64,000 nt of DNA, taken from NCBI GenBank assembly GCA_902800395.1, contig CADCEC010000001.1:124001-188000 (forward strand), read 5' to 3'. Position 1 is the first letter of the stretch; every line of letters begins with the position of its first letter. Of this stretch, positions 1 through 64,000 are shown piece by piece. A program made the position numbers and the translations under genes. The notes under the pieces were generated by a model. The model was not told where the DNA came from. It saw only the letters and a list, made by a program, of their open reading frames with translations, and ran no database searches. Origin of the DNA: an uncultured Bacteroidota bacterium (lineage in GTDB: Bacteria; Bacteroidota; Bacteroidia; Bacteroidales; P3).

Positions 1-709
1 TCAGCGCATCGGTGAGCACGGCGTTGACATTGAACTTGCCGAGGAAGAGGTTGCCCGCGGCGATGGGCTTGCCAAAGGCTTCTCCGAAAGCACCGGTCGA
101 CTGGGTGTTGAGGCACACGCCTTTGCCCTGGTAGCCATTGGCTGTCGAGTAGGTGGGGAACTGCTCGGGCGTCCAGTCGCTGTGCAGGATGGCCACGCCG
201 GCGTTGCCAGAGGCCCAGTGGTTGCGGCGCGTGCCGTCCTCGACCTCGTAGAAGGTATGGTAGGTGCTGCCGCTGGTGAAGGTGTCCACGGCCACATGCT
301 CGAAGCTGAAGAGGTAGGAAACAGAGGTGCTGACTTTCTGGAAGTCGACGCTGTAGGTGCGTGTCCACGAGCCGTCCTCCGACGTCACCGTGTAGGTCAC
401 GGGACCCTGCGAAAAGTCCTGCAGCGAGCCGTTGGCGGGCTCGATGGTGGCACCGGGGGTGAGCGCGAAATACACGGGGATGAGCGGCAGGCCAGTCTTG
501 GTGCGCACCTGGAAGACTATCTCCGTGCTGTTCGATGGGATATTGTCAATTCGCATCTGTGAGCTCTGGTAGAAATATTCCTCGTATTCTTCGCCCTCCA
601 CCCATGCGCTCAGGATGTCGCATTCGTTGTTCTTGAGCTCCTCCTTGATGCAGGAGGAGAAGGACAAGGTGATGAAGAGGACCAAAAAGGGAGTGAAAAT
701 ATGTTTCAT
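1..709 (-). CDS. PCMD-type surface lipoprotein, 3' end beyond window
   Basis: The start is the ATG at 709, giving MKHIFTPFLVLFITLSFSSC, a lipoprotein signal with the lipid-anchor cysteine at residue 20. About 236 residues are visible before the window edge. A short Ig-like segment (about 50-125) is followed by a segment with LFSFEH, a conserved YHTFYEV, SGNAG, GYQGKGVCLNT and GEAFGKPIAAGNLFLGKF. That pattern matches the Bacteroidetes 'putative carbohydrate metabolism domain' (PCMD) lipoproteins as I know them. The role is inferred to be glycan binding or processing at the cell surface. It is transcribed divergently from the lipoprotein gene at 849. The family call comes from memory of the motif pattern, and the C-terminal part is missing. 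Confidence 0.75.
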   Translation of the reverse strand, partial: MKHIFTPFLVLFITLSFSSCIKEELKNNECDILSAWVEGEEYEEYFYQSSQMRIDNIPSNSTEIVFQVRTKTGLPLIPVYFALTPGATIEPANGSLQDFSQGPVTYTVTSEDGSWTRTYSVDFQKVSTSVSYLFSFEHVAVDTFTSGSTYHTFYEVEDGTRRNHWASGNAGVAILHSDWTPEQFPTYSTANGYQGKGVCLNTQSTGAFGEAFGKPIAAGNLFLGKFNVNAVLTDAL

Positions 710-786
710 TGTCGTTTATTATTAGGATGCTACTACTTTTTTTCGAGTGCAAAAATACGCTTTTTTCGCGACATGGAAAAACTTTT

Positions 787-818
787 TTTGCATATGTCCG
801 GAAAAAGTAGTACTTTTG
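787..818 (+). promoter_or_regulatory. Bacteroidetes-type promoter for the DUF3298 lipoprotein gene
   Basis: TTTG at 787-790 is separated by 20 nt from TACTTTTG at 811-818, matching the TTTG-N19/20-TAnnTTTG consensus. The ATG follows 30 nt downstream. Confidence 0.7.
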
Positions 819-848
819 CAATTTGTTATTTTGAATAATACCTATACA

Positions 849-1733
849 ATGAAACGACTGATTTTCACTCTCTCCCTCGCTGCTGCCCTCTTCACCGCCT
901 GTGGTGGCGACAACTCCAAAACGGAGAATGACTCCCAGCCCGCGGCCACCGATTCGGTCGCCCAGGCCACCCCGATAAAGGAGTTCAAGACCTTCACCGT
1001 CTCCGACAAGCTCTGCTTCATCGTCCACGACGAGGAGCCGTTCGCTCCCGAATTCGCCACCTACTACGTGCGGAAACGCTTCGCCGTCGAATGGCCCGAG
1101 GAAGGCATGATGACCGACAAAGCCATGAAAGAGCTGCTGTCAAACTATTTTAATGTCGACCCCACCACCGACATCAAGAAGGCTGTCGCCGAATGGCGCG
1201 ACAACGTCATCCACAATACCCCCGGCGAGAAAGTCAAGGAAATCGACGAGGACATGCCCTACGAGTATTCCGAGATGCACAGCGACTGCCGGCAGGACAG
1301 CAACATCGCCACCTTCTCCATCAGCTATGGCGACTACAATATCGGCGCCATCCACGGCATGTACGCCGAGCGGTACCTCACCGTCGATGTCGAGACCGGC
1401 GAGGTTATCCACCTCTCCGACCTCCTCGACGTGAAACGCATCGGCTACGCCGTCGCCCGCGCCATCCAGGACCTCGACGTCAACAGCGAAATCTTCGACT
1501 GCCTCTTCGACGAATACAAGGAAGTCAACGAGATGCCGCTGTCCGAGACCTTCTTCATCGACAGCACCCACAGCTCCATCAACATCATCTACGACCCCTA
1601 CGAGATTACCCCCTACTGCTGCGGTGTCCAGCGCGTCTGCCTCCCCATCTTCTGGCTCTCCAAGCACCTCAAGCTCACCCCCTATGCCAAGCAGCTCTTC
1701 GGCCCCGAAAACTTCCTGAAAGACGACAAGTAA
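849..1733 (+). CDS. DUF3298 (RsiV-like) domain lipoprotein
   Basis: The 294-residue product starts MKRLIFTLSLAAALFTAC, a lipoprotein signal with the lipobox cysteine at residue 18. I chose ATG 849 over longer upstream starts because it begins a clean signal peptide and lies just after a promoter. A Ser/Thr/Asp-rich linker precedes a domain of about 240 residues. The stretch GAIHGMYAERYLTVDVETGE followed by LSDLL is typical of the DUF3298 domain also found in RsiV, where it binds lysozyme. Anchoring in the envelope is predicted, and the ligand is unknown. The gene ends 21 nt before pepD on the same strand, so the two may be co-transcribed. Confidence 0.75.
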   Translation: MKRLIFTLSLAAALFTACGGDNSKTENDSQPAATDSVAQATPIKEFKTFTVSDKLCFIVHDEEPFAPEFATYYVRKRFAVEWPEEGMMTDKAMKELLSNYFNVDPTTDIKKAVAEWRDNVIHNTPGEKVKEIDEDMPYEYSEMHSDCRQDSNIATFSISYGDYNIGAIHGMYAERYLTVDVETGEVIHLSDLLDVKRIGYAVARAIQDLDVNSEIFDCLFDEYKEVNEMPLSETFFIDSTHSSINIIYDPYEITPYCCGVQRVCLPIFWLSKHLKLTPYAKQLFGPENFLKDDK

Positions 1734-1754
1734 GATAAAAAAACAATTATACCT

Positions 1755-3215
1755 ATGAAACAAGTTGACGTATTAAAGAACCTCAAGCCCGCCCGCGTAT
1801 GGCATTGGTTTGGCGAGATCATGCAGATTCCGCGTCCCTCGAAGCACGAAGAGTGCATCTCCGCCTACCTCGTGCAATGGGGTGAGGACCACGGATTGGA
1901 GACCAAGAGCGACCGCCTCGGCAACGTGCTCATCCGCAAGCCCGCCACCAAAGGCTACGAGAAAAGCCCTATGGTCTGTCTCCAGGCCCACATGGATATG
2001 GTCTGCGAGAAGAACTCCGACAAGAAGTTCGACTTCATGACCGATGCCATCCAGCCCGTCCTCGACGGTGAGTGGCTCACCGCCGACGGCACCACCCTCG
2101 GCGCCGACGACGGCATCGGCGTCGCCACCATCCTCGCCATCCTCGAGGACAAGAAGATTGCCCATCCCGCCCTCGAAGCACTCATCACCGTCGACGAGGA
2201 GACCGGCCTCACCGGCGCCAGCGGCCTCAGCAAGAGCTGGCTCAAGAGCGAAATACTCCTCAACTTCGACGACGAAGACGAGGGCGAGTACTGCATCGGC
2301 TGCGCCGGCGGCATCGACACCACCGCCGAGATTGACTACAAGCAGGTGCCTGTCGTCAAAGGACATAAAGCCTTCAAGCTGAAGGTCAGCGGCCTCAAGG
2401 GCGGCCACAGCGGCGACGACATCAACCGCGGCCGCGGCTGCGCCAATAAGCTCATCAACCGCATCCTCTGGGAGGGCACCTTCAAGTTCGGCATGCGCAT
2501 GGCCTCCATCGACGGCGGCAACCTCCGCAACGCCATCGCCCGCGAGGCCGAGGCCATCATCACCGTGCCCGAGGACCTCGTCCGCACCTTCAAAACCATG
2601 GTCACCCGCATGGGCAAAGCCATGCAGTTCGAGTTCCGCACCACCGAGCCCGACCTCAAGTTCGAGCTCCGCTCCGTCGATATGCCCAAGCGCCTCATCG
2701 ACAAGGAGACGCAAGAACGCCTTGTCAACCTCCTCTATGCCTGCGCCCACGGCGTGCTGGCTATGAGCCGCGAGATCGAGAACTTCGTCGAGACCTCCAC
2801 CAACCTCGCCAGCATCAAGATGAGCGAAGGCTCCATCCATATCGCCACCTCGCAGCGCAGCTCTGTGGAGAGCGCCAAACTCGCCGCTGCCGCCAAGATC
2901 GAGAGCACCTTCCGCCTCGCCGGCTGCCGTGTGAAGCACAGCGACGGCTACCCCGGCTGGACGCCCAACCCCGACAGCCGTGTGCTGAAGGTCGGCGTCG
3001 AGGTCTATAAGAAGATGTACGGCCGCGAGCCCATCGTCCGTGCCATCCATGCCGGCCTCGAGTGCGGCCTCATCGGCGAGAAATATCCCAAGATGGACAT
3101 GATTTCCTATGGCCCCACGCTGCGTGGTGTCCACAGCCCCGACGAGAAGATCGAAATCAAGACCGTCGAGATGTTCTGGAACCAGACCCTCGAAATCCTC
3201 AAGAAACTGAAATAA
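1755..3215 (+). CDS. pepD: aminoacyl-histidine dipeptidase (cytosolic M20C peptidase PepD)
   Basis: The 486-residue protein matches the full length of PepD (Xaa-His dipeptidase), a cytosolic zinc enzyme that cleaves dipeptides, carnosine-like ones among them. Expected M20 metal and catalytic motifs are present: QAHMDMVCEK around residue 77 (His79, Asp81), LGADDGIGVA around 115 and DEETGLTGASGL around 147. A lid domain is interrupted by the typical KVSGLKGGHSGDDI segment, and HAGLECG supplies the late metal-site glutamate. There is no signal peptide. It follows the DUF3298 lipoprotein gene closely and ends at a strong terminator. Codon use is GC-rich, as in other core genes here. Confidence 0.95.
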   Translation: MKQVDVLKNLKPARVWHWFGEIMQIPRPSKHEECISAYLVQWGEDHGLETKSDRLGNVLIRKPATKGYEKSPMVCLQAHMDMVCEKNSDKKFDFMTDAIQPVLDGEWLTADGTTLGADDGIGVATILAILEDKKIAHPALEALITVDEETGLTGASGLSKSWLKSEILLNFDDEDEGEYCIGCAGGIDTTAEIDYKQVPVVKGHKAFKLKVSGLKGGHSGDDINRGRGCANKLINRILWEGTFKFGMRMASIDGGNLRNAIAREAEAIITVPEDLVRTFKTMVTRMGKAMQFEFRTTEPDLKFELRSVDMPKRLIDKETQERLVNLLYACAHGVLAMSREIENFVETSTNLASIKMSEGSIHIATSQRSSVESAKLAAAAKIESTFRLAGCRVKHSDGYPGWTPNPDSRVLKVGVEVYKKMYGREPIVRAIHAGLECGLIGEKYPKMDMISYGPTLRGVHSPDEKIEIKTVEMFWNQTLEILKKLK

Positions 3216-3230
3216 AGGTTATATAACCGA

Positions 3231-3259
3231 AAAAAAACCTCCCAATTGGGAGGTTTTTT
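3231..3259. terminator. bidirectional intrinsic terminator after pepD
   Basis: An A-run, the perfect palindrome CCTCCCAATTGGGAGG and a T-run lie between the convergent genes pepD (+) and the outer-membrane protein gene (-). The element can terminate from either side. Confidence 0.85.
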
Positions 3260-3262
3260 CTC

Positions 3263-3293
3263 TTTAACCGTTAAACTTTAACCTTTAACCGTT
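3263..3293. repeat. degenerate GGTTAAA heptamer repeat
   Basis: On the + strand this reads as TTTAACC-type units in tandem with small variations. A similar tract lies at 4605-4638. It sits between a terminator and the stop of the next gene, and it is one of several heptamer repeat families in the window. Confidence 0.7.
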
Positions 3294-3294
3294 A

Positions 3295-3714
3295 TTAGAA
3301 GCGGTAGCGGATGCCGAGGCAGACGTCGCTGCCGACGAATTCTGTGTTAGGTATCAGCATGAAGCCGGGACGCCAGTCGAGGGTGAGCTGCAGGGGGAAG
3401 CTGAAGTTGTACTCCAGACCAATCTGTCCGGCAACAGCCAGCGAGAATTTGTCATCATAGACAGCGAGACGGCCGCCGACACCGGCGAACCAGCTGAAGC
3501 CGCTGCCCAGTTCCCAGGTCCACTGGTAGGTGGCAGTGAATCCCAGATACTTGGAATTCCAACCCAGGTCGGTCTCCAAGCGGTTGCCGCCCACGCCCCA
3601 CATGGCGGAAACCTCTCCACCGTATCCGATGCGGACACCGAGGTCCTGAATCTGTGCGTTAGACATCGTGCTCATGGCAAAAATAGCCACAATAGTCAAT
3701 AAGATTTTCTTCAT
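3295..3714 (-). CDS. small outer-membrane beta-barrel protein
   Basis: The 139-residue product begins with a signal peptide (MKKILLTIVAIFAMSTMSNAQ, cleavage predicted after residue 20). The mature part alternates aromatic and polar residues in short strands and ends in an aromatic residue (CLGIRYRF). This is the pattern of small Bacteroidetes outer-membrane barrels, probably an eight-stranded OmpA/OmpW-like fold. No specific function can be assigned. The DUF6266 gene upstream on the same strand ends 25 nt away. Confidence 0.7.
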   Translation of the reverse strand: MKKILLTIVAIFAMSTMSNAQIQDLGVRIGYGGEVSAMWGVGGNRLETDLGWNSKYLGFTATYQWTWELGSGFSWFAGVGGRLAVYDDKFSLAVAGQIGLEYNFSFPLQLTLDWRPGFMLIPNTEFVGSDVCLGIRYRF

Positions 3715-3739
3715 TTTGTGTTGATTTTTAATATGTTAT

Positions 3740-4528
3740 TTATTTATTGATTAAAATGTCGTTCCTTTTTCGTCGATGCAAAGATACAACTTTTTTTGAT
3801 TCTTCGTGTTGTGTTGTTGGCTCGGCAGTTTTTTTCTCCGCTCCAACACTCTCATTCTGAGCTGGCTTGTTGCTTTCTTGTGTCTGGCGGGCTGTCACAG
3901 ATTGACTGAAGGCTATTTCGCCGGCATAGAGCGAGTGGCTCCAGCGGCCGTCGTCGGCCTGCACCATGAGGTAGACGTGGGCGTCGTGGCCGGCGAACTC
4001 GTCGGGCAGCGCCAGGGCGATGCGCTTCTCGCGCCGGTAGGTGCCTGCCGACAGGAAGCCCCGCCCCAGCTCGGGGACATATATATAAAGATACACGTGG
4101 TCGTAGGCGCTGCCGAGACCACGGTCGTACCTGACCGTCAGTACGTTGTCTGCCGACCACTCCATCTCCTGCAGCTGCACCTGCGGCACGTCGCCCATGC
4201 TGAGCATCAGCCTGCTGTAGTCCACCACCAGCCTGTTGTCGGACATGGTGAAGGCGTGCTGGTTCATGTGGACGAAGAGGTTGTAGGAGGTCATGCCCGC
4301 CTCGCGGGCCGCCTCGGTCATCGTCGTCGTCACAGCCCAGCGCATCTTCGCCGCCAGCTGCACCTCCTGCTTGAACAGCGTGCGGTGCTCCTGCTGCGCC
4401 TCTGTGCGCGGATTGTTCACATACCGTTTGTACGCCCGCATGCAGGGCTTCCCGTTCCAGTAGTAGCCCACCACCGTGCCCACCTTCCCGACGTAACCTC
4501 CTAGAATACCAGACTGTTGCTTTGCCAT
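3740..4528 (-). CDS. DUF6266 family protein (copy 1)
   Basis: The 262-residue product opens MAKQQSGILGGYVGKVGTVV, followed by YYWNGKPCMRAYKR, the N-terminal signature of DUF6266, a Bacteroidales family of unknown function. The middle (about 100-200) is probably beta-rich with a conserved TSYNLFVHMNQ segment. The C-terminal 50 residues are a low-complexity polar tail. No signal peptide or membrane segment is visible. A paralogue lies at 51127-51927 with a related upstream leader. The family may relate to phage-like or surface structures, but the sequence does not show this. Confidence 0.8.
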   Translation of the reverse strand: MAKQQSGILGGYVGKVGTVVGYYWNGKPCMRAYKRYVNNPRTEAQQEHRTLFKQEVQLAAKMRWAVTTTMTEAAREAGMTSYNLFVHMNQHAFTMSDNRLVVDYSRLMLSMGDVPQVQLQEMEWSADNVLTVRYDRGLGSAYDHVYLYIYVPELGRGFLSAGTYRREKRIALALPDEFAGHDAHVYLMVQADDGRWSHSLYAGEIAFSQSVTARQTQESNKPAQNESVGAEKKTAEPTTQHEESKKVVSLHRRKRNDILINK

Positions 4529-4604
4529 AATCTATAACGTTTAATGTTTAATGGTTAACCTTCAAGGTTGTAAACGCTACGAAGTCAACATGATGCGTCA
4601 GCCT

Positions 4605-4735
4605 CTTTAACCGTTAACCTTTAATCTTTACCCTTTATGATAACGTTATTATCACCTTATTATTGCCTACTCAAGAAATTTTTTATAAAGTGAGGAGTAG
4701 GAGAGGAGTAAGAGCAGAGTAAGAGATGATATAAT
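4605..4735 (-). other. leader region upstream of DUF6266 copy 1
   Basis: The 283-nt gap before the DUF6266 gene holds a GGTTAAA-type heptamer tract (4605-4638), the palindrome ATAACGTTAT (about 4640-4649) and a purine-rich tract of GAGTAAGAG/GAGGAGTAG-like units (about 4692-4735), which is pyrimidine-rich in the transcript direction. The second DUF6266 gene has the same order of elements upstream (51946-52040). No coding potential is seen. Confidence 0.5.
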
Positions 4736-4811
4736 AAGATGCTGATTTATAGAAAGTTCCCAGAACCGTTTTTGTGGTTCGAGGCACATGATTCTCTCAA
4801 ATTTTTTTTTA

Positions 4812-5834
4812 CTAAAGCTGTTTCATATCCAGAATATAACCACCATACTTTTCCGACCAAACAGTATCAAGATACCACGTAGAATCAATATCAAGAACTT
4901 TACCTGTTGTTTTGTGTACCACTTGCCTTATTGGTTGGCCTATATTATTTAGTATTTCATCGTTCTTTATTGCTTTTCGGCCCCCTTTTGATGTCACTTT
5001 GTCAAACGTTGCCTTCAGTCGAGGACAATCGTTTATCTGGTTGTCAAAGCCAGCTATAGGTACACCTCGCATCACAAACCATTCTTGTGTTGTTTTATAG
5101 GAAATAACCACCGAAGAAGAGAACTGTATCGCTTGCATCATATAATTGCATGGTAGGACTAAAAATTTCATTCCATTGGCAGCATCTGTAGAATCCACAT
5201 ACACATCTTCTTCATTTAAGGTGTACATCACTATGTAGTTGCTGTCAAGGAAAGATATATGAATGCTATCCATAAGAAAATCCTCATAATTGGTAACCAT
5301 AAGGATACAGCAAGGTTCTTGATCGTCTTTACCGATAATAAAGCCAAGGTTTGCAAAATGCCAAGGGGTTCGCCATGATGCTGGCATAAATGTGAATGTC
5401 ATATCTTCCGCATCTTCTGATGTGCTTATTTGCCACTCTACTATGCGAACCAAGGCATCTACAGAACAATTACATTGGAAAAACCTCTCATCCTTCAAAG
5501 CGAAGCCAAAAAAGTTTGCTGCTGTCGCTCTCATCATTATTGTAAACTCGAACAAAGTATCATTAGCTATTACATCAGATATGCGGTTAACCATTAGGCA
5601 GACCTGCTGCGAGTAGTCCTCGGGATGCAGCGTGCTGTCTTCGAAAAAGCAATACACAGAGTCTATTAGGTTGATGAGCGAGATTCTCTGTGGGTCGTCG
5701 ATATTATAATCAGCAGTCCAATCACGAAGGAAATCGGGCCATCTTTGGTTTTGTTCGTTAGTGGTTGTATCCGGCTTCTGGTTACATGCTGCAAGCGCCA
5801 GAACGCACAGAGAAATAGCAAATAATCGTTTCAT
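4812..5834 (-). CDS. uncharacterised lipoprotein, AT-rich gene
   Basis: I placed the start at 5834, giving MKRLFAISLCVLALAAC, a lipoprotein signal with the cysteine at residue 17. A longer frame upstream adds only basic residues. The mature protein of about 320 residues has no motif I recognise. It contains IDDPQRISLINLIDSVYCFF near the N-terminus and several probable beta-strands. Base composition is clearly more AT-rich than pepD or dnaB, which suggests an acquired gene. The leader upstream shares a 16-nt block with the leader of the microprotein gene at 9038-9166. It follows dnaB on the same strand with a 47-nt gap. Confidence 0.6.
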   Translation of the reverse strand: MKRLFAISLCVLALAACNQKPDTTTNEQNQRWPDFLRDWTADYNIDDPQRISLINLIDSVYCFFEDSTLHPEDYSQQVCLMVNRISDVIANDTLFEFTIMMRATAANFFGFALKDERFFQCNCSVDALVRIVEWQISTSEDAEDMTFTFMPASWRTPWHFANLGFIIGKDDQEPCCILMVTNYEDFLMDSIHISFLDSNYIVMYTLNEEDVYVDSTDAANGMKFLVLPCNYMMQAIQFSSSVVISYKTTQEWFVMRGVPIAGFDNQINDCPRLKATFDKVTSKGGRKAIKNDEILNNIGQPIRQVVHKTTGKVLDIDSTWYLDTVWSEKYGGYILDMKQL

Positions 5835-5881
5835 TTTTTTATCCCTATTTCGTGTCGGGCGCAACTTCAAGTATTAATTAA

Positions 5882-7525
5882 TTATTCAAAGTCCAAATCA
5901 TTATCCTGCGGCATACGATTATCAAGGTTTCTCTGTGATGAATCGATAGAGGGAATAATCGACGGAGGAGTGCTGTCTTCTATTATTGGTGGCAAGATGG
6001 GGTTGCCGTCGTTGTCCGTCTGCAGTTCTTTGCCGGGATTCTCGGGATTGCGCACACTCGGGCCATCAAAGTTGGCGTTGGGAGTGATATCCTTGTTCAT
6101 CTTGGAGTCCACCACCATGACCTGCGGGATGACGGGAATGTTGGAGAAGCGCACAAATCTGCCTTCGAATTCCAGCATCACCTTCCCAATGTCGCCTGAG
6201 CGGTGCTTGAGGATGCGCAGCTCGGCGAGGTTCTCCGTACTGTTGCCGTGCTCGTCCTGCTCCTCACCGCATTTGTACGGGCGGCGCAGCGCCAGCACGA
6301 TGTCGGCGTCCTGCTCGATGGATCCGGACTCACGGAGGTCGCTCAGCTGCGGAACCTGCAACGGGCGGTCTTCCACCTTACGGCTGAGCTGCGCCATAGC
6401 CAGCACGGGAATATCCAGTTCCTTGGACATCTCCTTCAACTGGCGGGAGATGTTGCTGATTTCCTGCTCGCGGTTGCGGTTCTTGCTGATATCTCCCGAG
6501 GCAGTCATCAACTGTAGGTAGTCGATGAAGACCATACGGATGCCGTAGCGCTGTTTCAGTCGGCGGCATTTGGCGCGGAGTTCAAAGATGTCCAGTCCGG
6601 CGGTATCGTCGATGTACAACGGAGCCTGCCGCAATTCATTGATTTTCTCCGCCAATGCTTTCTTCTCAAACTTGTTGAGTCCCGCCGCTTTCTTTAACTT
6701 GTTCGCCGAAATCTCGGCCTCCGAGGCCAACAGTCGGGCGGCGAGTTCCACGCCGGTCATCTCCAGCGAGAAGTACGCCACAGGCTTCTTGAAGTCCACA
6801 GCGATATTCCTCGCCATCGTCAGGCCGCAGGCCGTCTTACCCATGGCGGGACGGGCGGCAAGGATGATGAGCGTGCCGGGTTGGAAGCCGGAGGTATAGC
6901 GGTCGAGTTCGAAGAATCCCGACTGGATGCTGTAGTCCTCCGCTTTGTCCTCGGTGAGGAACTTCTGCTCCGCCTCCGTCATCAGCGCGTCCATGTTCTT
7001 GCCCTCGCGATGGAAACTCTTCTCGCTGACCTCCATCAGTTTCTTCTGCGCGTCATCCAGCAGTTCCACCGCATCGCAGGTCTCGTCGTAGGCTGCTTTG
7101 ATGCTCTCCGTGGAGGTGCGTATCACCTCGCGCTGCATGAACTTCTCCGTCAGGATCTGCAGGTGGTATTCCATGTGTGCCGCCGACACCACGTTGGAGG
7201 TGAGCTGGGAGATATAAAACGCACCTCCAGCCTGCTCCAGCTTGCCCTCTCGGCGGAGTTCCTCCACGACGGTGAGCATGTCCACCTCGTGGCTGCAGTT
7301 GTTCAGCATCCTTATCGCGGAGAAGATAATCTGGTGTTCTTCCTTGTAGAAGAGTCCCTCATGCATGCCGTAGATATGCCCGAACAGCGCATCTTGGTCG
7401 AGCATCAGCGCTCCCAGCACGCTCTTCTCCAGTTCCACTGCCTGCGGCGGCATCATGCCGTTGATCTCTCCCGTCTGCACATGGGTGAGTCGTGTCGGCC
7501 GCCGTTGTGTTGTAATAGTTTCCAT
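5882..7525 (-). CDS. dnaB: replicative DNA helicase DnaB
   Basis: The 547-residue protein has the DnaB N-terminal domain (MPPQAVELEKSVLGALMLD) and a RecA-like helicase domain with Walker A AARPAMGKTACG near residue 226, AYFSLEM, Walker B MVFIDYLQLM and the LSDLRESGSIEQDADIV motif. It unwinds DNA ahead of the replication fork as a hexamer. The C-terminus carries about 70 extra Pro/Asn/Asp-rich residues beyond the usual end of the helicase domain. The gene lies 15 nt downstream of an uncharacterised gene on the same strand. No intein is seen. Confidence 0.95.
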   Translation of the reverse strand: METITTQRRPTRLTHVQTGEINGMMPPQAVELEKSVLGALMLDQDALFGHIYGMHEGLFYKEEHQIIFSAIRMLNNCSHEVDMLTVVEELRREGKLEQAGGAFYISQLTSNVVSAAHMEYHLQILTEKFMQREVIRTSTESIKAAYDETCDAVELLDDAQKKLMEVSEKSFHREGKNMDALMTEAEQKFLTEDKAEDYSIQSGFFELDRYTSGFQPGTLIILAARPAMGKTACGLTMARNIAVDFKKPVAYFSLEMTGVELAARLLASEAEISANKLKKAAGLNKFEKKALAEKINELRQAPLYIDDTAGLDIFELRAKCRRLKQRYGIRMVFIDYLQLMTASGDISKNRNREQEISNISRQLKEMSKELDIPVLAMAQLSRKVEDRPLQVPQLSDLRESGSIEQDADIVLALRRPYKCGEEQDEHGNSTENLAELRILKHRSGDIGKVMLEFEGRFVRFSNIPVIPQVMVVDSKMNKDITPNANFDGPSVRNPENPGKELQTDNDGNPILPPIIEDSTPPSIIPSIDSSQRNLDNRMPQDNDLDFE

Positions 7526-7540
7526 ATATAGTGCTTTGTG

Positions 7541-8209
7541 TTATTTTTGTTTGTCAAAATTCAGTATCCTGTATATTTTGTCCGCCTGCTCCTGGCTGTG
7601 AAGCGCCAGCTTCTCTACTCCCTCATAAAAGGCAATCGGCGGCTCGCGGTACACCTTCTCCCTATGCAGCGCCACGAGGTAGGCCGAGAAGACCTTCTCC
7701 GCCAGCGACTCCAGGGCTCCGTCCTCAGGATAGCGGCGGTAGTCGTAGGGCGTGAAACTGTCGAAGCCCCACCACTCGATAAACTCCGACAACCGGGGCC
7801 ACAGGCCGCCCAGTTTAACAAAGGCTTTCACCATCGCGGAATAGGCCTCCGTCGGCTTGTCGAAGGGCATAGCCCAGATGGCTTTGAAAAGTCTGTCGCC
7901 GAACTCCGGTGTGAACCACTGCACACGGAGGCTGTCTTCTATGATATCCCTCACAGGCCACGCCACCGCTCCCCACAGCTTTTTGTCATTCTCTGGAATG
8001 CCGAGTTCGTAGAACTCCTGCATCTGGAGCAGGAATTTTTTCCATGCGTAAGCACGGGCATTGGCCTTCATCATCCTAATCAGCAACCACGCGATAGCCT
8101 CCTTCGGCCATTTGAGCGAAGGGTCGGCCTCCCAATCCGCGCGGGCAATGCGGTAGGCGGCTTGGTAGTCTTCTAAATTTTGGAAGTATTTCATCTGTCG
8201 ATACGACAT
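7541..8209 (-). CDS. conserved protein of unknown function
   Basis: The 222-residue soluble protein is rich in Trp and aromatic residues and is probably all-helical. It contains WPKEAIAWLLIRMMKANARAY, PVRDIIEDS and LWPRLSEFIEWWGFD segments. I do not recognise a named family. An alternative ATG five codons in (8194) would remove MSYRQ. It is probably co-transcribed with dnaB, which starts 15 nt downstream. The helical, tryptophan-rich make-up is seen in some Bacteroidetes phage and defence-associated proteins, but nothing here proves such a role. Confidence 0.6.
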   Translation of the reverse strand: MSYRQMKYFQNLEDYQAAYRIARADWEADPSLKWPKEAIAWLLIRMMKANARAYAWKKFLLQMQEFYELGIPENDKKLWGAVAWPVRDIIEDSLRVQWFTPEFGDRLFKAIWAMPFDKPTEAYSAMVKAFVKLGGLWPRLSEFIEWWGFDSFTPYDYRRYPEDGALESLAEKVFSAYLVALHREKVYREPPIAFYEGVEKLALHSQEQADKIYRILNFDKQK

Positions 8210-8475
8210 ATTTGGGTGTATTTTTAGTTATGAAAAATGAATTTTTGCAAATGTAGAAAATAGTAATCAACAATCCTGTTTGTCGTCCGGAGAAGTTATA
8301 AACATACAGATATGTCGATGATTTTCAGTAAAATACAGAACACTTATATTCCGCTGATTATCAGAAGAAACTTATTAACAATGCCCATCTGTTCGGCGAT
8401 TCGGGAGGCGATTTTTAGTTATCAACAATGACCTTTCGGGGCAGTTATCAACAGCCTATTTCGCCCTCCGAAGTG

Positions 8476-8841
8476 TTAAAATGGCACCTCGTCGTCAGGC
8501 GAAACCGGTATCGTCAGTTCATCCGTCTCTGGCTGTGGAGGTTCCGGTTTTGCTGGCTGTTCAGTGCCTGGTACTAACAGGTTGGTACACCGCAGCGTAG
8601 TGTAAAACTTCCCCCCTTTGCCTTCTCGACTCTCGGCATAGAAACTGACCCGTACCGGCATTCCGATAGTGAGGCCGTTGAGCATCGACAGCCTTTCCTC
8701 TCCGAACATCTCGAAGTATACGGGCTTGGGGTAGTCGCCCTCGCGCATGATGACGAACCCGCCTTTCTTTTTCTTGGTGCCGTCGCCGAACGTCACCTCC
8801 TCCTGTTGGAGGATTTTGTAGATTGTTCCGTTGATTTCCAT
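8476..8841 (-). CDS. DUF3127 single-strand DNA-binding-like protein
   Basis: The 121-residue product begins MEINGTIYKILQQEEVTFGDG and continues with the OB-fold pattern of DUF3127 (PKPVYFEMFGEERL, VSFYAESREGKGGKFYTTLR). A Pro/Glu-rich linker leads to the C-terminal tip DDEVPF. This closely resembles the acidic tip of bacterial SSB (DDDIPF) that recruits partner proteins. It probably binds single-stranded DNA in repair or replication. It is the third gene of a three-gene operon whose promoter at 9229-9263 carries the island's palindromic operator. Confidence 0.8.
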   Translation of the reverse strand: MEINGTIYKILQQEEVTFGDGTKKKKGGFVIMREGDYPKPVYFEMFGEERLSMLNGLTIGMPVRVSFYAESREGKGGKFYTTLRCTNLLVPGTEQPAKPEPPQPETDELTIPVSPDDEVPF

Positions 8842-8842
8842 G

Positions 8843-9034
8843 TTATTTGTTTTTGTTGTTATCTGCAGCCATCTCTTGTGGTGTCGGATAGCTTACAAGA
8901 GTGCCGTCCTTGTCTTCATAATAGTGCAGCACTCTACCCGACCACGCTTCTGTCTCCCAGCAGAAGGCCGCTCTTGAGATAGCGATGCTTTCCAATGGAG
9001 GCTTTGCCTCATTCTTGTTTTTCATAGCGGCCAT
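8843..9034 (-). CDS. small protein in the SSB-like operon
   Basis: This 63-residue protein begins MAAMKNKNEAKPPLESIAIS. The second Met four codons in is an alternative start. It has a compact Trp-containing centre (CWETEAWSGRVLHYYEDKDG) and a Lys/Asn-rich end. It fits between the microprotein gene (ends 9038) and the DUF3127 gene (starts 8841), with only a few bases on either side. This spacing, rather than homology, is the evidence that it is real. The function is unknown. Confidence 0.55.
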   Translation of the reverse strand: MAAMKNKNEAKPPLESIAISRAAFCWETEAWSGRVLHYYEDKDGTLVSYPTPQEMAADNNKNK

Positions 9035-9037
9035 TGT

Positions 9038-9166
9038 TTAGTCAATGTTCCAATAGGCTTCAGGATCACCATCGAGGGCATCATAAATGTCATCGTCACT
9101 CCAACCTTCCACATCGTGGACATAGGTTCCTGCAAACTCGGATTCGTCTTCGTAATCGTCGTACAT
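9038..9166 (-). CDS. acidic microprotein, first gene of the SSB-like operon
   Basis: The 42-residue protein reads MYDDYEDESEFAGTYVHDVE and ends in DALDGDPEAYWNID. Strongly acidic, it resembles short Bacteroidetes proteins ending in GDPxAYWNID that I recall as conserved but unnamed. It sits directly downstream of the promoter at 9229-9263 and immediately before the next small gene. The AGGGATAA near the start could help ribosome binding. Acidic proteins of this kind can act as DNA mimics or inhibitors, but that is speculation. Confidence 0.6.
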   Translation of the reverse strand: MYDDYEDESEFAGTYVHDVEGWSDDDIYDALDGDPEAYWNID

Positions 9167-9228
9167 AATCTTATCCCTGATACGTGTCGGGCGCAACTGT
9201 TAGGTTAAACAATCTTTTTTTCTGACTG

Positions 9229-9263
9229 CAAATATATAGTGGTCATGCGCAACTAATTTGCGC
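9229..9263 (-). promoter_or_regulatory. promoter with GCGCAA-N5-TTGCGC operator (site a)
   Basis: On the minus strand GCGCAA-N5-TTGCGC (9247-9263, arms extended to 8 bp) is followed after exactly 10 nt by the -7 element TATATTTG (9229-9236). The palindrome occupies the place of the usual -33 element. The promoter drives the acidic microprotein, small protein and DUF3127 operon. Confidence 0.75.
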
Positions 9264-9274
9264 ATCGTCAAAAA

Positions 9275-9898
9275 TCACTGACGTTCAGGTATTACGAACC
9301 CGACTTGCTGCTTCTTCACAGGGAATTGGCTGGCTACCCTGTCGGCATTGGCCTGCATGCCCTGCATCGTCTCGTTAATCTTTTCGAAAGCAAAACGGTA
9401 CTCTTCAAGAAAGTCCTTAGCGTTCTTCACCGAGGTCTCCACCATACAGCTGAAATGATCCCCATAGAACTTCACCGTAGTATGGTCATAATTGGCGTTG
9501 CACTCTGTGGCCAGCACGCACCATCCCTCCGGCTGCACATCGTTGATGACCTCGGGGGCGAACTCACACATGAAATGCACACGCTTCAATCCGTGAGTGC
9601 CGTTGTTCCATAGCCGAGCCTTCAAGGTAAGCTTCCCCTGCTTTACCAAGATGCTATCATCCTTCTTTTTGCAGGCCAATCCGGCCTTTTTGAGCTGTGC
9701 TATCGCTTGGTCGGAGAAGTCGTGCTTCTGCTTCATGCTTAGTGTGAGGTATGCGCACCATACAAGTACCGCCGCCGCACCCGAAATGACGAACCTCACC
9801 ATCATGTCCTCCACTATACCGGCACCCAGCAGGGCAACGGTCATAACGATGGTGCAGATGATGCTGATATGGGTAAAGATGGTCTTAGTGTTCTTCAT
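9275..9898 (-). CDS. membrane-anchored protein with YbjN-like cytosolic domain
   Basis: ATG 9898 was chosen because it follows the promoter at 9933-9967. The 207-residue product has two predicted membrane helices (about 8-27 and 32-53) and a cytosolic domain of about 150 residues. The pattern LKKAGLACKKKDDSILVKQG, then CEFAPEVINDVQ and FAFEKINETM, loosely resembles YbjN / type III chaperone-like folds. That similarity is only suggestive. The gene has its own copy of the palindromic operator, so it is probably co-regulated with the SSB-like operon downstream. Part of its leader recurs at 11.4 kb. Confidence 0.55.
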   Translation of the reverse strand: MKNTKTIFTHISIICTIVMTVALLGAGIVEDMMVRFVISGAAAVLVWCAYLTLSMKQKHDFSDQAIAQLKKAGLACKKKDDSILVKQGKLTLKARLWNNGTHGLKRVHFMCEFAPEVINDVQPEGWCVLATECNANYDHTTVKFYGDHFSCMVETSVKNAKDFLEEYRFAFEKINETMQGMQANADRVASQFPVKKQQVGFVIPERQ

Positions 9899-9932
9899 AT
9901 TCGGTTTGTTTTGGTTTGTTGTTTTTCGGTTG

Positions 9933-9967
9933 CAAAAATACAGTCGACTTGCGCAATCTTTTTGCGC
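9933..9967 (-). promoter_or_regulatory. promoter with GCGCAA-N5-TTGCGC operator (site b)
   Basis: The palindrome at 9951-9967 is followed after 10 nt by the -7 element TATTTTTG (9933-9940, minus strand). The start codon of the membrane protein gene at 9898 lies 34 nt downstream. Confidence 0.75.
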
Positions 9968-10043
9968 CAATGGGAGTTTATGTTTTAAACTATAAAAAAT
10001 TACCAGAAAATTACATTTAAAAATATAAAAAATCATATATTTC

Positions 10044-10073
10044 TTGCATTTTCAAATATAAATTGTATCTTTG
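10044..10073 (+). promoter_or_regulatory. promoter for the AAA ATPase gene
   Basis: TTG at 10044-10046, a 19-nt spacer and TATCTTTG at 10066-10073 match the Bacteroidetes consensus. It lacks the palindromic operator found at the surrounding promoters. Confidence 0.65.
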
Positions 10074-10099
10074 CAACAAAATAATAACATTGTTGTATT

Positions 10100-11305
10100 A
10101 TGGATACGTCTGAATTACAGCCACTTTTCGACAATTATCATCGTAAGATTTCCAAAATAGATTTGCGATTCAAGCGCTACCTCTATTATCAAATCAACTG
10201 GGACAGCCGATTCATCGGCATCAAAGGTCCTCGCGGCGTTGGCAAAACCACCATGCTTTTGCAGCATATCCTGAAGAACTATGCCGACATCGACCAGACG
10301 CTATATGCTTCGCTCGACGACCTCTGGTTTGCCTCGCACTCTTTGATGGATCTTGTGGATTGGGCTTGGCAACATGGGGTTATGCGGCTGTATCTCGACG
10401 AGGTGCACCGTTACGACCAGTGGGCAGCAACGCTGAAAAACATCTACGACAGCTACCCCGACATGAGCATCGTATATACCAGCAGTTCGCTGCTGATTAT
10501 GGACAATGCCAAAGTGGATCTCTCGCGCCGTCAGACAGTCTACACACTTTATGGCATGTCGTTTCGTGAATACCTCATGCTGGAAGGAGTAATCTCCCTC
10601 GATGCCATTCCGCTCGAGGAGTTGCTGCAAGAACATGTGCGGCACGCCATGCGGATAACCAAGGCCATCAAAGTCGCTCCACTGTTCGAGGAATACCTGC
10701 ATCATGGGTATTATCCTTTTTATAGAGAATCCATCGAGGACTTCCCCATGCGTCTTCGCGAGACGATATCGGTGGTGATCGATTCCGACTTGCCTGCTGT
10801 CGAAAATGTGTCCTTTGAGACCCTTCAGAAAGTCAAACGACTTCTGATGATCATAAGTGAGCGAGTGCCATTCGAACCCAACATGTCGGAACTGTGGAAA
10901 CAACTTTCCACCAACAACGAGTTGGGATTGCGTATGCTTTATGCCCTCGACAAAGCACAACTATTAGGGCTGCTCACCGCCCATGCCAAGAGCTACAAAA
11001 ATCTTGTAAAACCAGATAAAGTCTTTCTTGGAAATCCGAACCTCATGCATGTGCTCTGTCCCAATGTAGAAAAAGGCAACGAGCGGGAAACCTTTTTCTT
11101 TAGCCAGCTGATGGTGACTGGCAATGTAAAATATCCCCGACGGGGCGATTTCCTTGTTGAAGACAAATACCTGTTTGAGGTAGGCGGCAAGGGTAAGACT
11201 TTCGACCAGATTTCCGACGAGCCCGACAGTTTCCTGGCCCTCGACGATGTTGAAGTCGGTCACGGCAACCGTATACCGTTATGGATGTTTGGACTGCTGT
11301 TCTGA
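10100..11305 (+). CDS. AAA_14/DUF4143-type ATP-binding protein
   Basis: This 401-residue protein has Walker A GIKGPRGVGKTT near residue 41 and Walker B LYLDEVHRYDQW. The sensor-like segment SIVYTSSSLLIMD and the LYGMSFREYLML motif are typical of AAA_14 ATPases fused to DUF4143. The C-terminal region has YPRRGDFLV followed by LFEVGGKGK, a D...ExxxK arrangement like PD-(D/E)XK nucleases. Such proteins are common in Bacteroidetes accessory regions, and their role is unclear. It is the only large plus-strand gene between 7.5 and 22 kb and has its own promoter without the palindrome. Its 3' end overlaps a minus-strand gene remnant, which suggests it was inserted there. Confidence 0.8.
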   Translation: MDTSELQPLFDNYHRKISKIDLRFKRYLYYQINWDSRFIGIKGPRGVGKTTMLLQHILKNYADIDQTLYASLDDLWFASHSLMDLVDWAWQHGVMRLYLDEVHRYDQWAATLKNIYDSYPDMSIVYTSSSLLIMDNAKVDLSRRQTVYTLYGMSFREYLMLEGVISLDAIPLEELLQEHVRHAMRITKAIKVAPLFEEYLHHGYYPFYRESIEDFPMRLRETISVVIDSDLPAVENVSFETLQKVKRLLMIISERVPFEPNMSELWKQLSTNNELGLRMLYALDKAQLLGLLTAHAKSYKNLVKPDKVFLGNPNLMHVLCPNVEKGNERETFFFSQLMVTGNVKYPRRGDFLVEDKYLFEVGGKGKTFDQISDEPDSFLALDDVEVGHGNRIPLWMFGLLF

Positions 11306-11374
11306 CAGTAGCAAGCTATACATCGTCCCTTTTGTGATGCTGATACGGACGAAGGTGAGGTTGTTGTTCTTCAT
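11279..11374 (-). pseudogene. truncated gene start with operator-controlled promoter
   Basis: A 31-codon frame begins MKNNNLTFVRISITKGTMYS and soon stops. Its leader and promoter closely resemble those of the membrane protein gene at 9898, with near-identical CCGAAAACAACAAACC blocks. The downstream part overlaps the 3' end of the AAA ATPase gene on the other strand. I read it as the stub of a paralogue or duplicated promoter whose body was lost when the ATPase gene arrived. Confidence 0.35.
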
Positions 11375-11407
11375 AATCGGTATGTTTTGGTTTGTTGTTT
11401 TCGGCTG

Positions 11408-11442
11408 CAAAAGTACGATTGACTTGCGCAGTCTTTTTTCGC
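11408..11442 (-). promoter_or_regulatory. promoter with degenerate operator (site c)
   Basis: GCGCAG-N5-TTTCGC (11426-11442) matches the palindrome with one change in each arm. After 10 nt comes the -7 element TACTTTTG (11408-11415, minus strand). It now precedes only the 31-codon remnant. Confidence 0.55.
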
Positions 11443-11466
11443 CACTGTGTTTCTATTTGCGCAACT

Positions 11467-13575
11467 CTATGCGGCACAGGAGAGTTCGACCTTCTGCTTG
11501 GGATCTATTTTCTCATCCTTTTCCCCTATTTTGCGGACTTTCTTTATGAATGCGGAGTATATCACGCCGTTTCCCTTGGCATCGGAAAGCATCTTCGCAA
11601 AATCGGCATCAGACACCGAGGTGTTGTTGAATACTGCCACCAGTTCTTTGTCCTTGTCATCCTCCTTAATCTGGAGCTGAAGGTTGTTCTGAATAGCCTC
11701 CTTACGAATCCACACATAGGCCGGAACGTATTCAGGGCAGAGTTTGCAAAGCCGTTTGCAGATATCCATATTGGCCCGACCAAGTTGCTGGTTCAACTTT
11801 GCCTCAAAGAGATATTGCTTTTTGTCAATCGGCATCTTATCCTCCGACTTGGCAGACTTCTCCCGAATCTGGCTGACCACTTCAAGAGCCTCTATATATC
11901 GGCCCAACTCATACAAAGCTTTCCCTTTGATAAACATTGCCTCCAAGCAGGCTTTTCTTGCCAGAACCAAGTCGGCATAACCAATCGCTTCCTCAAAGCG
12001 ATTACCATACTGACACAATACCGCATTTAGAAAGTTGCAAGTCATGCTGCAATCTTTCAGCAGGGGAACACCCATTGTGGCTCCTTTCAGACAGTCATCA
12101 TCAAGCATCACATCAAACATCTTCTTGGCCATCAAAGCGGCATTGCGAAAATCACCACGGGTTATCTTGCAAAGCATCTGATCCAGACATGCCTTTGCAG
12201 CATTGTCATAGTCTTTGTTTGCCAAATACTTGTAGAAGTTCCTGCCGAAATCCAACTCATCATCAATCAGTGCCGTGTCATTGAAGGTGTTGGCAAATGC
12301 CTTTATCTCGGAGTTCTGCCTAATGTCATACCAACTGATGTTCTGGCTCAACGTCAGACCATCCAATGAGCGCAAACGGCTGATGGCAACGTATGCCTGA
12401 CCCGACAAGAAAGTGCCATGGGAAAGGTCGAAGTGCATACGGTCGAATGTCATCCCTTGTGATTTGTGAATGGTAATAGCCCAGGCCAGTTTCAGTGGAT
12501 ATTGTGTAAACGTTCCGATGACCTCGGCTTCAATCTTACGTGCGTCTTTATTGAAGGCTTTCTCCTTTGACTCCCAGGTCATCTTCTCCACATTCACTTC
12601 CTTCCCGTTCTCCAACTGGACGAGGATGCCCTCATCAGACAGTTCTTTCACTTTGGCGATGGTTCCATTAACGCAGCCGTGGGAATAGTCGTTACGACAG
12701 AAGATAACCTGAGCCCCAACCTTGAGTCTAAGCGTTTCGGGAACGGGAATATCCTTGGCTTTTATCTCGCCTTCCTTTTCGCCCTCATAGCAAAACTCTT
12801 CGGATTGTATCTCTTCCAACTTGGCCTCATTGATCCTATCGGCCACATCATTGCGGCTTGTAACAGTAATATAGTAGTCTTTTGCCGACATATTGTCGCA
12901 AACATGCTGGTTGAGAATATCCAAGTCCTCCCAAGTATTGCTTCCAAAACGCATACGATTCAGAATGTCGAGGAACACTTTGTCGTTTTGACGATATACA
13001 TGAGTGAATTCTATTTTAGGAAGAGGCATATGGCTGAACACAGAAGCCTTATAAAAGTATGGAATGCCGTCTCCATAAAGAGCGCGCAGCACCTCCTCAT
13101 CGACAGACCCGCGTTTCACAACCGGCGGCAATTGGAAGAGGTCTCCAACAAAAATCATCTGTTTACCCCCAAAAGGAAGATGAGTACTGAATACTGCACG
13201 GAGGAAACGGTCCATCCCATCCACCAAATCGCAGCGTACCATTGAGGCCTCATCTATAATGATGGTATCTGTCCTTTGCAGCAACAATCGCTTTTCATAG
13301 GGCACTTCCATCCTGGTAAACGGAGCTATCACCTCCAGAGGGAATCCAAAAAAGGAATGGATGGTTTGACCGCCAGCGTTAAGAGCTGCTATTCCGGTTG
13401 GGGCAAGAACAAGGAAGTTCTTGTTTATCTCCTCTTGAATCCTTTTTACGAAAGTGGTCTTACCGGTACCCGCCTTGCCAGTAATGAAGAGACTGGTGTT
13501 GGTATTGGCAACAAGGTCGTATGCCTTCTGCTGCTCAATATTTGTTTTGTCCAATGCGATTTCTTCGTTTTTCAT
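11467..13575 (-). CDS. PIF1-like helicase with C-terminal TPR-like region
   Basis: The ATG at 13575 gives 702 residues starting MKNEEIALDKTNIEQQ, and upstream codons precede the promoter and are rejected. Walker A ITGKAGTGKTT lies near residue 31, followed by LAPTGIAALNAGGQTIHSFF, Walker B IIIDEASMV and GDLFQLPPVV. The late helicase motif AITIHKSQGMTFDRM is followed by YVAISRLRSLDGL. This is a superfamily 1B PIF1/RecD-like DNA helicase. The last 230 or so residues are helical with TPR-like periodicity. It should unwind DNA or remove bound proteins or structures. Its promoter carries the palindromic operator (site d), linking it to the WYL regulator and SSB-like operon. Confidence 0.85.
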   Translation of the reverse strand: MKNEEIALDKTNIEQQKAYDLVANTNTSLFITGKAGTGKTTFVKRIQEEINKNFLVLAPTGIAALNAGGQTIHSFFGFPLEVIAPFTRMEVPYEKRLLLQRTDTIIIDEASMVRCDLVDGMDRFLRAVFSTHLPFGGKQMIFVGDLFQLPPVVKRGSVDEEVLRALYGDGIPYFYKASVFSHMPLPKIEFTHVYRQNDKVFLDILNRMRFGSNTWEDLDILNQHVCDNMSAKDYYITVTSRNDVADRINEAKLEEIQSEEFCYEGEKEGEIKAKDIPVPETLRLKVGAQVIFCRNDYSHGCVNGTIAKVKELSDEGILVQLENGKEVNVEKMTWESKEKAFNKDARKIEAEVIGTFTQYPLKLAWAITIHKSQGMTFDRMHFDLSHGTFLSGQAYVAISRLRSLDGLTLSQNISWYDIRQNSEIKAFANTFNDTALIDDELDFGRNFYKYLANKDYDNAAKACLDQMLCKITRGDFRNAALMAKKMFDVMLDDDCLKGATMGVPLLKDCSMTCNFLNAVLCQYGNRFEEAIGYADLVLARKACLEAMFIKGKALYELGRYIEALEVVSQIREKSAKSEDKMPIDKKQYLFEAKLNQQLGRANMDICKRLCKLCPEYVPAYVWIRKEAIQNNLQLQIKEDDKDKELVAVFNNTSVSDADFAKMLSDAKGNGVIYSAFIKKVRKIGEKDEKIDPKQKVELSCAA

Positions 13576-13602
13576 AATGGCGGGTTGTTTGTTTTTCGAG
13601 TG

Positions 13603-13637
13603 CAAAAATACTACGACCACGCGCAGTCTTTTTGCAC
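13603..13637 (-). promoter_or_regulatory. promoter with near-palindromic operator (site d)
   Basis: GCGCAG-N5-TTGCAC on the + strand (13621-13637), one change in each arm, lies 10 nt from the -7 element TATTTTTG (13603-13610, minus strand). It drives the PIF1-like helicase gene. Confidence 0.65.
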
Positions 13638-13643
13638 GGACAT

Positions 13644-13676
13644 AAAAATCCCCCACTTGCAATCCACAAATGAGGG
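13644..13676 (-). terminator. intrinsic terminator downstream of retron operon
   Basis: In the minus-strand transcript a 10-bp stem including two G-U pairs (arms CCCTCATTTG and CAAGTGGGGG, 7-nt loop) is followed by ATTTTT. It lies 29 nt after the small basic protein gene and just before the helicase promoter. Confidence 0.65.
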
Positions 13677-13704
13677 AATAATCAGGCGGTTATAAAAGCA
13701 GATG

Positions 13705-13866
13705 CTAATCCTCGGAATTGTCTCGATGCTTCCTTTTCCTGCTATACACCTTCTTGTTTTTCTTTATCCTGGTGCGTGCATGGAAACCATCACCGTGCAA
13801 CAGGCGTTCTATCTCGCGGTTCGCTCTGCGGGCAGCAAGTATTTCAATAGGTGCTTTTTTGTGCAT
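13705..13866 (-). CDS. small basic protein downstream of retron operon
   Basis: The 53-residue protein begins MHKKAPIEILAARRANREIE and ends with VYSRKRKHRDNSED. It is strongly basic, with an Arg/Lys-rich C-terminus that suggests nucleic-acid binding. Similar short Bacteroidetes proteins with KAPxEIL and YSRKRKH blocks are familiar to me but unnamed. It lies 52 nt after the last retron gene on the same strand and before a terminator, so it may be the fourth cistron of that transcript. It could instead be an unrelated resident gene. Confidence 0.6.
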   Translation of the reverse strand: MHKKAPIEILAARRANREIERLLHGDGFHARTRIKKNKKVYSRKRKHRDNSED

Positions 13867-13918
13867 AGTCTCATTCCTGCAGTTCCTCTTACAGTTATAT
13901 TAAACTAATAAATTTTCG

Positions 13919-15955
13919 TCAGAAAACTACTTTTGCCTTAAACAAATAATTGCGAGATAAAGAATCGTTGTCATCGTTTATATTAAGATTACATATCGTA
14001 ACTTTTTTTCCGAGTAATCGGTATTTTTCACAAGTTCTTGAATCTATCACACAATAGTCTCCACAATGATAGTATTTACCGTCTTTTTCAACCGTATATT
14101 CTTGATTCTTCATCTCTCGCATTTTGTCATAAATAGAGTCTATCTGATAATTACTCATACCATCTTCACCTTCTTCCACTACACCAAAGAAAGATTCGTG
14201 TATGTTTTTTTTATCGAGCATGAATGTCAAGAAATCAGTAATACAATCAATGTCGCTTTTTGAAACTGCACCTTTCGGTGGATGCGCGGCTTTTTGGTTT
14301 CGACAATCTCGAATAGATGACCATTGCCAGGTATTTCCTTTGAGGTCTGGACGATTATATAATAAAGATAATACTGCCACCGCTTTGTAATTGGTATCCT
14401 TTTTTATTATCTTTCCTTCAGGCACTCTATCTCTATGGGGGAAATGATTAATTTTACAGCCACCTTCTACTACTTGCGTCACCCAAACACCTTCCTTGTC
14501 CTTGTCCCACCTCACCACAGTCTGAGAATGGTTGCCGTTAATAATATAATCATCAACATATTCAATATCAAGACACCCATCTCCATGAACATATATATTG
14601 TTTAATAGTTCTTCCAAAATAATATATAATTGAAGATAGGCATGCGCCAGATACTCTTTGTCTTCTTTGTAAATCATATCGAAAGCCACATCAACGTAGC
14701 TTTTAATCTCATCCTCCTTCCCGATAAAAAAACCACTTTGGTCTATAAGTTTCTTTATATCATCAAATTTCTTGTATATTGATTTAAGGAAACCACCTCT
14801 CTTTAGAAACAGGGCTATCTTTTCACATAAATCATCAATCTGCATCTTTGTTTCTTCTTTAAAGAGGGCATTGTCTGGTGAATCTTTTATAAAAACGTAA
14901 TCATATGGGAAGTCTCTGTAACTACGATCTTTATTTGAGGCGGAAAAAGCAATAACTTGTATACCTTTATTTTTATTTTTTATTTTTTCCAAGATTTTAT
15001 TTCCGGATAGCTCTTTCCTATCTAAATCATTTCTCGAATCATCCTCATGTAATCGTAAATCGAGCAAAACCACATCGGGATTGATGTTTTCTACCTGTCC
15101 ATCAACATAATTAATTAAATCTTTTCTTTCTAAAAATCTTTTAAAATCTTCACCAATTGAAACAAAATGTTTGTCATCTGTTTCTTTTATCATTCTTTTA
15201 AAAAACGGCTCCCATTTGTCTGCTTCATCGTCAACCAATAATATTTTTGCGTTCTCGTTGTTTATTGGGTCAATTGCATACTTCTCTTCTTCTACTTGTT
15301 GTGTTCTGTACATCCCAACTTGTTTCATGTATTTAAAGTACAAAACATTAGATAGCGTCATGTCCTTTTCTGGAATTTTATCTTCTATTCCGACTTTTTT
15401 AAACCAATGATACCGACACCAAGAGTTTGCAATGGAATGCCTTGTGCCATACATGGCAGGAGGTGTTATCTTCATTTTTTTCAAAAAAGTCGCATATGCA
15501 TCATCCGGCATTTCTGAGTTTTCTCCAATCTTACTTTCAATGACACTCAAAAGTGAATCCAATTCATCAGATGTTTGCAATGACGAATAAAACACCCAAG
15601 GAGTGAATAGGAATTCTCCATACTCTGACAACTTGGCCACCTGTCCAATTGGATCAGGACCGATAAAAATGATCGGCTTTCTGCTGAATCCCCATTCTGG
15701 CGTCAATCTTAAATGGATTGCAACAACTATACCGAGCAGCCCTGAGTAATGGTCTCGATCCAATGAATAAGGAAGAATTATGCAATCACATTCTTTATAT
15801 TTACCCATTTCTTTCGATATGAGATTCGAAACGAAGGTGTCGAAATACGTAGTGATGTCATCGGAAGAAACAGCTGTTGAAATAACATATTCCGAATTAC
15901 ATGATGTTATTTCATCCGGTAGTATATCGTTGTCAAAGAAAAGTGGACGTCTCAT
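13919..15955 (-). CDS. retron-associated protein with response-regulator receiver domain
   Basis: This 678-residue protein is the last of three overlapping retron genes. The first 230 residues are unfamiliar. Residues about 236-360 form a receiver (REC) domain with all core positions: ILLVDDEAD (acidic pair 242-243), VVLLDLRL (phospho-acceptor Asp299), IAFSAS (Ser338 region) and VFIKDS (Lys357). The C-terminal 300 residues are probably helical, with LQLYIILEELLNNIYVHGDG and no motif I can name. The start overlaps the end of the preceding gene by 4 nt. The gene is AT-rich. It is the likely effector or signal-sensing part of the retron, with no partner kinase visible nearby. Confidence 0.75.
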   Translation of the reverse strand: MRRPLFFDNDILPDEITSCNSEYVISTAVSSDDITTYFDTFVSNLISKEMGKYKECDCIILPYSLDRDHYSGLLGIVVAIHLRLTPEWGFSRKPIIFIGPDPIGQVAKLSEYGEFLFTPWVFYSSLQTSDELDSLLSVIESKIGENSEMPDDAYATFLKKMKITPPAMYGTRHSIANSWCRYHWFKKVGIEDKIPEKDMTLSNVLYFKYMKQVGMYRTQQVEEEKYAIDPINNENAKILLVDDEADKWEPFFKRMIKETDDKHFVSIGEDFKRFLERKDLINYVDGQVENINPDVVLLDLRLHEDDSRNDLDRKELSGNKILEKIKNKNKGIQVIAFSASNKDRSYRDFPYDYVFIKDSPDNALFKEETKMQIDDLCEKIALFLKRGGFLKSIYKKFDDIKKLIDQSGFFIGKEDEIKSYVDVAFDMIYKEDKEYLAHAYLQLYIILEELLNNIYVHGDGCLDIEYVDDYIINGNHSQTVVRWDKDKEGVWVTQVVEGGCKINHFPHRDRVPEGKIIKKDTNYKAVAVLSLLYNRPDLKGNTWQWSSIRDCRNQKAAHPPKGAVSKSDIDCITDFLTFMLDKKNIHESFFGVVEEGEDGMSNYQIDSIYDKMREMKNQEYTVEKDGKYYHCGDYCVIDSRTCEKYRLLGKKVTICNLNINDDNDSLSRNYLFKAKVVF

Positions 15956-16722
15956 ATTCTTGAAATGATTAGATCGATTTGGCGATTTAGTTCGTTCAAA
16001 TACTTTTCCTCTTTGTTTTCACGCAGAATTCCTGTTTGTTTTAAACTATCATCAACAAGGGAAAACTCTGACTGAAATCCCTTCTGGGTCTTTGTGGCCT
16101 CCTTGTCTTCGTTGAATATATCGCCCAATTCTTTTATTTCTCCATTAATTGTGTTTCTAAGATTTATAATATCTTGACGTTTGTAATCATCGGTAGTGAA
16201 TTCATTATACCCGAAATAGTGAATTTGTCTTCTTGCCTCCAATAAAAATGATAAAAGCCAGTTGTCCCCATCCACCAAATACAAAAGGTTTATAGACTCA
16301 TTTGTCTTATTCTTCTCTAAAAAGTCAATGAGATTTTTCGAGTATAATAATTCCGCATTTATAGTCATACTTGTCTTTCTCGATATAGGGTCAAAACTAT
16401 ATAATGTTTCGGGCGTACCACCACTGAAGAAAACGACGTCTTTCTTATGAGTTTGTGGTAATTTTTTTAATTCTTCTTCTTTAGCTTCTCCCAGATCCTC
16501 TCGAACAAACGATGTATGAATCATTAGAAGATCAAAGCTATCAATAAAGTACGAGGGTAACGTATCGCTTCCTTTCGATCTTATAAGATCGTCAATAACA
16601 ACTTGTTTGGCTAATGAAACCCCATCTTGACGTAATCTATTAAAATCTTTCAGAAGATTTTTCCTTTCAAGGCTATCTTCTAATCTCTTGATTTTATTCT
16701 CAACAATCAGTACTCTTCTCAT
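15952..16722 (-). CDS. retron-associated receiver-like protein
   Basis: The 256-residue product opens RRVLIVENKIKRLEDSLERK. It has FDLLMIHTSF where a receiver would carry the phospho-acceptor Asp, then VVFFSGGTPE. The strand order fits a receiver fold, but the catalytic Asp residues are missing, so this looks like a pseudo-receiver. The C-terminal part is helical and charged (REETxEKYLNELNRQIDLI-like end). It overlaps the RT gene by 23 nt and the next gene by 4 nt, so translation is probably coupled. I infer that it is a partner or inhibitor of the REC-containing protein. Confidence 0.6.
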   Translation of the reverse strand: MRRVLIVENKIKRLEDSLERKNLLKDFNRLRQDGVSLAKQVVIDDLIRSKGSDTLPSYFIDSFDLLMIHTSFVREDLGEAKEEELKKLPQTHKKDVVFFSGGTPETLYSFDPISRKTSMTINAELLYSKNLIDFLEKNKTNESINLLYLVDGDNWLLSFLLEARRQIHYFGYNEFTTDDYKRQDIINLRNTINGEIKELGDIFNEDKEATKTQKGFQSEFSLVDDSLKQTGILRENKEEKYLNELNRQIDLIISRI

Positions 16723-19705
16723 AAAATGTTAAAATATGTTTAAAACCATCGGCATTATCGATTTTTGTTTTTCGTGGTTTTATTGGTATCTGATTATCAA
16801 TATTGTCTTCGTTTTGTGCATAATAAAGGTAGTCTATGCGCCAGAATTCTTTTTCTCCCTCATTTGTAAATCTGCTTTCTATTGACCAATCGCATAGGCC
16901 TCGGAGCGATTCTCGTATCAATACCATATCCCCAGCATTATTTAGCAGATTAAGCTTTTCGTTATTTATATCGACATCTGAGAAAGATTCCCGTTGTAAT
17001 ATTTCTATAGTAACACTATATTTATCTGTACGATTGGCCGATATTTCAACTTTAGGATAGTGAGCACGATAATCAAAGTTTGTCCGGATCCTATCGAGTA
17101 CATCTTCAATTTTAGATGTATTTGTATAGAAACCAACACCTCGCAACGTCAGTAACTTTTCTTCATTAATTTGAATGTTTGAACTGTGTCCCCAAGACTT
17201 AAACAAATAGTATAAATCATCTCCACGAAATTCAATGGACTTCTTGAAAACATTAACAACATCTTCAAAGTACACTAAAGATTTACCGTTAACTTTTCCA
17301 GGACGGAATTTTGGTGGTAGCATCGACAATGGCATCGATGTGGGTCGCTTGTCTGGATTTTCTGCCATCCATTCTTTTAGGTAGGTACCAGGAGTGCAAT
17401 AGCCCACTTTAATATGGTGTTTTCCCCACCCTCCATCCATATCTTTTTTATTCCACAGGAACGAGAAGATGAGTTTCCATAGTGGCTCATTGTATTTATC
17501 TTTAATATCTTCAAACAATGACCGTGCTTGTTCCGTGTATTTTTGAACAAAATCATCAAGTCCCTTGTAAGCAAAACCCTCACCGTCAGTTGAATGATCC
17601 CAAAGGTGAGTTGTATACTTCAAAGGTCCCTCTATTGTAAAAAGCCGCATTCTCTCTACAACTTTCTTGGGGTCGTGAATAATCAGGCCATTCTTAAGGG
17701 CCTCAGCGATTGTTTTATTATTATGTTGGGGTGCGCGACGTCTTAGTTTCTCGTTATCTTCTTCTAATTCATTAAGAATTCCCTTATAAAGTTTCGTTCT
17801 TAAAGCACGGTCTTCGTACGAAACACATTTGTCTTTTAAGACTGTTTCAAGGAAATTATCAGAACTGCCATATTGTCTGATATCATCAATTACTTTTTGA
17901 ACATCCTCCTGTGTCATCAAGTTCCCATTGATCAAATATCCTCGAGTATTGGAGAAATACAGACACTTCCGTCCTTTAGCGCCATCACCATAACTAACAA
18001 ATATATCTTTTTGCAAATCAATTTTCCAATCACACGTCAATTGTATGTTCCCCCAATATGGTTGATTATCAATTACGGCATCAAGATCCTCTTTAAATCC
18101 CATTTCTTGAAGAGCATTTGCGAGAAGACTAATTTTAGGGTCGTCGCTATTCGCATCTGATGCGCCTGTGTCTGATTCATTTGTTTGTGTGTTAAACATC
18201 GACATCGCTTTACGGGCTTCTCTCCTATAATCCGGTCTTGCTTTCCGCGCTGGTACAAAGTCAACTTTTTTCCCAATAATACTCTCAAACTCGGATAGAG
18301 TCCATACGCCTCTATCAAAAAGTTCTTCAAAAGGAATTCTACTATTATATTCACGGGAAGCAGCATCAAATCCTTCTTTCTCCCAAATTTTCAATATCTC
18401 GTGTAGTCCCGACAGCTGACCCATCAGTGCTTGGAAACGATCATTTAATTTCGAGTATGTAGTGTCGCTGCCTCCTTTAATCATCTTGAGGTAGTTGAGT
18501 TTCCCTTGGATCACATTCTCTATCTGAGGAATGCCTTTGACGGATTGCTTACCGGCTTTTTGATATATTAAAGCCATTTTTTTCTGTGCTTCCTCGCGGC
18601 CCAATTTTTCCCAATTGTAAATCATTGTCCGCAATGACTTGACATAATGTTTCGACACATTGGGCTTCTCATTTACGGTTAGGCCAGTCACCTCTTGACG
18701 GCCCCCAATAGTGTTGAGTCGAGTCTTTTCCGGATTGATAGTGAATCCCTCCTTTTGAATATAATGCTGTAATTCCTCAACAAATCTTCCGTCTTTATGG
18801 AAGACATTTACCATTCCACTAAATGATATGTCATCAGCATAACGGGAGTACTTGAGATTGTATCTTTTCGCAAGTTTCGAAAGCCTCCAATCCAGTCGTT
18901 CACAAATGATATTTGTCAGTATAGGTGATGTAGGAGCCCCCTGGGGGAGAACACCATTATAGCAACAAAGATCGGCAATAATACTTGCTGTCGCTTTGTC
19001 GAAAGAGTAAGGCGACTGTTGCAACATAGCGAAAACCCGGCCTTGCGAAATGGAGGGAAAAAAGTCTTTTATGTCAATGTTGTACACATAGTTTTGCCCT
19101 ATGTGTACTCTAGCATTGTCTGCGACAGAACGACCGGGAACAAACCCCATTGCTGCAGCAGTCGGATGATACTTTTCTTGCAGGATAAGGTTCAGGCAAC
19201 TTTGAACAATTTTCAATTCATGATTTGGGGACGAAATATGGCGTAACTTGCCATTCTTTTTGGGAATGGAAAAATCAATATAGGCACCTTCTTTTTTGCA
19301 ATCAACAAGTATTGCCTTGAATTCAGAAAGATAAAGCCGACGCCATTTCTCTCCAAACAAGATTTTCTTCTTGTCGTTTAACAAGTTCAGTAGTTGACAT
19401 AGAGCAAATGTCTTTTCAATTTGTGCCTGGGTTGGCCGTATCTGCAATACCCAAACAGGAGCGTTTAATGGCTCCCCTTCATCATCCCAGAAGTATTTTA
19501 CAAAAGCCGCAGTGGCATCTTCCCCTTTCGACAATAGTTTTTGAGATACAGGACCACGAAGAATGCTACCATCAGACAATTTAGCCTGCCAGCCATAATG
19601 GCCATTCTCATATTTCCCAACAGACAAGGCACTGTCCGGAATATTAAACTCCAATCGAAATTCTTTGACAGATAATATTTGTGGTTTTAAGTCTGATTGG
19701 GTCAT
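16700..19705 (-). CDS. retron-type reverse transcriptase with long C-terminal extension
   Basis: The 1001-residue protein has an N-terminal extension (1-140) and a reverse transcriptase core (about 145-345). Core motifs are KNGKLRHISSP, GFVPGRSVADNARVH (the retron NAxxH motif at 197-201), NIDIKDFFPSIS, LPQGAPTSP, YSRYADDISFSG (catalytic YADD at 289-292) and QEVTGLTVN (retron VTG at 339-341). A thumb-like segment follows to about 430. The remaining 570 or so residues are unfamiliar, and retron RTs are usually only 300-400 residues. It should copy the upstream RNA (19734-19888) into branched single-stranded DNA. The gene begins 28 nt after that RNA and overlaps the next gene by 23 nt. Anti-phage defence is the expected role of retrons. 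Confidence 0.9.
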   Translation of the reverse strand: MTQSDLKPQILSVKEFRLEFNIPDSALSVGKYENGHYGWQAKLSDGSILRGPVSQKLLSKGEDATAAFVKYFWDDEGEPLNAPVWVLQIRPTQAQIEKTFALCQLLNLLNDKKKILFGEKWRRLYLSEFKAILVDCKKEGAYIDFSIPKKNGKLRHISSPNHELKIVQSCLNLILQEKYHPTAAAMGFVPGRSVADNARVHIGQNYVYNIDIKDFFPSISQGRVFAMLQQSPYSFDKATASIIADLCCYNGVLPQGAPTSPILTNIICERLDWRLSKLAKRYNLKYSRYADDISFSGMVNVFHKDGRFVEELQHYIQKEGFTINPEKTRLNTIGGRQEVTGLTVNEKPNVSKHYVKSLRTMIYNWEKLGREEAQKKMALIYQKAGKQSVKGIPQIENVIQGKLNYLKMIKGGSDTTYSKLNDRFQALMGQLSGLHEILKIWEKEGFDAASREYNSRIPFEELFDRGVWTLSEFESIIGKKVDFVPARKARPDYRREARKAMSMFNTQTNESDTGASDANSDDPKISLLANALQEMGFKEDLDAVIDNQPYWGNIQLTCDWKIDLQKDIFVSYGDGAKGRKCLYFSNTRGYLINGNLMTQEDVQKVIDDIRQYGSSDNFLETVLKDKCVSYEDRALRTKLYKGILNELEEDNEKLRRRAPQHNNKTIAEALKNGLIIHDPKKVVERMRLFTIEGPLKYTTHLWDHSTDGEGFAYKGLDDFVQKYTEQARSLFEDIKDKYNEPLWKLIFSFLWNKKDMDGGWGKHHIKVGYCTPGTYLKEWMAENPDKRPTSMPLSMLPPKFRPGKVNGKSLVYFEDVVNVFKKSIEFRGDDLYYLFKSWGHSSNIQINEEKLLTLRGVGFYTNTSKIEDVLDRIRTNFDYRAHYPKVEISANRTDKYSVTIEILQRESFSDVDINNEKLNLLNNAGDMVLIRESLRGLCDWSIESRFTNEGEKEFWRIDYLYYAQNEDNIDNQIPIKPRKTKIDNADGFKHILTFYEKSTDC

Positions 19706-19733
19706 GATTCTTTATAGATTGTTTTCTTTGATT

Positions 19734-19888
19734 GGTTTTGCCCTCTTGATTTCTTCAGAATATCCTATAAGATAAAACGCTTACGGGATCGATACTCCTC
19801 CTATACAAACATTAAAACAATACAAGCCGATAACAGCTTGCGACCTATGCAATGCACAGGCAGTCAAATTCAGAAGAGGGCAAAAACC
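19734..19888 (-). ncRNA. retron msr-msd RNA
   Basis: In the transcript the 5' arm GGTTTTTGCCCTCTT (a1, 19888-19874) pairs with the 3' arm AAGAGGGCAAAACC (a2, 19747-19734). Twelve pairs are perfect, then a one-base bulge and two more pairs follow. Between them are two short hairpins typical of msr: CCTGTGC/GCATAGG with a 3-nt loop, and CAAGC/GCTTG with an 8-nt loop. A longer msd-like hairpin is closed by GAGTAT/ATATTC and GTAAG/CTTAT. The RT start codon follows a2 after 28 nt. The position, size of about 155 nt and arm pairing are those of a retron template. The exact branching G is not assigned. Confidence 0.85.
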
Positions 19889-19926
19889 ACATCAAAGAAC
19901 TCTCTTTTTATTTTATTTTGGAAATG

Positions 19927-19958
19927 CAAAGATACGACATTTATCACATCCGTGCAAA
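19927..19958 (-). promoter_or_regulatory. proximal promoter of the retron RNA
   Basis: On the minus strand TTTG (19958-19955), a 20-nt spacer and TATCTTTG (19934-19927) match the Bacteroidetes consensus. Transcription would start about 30 nt before the a1 arm of the retron RNA. No operator is present here. Confidence 0.7.
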
Positions 19959-19982
19959 AAATTCTTCTCTCTTTTTCATTTG

Positions 19983-20017
19983 CAAAAGTACAGTTTCCAT
20001 GCGCAACTTATTTGCGC
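19983..20017 (-). promoter_or_regulatory. distal promoter with GCGCAA-N5-TTGCGC operator (site e)
   Basis: The perfect palindrome 20001-20017 precedes the -7 element TACTTTTG (19990-19983) by 10 nt. It overlaps the last codons of the WYL gene. The retron RNA lies downstream. A 12-codon frame starting MKKREEFF follows immediately and then stops. Confidence 0.7.
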
Positions 20018-21078
20018 CAGGGTTTGTATATTTCATACATCGCTGTAATTCTTTCCATTACGGTGTCACGGATATTGTCCGGCGATAGCACTATGAGGTC
20101 CTCCCGGAACGATATCAGCTCCCGGATGAGCTCGTAGTTCTCGATGCAGTCAATGGAAAAGAAAGCTCCACCATTCAACATGGGATACTGCCTACGCAGT
20201 TCGGCTTCTTTTTCTCCGCGATAATGTTTCTGCGAATCGTGGATGGGCTTGGTGGCCACATAATCTTTGGAACTATCACTCACCCAGAAGAGGATGGTCT
20301 GGACCGGTCGGTTCTCGTAGAGCGTCACACCTACAATATCTTCAAAGCGCTCGTTCAAATCCCCATCATATTCCACATAATTATGGTTGGGCAAAGGCAC
20401 AACGCTATCTATGCGATCGAGAGCAAAATTCAAGATCTTACCCGTATCTTCCGCAGCAGCTATCAGGAACCACCGACGATTGTACTCCTTAAGCAGATAG
20501 GGGATAAGTGTTGTCTGCCGGTCCTCATCTGGAGTGTCAAATCGGTGATAGTGAAGTTCCACAACCTGCTTTTGCGATATGGCCGTGAATAGTTCACCGA
20601 GTAGCGTGGAATTTTCCAACGGGTTCTTGGTGAATGAGATTATCTGACGGTCGGTCTTCACGTTCAGACTCTTACGCAAAGCTTCCAAACCATCCAAATT
20701 TGGAAGGCCATCGAACTGTCCCAGCATAGACAATGCCTCGGAGAGGAGGTACTTTTCATCCTCCGTCATCTCTTTCTTGAAGATCGAGAACGTGGGGTCA
20801 GCATAACGGTGACAGCTCTTTTTGACAGTCTTATTAGGGTTGGTTTGGCTGGGAACATCAATCTGATAATGTTCAATCTCAGCGAGGAATGGCCCTTCGT
20901 ATTCCAGATAATGAAGATCCATTTCAATGGTACGGCGACTCACAGGTTCCTGGCCGAGTTCTTCCAATTCCTCATTTACATGTTGACGCAAGTCCTCCGT
21001 GGAATAGTGATGGTAGCGGTTGGCCAACAACTTATCCAGAATATAGTATCGTGTTACTGCGTTCTTGTTTGCGGGCAT
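20008..21078 (-). CDS. WYL-domain transcriptional regulator
   Basis: The 356-residue protein begins with a winged helix-turn-helix region (ENRYHHYSTEDL-like start, SRRTIEMDLHYLE as recognition helix). The WYL domain spans about 160-240 (HYHRFDTPDEDRQTTLIPYLLKEYNRRWFLIAAAE...LDRIDSV), followed by a WCX-like C-terminal domain. WYL regulators often control defence systems and DNA-damage genes and can sense nucleic-acid ligands. The gene has its own copy of the island operator 30 nt upstream (site f), which suggests autoregulation, and site e overlaps its 3' end. It is the best candidate for the protein that binds the six GCGCAA palindromes. Confidence 0.85.
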   Translation of the reverse strand: MPANKNAVTRYYILDKLLANRYHHYSTEDLRQHVNEELEELGQEPVSRRTIEMDLHYLEYEGPFLAEIEHYQIDVPSQTNPNKTVKKSCHRYADPTFSIFKKEMTEDEKYLLSEALSMLGQFDGLPNLDGLEALRKSLNVKTDRQIISFTKNPLENSTLLGELFTAISQKQVVELHYHRFDTPDEDRQTTLIPYLLKEYNRRWFLIAAAEDTGKILNFALDRIDSVVPLPNHNYVEYDGDLNERFEDIVGVTLYENRPVQTILFWVSDSSKDYVATKPIHDSQKHYRGEKEAELRRQYPMLNGGAFFSIDCIENYELIRELISFREDLIVLSPDNIRDTVMERITAMYEIYKPWRK

Positions 21079-21107
21079 AATCGTTTGTTTTTTGTCGTTT
21101 TCGGCAG

Positions 21108-21142
21108 CAAAGGTACAGTCGAGCAGCGCAATCTATTTGCGC
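21108..21142 (-). promoter_or_regulatory. WYL gene promoter with GCGCAA-N5-TTGCGC operator (site f)
   Basis: The perfect palindrome 21126-21142 lies 10 nt from the -7 element TACCTTTG (21115-21108, minus strand). It drives the WYL regulator gene and is the strongest argument for autoregulation. Confidence 0.75.
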
Positions 21143-21222
21143 ACCTTTCCTTTTTGCTGTTCCAGCTCTTCCACAGTGCGGGCCACCACCTCTTCAAGCT
21201 GGTAGGTCTCCAGTTCTATCAT
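21133..21222 (-). CDS. 29-codon frame overlapping the DUF1016 remnant
   Basis: MIELETYQLEEVVARTVEEL continues for nine more residues and is helical and charged. It starts in an ATGA overlap with the stop of the DUF1016 remnant and covers the WYL operator. It may be a leftover of a former small downstream gene. Translation is doubtful. Confidence 0.2.
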   Translation of the reverse strand: MIELETYQLEEVVARTVEELEQQKGKVRK

Positions 21223-21720
21223 TTCACTTCCACTTTTCCACTCTCGATCAGCCTTACGTTGTTCTCTATCATGTTTCTCAACTCCTCTTCGGTGGGCATG
21301 TAGGGCAGGTATTCATCCCTCTTGTGCCGCTTCGGTCAGGTAGTAATGACGTGCATTGCCATCTTGTATACGCATTATCAGTCTATTATGGATCCAGCTC
21401 AATTTGCTACACAGTGTGTAGCCTTTTTCATCGTTGGCGTATGTCTTGTAGAACTGGCGCATATTCTTCAGATTGGCGTACGAGAAACCGTTGCCAAATT
21501 CCGGGGTGAGTTCTTTCGACAATCGTTTCAGGATGTATGCTCCATAGTCGGCCCTATCGGATCCTTTTTGCTCCTCCACCACTATCCTTTGGCCGATAAG
21601 CCAGTAGGTGGTGACCATAGCGGTGTTTATGGCACGGACTGTCGCCTGTCGTGCCTGTGACAACAGGGTGCGCACGTCGCCCACAAGCTTGTCCAGTTGG
21701 TTATTCTGTAATGTGTTCAT
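21219..21720 (-). pseudogene. decayed DUF1016 (YhcG-type) nuclease gene
   Basis: The first 135 codons encode the DUF1016 N-terminal domain (LLSQARQATVRAINTAMVTT, YWLIGQRIVVEEQ, GFSYANLKNMRQFY). The frame then stops at TEAAQEG. In the next frame the typical C-terminal end resumes as DEYLPYMPTEEELRNMI and runs to GKVEVK. The whole PD-(D/E)XK nuclease core between the two parts is missing. A deletion has joined the ends out of frame. It has a recognisable promoter at 21780-21811. Intact relatives occur in restriction and defence islands. Confidence 0.75.
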
Positions 21721-21779
21721 TGCTTTTCTGCATTTTGCAAGGCTTATCGTTCATCTTCCTTGTCGAAGGATTATGACTG

Positions 21780-21811
21780 CAAATTTACGAAAACAATTTT
21801 ATCTTTGCAAA
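21780..21811 (-). promoter_or_regulatory. promoter of the decayed DUF1016 gene
   Basis: TTTG (21811-21808), 20 nt and TAAATTTG (21787-21780) on the minus strand fit the Bacteroidetes consensus. No GCGCAA palindrome is present. Confidence 0.6.
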
Positions 21812-22010
21812 TTTTATTATTTTGCACAAATTAATATCCTGAAAATAAACGCACTATAAAACAGCACGTCAAGATTCCCCTCCGAAAAATGTGTTATACC
21901 TGTCGTGCCAAATTCCGAAATTGTCCCTTTTCTACTTTGATCCCACCAAAAAAAAATTTCTCTCCCAGCGCGAAAAGGGAGGGAGGGGGAAGGATTGCGG
22001 GCATAAAGCT

Positions 22011-22153
22011 CGCGATCCTAGGGTGGGAAGAATTGCTCGCTGCGGTGACTTCGTCTACGCTACTACACTTCGGAAGTGTCCGAACAAGTTCAGCACTTCT
22101 CTCAGCTTCCGTAGCTACCGCGATCCTAGAGGTGGGAAGAATTGCTCGCTGCG
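22011..22153. repeat. 34-bp direct repeat pair in a gene-free stretch
   Basis: A block beginning CGCGATCCTAG and ending GAATTGCTCGCTGCG occurs at 22011-22044 and again, with one inserted base, at 22119-22153. Between them is a small hairpin (CACTTCGGAAGTG). The surrounding stretch 21820-22178 has no convincing gene. It contains G-rich runs at about 21976-21995 and 22166-22175. Confidence 0.7.
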
Positions 22154-22178
22154 CTCGCGATCCGTTGGGGGGGGGCTT

Positions 22179-22313
22179 TACCTGAATCAGACAGGCAGTT
22201 CGCTGGGCGGGACTTGCCTTTTTTTATGCTGTCCACCTCCCGTAAGCAAGCTTCCGTCGGTGGACGACATAAAAAAGCAGGTTGCTAAACGCAACCTGCC
22301 TGTCTGATTTAGG

Positions 22314-22315
<2 letters not shown>
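22179..22315. repeat. 137-bp imperfect inverted repeat next to tRNA-Met
   Basis: The outer arms TACCTGAATCAGACAGGCAG (22179-22198) and its near-complement at 22296-22315 differ at one base. Inner arms at 22216-22236 and 22258-22279 (CTTTTTTATG...GTCCACC and complement) also pair. The right arm runs to the 3' end of the tRNA and contains its terminator. Confidence 0.75.
22271..22299 (-). terminator. intrinsic terminator of tRNA-Met
   Basis: In the minus-strand transcript a perfect 9-bp stem GCAGGTTGC/GCAACCTGC with a 5-nt loop is followed by six U residues. It lies 15 nt beyond the tRNA 3' end. Confidence 0.85.
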
Positions 22316-22385
<70 letters not shown>

Positions 22386-22506
22386 CTCTCTTATTTCTCA
22401 AAAGAACCTAAAGGTTCATTCGCTGTCGCTCATGTTCTTTTGCGAAATCGGGTGCAAAAGTACGAACAATTTTCGAATCCACCAAATTTTTCTTGCTTTT
22501 TGTTTT

Positions 22507-24384
22507 TTATTGTTTGATTACTTGTTGTTTAAAAATTCCGATGGCGGTCTTTACCATGATGCTATAGGTGCCTCTGGGGAGTCCATTCAGCGAAATTTTG
22601 GCATTGCCGCTCATGAGGTTGGGATAGCCGTCGCGCAGCACCACACGGCCCACGGCATCGGTGACGAGTATCGTCCCTGTCTCGGTGGGGACGGTGAGGG
22701 TGATTTCGCCGGTGGTGGGATTGGGATAAACAGAGAGCTGAGAATTGGGTGTTGTGGATTCGTCGATGCCGACGGCGGCGGTGGTGTCGAGCCACAGGGC
22801 ATAGTAGGTGGGGCTGTTGTTGAAATAGGCCGTCTGGCCGGGCTGGTAGATGATGTCGTTGCCATATTTGTTACGGCACCAGCCGGTGAACATGCTGCCT
22901 TCTCTGGAGAAGGGGCATGTGGGGAAGGTGTAGCCTGTGGCGGGGCAGTACGTATTCATTGTGGGAGCCTCGCCGTTGTTGGGGCTGAGGTAGAGTTTCT
23001 TTTTCTGGATGACTTTCAGGTGGTAGCGGAAGACGGTGTCGAGGTGGTGGAGCAGGGTGTCGCGGTCTTTCACGTTGTACACTACCAGCTTGTAGTCGCG
23101 GAAGTAAACATACTGTGTGTTGTTGCAGATGGAGTCGGGGTAGTCGACGGTGTCGAACGTCTCGGTGTAGGCGGGCTTGATGCCGATGATGGCCCCTTGG
23201 TCGAAGTTGAAGGAGTTGGTGATGTTGCTGCCGATGCCGTGGTAGCCGGGGGCGAGGGTGTCGACATAGTAGAATCCGTCGCCATAGCCGCCCCATCCCC
23301 AGTTGACGTGGTAGCGTCCCTCGATGTCGGAGCCGTCGAGCACGAAGGCATGGCCTCCCGAGGTGTCGTGTCCGGAATAGTAGACGGGATGGCGGAGCGC
23401 CATCTCTGTGTCGAGGAGTTCTGTCCAAGCCGAATCGGAATAGCTGCGTCGGTCGACGTGGTAGAGGTTGGTGTCGTATTTGAAGAAGTCGACAAAGGCG
23501 TTGGTGGCGCAGTAGGAGGTCCAGGGGCCGCAGGCGGAATAGGCACCGCTGCCGCCTTCGCTGGAGGTGCCATACATCATTTTCACGGCTACGCCGCAGT
23601 GGTAGGATATGGTGGCGGTGGCGTTGATTTCGGACTCTTGGCAGAATTCGTTGCAGTTGTTGGGCATGATATGCCAGAGGTAGGAGGTGTTCTCGAAGTC
23701 GGCGCTGATGTTGTGAAGGTTACGGTAGTCGTAGGTGAGGCTTCCCTGTCCGTAGGCGGGGTATTTCCAGTAGCGCATGATCTGTGCCATTGCTGTAGCC
23801 ACGCATCCCACCACGGTGCGGGCGTGGTGTACGGAGTCGTAAGGGCAGAGTTTGTTGTAGGGGTTGTCCTGGTTCCAGCGGGTGGTCATCATGGCCGGGA
23901 TGTTCTGCAGCGAGCCCACGGGTTCTTCGGAATAGGGTGCTGTGAGCAGTTGCATCCAGGAACGCTTGACTTTTTCGTTCTGAGTGGCGTCGCTCTCGGC
24001 CACTTCGGTCAGCTGGGTTTCATAGCCGTGCAGCCAGTAGCCTACCTCGGGGTTGAGTTCTTCGGGGAAAGGACTGTCGAAGGAGTAGGCCAGGACGGGA
24101 CGTGCACGCTCGTCGCCGGCTACGATGACGAAACCTTCGTTGTTGATGGAGAAGATGTGCAGGTGCGCCAGTCCGGTGAAGGGTAGGGGGGCTATTGTCG
24201 TGACGGGTTTGACCTCCACGGGACGGTAACTGTTCCAAAAGGTTGTCGCCACGGCACGGGCTTGCTCCTGGTTCACGGTTTGGGCATTGGCTATAGGACC
24301 TGTAAGTCCGATGAGGCAGACAACTGCAAAGAGTCCTAGTTTCAATGCCGGCTGGAAGCCGGCGCTCCACAACTTATAATTCAT
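22507..24384 (-). CDS. C10 (streptopain-like) cysteine peptidase with T9SS sorting domain
   Basis: The 625-residue protein has an N-terminal signal (hydrophobic core about 16-34), an inhibitory prodomain (about 36-160) and a C10 peptidase domain. Its catalytic Cys194 lies in TVVGCVATAMAQIMRYW, His345 in SGGHAFVLDG, and NWGWGGYGDGFY is also present. A linker with an InlB/Listeria-Bacteroides-repeat-like segment follows. The C-terminal 75 residues begin LSVYPNPTTGEITL and end GTYSIMVKTAIGIFKQQVIK, a type A T9SS sorting domain. It is probably secreted and cell-attached as a broad-specificity protease. The N-terminal WSAGFQPALK is encoded by a REP-like palindrome. Confidence 0.92.
   Translation of the reverse strand: MNYKLWSAGFQPALKLGLFAVVCLIGLTGPIANAQTVNQEQARAVATTFWNSYRPVEVKPVTTIAPLPFTGLAHLHIFSINNEGFVIVAGDERARPVLAYSFDSPFPEELNPEVGYWLHGYETQLTEVAESDATQNEKVKRSWMQLLTAPYSEEPVGSLQNIPAMMTTRWNQDNPYNKLCPYDSVHHARTVVGCVATAMAQIMRYWKYPAYGQGSLTYDYRNLHNISADFENTSYLWHIMPNNCNEFCQESEINATATISYHCGVAVKMMYGTSSEGGSGAYSACGPWTSYCATNAFVDFFKYDTNLYHVDRRSYSDSAWTELLDTEMALRHPVYYSGHDTSGGHAFVLDGSDIEGRYHVNWGWGGYGDGFYYVDTLAPGYHGIGSNITNSFNFDQGAIIGIKPAYTETFDTVDYPDSICNNTQYVYFRDYKLVVYNVKDRDTLLHHLDTVFRYHLKVIQKKKLYLSPNNGEAPTMNTYCPATGYTFPTCPFSREGSMFTGWCRNKYGNDIIYQPGQTAYFNNSPTYYALWLDTTAAVGIDESTTPNSQLSVYPNPTTGEITLTVPTETGTILVTDAVGRVVLRDGYPNLMSGNAKISLNGLPRGTYSIMVKTAIGIFKQQVIKQ
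24340..24368. repeat. REP-like palindrome inside C10 peptidase signal region
   Basis: TTTCAATGCCGGC, six variable bases, then CCGGCGCTCC. The same 13- and 10-base flanks occur at 50271-50299 on the other strand. It forms a GCCGGC hairpin and encodes SAGFQPAL here. Confidence 0.75.
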
Positions 24385-24389
24385 ACTTT

Positions 24390-26504
24390 TTATTTCAGAT
24401 TTTTCTTTCCTTCGTTGAGCCAGTCGATGAACTTCTGCACGTCGCGGTCGTACTTATAGTTCTCTTTGGTGAGGACATTGCCGTCGGCGTCAATGATGAC
24501 GTAGTAGGGTTGGGCGTTCATGTTGAAGGCAGTCTTCTGGTAGTTGAGGTTCTTCTGGCCGAGCGACTTGATGGTGCGGCCGCTTTCGGTGGTGACCCAG
24601 TCGCTTTCGGGCAGTTCGATGGTGTTGGCGTCGCAGAAGAGCGAGACCATGACGTAGTCTTCGTTGAGGATGCGTTTCACCTCAGGGTCGCTCCAGACGT
24701 AGTGTTCCATCTCGCGGCAGTTGGCGCAGGTCTTGCCGGTGAAGTCGATGAAGACGGGCTTGCCCTGCTGTCGTGCGTAGGCTTTGGCTTCTTCGAGGTC
24801 GAAGAAGGCCTCGTAGCCGAGGGGCATGTGTAGCTGGTCGGCGTATTTACGGTCGGCAGGCAGTTTGCTGAGGACGGCGGCGGTGCCAGAGCCGGCATTC
24901 TCATAGACTATCTTCTCGATGTTGAAATCTTGTGTCTCCATGGGGGGCATGAATCCCGAGATGCCTTTGAGCGGTGCTCCCCAGAGGCCGGGGATCATGT
25001 AGACGACGAAGGCGAGGTCGATGATGGCTATCATCAGGCGGCCGGTGCCGATGTGCTCGACGGGGTCGTCGTTCTTGAAGCGCAGTTTGCCGAGCAGGTA
25101 GAAGCCCAGTAGTCCGAAGATGACAATCCAAAGGGCGAGGTATATTTCGCGGTCGAGGAGTCCCCAGCCGCAGTAAAGATCTGCTTGTTGGAGGAATTTG
25201 AGACCGAAGGCCAGTTCGAGGAAGGCAAAGACCACCTTGATAGTGTTGAGCCATCCGCCACTCTTCATGTTCTGGAGGAACTGGGGGAACATGGCGAGGA
25301 GGGTGAAGGGCGCTGCGAAGCCGATGCCGAATCCCAGCATGGTGACCAGAGAAGCCCAGCGGTCGGTGGTGCTGGTGGTGATTCCTACTAGGGCAGCGCC
25401 GAGGATGGGGCCGGTGCAGCTAAAGGAGACGAGGACGGTGGTGAGGGCGATGAAGAAGGGCGCCAGGAAGCCGCCCTTGTCGGCCTGCTCGTCGCTGGCG
25501 TTGACCCATTTCTCAGGCATCTTGATTTCGAAGAGGCCGAAGAAACTTAGGGCGAACACGAAGAAGATGATGAAGAAGATGAGGTTGGGAATCCAGTGGG
25601 TACCCATGACATAGAGCGATTCGGGGCCGAGGATGAGAGCCAGAATGACACCGAGCACGGCGAAGAGGAAGACGATGCTGAATCCGAAGAACCATGCCTG
25701 GCGACGGGCTTTGCGCTTGTTGTCGGCACCGCGCAGGAAGAAGTTTACTGTCATGGGAATCATGGGGAAGACGCAGGGGGTGAACATGGTGAGGATGCCA
25801 CCGCCGAGGGCGATGAGGAAAATCATCAGAAGGCTTTCTTTTTCCTCAGTGTTCTCAGAGCTTTCAGAACTTTCAGAGTTTTCAGAAACCTTGGAGGTCT
25901 CGGAGTTCTCAGAGACCTCGGAACTTTCGGAGACTTCAATATTCTCACTACTTTCCTCTTTCTTCACTGCATTTTCTCCATTATCCAAGGTGTTCAGTTC
26001 CCCTTCGGGGTGTAATTTTGCACTTTCCGCTTCCTCCGTGGCGCCTTTCACCTTGAAGGTCATATCATGGTCTTCGGGGGCTATGCAGCTGCCGTTGTTG
26101 CAGAGCTGGTAGCTGATGGTGCCCTTCACCGTGAAGTCTTTCTGTGACAGGCGTTTGATTTTCTGGCGGAACACCACGGTGCCGCTGAACGACTTCACCA
26201 CGCAGCCGAACATCTCGTCTTTCTCCTCGTGTGGCTTGGGCTCAGTGACTTTGCCCACCAGAGCATGGTCGTTGCTCTTGGCGAACTCGAACACTGTGGG
26301 CAGCGGTCCGTTAGGGTCGGTGTGCTGCGAGTACATGTGCCAGCCGGCGTCGAGTTTGACGGTGACAATCAGGTCGGCTTCCGTGGCTGAGGTCTCCTTG
26401 ACGCTGTACGAGACCTTGGCGGGGTCCATTATCTGTGCTTGGACGCTACCATTGCCCAATAGACCCATTAAACCTATTAAACCTAGTAAAAAGAGCTTTT
26501 TCAT
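24390..26504 (-). CDS. dsbD: thiol:disulfide interchange protein DsbD
   Basis: The 704-residue protein has a signal peptide and a periplasmic N-terminal domain (about 25-150, DAGWHMYSQHTDPNGP). A low-complexity insert (about 155-220) and an eight-helix membrane domain with FTPCVFPMIPMTVNFF and SFSCTGPILGA cysteines follow. The C-terminal thioredoxin domain has the CANC active site (FIDFTGKTCANCREME). It moves electrons from cytosolic thioredoxin to periplasmic proteins. The insert is made of DNA repeats: a 56-bp element shared with ispE and Ser-Glu-Asn/Ser 9-mer repeats shared with the AsmA-like gene. The signal peptide core LGLIGLMGLLG is also built from a 9-nt repeat. Confidence 0.93.
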   Translation of the reverse strand: MKKLFLLGLIGLMGLLGNGSVQAQIMDPAKVSYSVKETSATEADLIVTVKLDAGWHMYSQHTDPNGPLPTVFEFAKSNDHALVGKVTEPKPHEEKDEMFGCVVKSFSGTVVFRQKIKRLSQKDFTVKGTISYQLCNNGSCIAPEDHDMTFKVKGATEEAESAKLHPEGELNTLDNGENAVKKEESSENIEVSESSEVSENSETSKVSENSESSESSENTEEKESLLMIFLIALGGGILTMFTPCVFPMIPMTVNFFLRGADNKRKARRQAWFFGFSIVFLFAVLGVILALILGPESLYVMGTHWIPNLIFFIIFFVFALSFFGLFEIKMPEKWVNASDEQADKGGFLAPFFIALTTVLVSFSCTGPILGAALVGITTSTTDRWASLVTMLGFGIGFAAPFTLLAMFPQFLQNMKSGGWLNTIKVVFAFLELAFGLKFLQQADLYCGWGLLDREIYLALWIVIFGLLGFYLLGKLRFKNDDPVEHIGTGRLMIAIIDLAFVVYMIPGLWGAPLKGISGFMPPMETQDFNIEKIVYENAGSGTAAVLSKLPADRKYADQLHMPLGYEAFFDLEEAKAYARQQGKPVFIDFTGKTCANCREMEHYVWSDPEVKRILNEDYVMVSLFCDANTIELPESDWVTTESGRTIKSLGQKNLNYQKTAFNMNAQPYYVIIDADGNVLTKENYKYDRDVQKFIDWLNEGKKNLK
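25844..25957. repeat. 9-mer Ser-Glu-Asn/Ser coding repeat in dsbD
   Basis: Tandem units related to TCTGAGAAC / TCTGAAAGT on the coding strand give SEN/SES-type tripeptides between the periplasmic and membrane domains. A shorter array of the same units lies in the AsmA-like gene at 37700-37752. Confidence 0.75.
25958..26013. repeat. 56-bp dispersed element, copy in dsbD
   Basis: A 16-bp block (CTTTCTTCACTGCATT), 10 variable bases and a 30-bp block containing CCCCTTCGGGG are identical in content and spacing to 46172-46227 in ispE. Here it reads as HPEGELNTL. GGAAAGT-like heptamers flank both copies. Confidence 0.85.
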
Positions 26505-26519
26505 ATCTCGAATTTCAGA

Positions 26520-27803
26520 TTATTTCAGGTTGAATTTGATTTTTTTCTCTCCGCGGATGGTCTTTACGCCCACGATGTACATGCCCTTGGGCATTTTGTT
26601 GATTTTGATTTTCTTGCCGCTGACATATCCGTCGACGGTCTTCACCACTTTGCCATCCTTGTTGGTGAAGGTGACAATGGCCGAAGGGCTCTCGATGGTG
26701 AGGGTGATGTAGCCTTCCTCCAGATTGGGCTGGATGCGCACGTTCTCGTCGCTGGGGCCGTCGTTGTAGGCCGTCGTGTTGCTGCTGGGGCTCGAGCTGC
26801 TTCGGGCGGGCATGGAGAATCCGCTGAGTTTCGAGAGTCCGCGGCTGTCGTTGCCGAACCAGTGGTTTCCGCGGTCATCGTGGCACACCTTATAGGTGTT
26901 GCCGGCGGGCAGTTTGCTGTTTTTCGAGGTGAAGACCACCCAGTTGTCCACGCCGTCGAACACCGCCACGCCGTCGTTGGTGGCCAGCCATAGCAGGCCG
27001 TCGTTGTCGAAAGCGATATCGTTCACCTGGTTGTTGGGCAGGGGACTGTTTTTGGTGTTCCACACCTTCCAAGTGTTGCCGTCGAAGCGTGCCAGACCGC
27101 TGAGGGTGCCGAACCACTTCACGTCGTTGCCGTCGATGGCGATGGCGGGAACGATGGCATCGGGCAGGCCCGAATTGAAGGGGGTGTAGTCGGTCCATCG
27201 CGAGCCGTTATACACGCTCACGCCGGCGTTGGTGGTAATCCATTTGCGGTTGGAGCGGTCCACCGCGAGGTCGAGGACGAAGTCGCTGAGCAGCTCGCTG
27301 TCCTCGGGCGTGTATTTCTCCCATGTGCGGCCGTCGTAGCGCACTACGCCGCCCAGTGTCACGCCTATCCACACCACTTCGTCCTGGTCGATGACAATCT
27401 CCTTGACGAATTTCATCTTCAGGCGACGTGTCTCTTCACTATGCTCCTGCCAGGTGGTGCCATCCCATTCGATGACACCGTAGTCGTCGGTGCCAATCCA
27501 GAGGATGCCGCGTTTGTCCACCATGAGGCAGTTCACCGACTGCCCTTTGAGTTTTTCGTTGAACATGGCGTAGTCGGTCCAGGTGTTGCCTTTCAGACGA
27601 CAGAGCCCCTGATAGGAACCGGCCCACAACAGGTTGTCGTCGGCCGTGATGGCCGAGATATTGTTGCCGCAGATGTCGCTCGTACGGGTGTCGTACACCG
27701 TCCAGATGCCGTTTTGGGCATTCAAGGTGAGAGGTGAAAGGTGAAAGGTGAAAGGTATTGCTAACGCAATCACTGCTCTCGATAGAACAGGCATTATTTT
27801 CAT
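26520..27803 (-). CDS. exported beta-propeller protein with C-terminal sorting-like domain
   Basis: The 427-residue protein has a signal peptide ending LNAQ. At least seven repeats follow of the two-component-regulator propeller type, with patterns such as LLWAGSYQGLCRLKG, ILWIGTDDYGVIEWDG and LLWLATNDGVAVFDG. A Ser-rich linker (about 335-355) leads to a C-terminal domain of about 75 residues ending KGMYIVGVKTIRGEKKIKFNLK, like T9SS sorting domains. The function is unknown. Propellers of this family act as sensors in hybrid two-component systems, but no kinase is attached. The signal peptide segment FTFHLSPLTL is encoded by GGTGAAA heptamers. Its start overlaps the end of the next gene by 4 nt. 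Confidence 0.75.
   Translation of the reverse strand: MKIMPVLSRAVIALAIPFTFHLSPLTLNAQNGIWTVYDTRTSDICGNNISAITADDNLLWAGSYQGLCRLKGNTWTDYAMFNEKLKGQSVNCLMVDKRGILWIGTDDYGVIEWDGTTWQEHSEETRRLKMKFVKEIVIDQDEVVWIGVTLGGVVRYDGRTWEKYTPEDSELLSDFVLDLAVDRSNRKWITTNAGVSVYNGSRWTDYTPFNSGLPDAIVPAIAIDGNDVKWFGTLSGLARFDGNTWKVWNTKNSPLPNNQVNDIAFDNDGLLWLATNDGVAVFDGVDNWVVFTSKNSKLPAGNTYKVCHDDRGNHWFGNDSRGLSKLSGFSMPARSSSSPSSNTTAYNDGPSDENVRIQPNLEEGYITLTIESPSAIVTFTNKDGKVVKTVDGYVSGKKIKINKMPKGMYIVGVKTIRGEKKIKFNLK
27725..27757. repeat. GGTGAAA heptamer tract inside a signal peptide
   Basis: Four near-perfect GGTGAAA units on the + strand encode FTFHLSPLTL on the minus strand, within the signal peptide of the propeller protein. 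Confidence 0.8.
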
Positions 27804-28153
27804 AGTTGATTTTTTTTAGTTTTCAATGTTGTTACAAGCATTGCAACAATTTCTCCTAAATCGTTATTAACCGAAACATATTCTTCTTCTGAAATATACT
27901 CTGTCATTTTCATCAGTTCAAACCAATAAGCAGTTTCGTCAGCCTCTTTTAAGGCAATCGATAATTTACTTATAAAATCAGCATCGCTTTGAGCATTTCG
28001 GCTTTCGGTAATATTTGCACCAATACTGGTACCACTTCTTAGCATTTGTTTACTTAGCACATACTCTTTTTTTTCGTTTGTCAAATAACGATACATATTT
28101 ACACAGCGTACAGCAAACAATAGACTCTTGTCCTGTAATAGGCTTCTGCTCAT
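27800..28153 (-). CDS. four-helix bundle protein (S23/IVP type)
   Basis: This 117-residue helical protein has the pattern of the four-helix bundle family first known from rRNA intervening sequences: SLLFAVRCVNMYRYL, QMLRSGTSIGANITES and KLSIALKEADETAYWFELM. The family is widespread in Bacteroidetes and its role is not established. No 23S rRNA is nearby, so this copy is free-standing. It overlaps the start of the propeller gene by 4 nt and may be co-transcribed with it. Base composition is more AT-rich than its neighbours, which suggests recent arrival. Confidence 0.85.
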   Translation of the reverse strand: MSRSLLQDKSLLFAVRCVNMYRYLTNEKKEYVLSKQMLRSGTSIGANITESRNAQSDADFISKLSIALKEADETAYWFELMKMTEYISEEEYVSVNNDLGEIVAMLVTTLKTKKNQL

Positions 28154-28196
28154 GAATGCTTTTGTCGTTTTTGTATTATTGTTTTAAATGTGTTAT

Positions 28197-28222
28197 CACC
28201 TCTCACCTTTCACCTTTCACCT
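28197..28222. repeat. GGTGAAA heptamer tract, intergenic
   Basis: CACCTTT-type units lie between the four-helix bundle gene and the downstream end of the next gene. The tract ends within a few bases of that gene's stop codon. Confidence 0.75.
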
Positions 28223-28224
28223 TG

Positions 28225-29541
28225 TCAAGTTTTATGCTTCTCTTTCTTTGCTGCGGGGAAGAGTATGTTGTTCAATATCAGTCGGTATCCGGGTGAGTTG
28301 GGATAGAGGGACAGGTCGGTTGGCGGGTCGCCGATGAAGTGGCGATAGTCTTCGGGGTCGTGTCCGCCGAGGAAAGTCCAGGTGCCTTTCCCGTAGTCGC
28401 CATGCAGGTAGCGCACCTCGCCCAGCTCTTTGTTGTCTCCCAGAATCACGCAGCTCGTCTTCACCATTTCGCTATGGAAAGCCGTTGTCTGTCCCATGAA
28501 GCCGTGTACCACGCGGGTGTGATTCTGTGTCAGCATCGTTGGTACCCAGTCCCATTTCGCTGAGAAGTCGAAGAGTACGAAGAAGTCATTCTTCTCGTTC
28601 ACCTGCCGCTGACGGGTGCGATCGTCGATGTCGATGGTAGAGATTTCATATTCCGAGGGGTTGGTGCTGATTCGGAAGTCTTTAAAAGCGAAGCATTTGC
28701 TGTAGTCGAGCGAGGCTTGTGCGTTGGGTTGCATGGGGTCGCCGTCGAACATCTCGGCGCAGATGTCCACGCCGTCGGCCGCCAGCGCTACGTCGTAGCT
28801 GTCGGGTGCCGAGCACATGGCGAAGAGGAATCCGCCGCCCATCACGAAATCTCGTATCTTCTTGGCTACCGCCAATTTCAGATGGCTTACCTTGCTGAAG
28901 CCCAACTTGTGGGCTGTGGCCTCCTGCAGCCGCACATCCTCGATGTACCATTGTTGGCTGCGGTAGTTGGCCCAAAATTTTCCATACTGTCCCGTGAAGT
29001 CCTCATGGTGCAGATGCAGCCAGTCGTAAGTTGGTAGCACGCCGCTCATCACCTCCTCGTCGTACACCACGTCGTAGGGTATCTCGGCGTAGGTGAGGAC
29101 GAGTGTCACCGCGTCGTCCCACGGCAACTTGTTTTTAGGTGAGTAGACGGCAATCTTGGGAGCCTTCTGCAGTTTCACGGCGTCCATATTCACACTTGGG
29201 TCGGCAATATGGCTCAGGATGGCGCTGCTTTGTCCGTCGGCGATAACTTCGCAGGTGACGCCGCGCAGCTTGCATTCCCGCTCGATGGCGTCGGCGTATT
29301 TCATCATGAAGGTGCCACCGCGGTAGTTCAGCAGCCACGTCACCTCCACCTCGTGCTCCAGCGCCCAGTAGGCTACGCCATAGGCCTTCAGGTGGTTTTT
29401 CTGCACGTCGTCCATCGGCAATAAAATATAACTCGCCTGCGCGTGCGCGAACAAAAAAAGAAAGCACAGCAAGGTGAAAGGTGAAAGGTGAAAGGTGAAA
29501 TGCCTTCCACAAAAACCTTCTTTGTTGCGATATGTTTTCAT
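28225..29541 (-). CDS. exported protein of the Bacteroidetes 'asparagine synthetase B'-labelled family
   Basis: ATG 29541 gives 438 residues starting MKTYRNKEGFCGRHF, then a signal peptide whose core FTFHLSPFTLLCFLFLF ends at AHAQA. The mature protein begins SYILLPMDDVQKNHLKAYG. Segments DADGQS-like, HHEDFTGQYGKF and GGGFLFAMCSAPDSYDVAL suggest an alpha/beta fold related to ThuA or class I amidotransferases. Databases often label this family asparagine synthetase B, but I see no glutamine amidotransferase or ATP-grasp motifs. Enzymatic function is therefore unproven. GGTGAAA repeats lie inside the signal peptide and on both sides of the gene. Confidence 0.6.
   Translation of the reverse strand: MKTYRNKEGFCGRHFTFHLSPFTLLCFLFLFAHAQASYILLPMDDVQKNHLKAYGVAYWALEHEVEVTWLLNYRGGTFMMKYADAIERECKLRGVTCEVIADGQSSAILSHIADPSVNMDAVKLQKAPKIAVYSPKNKLPWDDAVTLVLTYAEIPYDVVYDEEVMSGVLPTYDWLHLHHEDFTGQYGKFWANYRSQQWYIEDVRLQEATAHKLGFSKVSHLKLAVAKKIRDFVMGGGFLFAMCSAPDSYDVALAADGVDICAEMFDGDPMQPNAQASLDYSKCFAFKDFRISTNPSEYEISTIDIDDRTRQRQVNEKNDFFVLFDFSAKWDWVPTMLTQNHTRVVHGFMGQTTAFHSEMVKTSCVILGDNKELGEVRYLHGDYGKGTWTFLGGHDPEDYRHFIGDPPTDLSLYPNSPGYRLILNNILFPAAKKEKHKT
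29471..29500. repeat. GGTGAAA heptamer tract inside a signal peptide
   Basis: Four tandem GGTGAAA units encode FTFHLSPFTL in the signal peptide of the gene at 28225-29541. A further tract of the same kind lies upstream at 29556-29587, next to tRNA-Leu. Confidence 0.8.
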
Positions 29542-29555
29542 TTCTGTTCTTTTAT

Positions 29556-29587
29556 ACCTTTCACCTCTCACCTTTCACCTCTCACCT
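29556..29587. repeat. GGTGAAA heptamer tract beside tRNA-Leu
   Basis: CACCTTT/CACCTCT units run from the leader of the preceding gene to 5 nt from the tRNA-Leu 3' end. Confidence 0.75.
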
Positions 29588-29591
29588 GATG

Positions 29592-29673
29592 TGCGGATAG
29601 GGGGGCTCGAACCCCCACTCCTCTCGGAACAAGATCCTAAGTCTTGCGCGGCTACCAATTACGCCATATCCGC
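29592..29673 (-). tRNA. tRNA-Leu(TAG)
   Basis: The acceptor stem GCGGATA/TATCCGC, anticodon loop CTTAGGA on stem CAAGA/TCTTG, a long class II variable arm and the T-arm GGGGGTTCGAGCCCCC identify a leucine tRNA. CCA is not encoded. Confidence 0.95.
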
Positions 29674-29741
29674 AGAAGGAAAAATCGTGCAAAGATACGC
29701 ACTTTTTTTCAAATAGCGAGGAAAAATTCAATTTTCACTCT

Positions 29742-30287
29742 TTAATTATCTTTTTTCTTGTTCGCATTCCTTGCCATTTCAAACAGAGCCTCAGGGAGAT
29801 GGCAGTAACCGTCGGGATGCTTCGTGAGGTAGTCCTGATGGTATTCTGTGGCGGGCTGGAAGACCCGTAATGGTTCCACTTCTACGGCCAGCGGCCCCGA
29901 ATAGCCATGTTCCACCTCATGGTATACTTCGCGAATAATCGGTAGGTCTTCAGGGTCAATATAATAGATGCCCGTGCGGTAGCGTGTGCCTTCGTCCTCC
30001 CCCTGTCGGTTCACCGATGTGGGTTCGATGCAGAGGAAATATAGACTCAGCAGTTTTTTTAGCGACAGCACTTCGTCGTCGTACACCACGCGTACCGTCT
30101 CGGCAAAACCTGTTGTGTCGGTGTACACCTCCTCATAGGTTGGTCCGTTGCCGGTGGCTACCCGCTCGCTGTATTCCTCGTTGCCGTTGGCAAAACCGGT
30201 CTGGGTTTCGATGATGCCGTTGATTTGATTCAGATAATGCTGTGTGCCCCAGAAGCACCCTCCCGCCAGAAAGATTGTCTTTGTCAT
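29742..30287 (-). CDS. msrA: peptide methionine sulfoxide reductase MsrA
   Basis: ATG 30287 gives 181 residues starting MTKTIFLAGGCFWGTQHYL, with the catalytic cysteine in GGCFWG. GFANGNEEYSE, PTYEEVYTDTTG and PATEYHQDYL are the other MsrA signatures. It reduces the S-epimer of oxidised methionine in proteins. There is no signal peptide, so it is cytosolic, and no MsrB domain is fused. Upstream in-frame ATGs would add non-conserved residues and overlap the divergent rpmE promoter region. Confidence 0.95.
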   Translation of the reverse strand: MTKTIFLAGGCFWGTQHYLNQINGIIETQTGFANGNEEYSERVATGNGPTYEEVYTDTTGFAETVRVVYDDEVLSLKKLLSLYFLCIEPTSVNRQGEDEGTRYRTGIYYIDPEDLPIIREVYHEVEHGYSGPLAVEVEPLRVFQPATEYHQDYLTKHPDGYCHLPEALFEMARNANKKKDN

Positions 30288-30331
30288 GTACCCATAACGG
30301 GTCATCCTATGGAATATTGTATAAAAAAAAT

Positions 30332-30362
30332 TTTGCCAGTTCAAAAAATGTTTGTATCTTTG
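30332..30362 (+). promoter_or_regulatory. promoter of the ribosomal protein L31 gene
   Basis: TTTG at 30332-30335, a 19-nt spacer and TATCTTTG at 30355-30362 are a perfect consensus promoter. Confidence 0.8.
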
Positions 30363-30435
30363 CAGCACGAAAAAAGTAACTGAATTATAAACAATCGTCT
30401 GACAATCAATGGGTCAGACGGCAAAAAGTAAAGAA

Positions 30436-30699
30436 ATGAAAAAAGGAATTCATCCCGAAAACTATCGCCTCGTGGTGTTCAAAGACATGTCCAACGACCA
30501 CATGATTCTCACCAAGAGCTGTGCCAACACCAAAGAGACCGTCACTTATACCGATGGTAATGAGTACCCCGTTGTGAAGCTTGAGATTTCGAACACTTCG
30601 CACCCCTTCTTCACCGGTAAGTTGAAACTCGTTGACACCGCAGGACGCGTTGACAAGTTCATGAACAAGTACAAAAAGTACGCCAAGAAGGCCGAGTAA
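30436..30699 (+). CDS. rpmE2: ribosomal protein L31, type B
   Basis: The 87-residue product starts [20 protein letters not shown] and continues with [21 protein letters not shown] and [13 protein letters not shown]. This is the type B L31 that lacks the zinc-binding cysteines. ATG 30436 was chosen because it gives the conserved N-terminus, and a further in-frame ATG upstream at 30409 adds MGQTAKSKE. The last codons (KKAE and stop) are the first part of a 41-bp tandem repeat. Confidence 0.95.
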
Positions 30700-30820
30700 T
30701 CGGACTGATTGAAGTGCTTTCAAGCAAGAAGGCCGAGTAATCGGACTGATTGAAGTGCTTTCAAGCAAGAAGGCCGAGTAATCGGACTGATTGAAGTGCT
30801 TTCAAGCAAGAAGGCCGAGT
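30685..30820. repeat. 41-bp tandem repeat starting inside rpmE2
   Basis: Three identical 41-bp units begin at 30685, 30726 and 30767. A partial fourth unit begins at 30808. Each unit holds the KKAE-stop codons of rpmE2, a small CCGAGTAATCGG hairpin and a TTGAA/TTCAA hairpin. Confidence 0.95.
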
Positions 30821-30866
30821 GATTGTTTAGAAAAAAGTAATTTGTTTTAGATTTTTGGATCAAGAA

Positions 30867-30890
30867 ACCCCGCCGATCGCCCGGCGGGGT
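30867..30890 (+). terminator. intrinsic terminator after rpmE2
   Basis: A strong stem ACCCCGCCG/CGGCGGGGT with a 6-nt loop is followed by ATTCTTT. It closes the rpmE2 unit and precedes the lipoprotein gene. Confidence 0.75.
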
Positions 30891-30912
30891 ATTCTTTAAC
30901 AAAACAGAGACT

Positions 30913-31323
30913 ATGATGAGACAATCCCTGAAACTGTTGGTAGTGCTGTGTCTGGCTACAGTAGTATTGGTAGGCTGCAACCGCTACGACGAGAAGATTA
31001 TTGGCTCTTGGAATCTGGACTACTGGATGCTATATAGTCCGGATGGTCAAAATGGCGACATTGTTAAGGATTGTGTTTTTACATTCAAGAAAGATGGAAG
31101 AGGTGTTTTGATGGCACCGTATACCACTATTGATACTAATAATCAGGAGATTATTTCGACGAATTTCGAATACAGTGTGGATGACGAGGAACTCCGCACG
31201 AGTTTGCCCGACTTTGAATCGAATCATATTGAGAAGCTCGACGACACGAAGATGGTTCTCTCCCAGACATCGGTTGCGGCAACGGGATCGCAGATGATAG
31301 TGTTCAGTTTCACGAAGAAGTGA
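30913..31323 (+). CDS. small lipocalin-like lipoprotein
   Basis: The 136-residue product starts MMRQSLKLLVVLCLATVVLV and has the lipobox cysteine (VGC) at residue 22. The mature part carries IIGSWNLDYWMLYSPDG, FTFKKDGRGVL and a C-terminal MIVFSFTKK strand. This resembles the lipocalin-like lipoproteins common in Bacteroidetes. Similar proteins are encoded at 31552 and 38885. The ligand is unknown. The second ATG (30916) is an equally good start. Confidence 0.65.
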   Translation: MMRQSLKLLVVLCLATVVLVGCNRYDEKIIGSWNLDYWMLYSPDGQNGDIVKDCVFTFKKDGRGVLMAPYTTIDTNNQEIISTNFEYSVDDEELRTSLPDFESNHIEKLDDTKMVLSQTSVAATGSQMIVFSFTKK

Positions 31324-31396
31324 CGGTCGGATGTGTAACTGCGTTATTGCAGAATTATCTATTAGTATCTGAGTGTTTGTGTGTTGTGAAAAATAT

Positions 31397-31427
31397 TTTG
31401 TCATATTGACGAAAAGTTGTATTTTTG
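31397..31427 (+). promoter_or_regulatory. promoter of tRNA-Ser
   Basis: TTTG at 31397-31400, 19 nt and TATTTTTG at 31420-31427 match the consensus. The tRNA begins 12 nt later. Confidence 0.8.
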
Positions 31428-31438
31428 CATTTTGTTTT

Positions 31439-31523
31439 GGAGAGATGGCAGAGCGGTCGATTGCGGCGGTCTTGAAAACCGTTGACCTGCGAGGGTCCGG
31501 GGGTTCGAATCCCTCTCTCTCCG
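31439..31523 (+). tRNA. tRNA-Ser(TGA)
   Basis: The acceptor GGAGAGA/TCTCTCC, anticodon loop CTTGAAA, long class II variable arm and T-arm GGGGGTTCGAATCCCTC-like stem identify a serine tRNA. CCA is not encoded. The seryl-tRNA synthetase gene lies 0.5 kb downstream. Confidence 0.95.
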
Positions 31524-31551
31524 CGAAATTTGAAAAAAACAAATTGTTGTT

Positions 31552-31971
31552 ATGAAATCGATGAAAGTTTTTGCAGCCATGTTCTGTGCCGCTATGGTTT
31601 TTGCCCTTGTGGGCTGCTCGAAAAAAGACCTTACAAAAGATATCCTTGGCTCATGGAAAGCGACCACCATAATTCACAGTGAGACCTATCAGGGTCAGTC
31701 GCGAACGATGACGGAGGAACCTGAGGGAGACTGCAGAATCACTTTCAATGAGGACAGGACATTCAAGGCCACTACAAATGGTAAAGTCGACGGCACTGGT
31801 GCGTGGTACATTGTGGATGGCAAACTTTTAATGACTTCTGTCGGCATTGTAATGCACTTGGGTGTTGAACCGGTTACGGTCGACATCGACGGAAACGATA
31901 TGACCCTCACCAAGAGCGAAACACGCAACTATGTGGAAATGACGGTTACTCTGAAATTCAAGAAAGTCTGA
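31552..31971 (+). CDS. small lipocalin-like lipoprotein
   Basis: The 139-residue product begins MKSMKVFAAMFCAAMVFALV and has the lipobox cysteine (VGC) at residue 22. LTKDILGSWKATTI, CRITFNEDRTFKATTNG and MTVTLKFKKV are the strands of a lipocalin-like domain. It is paralogous in pattern to the gene at 30913. It starts 28 nt after tRNA-Ser and may be read from the same transcript, with serS following 66 nt later. An alternative start is the Met at codon 4. Confidence 0.65.
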   Translation: MKSMKVFAAMFCAAMVFALVGCSKKDLTKDILGSWKATTIIHSETYQGQSRTMTEEPEGDCRITFNEDRTFKATTNGKVDGTGAWYIVDGKLLMTSVGIVMHLGVEPVTVDIDGNDMTLTKSETRNYVEMTVTLKFKKV

Positions 31972-32037
31972 GGGAAATTATGTTAGATTATGAATGGAAT
32001 CGGTGCTGGCGACAGCGCCGTTTTTAAAATAAAAAAG

Positions 32038-33312
32038 ATGTTACAGTTACAGTATATCAAAGAGCATACCGATGAGATTATCGCTCGATTGAAAATCAAG
32101 AATGTGCAGAATGTGGAGGAGCGCATTGCCGAGATTCTGAAACTCGACGAGCAGCGCCGCGCCCTGCAGGTGAAGGCTGACGGCGTGAAAGCCGAGCAGA
32201 ACAAGATAGCCAAGGAGATTGGCATGCTGATGAAGCAGGGAAAGAAGGAAGAGGCTGAGCAGGCCAAAACCCGCACTGCACAGCTGAAGGGCGAGGAGAA
32301 AGCCCTCGCCGAGGAGCAGGCTTCCACCGAGAAAACTCTCAACGAGAAGCTAATCTCGCTGCCTAACGCACCGCATATCACTGTTCCTATGGGCAAGAGT
32401 GAGGCCGACAACGTGGTGGTGGCTGAGTATGGCGTAAAACCGAACCTGCCTGCCGATGCACTGCCCCATTGGGATCTCTGCGCCAAATATGACATCATTG
32501 ACTTTGAGCTCGGCAACAAGGTTACTGGTGCCGGTTTCCCTTTCTATAAAGGTAAAGGTGCTCGTCTACAGCGTGCCCTCATCAATTTCTTCCTCAACGA
32601 GGCTGCCGATGCTGGCTTTGTGGAAATCCAGCCGCCGCTGATGGTCAACGAGGCTTCGGGTCTTGGCACCGGCCAACTGCCCGACAAGGAAGGTCAGATG
32701 TACGCCATTCCGTTGGATGGTTTTTATATGATTCCTACCGCCGAGGTGCCTATCACTAATATCTTCCGGGGCGAGGTTGTCGACCAGAAGCAGTTCCCCA
32801 TCAAGCGTGTAGGCTACAGCGAGTGCTTCCGCCGCGAGGCTGGCAGCTACGGCAAGGACGTCCGTGGATTGAATCGCCTGCATGAGTTCTCGAAGGTGGA
32901 GATTGTTGTTATTGAACACCCCGACCGTAGTTATGACATGCTGGAGGAGATGAAGAAGCATGTCGGTGGCCTGCTCGATAAGCTGGGGCTGCCGTACCAT
33001 ATCCTCAAACTCTGCGGTGGCGACATCAGCTTCACTTCCGCTATGACCTTCGACTTTGAGGTGTGGAGCGCTGCGCAGAAGCGCTGGCTCGAGGTGAGCT
33101 CGGTGAGTAACTTCGAGACCTTCCAGGCCAATCGTATGAAACTCCGCTTCAAGGACGAGAACGGCAAAATGCAGCTCTGCCACACACTCAACGGTTCGGC
33201 CCTAGCCCTGCCGCGCATCGTCGCCGCCCTGCTGGAGAACAATCAAACTCCCGACGGAATCGTGATGCCCGAGTGTTTGCAACCTTATCTAGGTTTCGAT
33301 AAGATAAGTTAA
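32038..33312 (+). CDS. serS: seryl-tRNA synthetase
   Basis: ATG 32038 gives 424 residues starting MLQLQYIKEHTDEIIARLKI. The N-terminal coiled-coil tRNA-binding arm (about 30-110) is followed by the class II catalytic core. Motif 2 is FRREAGSYGKDVRGLNRLHEFSKVE, and SSVSNFETFQANRMKLRF and NGSALALPRIVAALLE form the end of the active site. It charges tRNA-Ser with serine. A frame upstream would add MNGIGAGDSAVFKIKK, which is not conserved. The tRNA-Ser gene and a small lipoprotein gene lie just upstream. Confidence 0.96.
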   Translation: MLQLQYIKEHTDEIIARLKIKNVQNVEERIAEILKLDEQRRALQVKADGVKAEQNKIAKEIGMLMKQGKKEEAEQAKTRTAQLKGEEKALAEEQASTEKTLNEKLISLPNAPHITVPMGKSEADNVVVAEYGVKPNLPADALPHWDLCAKYDIIDFELGNKVTGAGFPFYKGKGARLQRALINFFLNEAADAGFVEIQPPLMVNEASGLGTGQLPDKEGQMYAIPLDGFYMIPTAEVPITNIFRGEVVDQKQFPIKRVGYSECFRREAGSYGKDVRGLNRLHEFSKVEIVVIEHPDRSYDMLEEMKKHVGGLLDKLGLPYHILKLCGGDISFTSAMTFDFEVWSAAQKRWLEVSSVSNFETFQANRMKLRFKDENGKMQLCHTLNGSALALPRIVAALLENNQTPDGIVMPECLQPYLGFDKIS

Positions 33313-33347
33313 AAGAAATCCCCGCCAGTCGGCGGGGATTTCTTTTT
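33311..33347. terminator. bidirectional terminator after serS
   Basis: A 15-bp stem (core ATCCCCGCC/GGCGGGGAT, loop AGTC) with A-run and T-run ends lies between serS and the convergent outer-membrane protein gene. Confidence 0.9.
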
Positions 33348-33364
33348 AACCTTGTCTTCTGTTA

Positions 33365-34093
33365 TTAGAAGTGGAATCCAATGCGGAGCATGAGGCTGCC
33401 GACGGAGCGGCGCTGACGGCCACCGGCATCCTGTTGGGCGGCGGCGGCGGGGACATCTTCGCGGGTGCCCGAGGTGTAGTCGATGTTGTGGGTACCGAGA
33501 CCGTAGTAGTGGAGGCCAACACTGACATGTTCGCCGAAGAATGCGCCGACACCTAGTTGCCAGGCAAAGGCGAAGGTGGATTTGTAGGCGAGCTTGATGT
33601 TGTCGCTGGAACCCTCGGAGGTGATCCAGAAGAAGTCGGTGCCGATACCGAACTCGCCGAAGAGCGAGATGTCGTTCCAGGGCATCTCATCGTAGATGTA
33701 GGTTACACCGACCAAGAGGGGGATGTTGAAGTAGGTGGGTGAACTCATGTAAGCGTCGCTGTATTTCTCGCTCCATTTGCTGGAGATGGTGTTCCAGAGG
33801 AAGTCGACGTTGGCGTAGGGGGCCACAAGGCCGACACCCACGTCAAAGCGGTAGCTGGCACGATAACCGAATCCGAAGCCCAGTGTGGCGTCTTTACCAA
33901 TCTGTTCATAAGTCAGAGGTACGCCGGTGTTGTAGGCGGCAATCAGAACAGGACCGTCGCTGGCGGAGGAAGCAAAATCGCCGGTGGGAATGTTGCCGTT
34001 GATGTAAACCGACTGGCGGAGCTGGGCATTGGCAATGGTGCCCATGCCGATAAACAGGGCTCCGAGGCAGAGAACTTTTACTATTTTCTTCAT
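33365..34093 (-). CDS. outer-membrane beta-barrel protein
   Basis: The 242-residue product has a signal peptide (MKKIVKVLCLGALFIGMGTIANAQ). Amphipathic strands such as GFGFGYRASYRFDVGVGLVAPY and SVGLHYYGLGTHNIDY, and a C-terminal LMLRIGFHF, are typical of outer-membrane barrels. A short low-complexity loop (AAAAQQDAGGRQRR) precedes the last strand. The function is unknown. It is the last gene before the bidirectional terminator shared with serS. Confidence 0.7.
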   Translation of the reverse strand: MKKIVKVLCLGALFIGMGTIANAQLRQSVYINGNIPTGDFASSASDGPVLIAAYNTGVPLTYEQIGKDATLGFGFGYRASYRFDVGVGLVAPYANVDFLWNTISSKWSEKYSDAYMSSPTYFNIPLLVGVTYIYDEMPWNDISLFGEFGIGTDFFWITSEGSSDNIKLAYKSTFAFAWQLGVGAFFGEHVSVGLHYYGLGTHNIDYTSGTREDVPAAAAQQDAGGRQRRSVGSLMLRIGFHF

Positions 34094-34111
34094 GATTTTT
34101 ATGTATTTTAA

Positions 34112-34771
34112 TTATTTGTCCGTTTTTTTCTTCCGACCACGCTTCTTAGGCTCTGGCTTAACCATTTCCTCTTCGGGGATGGTGGCGTCAAGAGGAGGAT
34201 TCTCGGCCTCGAAGTATTCCTCCTCGATGCCGCGGATATCCTCGTCGGTAGGCTCGAAGTCGTCGTCGTTGGATTCCTCGTCGTCTTCTCCGATTTTTTC
34301 GTAACTGTCGAGTTCCTCAGCATCGTCGTCGCCGAAGGCGGCACGAATCTCCTCTTTGTTGATGCCTAGAGTGAGCTTTTTCTTGCGTTTCTCGTCTTCT
34401 TCGAGGTTGGTTTCAAAGTCGCCGTGGCGCAGGACGCGTTCCTTATGGGTAGGGTCAATCTCCTCTTTTTCGAGGGCTTCGCTGATGGGAGCGAATTCGT
34501 CTTCCTTGCCGCTGTCGTCATCATCGTCGAAGAGTGCTTTTTCGAGATCCTCGCCAAGGGTGTCGATGACTACCTCGAATTTGACCATATAATTGGTCTC
34601 AGGGGTATCGAAGGGGACGACAAAAATCACATCGCCATTGGGCTTGGTAAAGCGTTGCAAATGGTCGTTGTAACCGTCAGGATATGCTTCTTTGAACTTT
34701 TCCTTGAGTTCGTCGGAAAGGTTTTTGTAGCTGACTATCAAGTTGTTTTTTCGTTTTTTGGTAGTTGCCAT
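34112..34771 (-). CDS. acidic conserved protein, often labelled DNA primase in Bacteroidales
   Basis: ATG 34771 gives 219 residues starting MATTKKRKNNLIVSYKNLSD. The N-terminal 75 residues are conserved (HLQRFTKPNGDVIFVVPFDT). The remainder is very rich in Asp and Glu, with a basic end KKRGRKKKTDK. I recall similar Bacteroidales proteins carrying the label DNA primase, but none of the primase motifs are visible here, so I would not use that name. The acidic tract and AT-hook-like tail suggest a nucleic-acid or histone-like partner. The parE gene lies 55 nt upstream on the same strand. Confidence 0.6.
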   Translation of the reverse strand: MATTKKRKNNLIVSYKNLSDELKEKFKEAYPDGYNDHLQRFTKPNGDVIFVVPFDTPETNYMVKFEVVIDTLGEDLEKALFDDDDDSGKEDEFAPISEALEKEEIDPTHKERVLRHGDFETNLEEDEKRKKKLTLGINKEEIRAAFGDDDAEELDSYEKIGEDDEESNDDDFEPTDEDIRGIEEEYFEAENPPLDATIPEEEMVKPEPKKRGRKKKTDK

Positions 34772-34826
34772 AGTCGTTGGAATTTGATGCAATATTAGTA
34801 ATAAAATATAATATAGCCAAATTTTT

Positions 34827-36722
34827 TTATGCTACTACAATAGATTCATCGTCTTCTACGCGTAGATTGCTCATAATGAACTCGCGACGTTCGAGGGTGT
34901 TTTCTCCCATATAGAATGAGAGGACGCTTTTGGTGTCAAAGTCTTTGTGGAGAAGCACAGGGTCGAGACGCATGTCTTTGCCGATGAAGTTCTTGAATTC
35001 TTCGGGGCTGATTTCACCAAGACCTTTGAATCGGGTGATTTCGGCTTTTGGGGTGTCGTGAATAGCGGCAATGCGCTCTTCGTCGGTGTAGCAGTAGGTG
35101 GTCTTCTGCTTGTTGCGCACGCGGAAGAGGGGGGTCTGGAGGATGTAGACATGTCCCGTCTGGATAAGTTCGGGGTAGAATCGGAGGAAGAAAGTGAGGA
35201 GTAGCAGACGGATATGCATGCCGTCGACATCGGCATCGGTGGCGATGACAACGTTGTTGTAGCGCAGATTCTCGATGCCGTCGTCAATGTCAAGGGCGTT
35301 GTGGAGGAGGTTCAGTTCCTCGTTTTTGTAGACATCTACTTTGCTAATGCTGTAGGTATTCTTGGGTTTTCCTCGGAGGGAGAAGACGGCTTGGGTGTCG
35401 ACGTCGCGGCTCTTGGTGATGGAACCGGAGGCCGAGTCGCCCTCGGTAATGAAAATGGTGCTCTCGAGGCGACGGTCATGGTTGGTATTGTAGTGCACGT
35501 GACAATCGCGGAGCTTGCGGTTATTGAGGCTGGCTTTTTTACCGGCCTCACGGGCCACTTTCTTGATGCCGGCGATATCCTTTCGTTCCTTCTCATTGGC
35601 ATTGATTTTCTGGAGCAAGGCATCGGCGGTCTCGGCGTGCATGTGGAGATAGTTGTCGAGGTTGCTGCGCAGGATGTCAAGGATATAGGTCTTGAGCAGT
35701 GGGCTGTCATAGTTTCCGTCTTTGTCGGGCGGAGCCATGTGGGTGGAGCCCAGTTTGGTCTTGGTCTGGGCCTCGAACACAGGCTCTTGGATACGAACGC
35801 AGAGGGCGCAGACGAGGCCTCCACGGATGACCTCGGGGGAGTAGTCTTTCTTGATGAAGTCCTTCACCACGCGGGCGTAAGCCTCGCGGAAAGCGCTTTG
35901 GTGGGTGCCACCCTCAGTGGTATGTTGGCCATTGACGAAAGAGTAGTAATAGTCGTTGGATTGACCGTTGATATGGGTGAAAGCGGCCTCAAAGTCGCCC
36001 TCCTTGATGTGAATGATAGGATAAAGGGGGTCGCTCTGGAGGTTGTTCTCCAGTAGGTCGAGGAGGCCGTTCTTGGAATAGTAGCGTTTGTCATTGTAGT
36101 ACATTGTCAGGCCTCGGTTGAGGTAGCAGTAGTTCCAGATGCGGCGTTCGACATATTCGCTGATGAAGTGGTAATTGCCGAAGAGCTTGCTGTCGGGAAT
36201 GAATTCCACCAGCGTGCCAGTTTCGGCGACGGCGCTGTCAATTGCGATGACGCCAGTGTCATCGGTGACTTTGCCTTCGGAAAATTCGGCGATACGGGTT
36301 TTACCGTCACGGATGGACTGCACTCGGAACCAACTGCTCAAAGCATTGACGGCCTTGGTACCCACGCCGTTCAAACCTACCGATTTTTGGAAGACCTTGC
36401 TATCATATTTAGCGCCAGTGTTCAGTTTGCTGACAGCGTCGACCATCTTGAGCAGCGGGATGCCGCGACCGTAGTCGCGGATGGAGACCTTGCGCTCGGC
36501 GAAGTTGATTTTTACTTCAATTTTTTTGCCGAACCCAGAGGTGTATTCGTCGATGGCGTTATCGATGACCTCCTTGATGAGGACGTAGATGCCGTCGTCG
36601 TGAGAGGAGCCGTCGCCCAGTTTGCCGATGTACATGCCGGGACGGAGGCGTATATGTTCCATGTCCTCGAGGTGGACGATGGAGTCGTCGTTGTATTCGA
36701 TAGGGGATAGGAGGTCTTCCAT
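34827..36722 (-). CDS. parE: DNA topoisomerase IV subunit B (ParE)
   Basis: ATG 36722 gives 631 residues starting [20 protein letters not shown]. The GHKL ATPase has [31 protein letters not shown] and [14 protein letters not shown]. The TOPRIM part has [23 protein letters not shown] and [10 protein letters not shown]. It is the ATPase and Mg-binding subunit that unlinks daughter chromosomes with ParC. The length and the [20 protein letters not shown] variant fit Bacteroidetes ParE better than GyrB. No parC gene follows within the window. The AsmA-like gene ends 26 nt upstream. Confidence 0.93.
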
Positions 36723-36748
36723 GAGTGATAAGTGTTTGGTGTTTAGCT

Positions 36749-38737
36749 TTATTCTTCGTCGAGCTTCATTTCGGATGTGATGGTATAGCCGGTCTTCTCG
36801 CCATCGGTGATGGGCTCGCCGGTGGTAACGGAGAACTGACATTCGCTGACACCCTGTTCGACAAGGTAGCGGCGAACGATATCGTTGCGGAAAGCGTATC
36901 CGCGAGCCACGGTGTCGTTGGCGGGAGCGGGCATGCGTTGTTCAAGGGTGAAGTGGACAAGTGTGTCACTCTTAGCGATGGTGGCGAGGTCGCCGAGGAT
37001 ATGATATTGCTCAGAAGTGAGCCCCCGCTGGTCGGCCTCAATCTCAATGAACTCGAGATTGTCGTTGCCGAAGCCGAAAACATTGCCGAGGGCGCGGAGG
37101 GGCGAGGTGGCCACCTTGACAAGTAGGTTGCCGAGTGTTTTCCACACAATTTTCATGTAGCTGAACTCGGGACTGTCAATATTGCCCTTGACGGGGATAT
37201 CGAAGAGTATCTTGTCGTCCTTGTCTTTGAGGATATAGAGGGCGGTCTTGAGGGGTAGCTTCTGCTGGGGCTCGACGTCTTTGCGGCGACTGCCGACCTG
37301 AGCCTTGTAGATGTCAATCTTGTTCTTGCCGTTGAGAATGCTGCTCTTGATGGTGTTGTGCGAGGTGAGACTGAAGATACCATCCTCGATGGGCTGGCCG
37401 GTATAGTAGACCGACCAAGGGGAGAGTTGCTTCATGTCAAGACCTTTGATGGCGATGAAGAGATCCTGGTGTTCTTTCCAGTGACTGATGTCGCCGGTCC
37501 ATTTCACCAATAGGTGGCCGCCGCCAGGCAGGGTGGCGCGGAGCTTGGCGTTGTTGTTGCCGTTGAGGGAGAGGTCGGTGGCTTCAATATTGAGGTCGGT
37601 TACGGGGAAAGAGAAGAGGTCGGGCAGTGTATGGTCATTGTAGGTGAGGTTGGCGTTGGTGACAGCAAGGCTGTGGAGATTGAGGGTGAGGGGGGCGGAG
37701 GAGTTCTCGGTGTTCTCGGAGTTCTCAGAACTCTCAGAACTCTCGGAGTTTTTTATCAAGCCGTCGATATTGCTGTGGTCGGCCCACTGGTCATAGCGGG
37801 CGGTGAAGCCGTCGAGTTTCAGGCTCTGGATGTCGTAGCTGTTATCGTCGAGGTTGATGTTGTTGACGGCAGCATCAAGGCGTTTCCATCCTGCCAGTGT
37901 GCCGTTCTGGTCTTGCAGGTCTACACCCGTCACCGCCACGGTGCCGCCAATGCGGCTCTTGGTAATCTCGCTAACGTTGCCTTGGGCTTTGAGGTGGATG
38001 TCGACGTTGCCGCCCAGTTTCTGGTAGTTGAGAATGTCGGCGATGATGGGGTCGAGGTTCTTGATGTTGAATTTCTCCAGGTTGACAGCGAGGTCGTAAG
38101 TGCCCTGCTTCTCGTGGTAGTTGCCGTTGATATTCAGGTGGCCGCCTTCGGTGAAAGCGATGTTGAGACCGCCCTCACTGGCTTGATCGCCGCCAAATTC
38201 CAGGTTGGGAACCAGAAGGTTGATGTCGGGCAAGTGCCACTGCTTCTTCTCAGTGAGGTCGTTGTAGTGTATCTGTGCGTGGCTGATGCGGATGTTGTGC
38301 AGCTTGATGACCCACTCGCTCGGCGTGGTGTCCTGCACCTCTTCAGTGGTGTCGGAGGCGAAGTGGTCGAGCATGCTCTGGAAGTTGAAGGTCTCTCCCT
38401 GCTTGAGGACGTTGACGTTAAGTCCGGTGAGGGTAATGTGTTCGAGTTCAACGGTATTTCCAAGGAGTTTGAAGAGGCTGGCTTTAGTGTCGAGGGTGTC
38501 GAAACGGGCGAAGACATCCTTGCCGTTGTCCTCGTAGAGTGTAAGTCCGAGGATGGCTACATGGCCGCTGTAGACGTTGATGGTGACGTCGTCGACATGC
38601 ACCTCGCGACCTACCAGTTCCTTGCCGTGACTGTTGATGTAGCTCTTGGCGATGGGCGATATGAGCAATGTTGCCAATAGGATGATTCCCAGTAGTATGC
38701 CTACCACCCATAGGACTATTTTCCAAGCACGTTTCAT
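36749..38737 (-). CDS. AsmA/DUF748-like envelope protein
   Basis: The 662-residue protein has one N-terminal membrane helix ([21 protein letters not shown]) and a long beta-rich periplasmic part. The pattern [27 protein letters not shown] is typical of AsmA-like/DUF748 proteins, which bridge or transport lipids between membranes. Strand-rich segments such as [19 protein letters not shown] repeat along its length. Around residue 330 is a Ser-Glu-Asn insert encoded by 9-mer repeats also found in dsbD. The C-terminus is charged. It precedes parE on the same strand. Confidence 0.75.
37700..37752. repeat. 9-mer Ser-Glu-Asn/Ser coding repeat in AsmA-like gene
   Basis: Units such as TCTGAGAAC and TCCGAGAAC on the coding strand give the peptide [17 protein letters not shown]. 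The same units occur in dsbD at 25844-25957. Confidence 0.75.
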
Positions 38738-38884
38738 ATATGGTATATATACAATATTACAGACAACGGAGGGTGGTTGTCTTTATTGTGTCGCCTTTGA
38801 CGTTTTTATAAAAAAACTTTATTGTGAGGTTGACACAATATTTTCCGGTTGGTGACGTTAAAGACATATTAAACTGAAAAAAAA

Positions 38885-39319
38885 ATGAGAAAGATAAGTA
38901 CTTGCGTCATGATGTTTGTGGCTGTCGCTATGTTGGCGGTGGCATGCGAAAAGGCCGAAGAACCTATAGTTCCTGAAGCCAAGTTGGTTGGAGCATGGAC
39001 GGCACCACTCTCGTCAACCGATGAGATAATGCACGACCTCGGTGGCAAGAACTTGGTAATAAACCCGAACCATACGGCATCCTTCAGTTATTTGTCGTTC
39101 AAGAACTGGAAAATTGAAGGCGATGTTTTGACGATGACCAACTACACGGGAGAAGGCGTGAACCGTCATGTTGAGGTTCTGCGTTACACCATCAATAATT
39201 ATACCGATACCTCGATGCTTCTCACGGGTAGGTATATCTATGCTGTGGGCGACAGCGTCTACCGTGAGGGCGATTTTAGTGGCTTGTACAAGAGGGATAA
39301 GAGCTATCCGGTACAATAA
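38885..39319 (+). CDS. small lipocalin-like lipoprotein
   Basis: The 144-residue product begins MRKISTCVMMFVAVAMLAVAC, a lipoprotein signal with the cysteine at residue 21. The mature part has KLVGAWTAPLSSTDEIM, a tryptophan-containing first strand like the lipoproteins at 30913 and 31552, and a final GLYKRDKSYPVQ. It is flanked by minus-strand genes on both sides, so it forms its own transcription unit. The 145-nt gap upstream is AT-rich and holds no other gene. Confidence 0.6.
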   Translation: MRKISTCVMMFVAVAMLAVACEKAEEPIVPEAKLVGAWTAPLSSTDEIMHDLGGKNLVINPNHTASFSYLSFKNWKIEGDVLTMTNYTGEGVNRHVEVLRYTINNYTDTSMLLTGRYIYAVGDSVYREGDFSGLYKRDKSYPVQ

Positions 39320-39325
39320 TCTTTT

Positions 39326-39901
39326 TTATTCATAGAAGTGCATCTCCTTGAGGTACTTGTACACCGGTTCGGTGAGCAGGTATCGCACGTCCTTGTGTGC
39401 GGCAATCTGTTGCCGGATGTAGCTGGAGGAGATGTCCATCATCGGCACGTCGACCATGGTCACGCTAGGGTGTGAAGCCAGTGTACAGTGCTCTGTCCCG
39501 GGACGGGGATAGACGAGGAGGCGGTAGTGGTCGAGGAGGTACTCGTAGTTCCGCCAGCGGTGGAAAGAGTCGAGGTTGTCGCTGCCCATGACGAGGCAAA
39601 ATTCGCGGTCGGGGTATTTCTCCTGCAGAGCCGCCAATGTAACAACGGTGTAGCTGGGAATGGGCAGGTGCATCTCGATGTCGCAGACTTTCAGGCGGTA
39701 GTTGTCGTCGATGGCTCGTTGCACCATCTGCAGGCGGTGGTGGTCAGCGAGGAGGGTGATGCGTTCTTTCAGTGGGTTCTGGGGCGAGACAACAAGCCAC
39801 AATTCATCGACACCTTCATGCTGCAACATCGAGTTGGCAATAATCAGATGCCCCACATGTATGGGATTGAACGACCCGAAGAACAGCGCGGTTCTCTTCA
39901 T
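39326..39901 (-). CDS. nadD: nicotinate-nucleotide adenylyltransferase
   Basis: ATG 39901 gives 191 residues starting MKRTALFFGSFNPIHVGHLI. The nucleotidyl transferase signature GSFNPIHVGH is intact. ELWLVVSPQNPLKE, FCLVMGSDNLDSFHRWRNYE and MDISSSYIRQQI are the other NadD motifs. It converts nicotinate mononucleotide to deamido-NAD in NAD synthesis. A longer upstream frame overlaps the next gene and is not conserved. It ends 6 nt from the stop of the convergent lipoprotein gene. Confidence 0.95.
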   Translation of the reverse strand: MKRTALFFGSFNPIHVGHLIIANSMLQHEGVDELWLVVSPQNPLKERITLLADHHRLQMVQRAIDDNYRLKVCDIEMHLPIPSYTVVTLAALQEKYPDREFCLVMGSDNLDSFHRWRNYEYLLDHYRLLVYPRPGTEHCTLASHPSVTMVDVPMMDISSSYIRQQIAAHKDVRYLLTEPVYKYLKEMHFYE

Positions 39902-39920
39902 TACTAACGCATTAAACGCA

Positions 39921-40517
39921 TTAATAATATTTATACGCTGTCTCGATTTTGATGTGGCGGAGTTTCTGGCCTTTGAAGGTGTAGATTTCGGCCACTTCAT
40001 TGGCACCGGAGATGACCTTCAGCACCTGCACGTCGGCGGTGTACGACTTTGGGTATTTCTTGAAGAAGACCTTGAAGACATCATCTTTCGACATGCCCAC
40101 ACGTAGGCCGTTAGCCAACACTACCTCGGAGTCGTTGATGCGGCCGTCAAGGAGCTCTACTTTGCGTGTCCAGATGGAGTAGAAGAGGTCGAGGTAACTG
40201 TCGTCGAGGCGTTTCAGGCGGTTGACACTCACCTCCATGGAGTCGAGGTAGCGGCGGTAGTCGCTCTCGCGGTACCAGTGCAGCTGGTTGTCAGTCATGA
40301 AGTATTCGATAGAGTCCCACTCACCGAAAGGATAGATGACCTGTCTGGCCAGCGAGTAGACGGTCATGGTGTCGGCATATACCTTGATGTCCTTGATTTG
40401 GTATTCGGGACGGCTGAAGTTCATCATGCGCATGGCTTTGGCACGTGAGGCCACCTGCTGAGAGAAGGCTATGGAACTGCACAGCATCAAGGCTGCAAGG
40501 GTCAGTATACGTTTCAT
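39921..40517 (-). CDS. exported protein of unknown function
   Basis: The 198-residue product has a signal peptide (MKRILTLAALMLCSSIAFSQQ). The mature part is charged, with MRMMNFSRPEYQIKDIKVYADT, YDDSYLDLFYSIWTRKVELLDGR-like and GLRVGMSKDDVFKVFFKKYPKSY. The last resembles the short beta-alpha element in BamE/SmpA or DUF4369-type proteins, where a GxxKDEV turn precedes a helix. That likeness is weak. It starts immediately upstream of nadD and may be its operon partner. Confidence 0.6.
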   Translation of the reverse strand: MKRILTLAALMLCSSIAFSQQVASRAKAMRMMNFSRPEYQIKDIKVYADTMTVYSLARQVIYPFGEWDSIEYFMTDNQLHWYRESDYRRYLDSMEVSVNRLKRLDDSYLDLFYSIWTRKVELLDGRINDSEVVLANGLRVGMSKDDVFKVFFKKYPKSYTADVQVLKVISGANEVAEIYTFKGQKLRHIKIETAYKYY

Positions 40518-40539
40518 CTTTTCACAATAAATTTACAAT

Positions 40540-40586
40540 GTAACGCGGGATGCAACGTTTTATTGCATCCCGCGTTACTTTTTTTA
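40540..40586 (+). terminator. 16-bp hairpin with T-run, plus orientation
   Basis: GTAACGCGGGATGCAA pairs perfectly with TTGCATCCCGCGTTAC across a 7-nt loop (40540-40578) and is followed by seven T on the + strand. Both flanking genes are on the minus strand, for which the hairpin has no T-run after it. Confidence 0.7.
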
Positions 40587-40619
40587 TATTATTCTATACC
40601 CTAATAGGATAGAGGTTGT

Positions 40620-42530
40620 TTACTTCGTCACGCTGACACGCTGGACGGCGGTGCCACGGTCGGTGGTGATGGTGATGAAGTAGATGCCGGCAGCGAGGCT
40701 GCGGACGTTAAGCTCCAGAATGTCGGAGTTGAGGTTCTCCTGACCCATGACTTTGCGGCCCATAGCGTCGACCATCTCGAAGCTGCGGATGGCGCCCTCG
40801 GCGGTGACATAGACCATCTCAGTGGTGGGGTTGGGGTAGGTGATGACTTCCATACCAGCCTGCACATCACCGATACCGGTGGTGGGATCGTCGCCAGTCA
40901 TGAGGTAGCCACTCTTGGTGGCGTTGGCAACGGTGCGATGTATCATGTCGGGACCGTAGTCGTTGACAAAGGCAATGAGGCGGCACTTGTTGGCGCTGAA
41001 TTTGGTGGGCAGGGTGTAGGTATAGGTCTTGCTGTAGGTGCTGCCAGCAGTGGTGCTGGTGAAGACGTTCTGGTCGCCCCAGACATTGGAGACACAAGCG
41101 CGGATAACGTGGTTGTGCTCATAGTGCTGAATGTAACTCTGGGTCGCGGCGTCGGCCTGGACACCATAGATGCCGTCCTGGGTGATGTAGAGCGAGAGGC
41201 GAGGCTCGGTGCCAGCAAAGTCGCTGACGAACGAACCGCTGACGGTGACGCTCAGCTGACGGCTCTGGGGATCATAGTTGAGGTTGCTGAGTTCGACGGT
41301 GACGAAGGCGGGAGTGCTGGTGGCATCGGTGAACTGGGCGACGATGTCGCTAACATCGCTCACGCTGCCCACCACACCACCTTCTTCGGCGTCGATGGCA
41401 AAGTCGCCGTTGCGGTCGAGGGTCATGGCAGGAGCCCAAGTACCCTCGGTGCCGAAGAGGTTCATGATTTGGTTCGACTCGCTGATGGTCATGTCGTCGG
41501 TGTTGAAACCTACGTGATGGGCCACCCAGCAGATGCGGTCCTCAAAGCCGTTCATGGCTTGTTCCAGACGATCGTGGCCACCGGGGCAGTATTGGCACTT
41601 GGCAGTGGTGAAGTGCTCGAGCAGGGAGGTGCGCTGAGTGGTGGTGGCGGGATCGTAGACGTTGGTCTCGCAGCTGGTGCTGTTGTCGCTCTCGTCAGCG
41701 TCGGTGTCGTTGTTGGGATTGCTCACGGTGATGTTCACAAGAGCCACACCGAGGGTGGTCATCTGTACAGGGAAAGTGTAGGTGTAGTTGGTGTAGGGGG
41801 CCACGTCGACGCCTGTCACATTAAGGGTCTGCTCGTCGCCACCGTTAACAGTGTAGGTCACATCGAAGGCGGCCAAAGCGGAGAAACCAGTGTTGCGGAC
41901 GGTGAGGCTCACGTTGGCGTTGCTGTTCTGGGCAGTCCAGGTGGGAGCACTGGCACTGACAGCAACGATACTGTTAGTAGCAACGGTTCTCACCTCGACA
42001 TTGTCGAGGAAGATGTACATGCCGTCGGCGGTGTAGCAGGCGAAGGCCAAGTAAACCTGTTGACCGGCATAGGCACTCAGGTCGACAGCAAAGGTGTTGC
42101 TGTCAGCAGGGAGGTTGCCAAGATCGTTGAGCACCGTGAAGCTGGCTTTCTGGTTGTCGGTGGTGGAAACCATGATTTTCAGACTCTCGGCAAAGGGCGA
42201 CTCGGGACCATAGTTAACACCCATGATGTCGAACAGAAGCATGGGATTGGAGGTCGGCACGGTAATCTGCGGAGTAACGAGCCAGCGGTCAACGGGGGAA
42301 CTCTCTTCGGTCCAGGTGATACACACCATTTTCTGCTGAAGGGCACTCCAACTGTCGTTCAGGGTGGCAGGAGAAGTGTAGTGGTTGGTCAGGCCGTCGC
42401 CATAGGTGACCCAACCAGACGGAATATTTCCGTCGGCCACATTGTTGAAGTCCTCAGAGAAAGCGGTCTGTGCTTTTGCGGCCATGCCGATGGTCAGCGC
42501 GGCAGCGAGAAATAATAATGCTTTTTTCAT
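40620..42530 (-). CDS. exported Omp28-like protein with T9SS sorting domain
   Basis: The 636-residue protein has a signal peptide (MKKALLFLAAALTIGMAAKAQ) and an N-terminal jelly-roll domain (AFSEDFNNVADGNIPSGWV to DNVEV). A CARDB-like Ig domain follows (about 195-285). An Omp28-like thioredoxin-fold part has the motif FTTAKCQYCPGGHDRL. The C-terminal T9SS sorting domain runs from ITYPNPTTEMVYVTAEG to GIYFITITTDRGTAVQRVSV. It is probably secreted to the cell surface. The CxxC motif suggests redox activity or a disulfide in the Omp28 domain. It is transcribed divergently from tex. Confidence 0.85.
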   Translation of the reverse strand: MKKALLFLAAALTIGMAAKAQTAFSEDFNNVADGNIPSGWVTYGDGLTNHYTSPATLNDSWSALQQKMVCITWTEESSPVDRWLVTPQITVPTSNPMLLFDIMGVNYGPESPFAESLKIMVSTTDNQKASFTVLNDLGNLPADSNTFAVDLSAYAGQQVYLAFACYTADGMYIFLDNVEVRTVATNSIVAVSASAPTWTAQNSNANVSLTVRNTGFSALAAFDVTYTVNGGDEQTLNVTGVDVAPYTNYTYTFPVQMTTLGVALVNITVSNPNNDTDADESDNSTSCETNVYDPATTTQRTSLLEHFTTAKCQYCPGGHDRLEQAMNGFEDRICWVAHHVGFNTDDMTISESNQIMNLFGTEGTWAPAMTLDRNGDFAIDAEEGGVVGSVSDVSDIVAQFTDATSTPAFVTVELSNLNYDPQSRQLSVTVSGSFVSDFAGTEPRLSLYITQDGIYGVQADAATQSYIQHYEHNHVIRACVSNVWGDQNVFTSTTAGSTYSKTYTYTLPTKFSANKCRLIAFVNDYGPDMIHRTVANATKSGYLMTGDDPTTGIGDVQAGMEVITYPNPTTEMVYVTAEGAIRSFEMVDAMGRKVMGQENLNSDILELNVRSLAAGIYFITITTDRGTAVQRVSVTK

Positions 42531-42649
42531 AATGAAAGAGTTTTATTTGTTATAAATTTTGTCTCTATTTAAAATGCAAAAATACGGATTATTTTTGATA
42601 TGGGGAAATTTTTTTTCAAAAATCTTTTTAATTTTCGTATTTTTGCAGC

Positions 42650-44740
42650 ATGAATTACGCTGCAGTTATTGCTAATAGACTGGAAATTAATCAACGACAA
42701 GTTGAAAAAACGATAGAACTTTTGGAGTCGGGTGCTACGGTGCCCTTCATCGCTCGCTACCGAAAAGAGGCTACCGGTGGTCTTAACGAGGTACAGATTG
42801 CTGCCGTCCGAGACCTGCTTCTGAAACTCAAGGAACTCGACAAACGCCGCGAAGCTATCCTCGCCTCCATCGAGGAGCAGGGAAAGATGACCGACGAACT
42901 GCGTCAGCGGCTTCTGGCCGCCGAGACCCTCACCGACCTCGAGGACCTCTACATGCCCTACCGTCCCAAGCGTCGCACCCGTGCCACCATCGCCATAGAA
43001 AAGGGCTACGAGCCCGTGGCAGATGCCATCATGCGGGGACAATGGGGCGACTGGGATGATGAAGCGTTGGCTGGCGTCCGCGACATCATCGCCGAGCGCG
43101 TCAGTGAGGATGCTGCTGTCCGCAACCGCGTGCGCAATGTCTTCCGCCGCAAGGCGTTCCTTACTTCGGCATTGGCGCGTGGCGTGGACGAGAACGATGA
43201 GCGCGTGGGCAAGTTCGAGAGTTGGCTCGACTGGAAGGAACCTATCCAGCGTGCCCCCTCGCACCGCATTCTGGCGCTCTTCCGCGGTGAGGATGCCGGC
43301 GTGCTCAAGGTGCACGTGAAACCCGAGAAGGACGACGAATGCATCGAGGCTATGATTTCGCGCAGACGACCTCAGGGTAAGGCAGGCGAACAATATGACC
43401 TGGCTGTGGCCGACAGCTACAAGCGTCTCGTGATGCCGAGTATCGAGACCGAGTTCCGCAATATCTTGAAGGAGAAAGCCGACCGCGAGGCTATCCGCGT
43501 CTTCGCCGAGAACCTCCGCCAACTGTTGCTGGCAGCTCCCATGGGACAGAAGCGCACCCTGGCCATCGACCCGGGCTTCCGCACCGGCTGTAAGGTGGTC
43601 TGCCTCGACGCTCAGGGACAACTGCTGCACAACGAGACGATATATCCTTTTACTTCGGTGCGCGAAGAACGTGCCGCCGTCAACAAACTAGAAGCGTTGG
43701 TGGAAGCTTTCCAGATAGAGGCCATCGCCATCGGCAACGGTACCGCTGGCCGCGAGACCGAAGAGGTGGTGCAGCGTTGCCACTTCAACCGCAAGGTCAT
43801 CGCCGTCTCCGTCAGCGAGGCCGGCGCTAGTGTCTACAGCGCCAGCGATGTGGCTCGCCGTGAGTTTCCCGACTACGATGTCACCGTGCGTGGCGCCGTC
43901 AGCATCGGTCGCCGACTCATGGACCCCCTCAGCGAATTGGTGAAGATAGATCCCAAGAGTATCGGTGTGGGACAGTATCAGCACGACGTCGACCAGAAGA
44001 TGCTGGCCGAAAGCCTCGGCGACACCGTGGAGAGTTGCGTCAACAATGTGGGTGTGGAACTCAACACTGCCAGTCGCGAGCTGCTCAGCTATGTCAGCGG
44101 CATTGGGCCCGCTTTGGCCGATAAGATTGTGGCGCATCGAAACAAGAACGGGGCTTTCGCCTCGCGTGAGGCTCTGCATGATGTCAAAGGCCTCGGCGAC
44201 AAAGCCTTCGAACAATGTGCCGGATTCCTTCGTGTGCGCGAAAGTGCCAACCCTCTCGACCACAGCGCTGTCCACCCCGAACGCTATGCGCTGGTGGAGA
44301 AAATGGCCGCCTCGGTGGGTGCTGATGTGGAGACATTGATGAAAGAGAAGGAGTTGCGCTCAAAGATTGCGCTCCCTGATTTCGTTACCGACGACTGCGG
44401 CATGCCAACACTCAAAGATATCATGAAGGAGTTGGAAAAGCCCGGTCTTGACCCTCGCGCCAAGTTCGAGGTCTTCGAGTTCGACAAGAACGTTACCCGC
44501 ATTGAGGATGTGCAAGAAGGCATGGTGCTTCCCGGTATCGTCACCAATATCACCGCCTTCGGTGCTTTTGTCGACATCGGAGTGCATCAGGACGGCCTTA
44601 TCCATGTCAGTCAGATGGCGAATAGAAGAGTCAACGACCCCAACGAAGTGGTGCACCTCCATCAGCACTTGAAAGTCAAGGTGCTGGAAGTGGACCTCCG
44701 TCGACATCGCATCAGTCTTTCGCTGAAAGGAATAGAATAA
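42650..44740 (+). CDS. tex: RNA-binding transcription accessory protein Tex
   Basis: The 696-residue protein starts MNYAAVIANRLEINQRQVEK. It has the Tex N-terminal domain (ATVPFIARYRKEATGGLNE), a YqgF-like RNase H fold (LAIDPGFRTGCKVVCLDAQG), helix-hairpin-helix segments (SYVSGIGPALADKIVAHR, DVKGLGDKAFEQCAGFLR) and a C-terminal S1 domain (GMVLPGIVTNITAFGAFVDIGVHQDGLIHVSQ). Tex binds nucleic acid and affects transcription. The length is normal and there is no truncation. The start lies just after TATTTTTG and the leader is very short. Confidence 0.96.
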   Translation: MNYAAVIANRLEINQRQVEKTIELLESGATVPFIARYRKEATGGLNEVQIAAVRDLLLKLKELDKRREAILASIEEQGKMTDELRQRLLAAETLTDLEDLYMPYRPKRRTRATIAIEKGYEPVADAIMRGQWGDWDDEALAGVRDIIAERVSEDAAVRNRVRNVFRRKAFLTSALARGVDENDERVGKFESWLDWKEPIQRAPSHRILALFRGEDAGVLKVHVKPEKDDECIEAMISRRRPQGKAGEQYDLAVADSYKRLVMPSIETEFRNILKEKADREAIRVFAENLRQLLLAAPMGQKRTLAIDPGFRTGCKVVCLDAQGQLLHNETIYPFTSVREERAAVNKLEALVEAFQIEAIAIGNGTAGRETEEVVQRCHFNRKVIAVSVSEAGASVYSASDVARREFPDYDVTVRGAVSIGRRLMDPLSELVKIDPKSIGVGQYQHDVDQKMLAESLGDTVESCVNNVGVELNTASRELLSYVSGIGPALADKIVAHRNKNGAFASREALHDVKGLGDKAFEQCAGFLRVRESANPLDHSAVHPERYALVEKMAASVGADVETLMKEKELRSKIALPDFVTDDCGMPTLKDIMKELEKPGLDPRAKFEVFEFDKNVTRIEDVQEGMVLPGIVTNITAFGAFVDIGVHQDGLIHVSQMANRRVNDPNEVVHLHQHLKVKVLEVDLRRHRISLSLKGIE

Positions 44741-44746
44741 AACAAG

Positions 44747-44772
44747 AATGGCCACCCGGAAGGATGGCCATT
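44747..44772. terminator. hairpin between tex and fba
   Basis: AATGGCCA and TGGCCATT form an 8-bp stem with a 10-nt loop between the convergent genes. The T-run is weak, so termination efficiency is uncertain. Confidence 0.55.
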
Positions 44773-44793
44773 CATTTACTGATGTTTTACAGG

Positions 44794-45792
44794 TTAGAGC
44801 TTGTCGTTCGAGCCGAGCACATTCACAATCTTGTGGATGTACATCTTCTTCATGCTCTCGCGGGCGGGCTTGAGGTACTGGCGCGGGTCGAAGTGGTCGG
44901 GATGCTCGGCCATGTGTTTGCGGATGGCGGCGGTCATGGCCAGACGGCTGTCGCTGTCGATGTTGATCTTGCAGACGGCGCTCTTGGCGGCCTTGCGGAG
45001 CTGCTCCTCGGGGATACCCACGGCGGCCTTCAGGGCGCCACCGTTGGCGTTGATGGTGTCAACCTCGTCCTGGGGCACGGAGCTGGAGCCGTGGAGCACG
45101 ATGGGGAAGCCGGGGAGCTTCTTCTCGACGGCCTCGAGGACGTCGAAGGCCAGGGGAGGAGGCAGCAGACGGCCGGTCTTGGGATCGACGGTGCACTGCT
45201 CGGGTTTGAACTTGTAGGCGCCGTGGCTGGTGCCGATGCTGATAGCCAGGGAGTCGCAACCGGTACGGGTGGCGAAGTCGATGACCTCTTCGGGTTTGGT
45301 GTAGTGGCTCACCTCGGAGGCCACCTCGTCCTCGACGCCGGCCAGCACACCGAGCTCGCACTCGACGGTGACGTCATACTTGTGGGCATATTCCACCACC
45401 TGACGGGAGATCTTGATGTTCTCCTCATAGGGCAGGGCGCTGCCGTCATACATCACGCTGCTGAAGCCCATGTCGATGCAGCTCTTGCAGGTCTCGAAGC
45501 TGTCGCCGTGGTCGAGGTGCAGCACAATCTGCGGGTTGGGGCAGCCGAGCTCCTTGGCATACTCAACGGCACCTTCGGCCATATAGCGCAGGAGGGTGGG
45601 GTTGGCGTAGTCGCGGGCACCCTTGCTGACCTGCAGGATGACGGGACTCTTGGTCTCGACGGCGGCCTGGATGATGGCCTGCATCTGCTCCATGTTGTTG
45701 AAGTTGAAGGCGGGGATGGCATAGCCGCCATTGACGGCTTTCTTGAACATCTCGCGGGTATTCACGAGACCGATTTTCTTGTAATCTACCAT
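44794..45792 (-). CDS. fba: class II fructose-bisphosphate aldolase
   Basis: ATG 45792 gives 332 residues starting MVDYKKIGLVNTREMFKKAV. AIPAFNFNNMEQMQAII, the zinc-binding VLHLDHGDSFE, ECELGVLAGVEDEV, SISIGTSHGAY-like (ISIGTSHGAYKF) and FPIVLHGSSSVP are class II aldolase motifs. It interconverts fructose 1,6-bisphosphate and two triose phosphates in glycolysis and gluconeogenesis. An upstream frame would add Asn/Gln-rich codons that lie in an AT-rich leader with ATTGATTGTTTG-like repeats. The gene has no operon partner. Confidence 0.96.
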   Translation of the reverse strand: MVDYKKIGLVNTREMFKKAVNGGYAIPAFNFNNMEQMQAIIQAAVETKSPVILQVSKGARDYANPTLLRYMAEGAVEYAKELGCPNPQIVLHLDHGDSFETCKSCIDMGFSSVMYDGSALPYEENIKISRQVVEYAHKYDVTVECELGVLAGVEDEVASEVSHYTKPEEVIDFATRTGCDSLAISIGTSHGAYKFKPEQCTVDPKTGRLLPPPLAFDVLEAVEKKLPGFPIVLHGSSSVPQDEVDTINANGGALKAAVGIPEEQLRKAAKSAVCKINIDSDSRLAMTAAIRKHMAEHPDHFDPRQYLKPARESMKKMYIHKIVNVLGSNDKL

Positions 45793-45879
45793 ATAACTAT
45801 TGTTTGAATGATTGAATGCGTTATTGTTTGATTGATTTTGAATTTGCAAAAATACGAAGTTTTTTTGAATCGACCAAAT

Positions 45880-46722
45880 TTATTTCGGGAAAATACCAAA
45901 CACGGCGGCGCCGCTGCCCGTCATCGAGGAGTAGAGGGCACCCCGGCGGTACATATCGTCTTTGAGTTCGGCGATGGCGGGATGTGCGGGGAAGACGGAG
46001 GCCTCGAAGTCGTTGACGATAAGGTTGCGCCACTCCTCGATGGGTTGTTTCACCGCCTTGCGAAGGTCGGGACGCAGGGCTCCGAAGAGGTCGCGATTTA
46101 ATCCCAAATACGCTTCCTTGGTTGACACATGCTCTCCGTCAGGAATCTCAATGACAACTTTCAACTTTCCACTTTCTTCACTGCATTGTTTTTCTTTTCC
46201 AAGGTGTTCAGTTCCCCTTCGGGGTGTCACTTTCCACTCCAAAGGTTCCAGCCGGTCTCCGATGCCGGTGGCATAGGCAGCACAATTCCGGATGAAGAAA
46301 GCGCAGTCGGCACCCAGTTTTGCGGCGCGTTGTTCCAAAGCGGAATAATCCAAGCCTAGGGAGAATATCTCGTTGAGCATCTTCAGCGTGAAGGCTGCGT
46401 CGCTGCTGCCGCCGCCGAGTCCGGCGCCGAAGGGGATATTCTTCTTCAACCGAATGCTCACCGTAGGAATCCCGAACTCCTCATGCAGCAGTCGCCAAGC
46501 CTTCATGCAGAGGTTGTCGTCGGGGGTGTTGTCTAGCACAATACCATCCTGCACCATCACACTTTCCGCTTTCCACTTTCCACTTTCCACTTCCACTATC
46601 TCCAACTCGTCGCACATATCCATCACCGGAAGGAATATGGTCTCCAGATCGTGGTATCCGTCCGGTCGCTTGCCGACCACATGCAACCCCAGGTTAATCT
46701 TACAATTCGGATAAGTAATCAT
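45880..46722 (-). CDS. ispE: 4-diphosphocytidyl-2-C-methyl-D-erythritol kinase
   Basis: The 280-residue GHMP kinase begins MITYPNCKINLGLHVVGKRP. It has the ATP-binding motif NIPFGAGLGGGSSDAAF and the late motif MTGSGAAVFGIF. IspE phosphorylates CDP-methylerythritol in the non-mevalonate isoprenoid pathway and is normally essential. Two segments look inserted: EVESGKWKAES near residue 44, made of GTGGAAA heptamers, and TPRRGTEHLGKEKQCSEESG near residue 165, encoded by the 56-bp element also found in dsbD. Both fall between core motifs, so activity is probably kept. The leader is an octamer repeat that includes AAGGAGG. Confidence 0.95.
   Translation of the reverse strand: MITYPNCKINLGLHVVGKRPDGYHDLETIFLPVMDMCDELEIVEVESGKWKAESVMVQDGIVLDNTPDDNLCMKAWRLLHEEFGIPTVSIRLKKNIPFGAGLGGGSSDAAFTLKMLNEIFSLGLDYSALEQRAAKLGADCAFFIRNCAAYATGIGDRLEPLEWKVTPRRGTEHLGKEKQCSEESGKLKVVIEIPDGEHVSTKEAYLGLNRDLFGALRPDLRKAVKQPIEEWRNLIVNDFEASVFPAHPAIAELKDDMYRRGALYSSMTGSGAAVFGIFPK
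46172..46227. repeat. 56-bp dispersed element, copy in ispE
   Basis: The same 16-bp and 30-bp blocks with 10-nt spacing as at 25958-26013. Here the reading frame differs, giving TPRRGTEHLG. GTGGAAA heptamers flank it (46156-46178 and 46228-46240). Confidence 0.85.
46558..46600. repeat. GTGGAAA heptamer tract in ispE
   Basis: CTTTCCA-type units on the + strand encode EVESGKWKAES within ispE. The same units encode EVESGKCKVES in manC. Confidence 0.8.
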
Positions 46723-46784
46723 TTATCTTACCTCCTTATCTCCTTATCTCCTTACCTCCATATCTTCAGTCTCCTTATCTCCTA
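46723..46784. repeat. GGAGATAA octamer tract joining phoH and ispE
   Basis: Degenerate CTCCTTAT units on the + strand cover the last 13 codons and stop of phoH and the 21-nt gap to ispE. In the transcript they give AAGGAGG about 10 nt before the ispE start, an unusual Shine-Dalgarno-like match for this phylum. Confidence 0.7.
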
Positions 46785-47727
46785 AATGGTCATAGGCCTT
46801 AATGATGTCGGTGACTAGTCGGTGGCGTATCACGTCGCTGTTGTCCAGCACGATGATTTCAATGCCTTTCACATCTTTCAGTATCTGTGTGGCTTGCATG
46901 AGGCCGCTCTGCTGGTGGCGCGGCAGGTCTATCTGCGTCAGGTCGCCGGTGATGACGAACTTGGCGTTGCGTCCCATGCGGGTGAGGAACATCTTCAGCT
47001 GCGCCGAGGTGGCGTTCTGTGCTTCGTCGAGGATGACGAAGGCGTTGTCCAGCGTGCGGCCGCGCATGAAGGCCAGCGGCGCAATCTCGATGGTGTTGTC
47101 CTCCAGATAGGAGAGCAGTTTCTGCTGCGGTATCATGTCGCGCAGAGCGTCATAGAGCGGCTGCAGGTAGGGGTCTAGCTTGTCACGCAGGTCGCCCGGC
47201 AGGAAGCCCAAGTTTTCGCCGGCTTCTACGGCGGGACGGGTGAGGATGATGCGTCGTATCTCCTTGTTCTTCAGTGCTCTCACGGCCATAGCTACTGCCG
47301 TGTAGGTCTTGCCGGTACCGGCGGGACCGATGGCGAAAACCATGTCGTGCTCGTAGACGCTCCGCACCAGACGCTGTTGGTTGGGCGTGCGGGCTTTGAT
47401 CAGCAGGCCGTTGCGACCGTGCACCAACACCTCGTCGCTTACCTCGGCATCGGGACTGCCGCCGTTACTTTCCATGATGCCCATGATGGCATTCTCCGTC
47501 AGACGGCCAAATTTGTCATAGTAGGTCATCATGGCCTGCAACTTCCCTTCGAACCATGCAATGTCTTCCTCGCTGCCGATGGCCTTCAGCATCTCGCCGC
47601 GGGCCACCAGCTTCAGCTTCGGAAACAGCATCCGTACAAAGTCCAGCATGCGGTCATTTGTTCCCCAAAAGCGCGCATAATCAAGCTCTTCGAGCGAAAA
47701 AATCTTTTCAGTAGTGGTGTCTATCAT
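46744..47727 (-). CDS. phoH: PhoH family ATPase
   Basis: The 327-residue protein has an N-terminal region with a KH-like segment and the PhoH core. Its motifs are Walker A FAIGPAGTGKTYTAVAMAV, RPAVEAGENLGFLPGDL, Walker B VILDEAQNAT and FVITGDLTQIDLPR. PhoH proteins are RNA-associated ATPases or helicases, probably linked to ybeY-type RNA processing. The C-terminal residues LGDKETEDMEVRR and the stop codon come from an octamer DNA repeat. The promoter at 47732-47762 overlaps the divergent manC promoter. Confidence 0.93.
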   Translation of the reverse strand: MIDTTTEKIFSLEELDYARFWGTNDRMLDFVRMLFPKLKLVARGEMLKAIGSEEDIAWFEGKLQAMMTYYDKFGRLTENAIMGIMESNGGSPDAEVSDEVLVHGRNGLLIKARTPNQQRLVRSVYEHDMVFAIGPAGTGKTYTAVAMAVRALKNKEIRRIILTRPAVEAGENLGFLPGDLRDKLDPYLQPLYDALRDMIPQQKLLSYLEDNTIEIAPLAFMRGRTLDNAFVILDEAQNATSAQLKMFLTRMGRNAKFVITGDLTQIDLPRHQQSGLMQATQILKDVKGIEIIVLDNSDVIRHRLVTDIIKAYDHLGDKETEDMEVRR

Positions 47728-47731
47728 GCTG

Positions 47732-47778
47732 CAAAAATACGAATATTTTTGCCAAATTCAAAAAAAAGCGTACTTTTG
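47732..47778. promoter_or_regulatory. overlapping divergent promoters of phoH and manC
   Basis: Minus strand: TTTG (47762-47759), 19 nt, TATTTTTG (47739-47732) for phoH. Plus strand: TTTG (47748-47751), 19 nt, TACTTTTG (47771-47778) for manC. The two core promoters interleave, so they probably compete for RNA polymerase. Confidence 0.75.
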
Positions 47779-47807
47779 CAAAATTATTTATTTTAAGCAA
47801 TCAGACA

Positions 47808-48848
47808 ATGAATAACCATATCGTGATAATGGCCGGCGGCATTGGAAGCCGCTTCTGGCCCCTCAGCACCCCTGAGTTCCCCAAGCAGTTTATCGATATC
47901 CTGGGCTGTGGACGTACGCTGATACAGCTTACCGTTGACCGCTTCAAGGGCTTGTGCCCGATGGAGAATTTCTGGGTGGTGACCAACGCCGCCTATGTCG
48001 ACATCGTCCGTCAGCAGCTGCCGGAGATGCCTGTAAATCATATCCTTGCCGAGCCCGCTGCTCGCAACACAGCACCCTGCATCGCCTGGGCCTGCTGGCG
48101 CATCAAAGCCGAAGATCCTGAGGCCAACGTGGTGGTGACACCCGCCGACGCCGTGGTGATGAATCCCGAGGAGTTCCGCCGTGTGATTGGCAATGCCCTC
48201 AACTTCACCGAGAAGAGCGATGCTATCGTCACCATCGGCATCAAGCCGTCGCGTCCCGAGACGGGCTACGGGTATGTGGAAGTGGAAAGTGGAAAGTGCA
48301 AAGTGGAAAGTGGCGAGATACGCCGTGTGGCGGCGTTCAAGGAGAAACCCAATCGCGAGGTGGCCGAGCAATATCTCAAGGCGGGGAACTACTTGTGGAA
48401 TGCCGGCATCTTCGTCTGGAATGTCCGCACTATCACCGACGCCATCTCCACCTATAAGCCCAACATAGCCAACGACATGGAGCGCATGAAGACTCCTGCC
48501 GACGTACAGGAGATCTTCCCGCAATGCGAGAAAATCAGCATCGACTATGCTGTGATGGAGCCCGCTGCGGCCGACGGCAAGGTCTACACCCATCCTGCCG
48601 ACTTCGGATGGAGCGACTTAGGCAACTGGGCCTCGCTGCACGACAAACTGCAGAAGGACAGTGCCAACAATGGAGCCGTCGGAAAGGTGCACCTCTACGA
48701 ATGCTCCAACTGTGTGGTGCATGCCGAAGAGGCTTCGAAGGTGGTGCTTCAGGGACTTGACGGATACATCGTCTCCGCCAAAGGCGACCGCCTGCTCGTC
48801 TGCAAGCGCAGCGAGGAGCAGCGCATCAAAGAGTTTTCTCAGAATTAA
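47808..48848 (+). CDS. manC: mannose-1-phosphate guanylyltransferase
   Basis: The 346-residue protein starts MNNHIVIMAGGIGSRFWPLS, the nucleotidyltransferase signature. FPKQFIDILGCGRTLIQ, AEPAARNTAPCIAWA, VVVTPADAVV, KISIDYAVMEPA and DFGWSDLGNW are conserved GDP-mannose pyrophosphorylase motifs. It makes GDP-mannose for capsule or glycan synthesis. The isomerase domain of bifunctional ManC is absent, as usual in this phylum. Residues EVESGKCKVESGE, around 160, are encoded by GTGGAAA heptamers and look like a small insertion between two strands. Confidence 0.94.
   Translation: MNNHIVIMAGGIGSRFWPLSTPEFPKQFIDILGCGRTLIQLTVDRFKGLCPMENFWVVTNAAYVDIVRQQLPEMPVNHILAEPAARNTAPCIAWACWRIKAEDPEANVVVTPADAVVMNPEEFRRVIGNALNFTEKSDAIVTIGIKPSRPETGYGYVEVESGKCKVESGEIRRVAAFKEKPNREVAEQYLKAGNYLWNAGIFVWNVRTITDAISTYKPNIANDMERMKTPADVQEIFPQCEKISIDYAVMEPAAADGKVYTHPADFGWSDLGNWASLHDKLQKDSANNGAVGKVHLYECSNCVVHAEEASKVVLQGLDGYIVSAKGDRLLVCKRSEEQRIKEFSQN
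48275..48312. repeat. GTGGAAA heptamer tract in manC
   Basis: About five GTGGAAA-like units in frame with manC encode EVESGKCKVES. The same repeat in the same frame lies in ispE at 46558-46600. Confidence 0.8.
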
Positions 48849-49015
48849 CCTTTCTTGCAGGTGCAGTTTGCGCAGCGGCCCGTTTTCGGGTCGCGGTTGG
48901 CGCACGGGCGCTTGAACTCCTTCTCCTTCTTCAGGAGCATCTTCAGACCCAAGGCAGCCATCATTAGGGCTAACACCCCAACGGCGATACCTAGCACTAT
49001 GAGGATGGTTTTCAT
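48845..49015 (-). CDS. small membrane protein with Cys-rich tail
   Basis: The 56-residue protein starts MKTILIVLGIAVGVLALMMA, one membrane helix, then a basic stretch KMLLKKEKEFKRP and a tail with four cysteines (CANRDPKTGRCANCTCKKG). The cysteines could bind metal or an Fe-S cluster. Its start overlaps the stop of the S41 peptidase gene (TAATG), which supports translation. Its stop overlaps the stop of the convergent manC gene. Similar short Bacteroidetes membrane proteins exist, but I know no function. Confidence 0.7.
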   Translation of the reverse strand: MKTILIVLGIAVGVLALMMAALGLKMLLKKEKEFKRPCANRDPKTGRCANCTCKKG

Positions 49016-50313
49016 TATCGGTTCAAAATATAGTTTAATGCGGCATCCAGCTGCGGCTTGAAGCTATGGGTAGGGTCGTCCTTGCGGTGCACCTCCTCGT
49101 CGGGGACGATGCCCTCGCCTTCACGTACCTTGCCCCCCATGAGGGCTTCGAAGGTGGAGGTGTAGACGTAGTGGTTGTAGGCGGAGCTGTTGCCGAAGGG
49201 TCCTCCGTAGTTGAGGTCGACGGCGTCGTTCTGCAGCGGGCCGGTGCCGCCGTAGGTGCGCTCGCCGACGATATGGGCGGTGGGGAAGACGTCGCGGATG
49301 ACCATGGGCTCAATCTCTGCCATGCTCACCGAGTTGATGTCGACCAGCACCACATAGGGGATGTCCTCGGCGGTGATGTCGCGGTGGTAACGGGGATTGG
49401 GGTTTTGATAGTAGGGACACCAGGCAGAGTATTCCAGTCGTCCAGGACCCTCCTTGTAGCGGGTCTTGAGAATTACCGTGCGTTGGTTGATGAAAGAGCC
49501 CACGAGGTAGTCGAGATCGTCTTGGTAGCCGCCGCCGTTGGACCGCGTGTCGAGGATGATGCCCGCCAGCTGGTTGCGAGGCGTGTTGCAGATGGCCTTG
49601 AGCCAATTGTCGATAACCTGATAGGAGGCACTGCCTGCCATATCGCGCATCACGGGGGTGAGGGCGGCATTGGTGGACCAAAGGTAGGGCACCTTGCGCC
49701 CGTCGGCGAGGGTGAACAGACAATACTGGTACCACACTGTGGCGTTGAACTCAGGAATGAAGGCGTCTCCGCTGTCGTGCTCGGTGACAGTATACTGACC
49801 CTCAATGCCGGCGAGGAATGCCTTCATTTGGGTCTGCGCATCGGCACGGGATTCGATGTAGTAGTCGCGACTCTGTACCTCCAGCAGTCCGGGATAGATG
49901 GCCACCCAGGGCGATGCGTCGCCCGAGGCGGGGTGGAGGTTTTTCACGCGGAAGGTCATGTGATGGTCGCGCATGGAACCTACTAGGCCTAGGTAGAGGT
50001 CCTCCAGCTCGGCGGTGCGCACGTAGCCGCTGTCCTGGTACTTGCGGTCGAGGGCTTCGAAACGAGGCAGGTAGCGGTTGTAGGCGGCGTCCCAGTCGAC
50101 GGTGTCGACGTCCCAGAAGACGTAGCCCGTGCTCATCACCTTCCAGAGGTACTGGAACTGCTCGGTATAGTTGTTGTATGCCAGCTTGCTGTTCTCCCCG
50201 GGGTAGGGAGTGTAGTCGGCATCCTTGCGGCAACCAGCGAAAAACAATGTCGCTACAACGACGATTATTTGGAGCGCCGGCATCTTGCCGGCATTGAAAA
50301 TATGTCTCTTCAT
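49015..50313 (-). CDS. S41 family peptidase lipoprotein
   Basis: The 432-residue product has a lipoprotein signal with lipobox FFAGC (Cys28). An S41 (C-terminal processing peptidase) region has GIILDTRSNGGGYQDDLDYLVG and VVLVDINSVSMAE, the latter with the nucleophile serine. VGERTYGGTGPLQND follows as in other family members. The N-terminal 130 residues are the usual helical lead-in, and a PDZ domain is not obvious. It is anchored in the envelope and probably degrades or processes exported proteins. Residues NAGKMPALQ in the signal region come from a REP-like palindrome shared with the C10 peptidase gene. Confidence 0.88.
   Translation of the reverse strand: MKRHIFNAGKMPALQIIVVVATLFFAGCRKDADYTPYPGENSKLAYNNYTEQFQYLWKVMSTGYVFWDVDTVDWDAAYNRYLPRFEALDRKYQDSGYVRTAELEDLYLGLVGSMRDHHMTFRVKNLHPASGDASPWVAIYPGLLEVQSRDYYIESRADAQTQMKAFLAGIEGQYTVTEHDSGDAFIPEFNATVWYQYCLFTLADGRKVPYLWSTNAALTPVMRDMAGSASYQVIDNWLKAICNTPRNQLAGIILDTRSNGGGYQDDLDYLVGSFINQRTVILKTRYKEGPGRLEYSAWCPYYQNPNPRYHRDITAEDIPYVVLVDINSVSMAEIEPMVIRDVFPTAHIVGERTYGGTGPLQNDAVDLNYGGPFGNSSAYNHYVYTSTFEALMGGKVREGEGIVPDEEVHRKDDPTHSFKPQLDAALNYILNR
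50271..50299. repeat. REP-like palindrome inside S41 peptidase signal region
   Basis: On the minus strand TTTCAATGCCGGC, six variable bases, CCGGCGCTCC. The flanks equal those at 24340-24368, but the orientation relative to the gene is opposite. It encodes FNAGKMPALQ. Confidence 0.75.
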
Positions 50314-51008
50314 AGTTTATAGTGGATATTAAAGGTGAGTGAAAGGGTATTCAGGTATCGGGGGTCGGCGACGTTGTCATAGCCACGGTGGTGCGACGTG
50401 AGGTCGTAGTAGTAGAGGGCGTCGAGCCCCAGCTCCCAGCGGCTGTCGATAGAGTAGGAGAGGCCTGCTCCGAAGACCACTCCCGCTGTGAGGCGTTGGT
50501 CCTCGTCGGTGAACTCGCGCGTATCCTCGAAATCCTCGAAATAGACATAGTAGTCTGTCATCCAGTAGGTGGTGCCTTTGCGGTGGTCGTTGAGCCAGTA
50601 GCCCGCATAGCCGCCGGCCAGCAGGTGGCCGCGCACCACTTCGCCGCCGAACGAGAAGTCTGCCATCACCGGCAGCACCAGGTAGTCGTTGCGGTGCTTG
50701 GTGTAGACGGGGTCGAGGTAGTTGAGGTTGCGGTCCATGCGGTGGTCGCGCTGCATGAAGCTGAGGTGGGCGCGGAGGGCGAGCCAAGGGTTGACGGTGT
50801 AGCGCCCTTGGATGCCGGCCTCGAAGCCGCCGAGGGCGGAGTAGGCTTCGTCCATGCGGCCGCCGTCATAGCGGCTGATGGTGGTGGAGGTCCAGCCGCC
50901 GCGCAAGCCTATGGCCCACGGCGAAGCTTGCTCGCCGCCCTCTTGCGCCCCGCAGGGCGAGAGGAGAGAGGTGAACATAATCAGAAGCAATAATCCTGTC
51001 CTTTTCAT
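50310..51008 (-). CDS. outer-membrane beta-barrel protein
   Basis: The 232-residue product has a signal peptide (MKRTGLLLLIMFTSLLSPCGAQ). The mature part has barrel strands such as WAIGLRGGWTSTTISRYDGG, NPWLALRAHLSFMQRDHRM and GLDALYYYDLTSHHRG, with final strand TLSLTFNIHYKL. It belongs to the Bacteroidetes PorT-like outer-membrane barrel group (PF13568 type). Its end overlaps the S41 lipoprotein start by 4 nt, so the two, and the small membrane protein after them, form an envelope operon. Confidence 0.75.
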   Translation of the reverse strand: MKRTGLLLLIMFTSLLSPCGAQEGGEQASPWAIGLRGGWTSTTISRYDGGRMDEAYSALGGFEAGIQGRYTVNPWLALRAHLSFMQRDHRMDRNLNYLDPVYTKHRNDYLVLPVMADFSFGGEVVRGHLLAGGYAGYWLNDHRKGTTYWMTDYYVYFEDFEDTREFTDEDQRLTAGVVFGAGLSYSIDSRWELGLDALYYYDLTSHHRGYDNVADPRYLNTLSLTFNIHYKL

Positions 51009-51126
51009 TAATTGATTACTGTATAATTAATTGTAAATTGTTAACTGTTATTGAATTATGAATAATATTATCTTTTGTGCACTATTATTAATAATGTGCA
51101 AATATACGTTTTTTTTCTGACATATT

Positions 51127-51927
51127 TTATGAGGGACTTCGGGCGGCCAAGGAGTCGTCTGGCTGATGGGAACGGGGGACTTCCATATCGCCCCGCGACA
51201 CGGTGTTGTCCTCCTGCGTAGTCTCGTTGGAGAATTCAGGGTTTTCCGGCAAATCGATGGCCGGTTCTTCCTGCGTACTTTCCTCTAGCTCCTCCAACGT
51301 GCCGCCCCCGATATACATACTCTCTGACGTCCGCCCGGCATTGTCCTGCACAAAGCCGTAGAGGCATACATCCAGCCCCTCCCACGCCAGTGGCAGCGGC
51401 ACCGTGATGCGCTTCATGCGGCGATAGACGGGTAGCGACAGCACCGCTTCGCCACGCGAGGCACAGATGGCCGCCACATAGACCCTGTCGTTGCTTCCCG
51501 AGACGCGATGTTCGGGGTTCTTCTCGAAATCAATGGCCAGCGTCATCTCGCCGACCACCTCCACAGCGCCGAACCGTACCGGCGCCACAGGTCCCTCGCT
51601 CAGCCGCAGGTGCTCATAGTCCACCGCCAGGTGCTCGCCGTCCCAAGCCAGACAGTCGTTGTTCGTCTTGTAGAAATAGTTGTATTCTGTCATACGTGCC
51701 TCGTTCGCCACCTGCTTGAATCCGATAAGCAGGATGTCCCTCAGGCGTGCGGCGAAGCTCATCGCAGCCCCGAGACGGCTGCGCTGCTCCATCTGCAGCT
51801 CTGTCTTCGCGTCGTGGAACTCCTTCGCCACCGACCGCATGACCCAGCGCCCTTTCCACTGATAACCAACTATATTCCCCACTTTTCCGAGGAACGGCCC
51901 ATTGATACCACCTATTTGTTTTCCCAT
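51127..51927 (-). CDS. DUF6266 family protein (copy 2)
   Basis: The 266-residue protein starts MGKQIGGINGPFLGKVGNIV and continues GYQWKGRWVMRSVAKEF, the DUF6266 N-terminal signature. It is paralogous to the gene at 3740-4528, and the match to that copy extends through TEYNYFYKTNNDCLAW. The last 50 residues are an acidic polar tail (SSxQEEPAIDLPENPEF-like). There is no signal peptide. The leader upstream resembles that of copy 1. The function is unknown. Confidence 0.8.
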   Translation of the reverse strand: MGKQIGGINGPFLGKVGNIVGYQWKGRWVMRSVAKEFHDAKTELQMEQRSRLGAAMSFAARLRDILLIGFKQVANEARMTEYNYFYKTNNDCLAWDGEHLAVDYEHLRLSEGPVAPVRFGAVEVVGEMTLAIDFEKNPEHRVSGSNDRVYVAAICASRGEAVLSLPVYRRMKRITVPLPLAWEGLDVCLYGFVQDNAGRTSESMYIGGGTLEELEESTQEEPAIDLPENPEFSNETTQEDNTVSRGDMEVPRSHQPDDSLAARSPS

Positions 51928-51945
51928 AATTAATATTATTTTCCT

Positions 51946-52040
51946 ATCATAACGTTATTAAATTCTAATTATTGTCTACCAAAGTAAAATTTGATTAGAA
52001 TAAGACAAGAAGAGGAGTAGAAGAAGATAAGAAGAGGATA
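51946..52040 (-). other. leader region upstream of DUF6266 copy 2
   Basis: ATAACGTTAT, a conserved TTATTGTCTACC-like block and a purine-rich tract of GAAGAGGAGTAGAAG-type units occur in the same order as upstream of copy 1 (4605-4735). The spacing differs. It may be a shared regulatory leader. Confidence 0.5.
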
Positions 52041-52058
52041 CTGTGTATTAGACAATTA

Positions 52059-52083
52059 AAAAGGGGTCACAAGACCCCTTTTC
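52059..52083. terminator. bidirectional terminator
   Basis: GGGGTC-ACAA-GACCCC with A-run and T-run ends lies between the repeat-protein gene and the leader of DUF6266 copy 2. Confidence 0.85.
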
Positions 52084-52102
52084 TCTCGCGGAACGTGATG
52101 TG

Positions 52103-52444
52103 TCAGCTCCTTTTCATCCAACTCCTTCCGGCGCTGGTGGAATAATACAAGCCTTTGCTGGTGTTGGCCAGCAACTCGCGGCCTCCGTCGGCGAGACTGC
52201 GGAATTCGCCGCACGATGACCCTATGTAGCGAGACATCCACGAACGTCCTTGACTGGTCGAGTAGTAGATGCCTTTGGAAGTGACGGCTATAAGTTCTTT
52301 TCCATAGGGTAGAAGATATATGAATGTCCCACAGGAGGAACCGCTGTAGCGGGTCATCCAGGATCGTCCCCCGCTGGTGGAGTACTCCACCCCCTTCGGA
52401 GAGACCCTGAGCATTTCGTTTCCCAAAGTAATCAACTGAGGCAT
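52103..52444 (-). CDS. three-repeat BNR-like protein
   Basis: The 113-residue protein consists of three copies of a roughly 40-residue unit, each with SxKGxxYSTSxGRSWMxR (for example GVEYSTSGGRSWMTRYSG and GIYYSTSQGRSWMSRYIG). The second and third units are nearly identical. The S-T-S-x-G-R-S-W core resembles the Asp-box/BNR turn of beta-propellers, but three units cannot close a propeller alone. It may oligomerise. There is no signal peptide. The strong internal similarity points to recent unit duplication. Confidence 0.65.
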   Translation of the reverse strand: MPQLITLGNEMLRVSPKGVEYSTSGGRSWMTRYSGSSCGTFIYLLPYGKELIAVTSKGIYYSTSQGRSWMSRYIGSSCGEFRSLADGGRELLANTSKGLYYSTSAGRSWMKRS

Positions 52445-52456
52445 AATTATCTTTTT

Positions 52457-52693
52457 TTATTTAATCTGAATAGCTTTCTCGGCGCATTCATGCCGTACAC
52501 CTCCAATGCCGATACCCCAATGGCGATTATACCACAAGGGATTCTCCATATTGGCCTCGAGGAATTCGAGCTCGATATATGGTTTCATCTCTTGGGGAAC
52601 CGTTTCCTCTATCAATTCTTTGGCGCGGGCCGCCATCTTCTCGGCATCCTCACGGCGCTTGACAAGCAGTCCTACGGAAATAATCGCACTCAT
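52457..52693 (-). CDS. small protein of unknown function
   Basis: The 78-residue protein starts MSAIISVGLLVKRREDAEKM and contains a helical stretch (AARAKELIEETVPQEMKPYI) and WYNRHWGIGIGGVRHECAE. I do not recognise a family. It lies 12 nt upstream of the BNR-like gene on the same strand, which supports a small operon. A ferredoxin-like alpha/beta fold is possible from the strand-helix-strand pattern. Confidence 0.5.
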   Translation of the reverse strand: MSAIISVGLLVKRREDAEKMAARAKELIEETVPQEMKPYIELEFLEANMENPLWYNRHWGIGIGGVRHECAEKAIQIK

Positions 52694-52784
52694 GATTTCT
52701 TATTATAAACTTTATACAGCTCCCCATACCACTCGTCTCTATAGGTCCCGAACCCCCAGACTTCAAAGAAGAGACTTCTTTTTG

Positions 52785-53558
52785 TTATTTTCTCCACAGC
52801 ATTTTGAAATATTTGGCTTTGGGTCTTTCAAGGTCATCACCCCACATCAAATCATTGTCGTATAGATACTGCTCTTCCTCTTTAGAGACATCTTGCCATG
52901 TTATCGCACCATTCTTAATGACGGTTCGTTTTTTTATAATGTAGTTTCCTTCTTCCTCTTGAACGATAAAGCTATATGGCTTGATCTGCGGGAGTAGTTG
53001 GACTATTTCTTTTGTAAGACTATCAAAGACTCTGTCCTTTTCTACTCCTGATATTTGATTGAAAATCAACATCACAATGTGCTCTTTTACTATGAGTCGG
53101 ACTTCATTAACGAGGTGGCATCTAAGACAATCCTTGTTTGCCAACCTGTCGGCGAGAATCCAGAAGTCAGATTCAGTCTCGGCATATACATACATTTTGT
53201 ACTGATACACTTCTCCCCATTCTCCGTTTTCGCGAATACCTTCATAAACCAATGCGCCTTCCTGGGTAATCCACTTCAACAACTCCATCTGGGGAAATCT
53301 GTTGGTGACTTGATCCAAGAAGGATTCCACAGGCATATTCTTGTTTCTCGAAAGCGGACCGTCGTATAGGTACCATGCAACACCCTCATCATTAGCCAAG
53401 AACCCTGTATGTTCGTCTCTCTCCTCGTCATGGATGGTGACGTCGTAGCCCCAATTATTCAGGCTCCATTCTTTTGTTATTTCGGTGGCAAAGTCCACCA
53501 AATCCTTTAAATCTTCGGGCCTTCTCACATCAAGGCCATAATATACACTTGCTCCCAT
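52785..53558 (-). CDS. protein of unknown function, AT-rich gene
   Basis: The 257-residue soluble protein starts MGASVYYGLDVRRPEDLKDL. It has WSLNNWGYDVTIHDEERDEH, YVYAETESDFWILADRLANKD and a charged C-terminus. The N-terminal strand and helix pattern resembles that of the small protein at 52457 (xSVGLLVKRREDAEKMxxxA against YYGLDVRRPEDLKDLVDFA), so the two may share a domain. The function is unknown. Composition is AT-rich compared with core genes. Confidence 0.55.
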   Translation of the reverse strand: MGASVYYGLDVRRPEDLKDLVDFATEITKEWSLNNWGYDVTIHDEERDEHTGFLANDEGVAWYLYDGPLSRNKNMPVESFLDQVTNRFPQMELLKWITQEGALVYEGIRENGEWGEVYQYKMYVYAETESDFWILADRLANKDCLRCHLVNEVRLIVKEHIVMLIFNQISGVEKDRVFDSLTKEIVQLLPQIKPYSFIVQEEEGNYIIKKRTVIKNGAITWQDVSKEEEQYLYDNDLMWGDDLERPKAKYFKMLWRK

Positions 53559-53630
53559 GTTTTTATGTTAAAAATAAAAGAAATTGTGTGTCTGTGTTCA
53601 TGATTTGCAATTATTAATCCCGTGAACTCA

Positions 53631-54653
53631 TTATTTGATGTCCTTTGCGAATAAATCAAAGTCATCATTATACAGTATCATATCGCGCCCCACCTCATCA
53701 ATCAGATTTGGAAACATAATGGTTAAATCTCTCTCATCCGGAGCATCGGTCCACACCTTTTTTAGGACGGTTTCGTTGGTGTTCCAATCGTGGACATAGA
53801 GTTTTGCCACTTTCACATGCCATAGCGAAGTATCGTCGGGAACATCGGGATGGCCGTAACAAAAAGCTGCTTCAATAATCACCGATGGTTTCCAAGGACC
53901 CAAAGAGAATTCCAGAGGATCTCCCATGAACAGTACTCCTTTGACAACCTGCTTGAACAGTTCGACATCTTCAAAACAGATGGTTCTGATGTCAACTCTT
54001 TCCTCAATCAAATCACGCACTTCTTCGTCAAGGCGATTCTTGTAGAAGTCGGCCAACCCGGCAGGTACCAGTATCTTGGACAAATGGTCGCATTCAGAAA
54101 ATATTCCTTCGCCTATCTCTTCCACTTTCCCCATAAATTCGACTACAGAAAGCGAGGTGCAGCCTTGAAAGGCGGTATCGTCGATGAGGTTCACCGAACG
54201 GGGAATTCTGATGCGGGTGAGTCCAGTGCAACCAGTGAAAGCATTGCCGATTACCTTAACTGTAATGGGTATCTCAATGTTGGTAAGGCCGGTGCAGCCT
54301 GAGAAAAGCCAAGATTTAAGTTCCTCAAAAGATGGAAGGAAAATATTGGTAAGCCCAGTGCAATCCGCGAAAGCCCGATCGTCAATTATCTCTATTGTAT
54401 TTGGCAAATCGAGGCGGGTGAGACTGTGACAACCGGCGAAAGCGGAAAAACCGATTTTCTTTACCGATTCGGGAATCTTGATGCTGACGAGATGGGTGCA
54501 ACCAGAGAAAGCAAAATCTCCAATCTCAGTTACCGAATCGGGAATCCAGATTCTGGAGAGGTCGGTGCAGTCGGCGAAAGCCTCTGCTGCAATCACTTTC
54601 GTTCCTTCGGGTATGTTTCCCACACAGTTTTCTACTTTGTATCCGTTTTTCAT
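53631..54653 (-). CDS. BspA-type leucine-rich repeat protein
   Basis: ATG 54653 gives 340 residues starting MKNGYKVENCVGNIPEGTKV. Residues about 17-200 are tandem LRR_5 units of about 23 residues, such as AFADCTDLSRIWIPDSVTEIG, FSGCTHLVSIKIPESVKKIG and FTGCTGLTRIRIPRSV. The last 140 residues are non-repetitive. No signal peptide is visible, so the protein appears cytosolic, unlike many BspA surface proteins. Such repeats bind other proteins. A second, short LRR protein is encoded at 58095-58508. Confidence 0.85.
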   Translation of the reverse strand: MKNGYKVENCVGNIPEGTKVIAAEAFADCTDLSRIWIPDSVTEIGDFAFSGCTHLVSIKIPESVKKIGFSAFAGCHSLTRLDLPNTIEIIDDRAFADCTGLTNIFLPSFEELKSWLFSGCTGLTNIEIPITVKVIGNAFTGCTGLTRIRIPRSVNLIDDTAFQGCTSLSVVEFMGKVEEIGEGIFSECDHLSKILVPAGLADFYKNRLDEEVRDLIEERVDIRTICFEDVELFKQVVKGVLFMGDPLEFSLGPWKPSVIIEAAFCYGHPDVPDDTSLWHVKVAKLYVHDWNTNETVLKKVWTDAPDERDLTIMFPNLIDEVGRDMILYNDDFDLFAKDIK

Positions 54654-54657
54654 AATC

Positions 54658-55050
54658 TTAATACTTCTCACATAGTTTGGAATCGAACGAATCATGCGTC
54701 TTGGCTTGAAGATGTTTGATGTCTTTCATGGGCATATCCTTCGTTATGCGGTAACAGTGGCTTCTGGCGGAGAGATCGACGAAACAGCCCTCGACAAAGC
54801 AGTCGGTGAGGGCCTTCTCGGCTTCGCCCACCGTCATACTGCTGTCGAGCATCAGCTCGGCAGCGTGATTGGGATTGATAAGTCCCTTCAACGGCACCTC
54901 GTCGAATTGACGCCGCTTGTTGTGGATGATGCGCACTTCGGCTTTCCCGTCGAAGAGAACGTCGAAGAAATGACTGAATTCACCGACGGTCATCTCGTCG
55001 GTGATGCTCAGCAGCTGTTCAACCTGTTCGTATTCCATATCATCTTTCAC
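54658..55050 (-). CDS. small protein of unknown function
   Basis: The 130-residue protein starts MKDDMEYEQVEQLLSITDEM and is acidic at the N-terminus. TVGEFSHFFDVLFDGKAEVR and MTVGEAEKALTDCFVEGCFV suggest a repeated small alpha/beta unit. It ends 5 nt before the LRR gene start, so the two are probably co-transcribed. I know no family. Confidence 0.5.
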   Translation of the reverse strand: MKDDMEYEQVEQLLSITDEMTVGEFSHFFDVLFDGKAEVRIIHNKRRQFDEVPLKGLINPNHAAELMLDSSMTVGEAEKALTDCFVEGCFVDLSARSHCYRITKDMPMKDIKHLQAKTHDSFDSKLCEKY

Positions 55051-55097
55051 TGTTTTCCTGATAATATAGTAACGTTTTCTAAAATTTCATTTTTATT

Positions 55098-56630
55098 TCA
55101 TACGTGCATCAGTTTATCCCACACTTTGACCAATGCCCAGGTGTCGAGGTTGCAGTACTCCAGGAGCGATTGGCGGGCGGCTTTAGCTTCTGCCAGGGAC
55201 ATTGATTGGATTAGGGGGAAGATAGTCATTGCTTCGCCACCGTTGTGGACATCGCCGGGGAGGTTGTGATAGTCGAGGTCGGGGTCGTTGGGAAAGAGTG
55301 CCGGGAGGACGCTCTTGATGCTGAAGGAGCCACCCATGGCGGGGAGGTAGTAATGGCCCGCGCGGAAGGGTACCAGCAGGTCGCAGATACCATCGCGTAT
55401 GCTTAACAGGTGGTCGCGAAGGTCGGGATAAATCTCAGCCATCTCCTTGAGGCGCGATTTCTCAAATGTATCATTGTACACCACCGTGCATGCGCCCATG
55501 GGAATTTTTTTACAGAGGTTCTCGGCCAATTTGCGGCGCGGGTCGCTGCCGTCGCTGGGTGCCAGATAGCCATAGCCCTTCTTCTTGCAGAGGGTGTTGG
55601 GATTCTTTACAACATGCAGTGAATATTGGAAGGTGATTTGCTGGTAGGGCTTGGAGTCGTCGTACTGCGGAAGGGCAAACTGCATCGTCTCGAAATCGAG
55701 GAAATAGAGTGGGTAACGGAGTGTGTCGAGGAAGCGGCGTATGTCGTCGCGGTCGATATGCTCTGTGTGATTCAGCGTACATTCCAGCTGTAGGCGCTGC
55801 GTGTCGTTCAACTTCTCACCCCGCATATCCTCGAAGGTGACCCGCCCGGCATTGAAGTGCTCCGTCTTCTTGCCCATACTCATCCGGTAGAGGTCGAACA
55901 CCGTGGGCTTGTCCGCCGGCACCCCCTGTTGCCGTTTGCAGTAGGTCAGGAACGGGCAAGGATAGGGTTTGTTGCAGTTTCCGGAGAGGTCGATGGCAGG
56001 TACATTCTCGCTGTCGGACAGCATCCGCTTGGCTGTCGCCACGTTGGCGGGCACTTTGAGCAGTTCTTCCTCCACCATTTCGTGCATGTCGATATTCACG
56101 AAGAGCTGCAGGACATCGAGCGCCCCGTGGCGCACATAGGTGGCGTTAAGGCAGCGGAGGAAGGTGCCTGTGACGTTGACGCCACATTGGGTGAGCACCC
56201 ATTTCTGGAAGGCGATATCAGGGGCGTATTTTTTCAGTTCAAACTTCTTGTCTTCCGTTTCAGGATAGCAACTGCTCTTCACCTCGTGGATGGCCCATCC
56301 GTCAGCGGTGCGTTCCAACATATCGACAGCGCAGTAGCAGCCGTCGTGGAGGAATGCCGCCTCTGCAATAACGGGTGTTCCTGCGGCCATCTCCTGCTGT
56401 GTGCGGGCGACCATTGCTTGTAGGTCGAGCGACCCATCGGGGCGCCTGGTAGTGATGTCTATCACCTGTGGGAAGAGCTGATGTGCCAGCCGCCCCACCT
56501 CTGTACCCGACTCCATCCGTGCCAGCGTCGAAGGATCGTCTGGCTCCCGTTCAGAAGCCTTATACGTCTCCAACCACAACTTCTTCGGACACTGCCAGAA
56601 GGAGAAATATTTCGATTTTGAGAAATTCAT
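55098..56630 (-). CDS. DUF2779 nuclease-like protein
   Basis: The 510-residue protein has an N-terminal PD-(D/E)XK-like part. It has CPKKLW at the start, AVDMLERTADGWAIHEVKSS as the nuclease core and a cysteine group (CNKPYPCPFLTYC) that may hold an Fe-S cluster, as in Cas4-type nucleases. DUF2779 follows with YFLDFETMQFALP, a DEDD-like exonuclease start, and VVYNDTFEKSRLKEM. The two-domain layout suggests DNA or RNA cleavage in repair or defence. No cas genes or CRISPR array are present in the window. Confidence 0.8.
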   Translation of the reverse strand: MNFSKSKYFSFWQCPKKLWLETYKASEREPDDPSTLARMESGTEVGRLAHQLFPQVIDITTRRPDGSLDLQAMVARTQQEMAAGTPVIAEAAFLHDGCYCAVDMLERTADGWAIHEVKSSCYPETEDKKFELKKYAPDIAFQKWVLTQCGVNVTGTFLRCLNATYVRHGALDVLQLFVNIDMHEMVEEELLKVPANVATAKRMLSDSENVPAIDLSGNCNKPYPCPFLTYCKRQQGVPADKPTVFDLYRMSMGKKTEHFNAGRVTFEDMRGEKLNDTQRLQLECTLNHTEHIDRDDIRRFLDTLRYPLYFLDFETMQFALPQYDDSKPYQQITFQYSLHVVKNPNTLCKKKGYGYLAPSDGSDPRRKLAENLCKKIPMGACTVVYNDTFEKSRLKEMAEIYPDLRDHLLSIRDGICDLLVPFRAGHYYLPAMGGSFSIKSVLPALFPNDPDLDYHNLPGDVHNGGEAMTIFPLIQSMSLAEAKAARQSLLEYCNLDTWALVKVWDKLMHV

Positions 56631-56648
56631 GGGGTTATATTAAAAAAA

Positions 56649-57095
56649 TTATTCTTCCTTTGGGGATAATGAATAGCGAATACTTCCTCTTACATCTGCG
56701 AATGTCCAACCTCCACATCTACACGACGGATCAATAGTGCTGCATCTTTTCTCGTCGTCCACATCCGGCATAAACCGAAATGCCTCTCTTACTTCACAAT
56801 CACGTGGGTTGCCTGAAGCCACACATAATTCGAGGTCTTTCTTTTGAATATCAAACCAATTATATTTACCCAACAAGACTTCACATTTTTCAACCAATGG
56901 CTCTGTCGCCATTTCTGTTTCCAACAAACAGAGAATTCTGCAAAAAAGTCCTGAATAATAGGCATAGAAGAGTTTCTTTCCTGCATCTTCATCGTCACAC
57001 CAGTCGTCATACTTGGCCAAGTCGCCCTTCTGAGCCTGACAATACATAAGAACTGGTAAGATGCGGCTTCGCAAATCTTTGATTATACTTTCCAT
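56649..57095 (-). CDS. cysteine-rich protein of unknown function
   Basis: The 148-residue protein starts MESIIKDLRSRILPVLMYCQ. It is helical in the first 100 residues and ends in a cysteine-containing loop (CSTIDPSCRCGGWTFADVRG). Nothing in it matches a family I know. It follows the gene at 57144 on the same strand. AT-rich codon use suggests horizontal origin. Confidence 0.5.
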   Translation of the reverse strand: MESIIKDLRSRILPVLMYCQAQKGDLAKYDDWCDDEDAGKKLFYAYYSGLFCRILCLLETEMATEPLVEKCEVLLGKYNWFDIQKKDLELCVASGNPRDCEVREAFRFMPDVDDEKRCSTIDPSCRCGGWTFADVRGSIRYSLSPKEE

Positions 57096-57143
57096 ATTTC
57101 TAATATTAAAGTTCTGTTATTAGAGACTGATTTTCTCTGACTA

Positions 57144-58067
57144 TTATAAGCCTATAAATTTACTGTGAGAAATTTTGTGTCGTTTTATGGCCTCATCATG
57201 TTCTTTTTGCTGACGCCAAATAATAACTTTATCATAGTTATCTGGTTTTGTTGGTGCTTTTATACCATTAACGTTAGGATATACGCCAAATCTTAGTGCT
57301 GATTCATATTGCAGCATTTCCTTTACAGCATCATTGAAATCTGTTAAACCTGCTATAGCCTTAGGAACAAGAACCAAATTGAAAACGCTGGTGTGAAATC
57401 GGCTGTCGTAGCATGTTTTATCCCATATATGGCATGCCATATAATCCTTGAAGTCAACGCACTTTAAGTGGGGTAAAGATAGTTTTACTGCATTCTTGAT
57501 GGCAACTTTGGCCATTGTATTATCGTCATATATGACATTAGAGCCAATAACAGTAGTCCCCTTTGTTTGTCCATTTTTTTTTCGTTGATAACGGCAGTTA
57601 TACCAAGAATAGTAAATGTTCCCTTTGTTGTTTTTCCCTCCCATTGTTTCATTTTTCACTTTTTGTGCTACATCGTAGCTACAAAAAAGCGCGTTTTCTG
57701 CAATCAGTCGACAAAAGTTTAAATCGGTCTGAGTGTCCAAAGACAACCAGATGTTTGCGTGATAGTATCCAATTAACCATTTGGCAAATGATTTGTAACT
57801 GGATAAATAATTGCCAACAGGCTTGGGGGAGTTTAATTTATTAAAGCTATTTTCAATATCTTGAATGATGGTATTGTCATCTTTGTGTCCCTTAAGGGCT
57901 TTCTCAATCCATTCAACGGGGTCCCCATTATTCCACTTGTCAATGGCAATTAACCAAGTTTTGTAATTGTCAATTGTTCCAGGTTTCAGATGCCTATAGT
58001 TTTTCATGTCCGAGACATACTGGTCGACTAACTGCTGGAAGGATGGTTGATTATGCTTGTTTGCCAT
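57144..58067 (-). CDS. uncharacterised protein, possible HNH-like nuclease
   Basis: The 307-residue protein starts MANKHNQPSFQQLVDQYVSD. It has KPGTIDNYKTWLIAIDKW, superficially like a SAM-like integrase N-terminus, and then ACHIWDKTCYDSRFHTSVFNLVLVPKAIAGLTD. That block resembles a family of Bacteroidetes proteins with an HNH-like core (His followed by Asn in NLVLVP). I cannot confirm catalytic residues. The gene is AT-rich and stands between unrelated genes. Confidence 0.45.
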   Translation of the reverse strand: MANKHNQPSFQQLVDQYVSDMKNYRHLKPGTIDNYKTWLIAIDKWNNGDPVEWIEKALKGHKDDNTIIQDIENSFNKLNSPKPVGNYLSSYKSFAKWLIGYYHANIWLSLDTQTDLNFCRLIAENALFCSYDVAQKVKNETMGGKNNKGNIYYSWYNCRYQRKKNGQTKGTTVIGSNVIYDDNTMAKVAIKNAVKLSLPHLKCVDFKDYMACHIWDKTCYDSRFHTSVFNLVLVPKAIAGLTDFNDAVKEMLQYESALRFGVYPNVNGIKAPTKPDNYDKVIIWRQQKEHDEAIKRHKISHSKFIGL

Positions 58068-58094
58068 GCCAATATAGATTTAAAGTGTATTTGC

Positions 58095-58508
58095 TTACTC
58101 GAACGGATCAATATCATCCTTCCTCAGGAGCTTGACGATAAGGCCCTGCTGCGTTACGGGTTCGAGGGTGAGCGACTCGAAGGGGTAGTCTTCGGTGATG
58201 GTGAACGTCCGTCGGCTATCGGTGAACTCCAACCTGACTGTGCCCTTGGGAAGCTTTACCATTTCCAAATTGGTGCATCCAAGGAATACGCCAGCGGCAA
58301 TCTGCTTTACCGATGCCGGGAGCACTACCGACGTCAGGTCGGTTCTCCCGCGGAACACATCCGTTCTAACTACTTTTGTCCCTTCGGGTATGATGCCCTT
58401 TCCGTTAATGATTTCGTATGGTTGATTTTCTGGATCTTCTTCCCGCGTATTCCTGTTGATAAGATAGCACTGCATCAGCACGTGCGAACGGTCGAGGATT
58501 TTTTGCAT
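58095..58508 (-). CDS. short BspA-type leucine-rich repeat protein
   Basis: The 137-residue protein has a short LRR_5 region (IIPEGTKVVRTDVFRGRTDL, VFLGCTNLEMVKLPKGTVRL). The IIPEGTKV segment matches NIPEGTKV at the start of the LRR protein at 53631, so the two are probably related. The C-terminus (ESLTLEPVTQQGLIVKLLRK) is non-repetitive. It has no signal peptide. It may be a shortened copy. Confidence 0.6.
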   Translation of the reverse strand: MQKILDRSHVLMQCYLINRNTREEDPENQPYEIINGKGIIPEGTKVVRTDVFRGRTDLTSVVLPASVKQIAAGVFLGCTNLEMVKLPKGTVRLEFTDSRRTFTITEDYPFESLTLEPVTQQGLIVKLLRKDDIDPFE

Positions 58509-58588
58509 GGTTATTATTGTTTTAGAGGGTTATACATCCTTTTGTTTGAAATTGCAAAATTACAAAAATTATGTGTAATTACCAAATT

Positions 58589-60289
58589 TTATTTTGCGAA
58601 GCCTATTTTTCTCTCGCTTTTGTGATTATCAATGCGCTCATTGGTGCACAACTCCACAAGGGTCTTTTGTAGGTCTTTCGCGTCGCCATGCAGGATGCAG
58701 CTGACGGCGTATTTGCGGGCGATGTTCTCTATCTGGCCGCCGCTGAAGTCGTACTTCTCTGCGAGGGTGGCGGCTATGCTCCCCGGCAACTCGGGAATCA
58801 TCATGCCCCATATCTTCGAACGCACCGCGGCGTCGGGCTTCTCGAAGCGTATCTTGTAGAGGAAGCGGCGCTCGAAAGCCGTGTCGAGGTTCTCGGTGAG
58901 GTTAGTGGTGGCGATGAGGATGCCGTCGAGGCTTTCCATCTCCTGCAGGATGATGTTCTGAACGGTGTTCTCCATCTTGTCGACGGCGTTCTGCGCTCCC
59001 TGCTTGCGGATGCCAATGATGGCGTCGGCTTCGTTGAAGAGCAGGATGGGAGCGACATCAAACTTCTTCACCAGCGCACGGTAGCGGTCGAAGAGGGCTT
59101 TGATGTTCTTCTCGCTCTCGCCCACCCACTTGCTCTTGATCTGCGGCACATCGACCACCATCACCTGACGCCCAGTACGTCGTGCCAGCTGGTACACCGT
59201 CTCTGTCTTGCCCGTTCCCGGTCCTCCATGAAAGAGACAGGTGAACCCTTGGCGGAATCCCTTCTGCTTCATGCACTCGTGAATCTCTTTATACTGCTCC
59301 ACTCCCAGCAGCGAAGTCAATTCCTCTACCTGGCGGCTCACGCTGTCGCTATAGAAAAGTTCCTTGGCTGTAAGACTCTCGGGCAGTAGCACATCGGCGA
59401 GTTTTTCGTCGGCACCATCGATATTAAATTCGCCCAGCAGGTCGCGCTTGGCATGCTCGGTGAGCTTATAGCGTGTGTTGTCGGCGATACCATCGACGCA
59501 ATGATGCTCTATCAATCCGTCCTCCATCAAATAGTGGTCGCCGCAACGCAGATGCTTTTTGGCTTTGCCAAAGTCGGCTTTGTCGGGGAAGAGGTCTTCG
59601 AGTTGGCCGAAGCGGATGTCGTCATCGTCCTCATTGATGAGTTTGTGACAGAAAAAGAGCAGCATCAGTATATCTTCGTCGTTTAGGAGGTCGTGTGCCT
59701 TGATTTTCTGTGCGAGAGCAACCTGCGGGTTCTCGTCTATCATGGCTTTCATCTCTTCCATCAACTCGCGGGCGGAGACAGCATCGTTGTCGAGGTCTTC
59801 GAACCACATATTCATGTATTCCATCATGCTACTTGCGTCGAGGCCCGTGCGCTTGGGCAGCTGGTAAACCTCGTTGTGCTTGAGGGTTTTGATGACAGTG
59901 GAGGGCACATCGAACTGGTTCTCGTCTTTGGCGTCGCGGTAGCGCAGCAGACGGCGGTGGACGAGGGCATCGATGTCGGAAGCGTAACTGAGGATGCGGA
60001 TAGTGCTTATGTCGAGGTAGGAGGCGAGGTCATCGAAGTCGATGCGGCGCGGTCCTTTCTCCATACAGACGCAGAATAGAGCCGCTTGACGAGGTGTGAT
60101 GCCGTAGTTATCGGCGAGGAACTTCAGCTCCGCCTTATGGTCGATGAAGAACTGGTCGCAAAACATCGAGCCTTTGGCGCCTTCGACCACGCTCTCGATG
60201 GCGGAGAGGAGTGTCAGGCGATTGCTTGATTGTTTGATTGTGCGACAGCTTGAACGTCTGCTGTTTTTGGTAACTTTCGGCTTATCCAT
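58589..60289 (-). CDS. AAA+ family ATPase
   Basis: The 566-residue protein has a helical N-terminal half and a C-terminal AAA+ module. Walker A is LFHGGPGTGKTETVYQLA. KSKWVGESEKNIKALFDRY forms the pore-loop region, ILLFNEADAI is Walker B and FERRFLYKIRF includes the arginine finger. Walker B has Asn where most family members have Asp, while the catalytic Glu is kept. The protein resembles FtsH/CDC48-type ATPases of Bacteroidetes accessory loci. It may act as an unfoldase or remodel a partner. No obvious partner is next to it. Confidence 0.8.
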   Translation of the reverse strand: MDKPKVTKNSRRSSCRTIKQSSNRLTLLSAIESVVEGAKGSMFCDQFFIDHKAELKFLADNYGITPRQAALFCVCMEKGPRRIDFDDLASYLDISTIRILSYASDIDALVHRRLLRYRDAKDENQFDVPSTVIKTLKHNEVYQLPKRTGLDASSMMEYMNMWFEDLDNDAVSARELMEEMKAMIDENPQVALAQKIKAHDLLNDEDILMLLFFCHKLINEDDDDIRFGQLEDLFPDKADFGKAKKHLRCGDHYLMEDGLIEHHCVDGIADNTRYKLTEHAKRDLLGEFNIDGADEKLADVLLPESLTAKELFYSDSVSRQVEELTSLLGVEQYKEIHECMKQKGFRQGFTCLFHGGPGTGKTETVYQLARRTGRQVMVVDVPQIKSKWVGESEKNIKALFDRYRALVKKFDVAPILLFNEADAIIGIRKQGAQNAVDKMENTVQNIILQEMESLDGILIATTNLTENLDTAFERRFLYKIRFEKPDAAVRSKIWGMMIPELPGSIAATLAEKYDFSGGQIENIARKYAVSCILHGDAKDLQKTLVELCTNERIDNHKSERKIGFAK

Positions 60290-60475
60290 TTTGCTTGATT
60301 ATTTGGCTTTCCTCTTTTAAATTAGTAACGAATTCCCAAAATTTAAAGTTTTAACAATCTTTAACCATTCTGACCCTACCTATATTGTTGTAGATTTGCA
60401 GGGTCACTTCTTCTACGAAAGGTTATGATGGTGGCGTGTCTGCGACACAGGGAGAGGATGTCGTCGGTTGCCCGT

Positions 60476-60514
60476 AAAAAAAAGCCGCCGCTGGCAGATA
60501 GCTGCCAGCGGCGG
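60476..60514 (-). terminator. strong intrinsic terminator in gene-poor stretch
   Basis: CCGCCGCTGGCAG/CTGCCAGCGGCGG forms a perfect 13-bp stem with loop ATAG, followed by an eight-U run in the minus-strand transcript. Confidence 0.85.
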
Positions 60515-60540
60515 GAAATGGGATGGTTATGTCTGATGTG

Positions 60541-60675
60541 TCAGAGCACAGCGGCTATTCGCGGAAGGATGCTCTCGCGGCGCGTACGCTGCTGCTCCTC
60601 AACTTCCTTTTTCCCCATTCTGGCTAATTTTATCTTCAAAAAGATGAAAAATGATGGGATTTTTTTCTTTCCCAT
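60541..60675 (-). CDS. possible 44-codon gene before a strong terminator
   Basis: The frame MGKKKIPSFFIFLKIKLARM continues MGKKEVEEQQRTRRESILPR and stops 26 nt before the terminator hairpin. A shorter start at 60618 gives 25 residues. Its main support is the neighbouring terminator. No promoter or homologue is evident. Confidence 0.3.
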   Translation of the reverse strand: MGKKKIPSFFIFLKIKLARMGKKEVEEQQRTRRESILPRIAAVL

Positions 60676-60704
60676 CCCGCATCATTGCTTATGCTTGCAT
60701 TGAC

Positions 60705-61080
60705 AATATGCCCAGTTCCATCGCATCGCACGCTGAAAGGCAGTCAGAGTTGATTGACCGACAGGAAAACGACTATTTATGATTGCTGATTGCACAGCAA
60801 TGCGAGGCACTGGAACAACGTCTGGTAGCATTTGACGACACAACTTCTAACTAGATACGAGTAGTAATTCCCCATCGAAAGCGATTACAAGAACGCAGCT
60901 GCCCAACGAATAGGACAAGCATGGAGCGTTGGCTAGGTAGAATTCTTTAATGACGTAATCATCTTCATCAAAAACAAGATAGAGGACGAAGATCGTGATG
61001 CCTCAGGTATGTTTATTCCAGATGATAAACACGTCCTGATGGCAGAAAACGGCAGTAGACAAAATAAAAGGAAGAGAGGT
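60705..61080 (+). pseudogene. decayed gene with several stops and a frameshift
   Basis: Readable blocks on the plus strand include MPSSIASHAERQSELIDRQE, then a stop, LLIAQQCEALEQRLVAFDDT, another stop and a frame change, and SDYKNAAAQRIGQAWSVG. FFNDVIIFIKNKIEDEDRDA is next and the final frame runs to MAENGSRQNKRKRG. I do not recognise the family. A plus-strand terminator-like hairpin (AAGAGAGGT/ACCTCTCTT, 61072-61103) follows. The stretch 60290-61151 otherwise holds only the small frame and terminator on the other strand. Confidence 0.4.
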
Positions 61081-61151
61081 TAAGCAGACACTTGACCTCT
61101 CTTCTTTTGCAGAGAAACATAAAACAATGTCTCTCAAAGTGTCATTTTCAA

Positions 61152-62243
61152 TTATTCCACATCGGCGCGAGCCATGGCGTCCTTGTAGTATTTCTGGTTA
61201 ACAAAGACATCCTGTTTGTAAGGATTGATGTGACGTTTCTTGGAGACGCAGATGATGTAGGTGACGGCGATGATGTTGGTGACTAGGGCCAGGGCGCTGA
61301 TGACGGTCATCATCGTGGGGTTGGCAGCCACGGTGTCGACGGTGGTGCCGACAGCGGCGGCTTCACCACCGGCGACGTCGTAGAGCTGCTTGATGGTCTC
61401 GACGCCATCGGGATATTGCACGGGCAGCACGGCCCAGCTGAACCACTGGCGGCCGTCCTTGAAGGTCTCTTGGAAGAGGGGGAACACCTGTGCGAACATG
61501 CACCAGATGGCCAGGGTGTTGGCGCGGTTCTGGATCCAGCCGCCGCGGTTCCACAGCAGGGCAGCCACCGTGGGAGCCAGCAGAAGGGCGATGCCGCAGT
61601 ACCAGCTGTGAGTGGGCAGGCAGTTGTAGGTGTAGGCGAAGTTCCAGATGTCGTAGATGACGATGTAGACCCATGTCATGTCGGCCCAGATCATGTCTTT
61701 TTTGTCCTTCGAGGCATAGACGTTCCACCAAGCAGTCATACAGAAGATGTTGAGGATACCAGCGAGGCCGTTGAAGACGTTGTGCCAGCCGCCGAAGAGC
61801 CACACGCCCTCGCTGCTGAGCCACCACTTGTTCCAGCCCATAACGGCGCTCTCAAAGTCGGAGACCACGGCGATAAGGATGTTGATGGCGACGATGATGA
61901 AGGGGAAGGGCTTGAACCAGTGTTTGGCGCCGATGCCCCATTTGTACTTGATCATCATGAAACCGATGCAGCCGGTGAGGGCGGCATAGAGCTTGGCATA
62001 GTGGAACCACCCATTCATGTAGATGTGGGTCTGGTTGTTCACAGCCCATTCTGCGCCGAAACGTGCTCCGATGGCGATGGCCACAAAGTAGACGGTCAGC
62101 AGTACCGGGATGACGAAGAAGGTGATGGCTCCGCCCATCTTGGTGCGACGGGCAAATTCATTCCAGAGAATCAAGCCTGCCAGTACGACAAGCAGCATTC
62201 CCCATTGTAAGAGGGCATCAGCCCCATAGACTTGGAAAAACAT
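61152..62243 (-). CDS. DUF5692 family membrane protein
   Basis: The 363-residue protein has about eight predicted membrane helices. It has the pattern of DUF5692: GMLLVVLAGLILWNEFARRT, GWFHYAKLYAALTGCIGFMM and a conserved SSEGVWLFGGWHNVFNGLAG block. A Trp/Tyr-rich central part (WVYIVIYDIWNFAYTYNCLP) follows. The C-terminus is basic and cytosolic. The family is uncharacterised. It sits 21 nt after a small membrane protein gene, and the hypA and oxidoreductase genes lie upstream on the same strand, so one transcript is likely. Confidence 0.75.
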   Translation of the reverse strand: MFFQVYGADALLQWGMLLVVLAGLILWNEFARRTKMGGAITFFVIPVLLTVYFVAIAIGARFGAEWAVNNQTHIYMNGWFHYAKLYAALTGCIGFMMIKYKWGIGAKHWFKPFPFIIVAINILIAVVSDFESAVMGWNKWWLSSEGVWLFGGWHNVFNGLAGILNIFCMTAWWNVYASKDKKDMIWADMTWVYIVIYDIWNFAYTYNCLPTHSWYCGIALLLAPTVAALLWNRGGWIQNRANTLAIWCMFAQVFPLFQETFKDGRQWFSWAVLPVQYPDGVETIKQLYDVAGGEAAAVGTTVDTVAANPTMMTVISALALVTNIIAVTYIICVSKKRHINPYKQDVFVNQKYYKDAMARADVE

Positions 62244-62264
62244 AATGTTGGTTTTTTGTTTGTG

Positions 62265-62612
62265 TTATTGATTGATTGTTTGGGTTTTTCTTTCTTTGGC
62301 GAAGGCGTAGGCTACCCACACGGCGGTGAGTACGAGCGACATGGGCACGCCGACGGTGAGCATCTCGCGAAGCATCATCTCGGCGCCACCGGCTTCGGTG
62401 AGGGCTGTGAAGAAGGGGTAGCGCCAGCTGACCTCTCCGTTTATGATGTGGTCGACGACAAGCATCACGGTGCCGCCCCAAAGCATTTTCTCCAGCGTCG
62501 GCACATGGCGCATCAGGACGGTAGCTCCTGTCCCCTCGATCTTTTTGGCGTTCAGTTTGCGATAGACAGTGGTGGCTATCGCCTGGGTCATGGGTACTAT
62601 AAAACAAGACAT
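62265..62612 (-). CDS. small membrane protein of unknown function
   Basis: The 115-residue protein starts MSCFIVPMTQAIATTVYRKL. It has two predicted membrane helices (MLWGGTVMLVVDHIINGE and VGVPMSLVLTAVWVAYAFA) and a basic end. It fits tightly between hypA (19 nt upstream) and the DUF5692 gene (21 nt downstream). A link with DUF5692 as a two-part membrane system is plausible but unproven. Confidence 0.6.
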   Translation of the reverse strand: MSCFIVPMTQAIATTVYRKLNAKKIEGTGATVLMRHVPTLEKMLWGGTVMLVVDHIINGEVSWRYPFFTALTEAGGAEMMLREMLTVGVPMSLVLTAVWVAYAFAKERKTQTINQ

Positions 62613-62631
62613 AATTGTTATAGTTTATATG

Positions 62632-62973
62632 TTATACTTTTATCTCGCGTATTTCCACTTCATTGCCACGGAGCAGCCATGTGTTGCCGCTACCGCAATG
62701 TGGACAGGTGCGGCCATGGGCGACGGTGGGATATTCACTCTTGCATTGGTCACACCAGGTGACGGCGGGTATGGTGTTCATCTCCAGTTCGCAACCTTGC
62801 AGCAGAGGTTCCTTGTCGGCAGCCCAGCGCCAGCAGTCGCCGAGCAAGTGGGGTACCACGGTTGACACCTCGCCGATGTCCATCACCACAGAGGCCACAT
62901 GTTCCACATGGTTGGCTTCCGCCACCTGCTTCACGTCGCGAATGATGTAGAATACTATGCCCAACTCGTGCAT
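62632..62973 (-). CDS. hypA: HypA/HybF-like hydrogenase nickel chaperone
   Basis: The 113-residue protein begins MHELGIVFYIIRDVKQVAEA, with the nickel-binding Met-His-Glu N-terminus. The zinc site is CDQCKSEYPTVAHGRTCPHC. HypA delivers nickel to [NiFe] hydrogenase. No hydrogenase subunits or other hyp genes are in the window, so the partner lies elsewhere or the role differs. Its start overlaps the stop of the oxidoreductase gene by one base. Confidence 0.88.
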   Translation of the reverse strand: MHELGIVFYIIRDVKQVAEANHVEHVASVVMDIGEVSTVVPHLLGDCWRWAADKEPLLQGCELEMNTIPAVTWCDQCKSEYPTVAHGRTCPHCGSGNTWLLRGNEVEIREIKV

Positions 62974-64000
62974 CAGTCTTTCTTGCTGAAGATGATTTTA
63001 CCGGTGCGTTTTATCATGTAGGGTAGTATGCCGCTGAATTTATCCTCCGAGGTGCGCATGATGCTTGCCTCGGGATGCTCACGGAAGAGATGGATGGCAT
63101 CGAAGGCACACTTGGTGGTGCAGATGCCGCAGCCTATGCAGCGGTTCTCGTCAACTACCGAAGCGCCGCAGGAGAGGCAACGTGAGGTTTCGATGTGCAC
63201 CTGCTCCTCTGTGAGGGTATTCATGTACTCGCTGAACTTGTCGGGCTGTTCGGTCACGCCTTCCTCCTGACGTGAGGCGTTGTCGTAGCTCTCCACGTGG
63301 ATGTCATCCTTGTCCAGCTCAATGAAGTCGCGGCGGTTGCGCCCGATGGTCATGTGTCCGTGCTGCACATAGCGGTGCAGGCTTTCGGCGGCCTCATGTC
63401 CGGCGGCTATGGCATCGATGGCGAACTTAGGCCCGCTGTAGCAGTCGCCACCCACGAAAATGTCAGGTTCAGCCGTCTGGTAGGTCAGCTTGTCGGCCAT
63501 CGGATATACGCCACGCGCAAACTCCACCATGGTGCCTTTCAGCAGGTCGTTCAGCACCACCGTCTGGCCGATGGCGAAGATGACCACGTCGGCGTCGAGG
63601 GTGATGGTGTCGTTCTCGTCATATTTTGGCGCGAAGCGGTGCTGCTCGTCGAACACGGAGATGCATTTCTTGAAGACAATGCCGCTGACATTTCCTTCGC
63701 CGAGCACCTCTTTGGGACCCCAGCCGGGGTTTATTGCCACACCGTCTTCACGGGCTTCGCGACGCTCCTCCAGCGATGCCGGCATGATGTCCTCAGTCTC
63801 CAGAGAGAGCATGGTGACTTCTGTGGCACCACTTCGTTTGGCCACACGGGCTGCATCGATGGCTACGTTGCCACCACCCACGACGACTACCTTGCCGCTT
63901 ACTTTCATGTCTCCGCAGTTGGCGGCATGCAGGAAGTCGATGGCTGTGGTGACGCCGGTGAGGCTCTCTCCCGGGATGCCGGGCAGGCGACCCCCCTGGC
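62973..64000 (-). CDS. FAD- and Fe-S-containing oxidoreductase, 5' end beyond window
   Basis: The frame is open to the window edge (at least 341 residues), so ATG 63908 is not the true start. GKVVVVGGGNVAIDAARVAKR is an NAD(P)-binding Rossmann motif. DADVVIFAIGQTV and DIFVGGDCYSGPKFAIDAIAAG are FAD-site motifs as in glutamate synthase small subunit-like proteins. The C-terminal part has CLSCGASVVDENRCIGCGIC, then TTKCAFDAI, which fits 4Fe-4S binding. It probably moves electrons between NAD(P)H and a partner oxidoreductase. The HypA-like gene follows directly. Confidence 0.85.
   Translation of the reverse strand, partial: QGGRLPGIPGESLTGVTTAIDFLHAANCGDMKVSGKVVVVGGGNVAIDAARVAKRSGATEVTMLSLETEDIMPASLEERREAREDGVAINPGWGPKEVLGEGNVSGIVFKKCISVFDEQHRFAPKYDENDTITLDADVVIFAIGQTVVLNDLLKGTMVEFARGVYPMADKLTYQTAEPDIFVGGDCYSGPKFAIDAIAAGHEAAESLHRYVQHGHMTIGRNRRDFIELDKDDIHVESYDNASRQEEGVTEQPDKFSEYMNTLTEEQVHIETSRCLSCGASVVDENRCIGCGICTTKCAFDAIHLFREHPEASIMRTSEDKFSGILPYMIKRTGKIIFSKKD

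Follow-up and report, generated by a model that had tools for sequence, protein, structure and literature searches.

The window analysed here, a 64,000-nucleotide stretch of DNA from an uncultured Bacteroidota bacterium, carries on its minus strand a retron whose reverse transcriptase (RT) is fused to a HisKin domain and encoded by the first gene of a conserved three-gene operon; this fusion and the operon behind it are the more unusual part of the locus. The retron template RNA is real, and its arms and hairpin B are backed by covariation. For the locus as a whole, we favour the reading that the retron has an RNase effector gated by a receiver and held by docking and sequestration, to which we give a probability of roughly two in three. 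A preliminary description of this DNA had already proposed a retron, an interpretation now supported by the covariation of the arms, by compensatory changes in hairpin B, and by the matches of the RT to retron models and structures. The coordinates of all features are collected in Table 1.

Table 1. Features of the retron locus, listed in the direction of transcription (positions are those of the window).
Feature	Position	Strand	Remarks
Promoter match TTTG-N20-TATCTTTG	19927..19958	-	Pattern match upstream of a1
Retron arm a1	19874..19899	-	Inner 12 pairs perfect (19885-19874); two bulges interrupt the outer pairing
Conserved motif CTGAATTTGAC after a1	19863..19873	-	In relatives CTGAATTAGA, ATATTGA
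msr hairpin A	19843..19861	-	From the fold
msr hairpin B	19822..19841	-	CTG..ATCGG conserved core; compensatory stem changes
Presumed msd region	19748..19821	-	AATGTT and TCTGAAGAAAT motifs common to relatives; no significant hairpin
Retron arm a2	19724..19747	-	12-mer core 19747-19736
RT-HisKin protein, 1001 aa	16700..19705	-	Retron-type RT at about 105-430, linker, HisKin-conflict 676-995
Receiver-like protein, FSGG family, 256 aa	15952..16722	-	Overlaps RT gene by 23 bp
iREC-REC-HEPN-like protein, 678 aa	13919..15955	-	Overlaps small-protein gene by 4 bp

The operon proteins and a possible mechanism

By sequence, the NAxxH (N197-H201) and VTG motifs named in the preliminary description are both present in the window RT, together with YADD. 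In five RT-HisKin homologs YADD, A198, H201 and G341 are invariant, and N197, V339 and T340 are variable. Among the best 25 of 66 families in PADLOC, the models closest to the window RT are RT-XI (3e-111; RT-protease) and XII (5.7e-106; RT-TIR), with RT_IX far weaker than XI (6.6e-58). The best solved relatives in the PDB are Ec67 (2.7e-43) and Ec86 (3.7e-38). Matches to types XI, XII and I-C in NCBIfam and PADLOC (best 25 of 66 families) all end at or before residue 431, and the RT-HisKin protein has just RVT_1 and HisKin-conflict as Pfam matches, with no fused protease, TIR or Toprim domain.

The C-terminal domain matches the Pfam family HisKin-conflict (PF22561) at 1.9e-45, and the same family is matched by all 29 HisKin rows, window included. 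An AlphaFold model of the domain (pLDDT 91) has histidine kinases as its top Foldseek matches; two matches to CpxA (5.3e-4 and 5.6e-4) are the only ones at or below 0.001, and the TM-scores are modest, at about 0.3 of the query. Judged by this model, the domain has a histidine-kinase fold. The places of its motifs were set by eye from the order of strands and helices in the model, and at these places we see no conservation of the N-box Asn, G1 or G2 ATP-binding motifs among 29 HisKin sequences. The column aligned with the G1 Asp holds His in 15 of these, Gln in 13 and Asp in one, and the glycine-rich G2 box is reduced. H700 is invariant in the HisKin family (36/36) and sits in a loop of the model, not on a long DHp helix. 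The count for H700 leaves out L006, which lies on the same contig as L110, such that the 37 HisKin loci are 36 distinct ones; L003/L047 and L012/L090 are likewise one contig each.

The small protein encoded by the second gene retains a receiver-like IDD start and the FSGG motif, and its H69 and S100 are invariant across 29 rows. By our own placement, H69 would occupy the position of the phospho-Asp. A match to XendoU in one of the 29 members (E 0.0022) was rejected as chance. In the third protein, an iREC domain (residues 24-123) precedes a REC region, after which the C-terminal part is helical. Residue counts were made on 37 of the 41 iREC proteins, four short pieces being omitted, and in all 37 the REC residues D243, D299, A339 and K357 are invariant; D243, D299 and K357 are the set expected of a phosphorylatable receiver. 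Response_reg is matched by 28 of 33 iREC-REC members, and the best Foldseek matches of the iREC-REC model are PorX and CheY-like receivers, with an E-value of 1.1e-3 at best. Alignments A5 (29 rows) and A6 (33 rows) comprise the window and genome_contigs loci only.

The HEPN RNase motif is R-x4-6-H, and this pattern fits the C-terminal region of all 37 iREC-REC proteins, with a spacing of four, five and six in 23, 13 and one of them, respectively. R552 and H558 are invariant (37/37), N553 is found in 30 of 37, and E448 is also marked in the HEPN-like region. A related form of the motif is named in the excerpt of PMC13405049. Pfam HEPN_RiboL-PSP is matched by two of the 33 members (best 6.9e-7). 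The model places helices at 414-454 and 543-580, with pLDDT at 29-44 from about residue 590, and a Foldseek search with the whole iREC-REC model gave nothing at or below 0.001 and no HEPN by title among the best 50 matches listed. We consider the C-terminus a probable HEPN-type RNase, mainly from the R...H motif.

There is no winged-helix gene or small HEPN gene among the three genes of the operon. The helicase gene at 11467-13662, which starts some 256 bp past the iREC gene, was considered as a further member and rejected. TBP-TOTE is absent from the best 25 of the 31 Pfam matches of this helicase (PIF1), which also has relatives in 54 of 61 genomes, its own included; seven of these relatives, at 58-64% identity, are in genomes of the same genus that have no RT match. 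On the other side of the RT gene, a WYL regulator (20008-21078, minus strand) lies upstream in the same direction and is not seen as part of the conserved operon. WYL genes often adjoin defence loci. Beside it, 21313-21720 (minus strand) encodes a 135-aa DUF1016_N / PDC-S02 protein that is possibly the remnant of another defence gene.

In the reading that we favour, the template RNA and the three overlapping or near-adjacent genes would be carried on a single transcript, as their spacing and the promoter match suggest. The RT would bind the msr hairpins between the a1 and a2 arms and give rise to msDNA, and the HisKin domain fused to it would dock the REC region of the third protein in the manner in which kinases dock response regulators. 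Docking would keep the C-terminal HEPN RNase inactive within the RT-msDNA complex, and the small receiver-like protein might cap or tune the HisKin-REC contact. Once a phage protein altered the msDNA or the RT, the receiver would be freed or its phosphate state changed, upon which HEPN dimers would form and cut RNA, probably tRNA, stopping growth ahead of phage release. These last steps are proposed by analogy with retron-Kva2, in which, according to the excerpt of PMC13405049, a HEPN dimer forms the sequestered core of the RT-msDNA complex until it is released to cleave tRNA. Docking and sequestration are likelier than ordinary kinase signalling because the HisKin domain is without conserved ATP-binding motifs. 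The phosphate state of the REC domain probably still matters, because its phosphorylation residues are invariant.

Two other readings are unlikely in our view. The receivers could be kinase-independent nucleotide switches and the HisKin domain a degenerate nucleotide sensor, such that the retron would sense a nucleotide signal with no handing-on of phosphate. This would suit the degenerate ATP site of the HisKin domain and the invariant His of the small protein at the presumed phospho-Asp place, and the excerpt of PMC8195603 has kinase-independent, nucleotide-responsive receivers predicted in other conflict systems; however, Asp, Asp and Lys are all retained in the middle REC, a sign of phosphate chemistry. 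The second is a true phosphorelay, in which the HisKin domain, through H700, would phosphorylate REC D299 upon disturbance of the msDNA and so turn the HEPN RNase on. The invariance of the REC phosphorylation residues (37/37) and of H700 (36/36), with histidine kinases as the top fold matches, is what such a relay would lead us to see, but the N-box Asn and the G2 glycines are unconserved, the column aligned with the G1 Asp has His or Gln in all but one of the 29 sequences, and the model puts H700 in a loop, not on a long DHp helix. We are also doubtful of a more elaborate phosphorylation-gated retron, in which a noncanonical RT-fused kinase would read msDNA damage and pass phosphate to the REC domain, perhaps via the His of the small protein, thereby switching the HEPN RNase. 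If true, this would join two-component signalling and retron immunity in one operon.

Distribution of the operon and exchange of modules

In a set of 99 RT loci we see the HisKin domain in 37 (fused to the RT in 16 and encoded by the next gene in 21), the small protein in 35 and the iREC-REC protein in 40, and the gene order RT-HisKin, small protein, iREC-REC is kept wherever these are present. Because the loci were gathered mainly by RT similarity, the counts do not equal natural frequency. Queries made with the HisKin domain only are free of this collection bias, and their six strong genome hits (G000, G114, G169, G400, G511 and G771) are all RT-fused or RT-adjacent; weak matches to the HisKin region in G135, G332 and G608 have E-values of 7.5e-5 to 9.9e-4. 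HisKin is rare, being found at E <=0.001 in 6/393, 4/395 and 2/395 genomes, with weak hits and the window's own genome included. The first genome scan and the first viral scan, each with the single protein, gave no matches, a search of viral sequences by means of the HisKin alignment gave 97 pattern hits and no relative, and a plasmid scan with the window HisKin found nothing.

The operon occurs in other Bacteroidales (L038, L039 and L040) and in many named Bacteroidota among the genome_contigs loci. In Chryseobacterium oryzae the operon is plasmid-borne, and its four genes match RVT_1, HisKin-conflict (6.4e-32), our small-protein profile (4.6e-35) and our iREC profile (1.6e-134), and the iREC protein has RNKFIH near its end. 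A plasmid of Chryseobacterium balustinum has an RT gene and a HisKin gene next to each other. Loci that have iREC and no HisKin match (L107, L074, L052, L066 and L113) may contain a divergent HisKin. The faecal contig L037 (MT837349.1), filed as 'Bacteriophage sp.', holds the entire operon between genes that appear by eye to encode an integrase-like protein and a mannose-6-phosphate isomerase, and from these flanking genes it is probably a piece of bacterial chromosome. In L115, an operon from a metagenome-assembled genome titled Bacillota, the RT groups tightly with Bacteroidota RTs; the contig is probably misbinned or the locus recently transferred.

In many sister loci without HisKin, the RT is followed instead by a stand-alone protein, some 240-340 aa long. 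Thirty-one such partners were hand-picked among 58 RT genes that have neither HisKin nor iREC, and for others of the 58 the next gene is absent or unlike, for example DnaB_C after L005. In the 31 proteins, E110, R204 and H209 (L047 numbering) are invariant. The first motif pattern flagged 21 of them; the spacing is R-x4-H in 22 and R-x3-H in nine, the latter below that of the usual HEPN motif. Pfam HEPN models matched three of ten downstream proteins tested, all under the curated cut-offs, and a profile comparison of the iREC-REC C-terminus with the stand-alone proteins gave a weak match (probability 8.8%, E 0.0038), the short aligned part of both C-termini including the RN..H motif. Loci in which the RT is followed by a HEPN-like stand-alone protein, with no HisKin, include L047, L054, L062, L099 and L012. 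The RTs of this second, L047-type group have complementary arms upstream in many cases, and the group may be a second, uncatalogued set of Bacteroidota retrons. L071 carries tandem retron-type RT genes (5938-7422 and 7826-9415, plus strand), each with its own upstream arms.

A quick RT tree of 98 rows, for which L003-L007 and L012 were omitted and four reference rows added, places the window within a 97%-supported set of 14 rows, of which four have the HisKin/iREC operon and ten have no HisKin or iREC detected. Over the whole tree the HisKin/iREC label changes 15 times, at least nine of these on starred branches, with the proviso that some of the rows scored as without it are near contig ends and may be incomplete. 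From these sequences, exchange of RT-RNA sensors and effector modules is probable, and exchange of this repeated kind indicates that their association is not one old fixed unit. It would also fit the view that the RT and its RNA form a retron and that the downstream genes are an independent defence module merely adjoining it, much as HipA-DUF3037 sits beside Retron-Sda1 in the excerpt of PMC12548924. We consider this improbable for the present locus, as 16 of the 37 HisKin loci encode this domain in one protein with the RT, the genes overlap by 23 and 4 bp, and all six strong HisKin genome hits are linked to an RT.

The template RNA and its covarying arms

The gap between the WYL and RT genes is 302 nt long (20007-19706), as the preliminary description had it, and the perfect 12-bp pairing reported there between TTTTGCCCTCTT (19885-19874) and AAGAGGGCAAAA (19747-19736) was also borne out. 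In the minimum free energy fold, the arms lengthen across two bulges to 24 pairs (19899-19874 / 19747-19724); the interval first assigned to the RNA, 19734-19888, does contain the core arms, but the extended stem runs about 10 nt past each of its ends. The distance between a2 and the RT start had been put at 28 nt. It is in fact 30 nt from the 12-mer a2 to the RT ATG, and 18 nt from the extended a2 arm. The whole fold has an energy of -60.8 kcal/mol (z -5.76), with none of 200 shuffles equally stable, and the arm score of the window exceeds that of all 60 dinucleotide shuffles. The pattern TTTGN{18,21}TANNTTTG, which we take to represent the Bacteroidota-type promoter consensus, has 10 matches in the window against 0.6 expected, and the match at 19958-19927 ends 27 nt ahead of the outer end of a1.

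Between the arms, the two short msr hairpins of the preliminary description are found at 19861-19843 and 19841-19822 (-18.6 kcal/mol, z -3.99, 0/200 shuffles). Hairpin B was compared over 10 of 12 rows, with L007 and L053 omitted for an insert in this hairpin, and shows two-sided changes at five of its eight pairs, amounting to six cells in total, with all 80 cells paired (100%). None of 500 shuffles reached this covariation, in a test where the shuffles ignore relatedness and three rows are near-copies. The longer msd-like hairpin that had been described found no support in the window. As RNA, 19822-19748 folds with z +1.03 and 169 of 200 shuffles are as stable, and as DNA the same segment gives z +0.85, with 160 of 200 shuffles equally stable. 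Values for the msd region differ among relatives: L046 has z -5.47 as RNA (0/200 shuffles) and just z -1.65 as DNA, L084 has z -4.57 as DNA, and L052 has z -1.96 as RNA. The motif CTGAATTTGAC after a1 is a candidate branch-guanosine site. TTGA/TTAGA is conserved following a1 in relatives, and the window and its close relatives have in common CTGAATTAGA after a1, hairpin B, AATGTT and TCTGAAGTAAT.

Arms of differing sequence recur ahead of the RT in relatives. The survey of template RNAs took in loci with HisKin or iREC, and 40 of 41 had enough upstream DNA, L042 (61 nt upstream) being dropped. The preliminary description had named a lack of a1/a2 covariation in relatives as evidence that would count against a retron; the opposite was found, with own pairs beating foreign ones. 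The mean pairing of own a1 and a2 was 14.3 against 9.9 for foreign combinations over the 40 loci, and none of 5000 permutations reached the own mean, in a test that used fixed zones and unselected arms. The best arm pair was beaten by at most three of 60 shuffles in 31 of 40 loci, by none in 21 and by more than three in nine, and the best a2 ends 6-30 nt ahead of the annotated RT start in 32 of 40. The own partner was strictly the best in both directions for 15 of 40 loci, window included, a count that is lowered because related loci have arm sequences in common. In five loci the arm score was near the foreign mean (L039, L121, L115, L118 and L076); for L039, L115 and L076 the best arms overrun the annotated RT start and hence lie outside the fixed zone. 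Upstream sequences were compared for 35 of the 40 loci, leaving out L121, L118, L077, L013 and L088 (weak arms; A/T-rich in L077).

In Rfam, no family reached its gathering score on the window template RNA, and a permissive search gave two sub-threshold matches to eukaryotic snoRNAs only. That the upstream RNA is instead a structured 5' UTR or terminator would agree with this Rfam result and with the weak msd hairpin of the window, but is highly improbable in view of the covarying arms found shortly ahead of retron-type RTs across Bacteroidota and of the msr hairpin with its compensatory changes.

Relation to known retrons and conflict systems

Retrons, bacterial immune systems made up around a reverse transcriptase with its template RNA, are sorted by effector. 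The group described here is spread over Bacteroidota and is present on Chryseobacterium plasmids, and it supplies many candidate template RNAs from this phylum, from which, to our knowledge, few retrons have been characterised. With it, one can test how a retron complex might control its effector by way of a kinase-receiver docking pair, the logic of which is well understood, and how RTs swap effector modules. The excerpt of PMC13405049 places retrons in sixteen subtypes, with more still under classification. Among the PADLOC and NCBIfam matches listed (PADLOC best 25 of 66), there is no retron with HisKin on the RT or with a receiver-HEPN effector. A literature search, with the subscription literature mostly outside its scope, brought up no paper that we recognised as treating a retron with HisKin, iREC or TOTE among the matches listed, and neither HisKin on an RT nor a receiver-HEPN effector is described in the excerpts consulted.

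Types XI (RT-protease) and XII (RT-TIR), the closest PADLOC RT models among the best 25 of 66 families, resemble the window in having an effector domain fused to the C-terminus of the RT. They differ in that the sole Pfam match after the window RT is HisKin-conflict, and in the two further genes. Type I-C Ec67/Eco2 (RT-Toprim), the best solved relative of the RT, has the C-terminal fusion in common, whereas the window protein is without a Toprim match; we know of no Ec67-type protein that carries HisKin, REC or HEPN. In the type IX retron Kva2 (RT, winged helix and HEPN RNase), the HEPN effector is sequestered by RT-msDNA according to the excerpt of PMC13405049, and by analogy we propose sequestration for the HEPN-like effector of the window. 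The Kva2 HEPN is small, without the canonical motif and accompanied by a winged-helix protein, whereas in the window the motif is present in the HEPN-like domain, which forms one protein with iREC-REC, and a search of the operon gave no winged-helix gene.

There is also a connection to the TOTE conflict systems (PF22721, PF22707 and PF22708), as the retron operon of L038 continues into TOTE genes. In L038:3656-9589, the HisKin retron operon is followed by a DUF3127 gene, a TBP-TOTE helicase and a TPR/S1CSD-TOTE protein, and this run of genes indicates that a retron can be linked to TOTE conflict modules. Our own profiles find related TOTE-type genes in L039 and L040. Our helicase profile, which matches in 37 of 99 loci, draws in general helicases, and we give no count of TOTE genes.

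Finally, the HisKin-conflict and iREC conflict systems (Pfam PF22561 and PF22563) contain the same domain families as the window. Both domains have been described before, as their Pfam names show. We presume that these names derive from Burroughs and Aravind 2020, where the linkage to RTs may already have been noted. What the present analysis shows beyond those systems is the template RNA and the retron nature of the locus.
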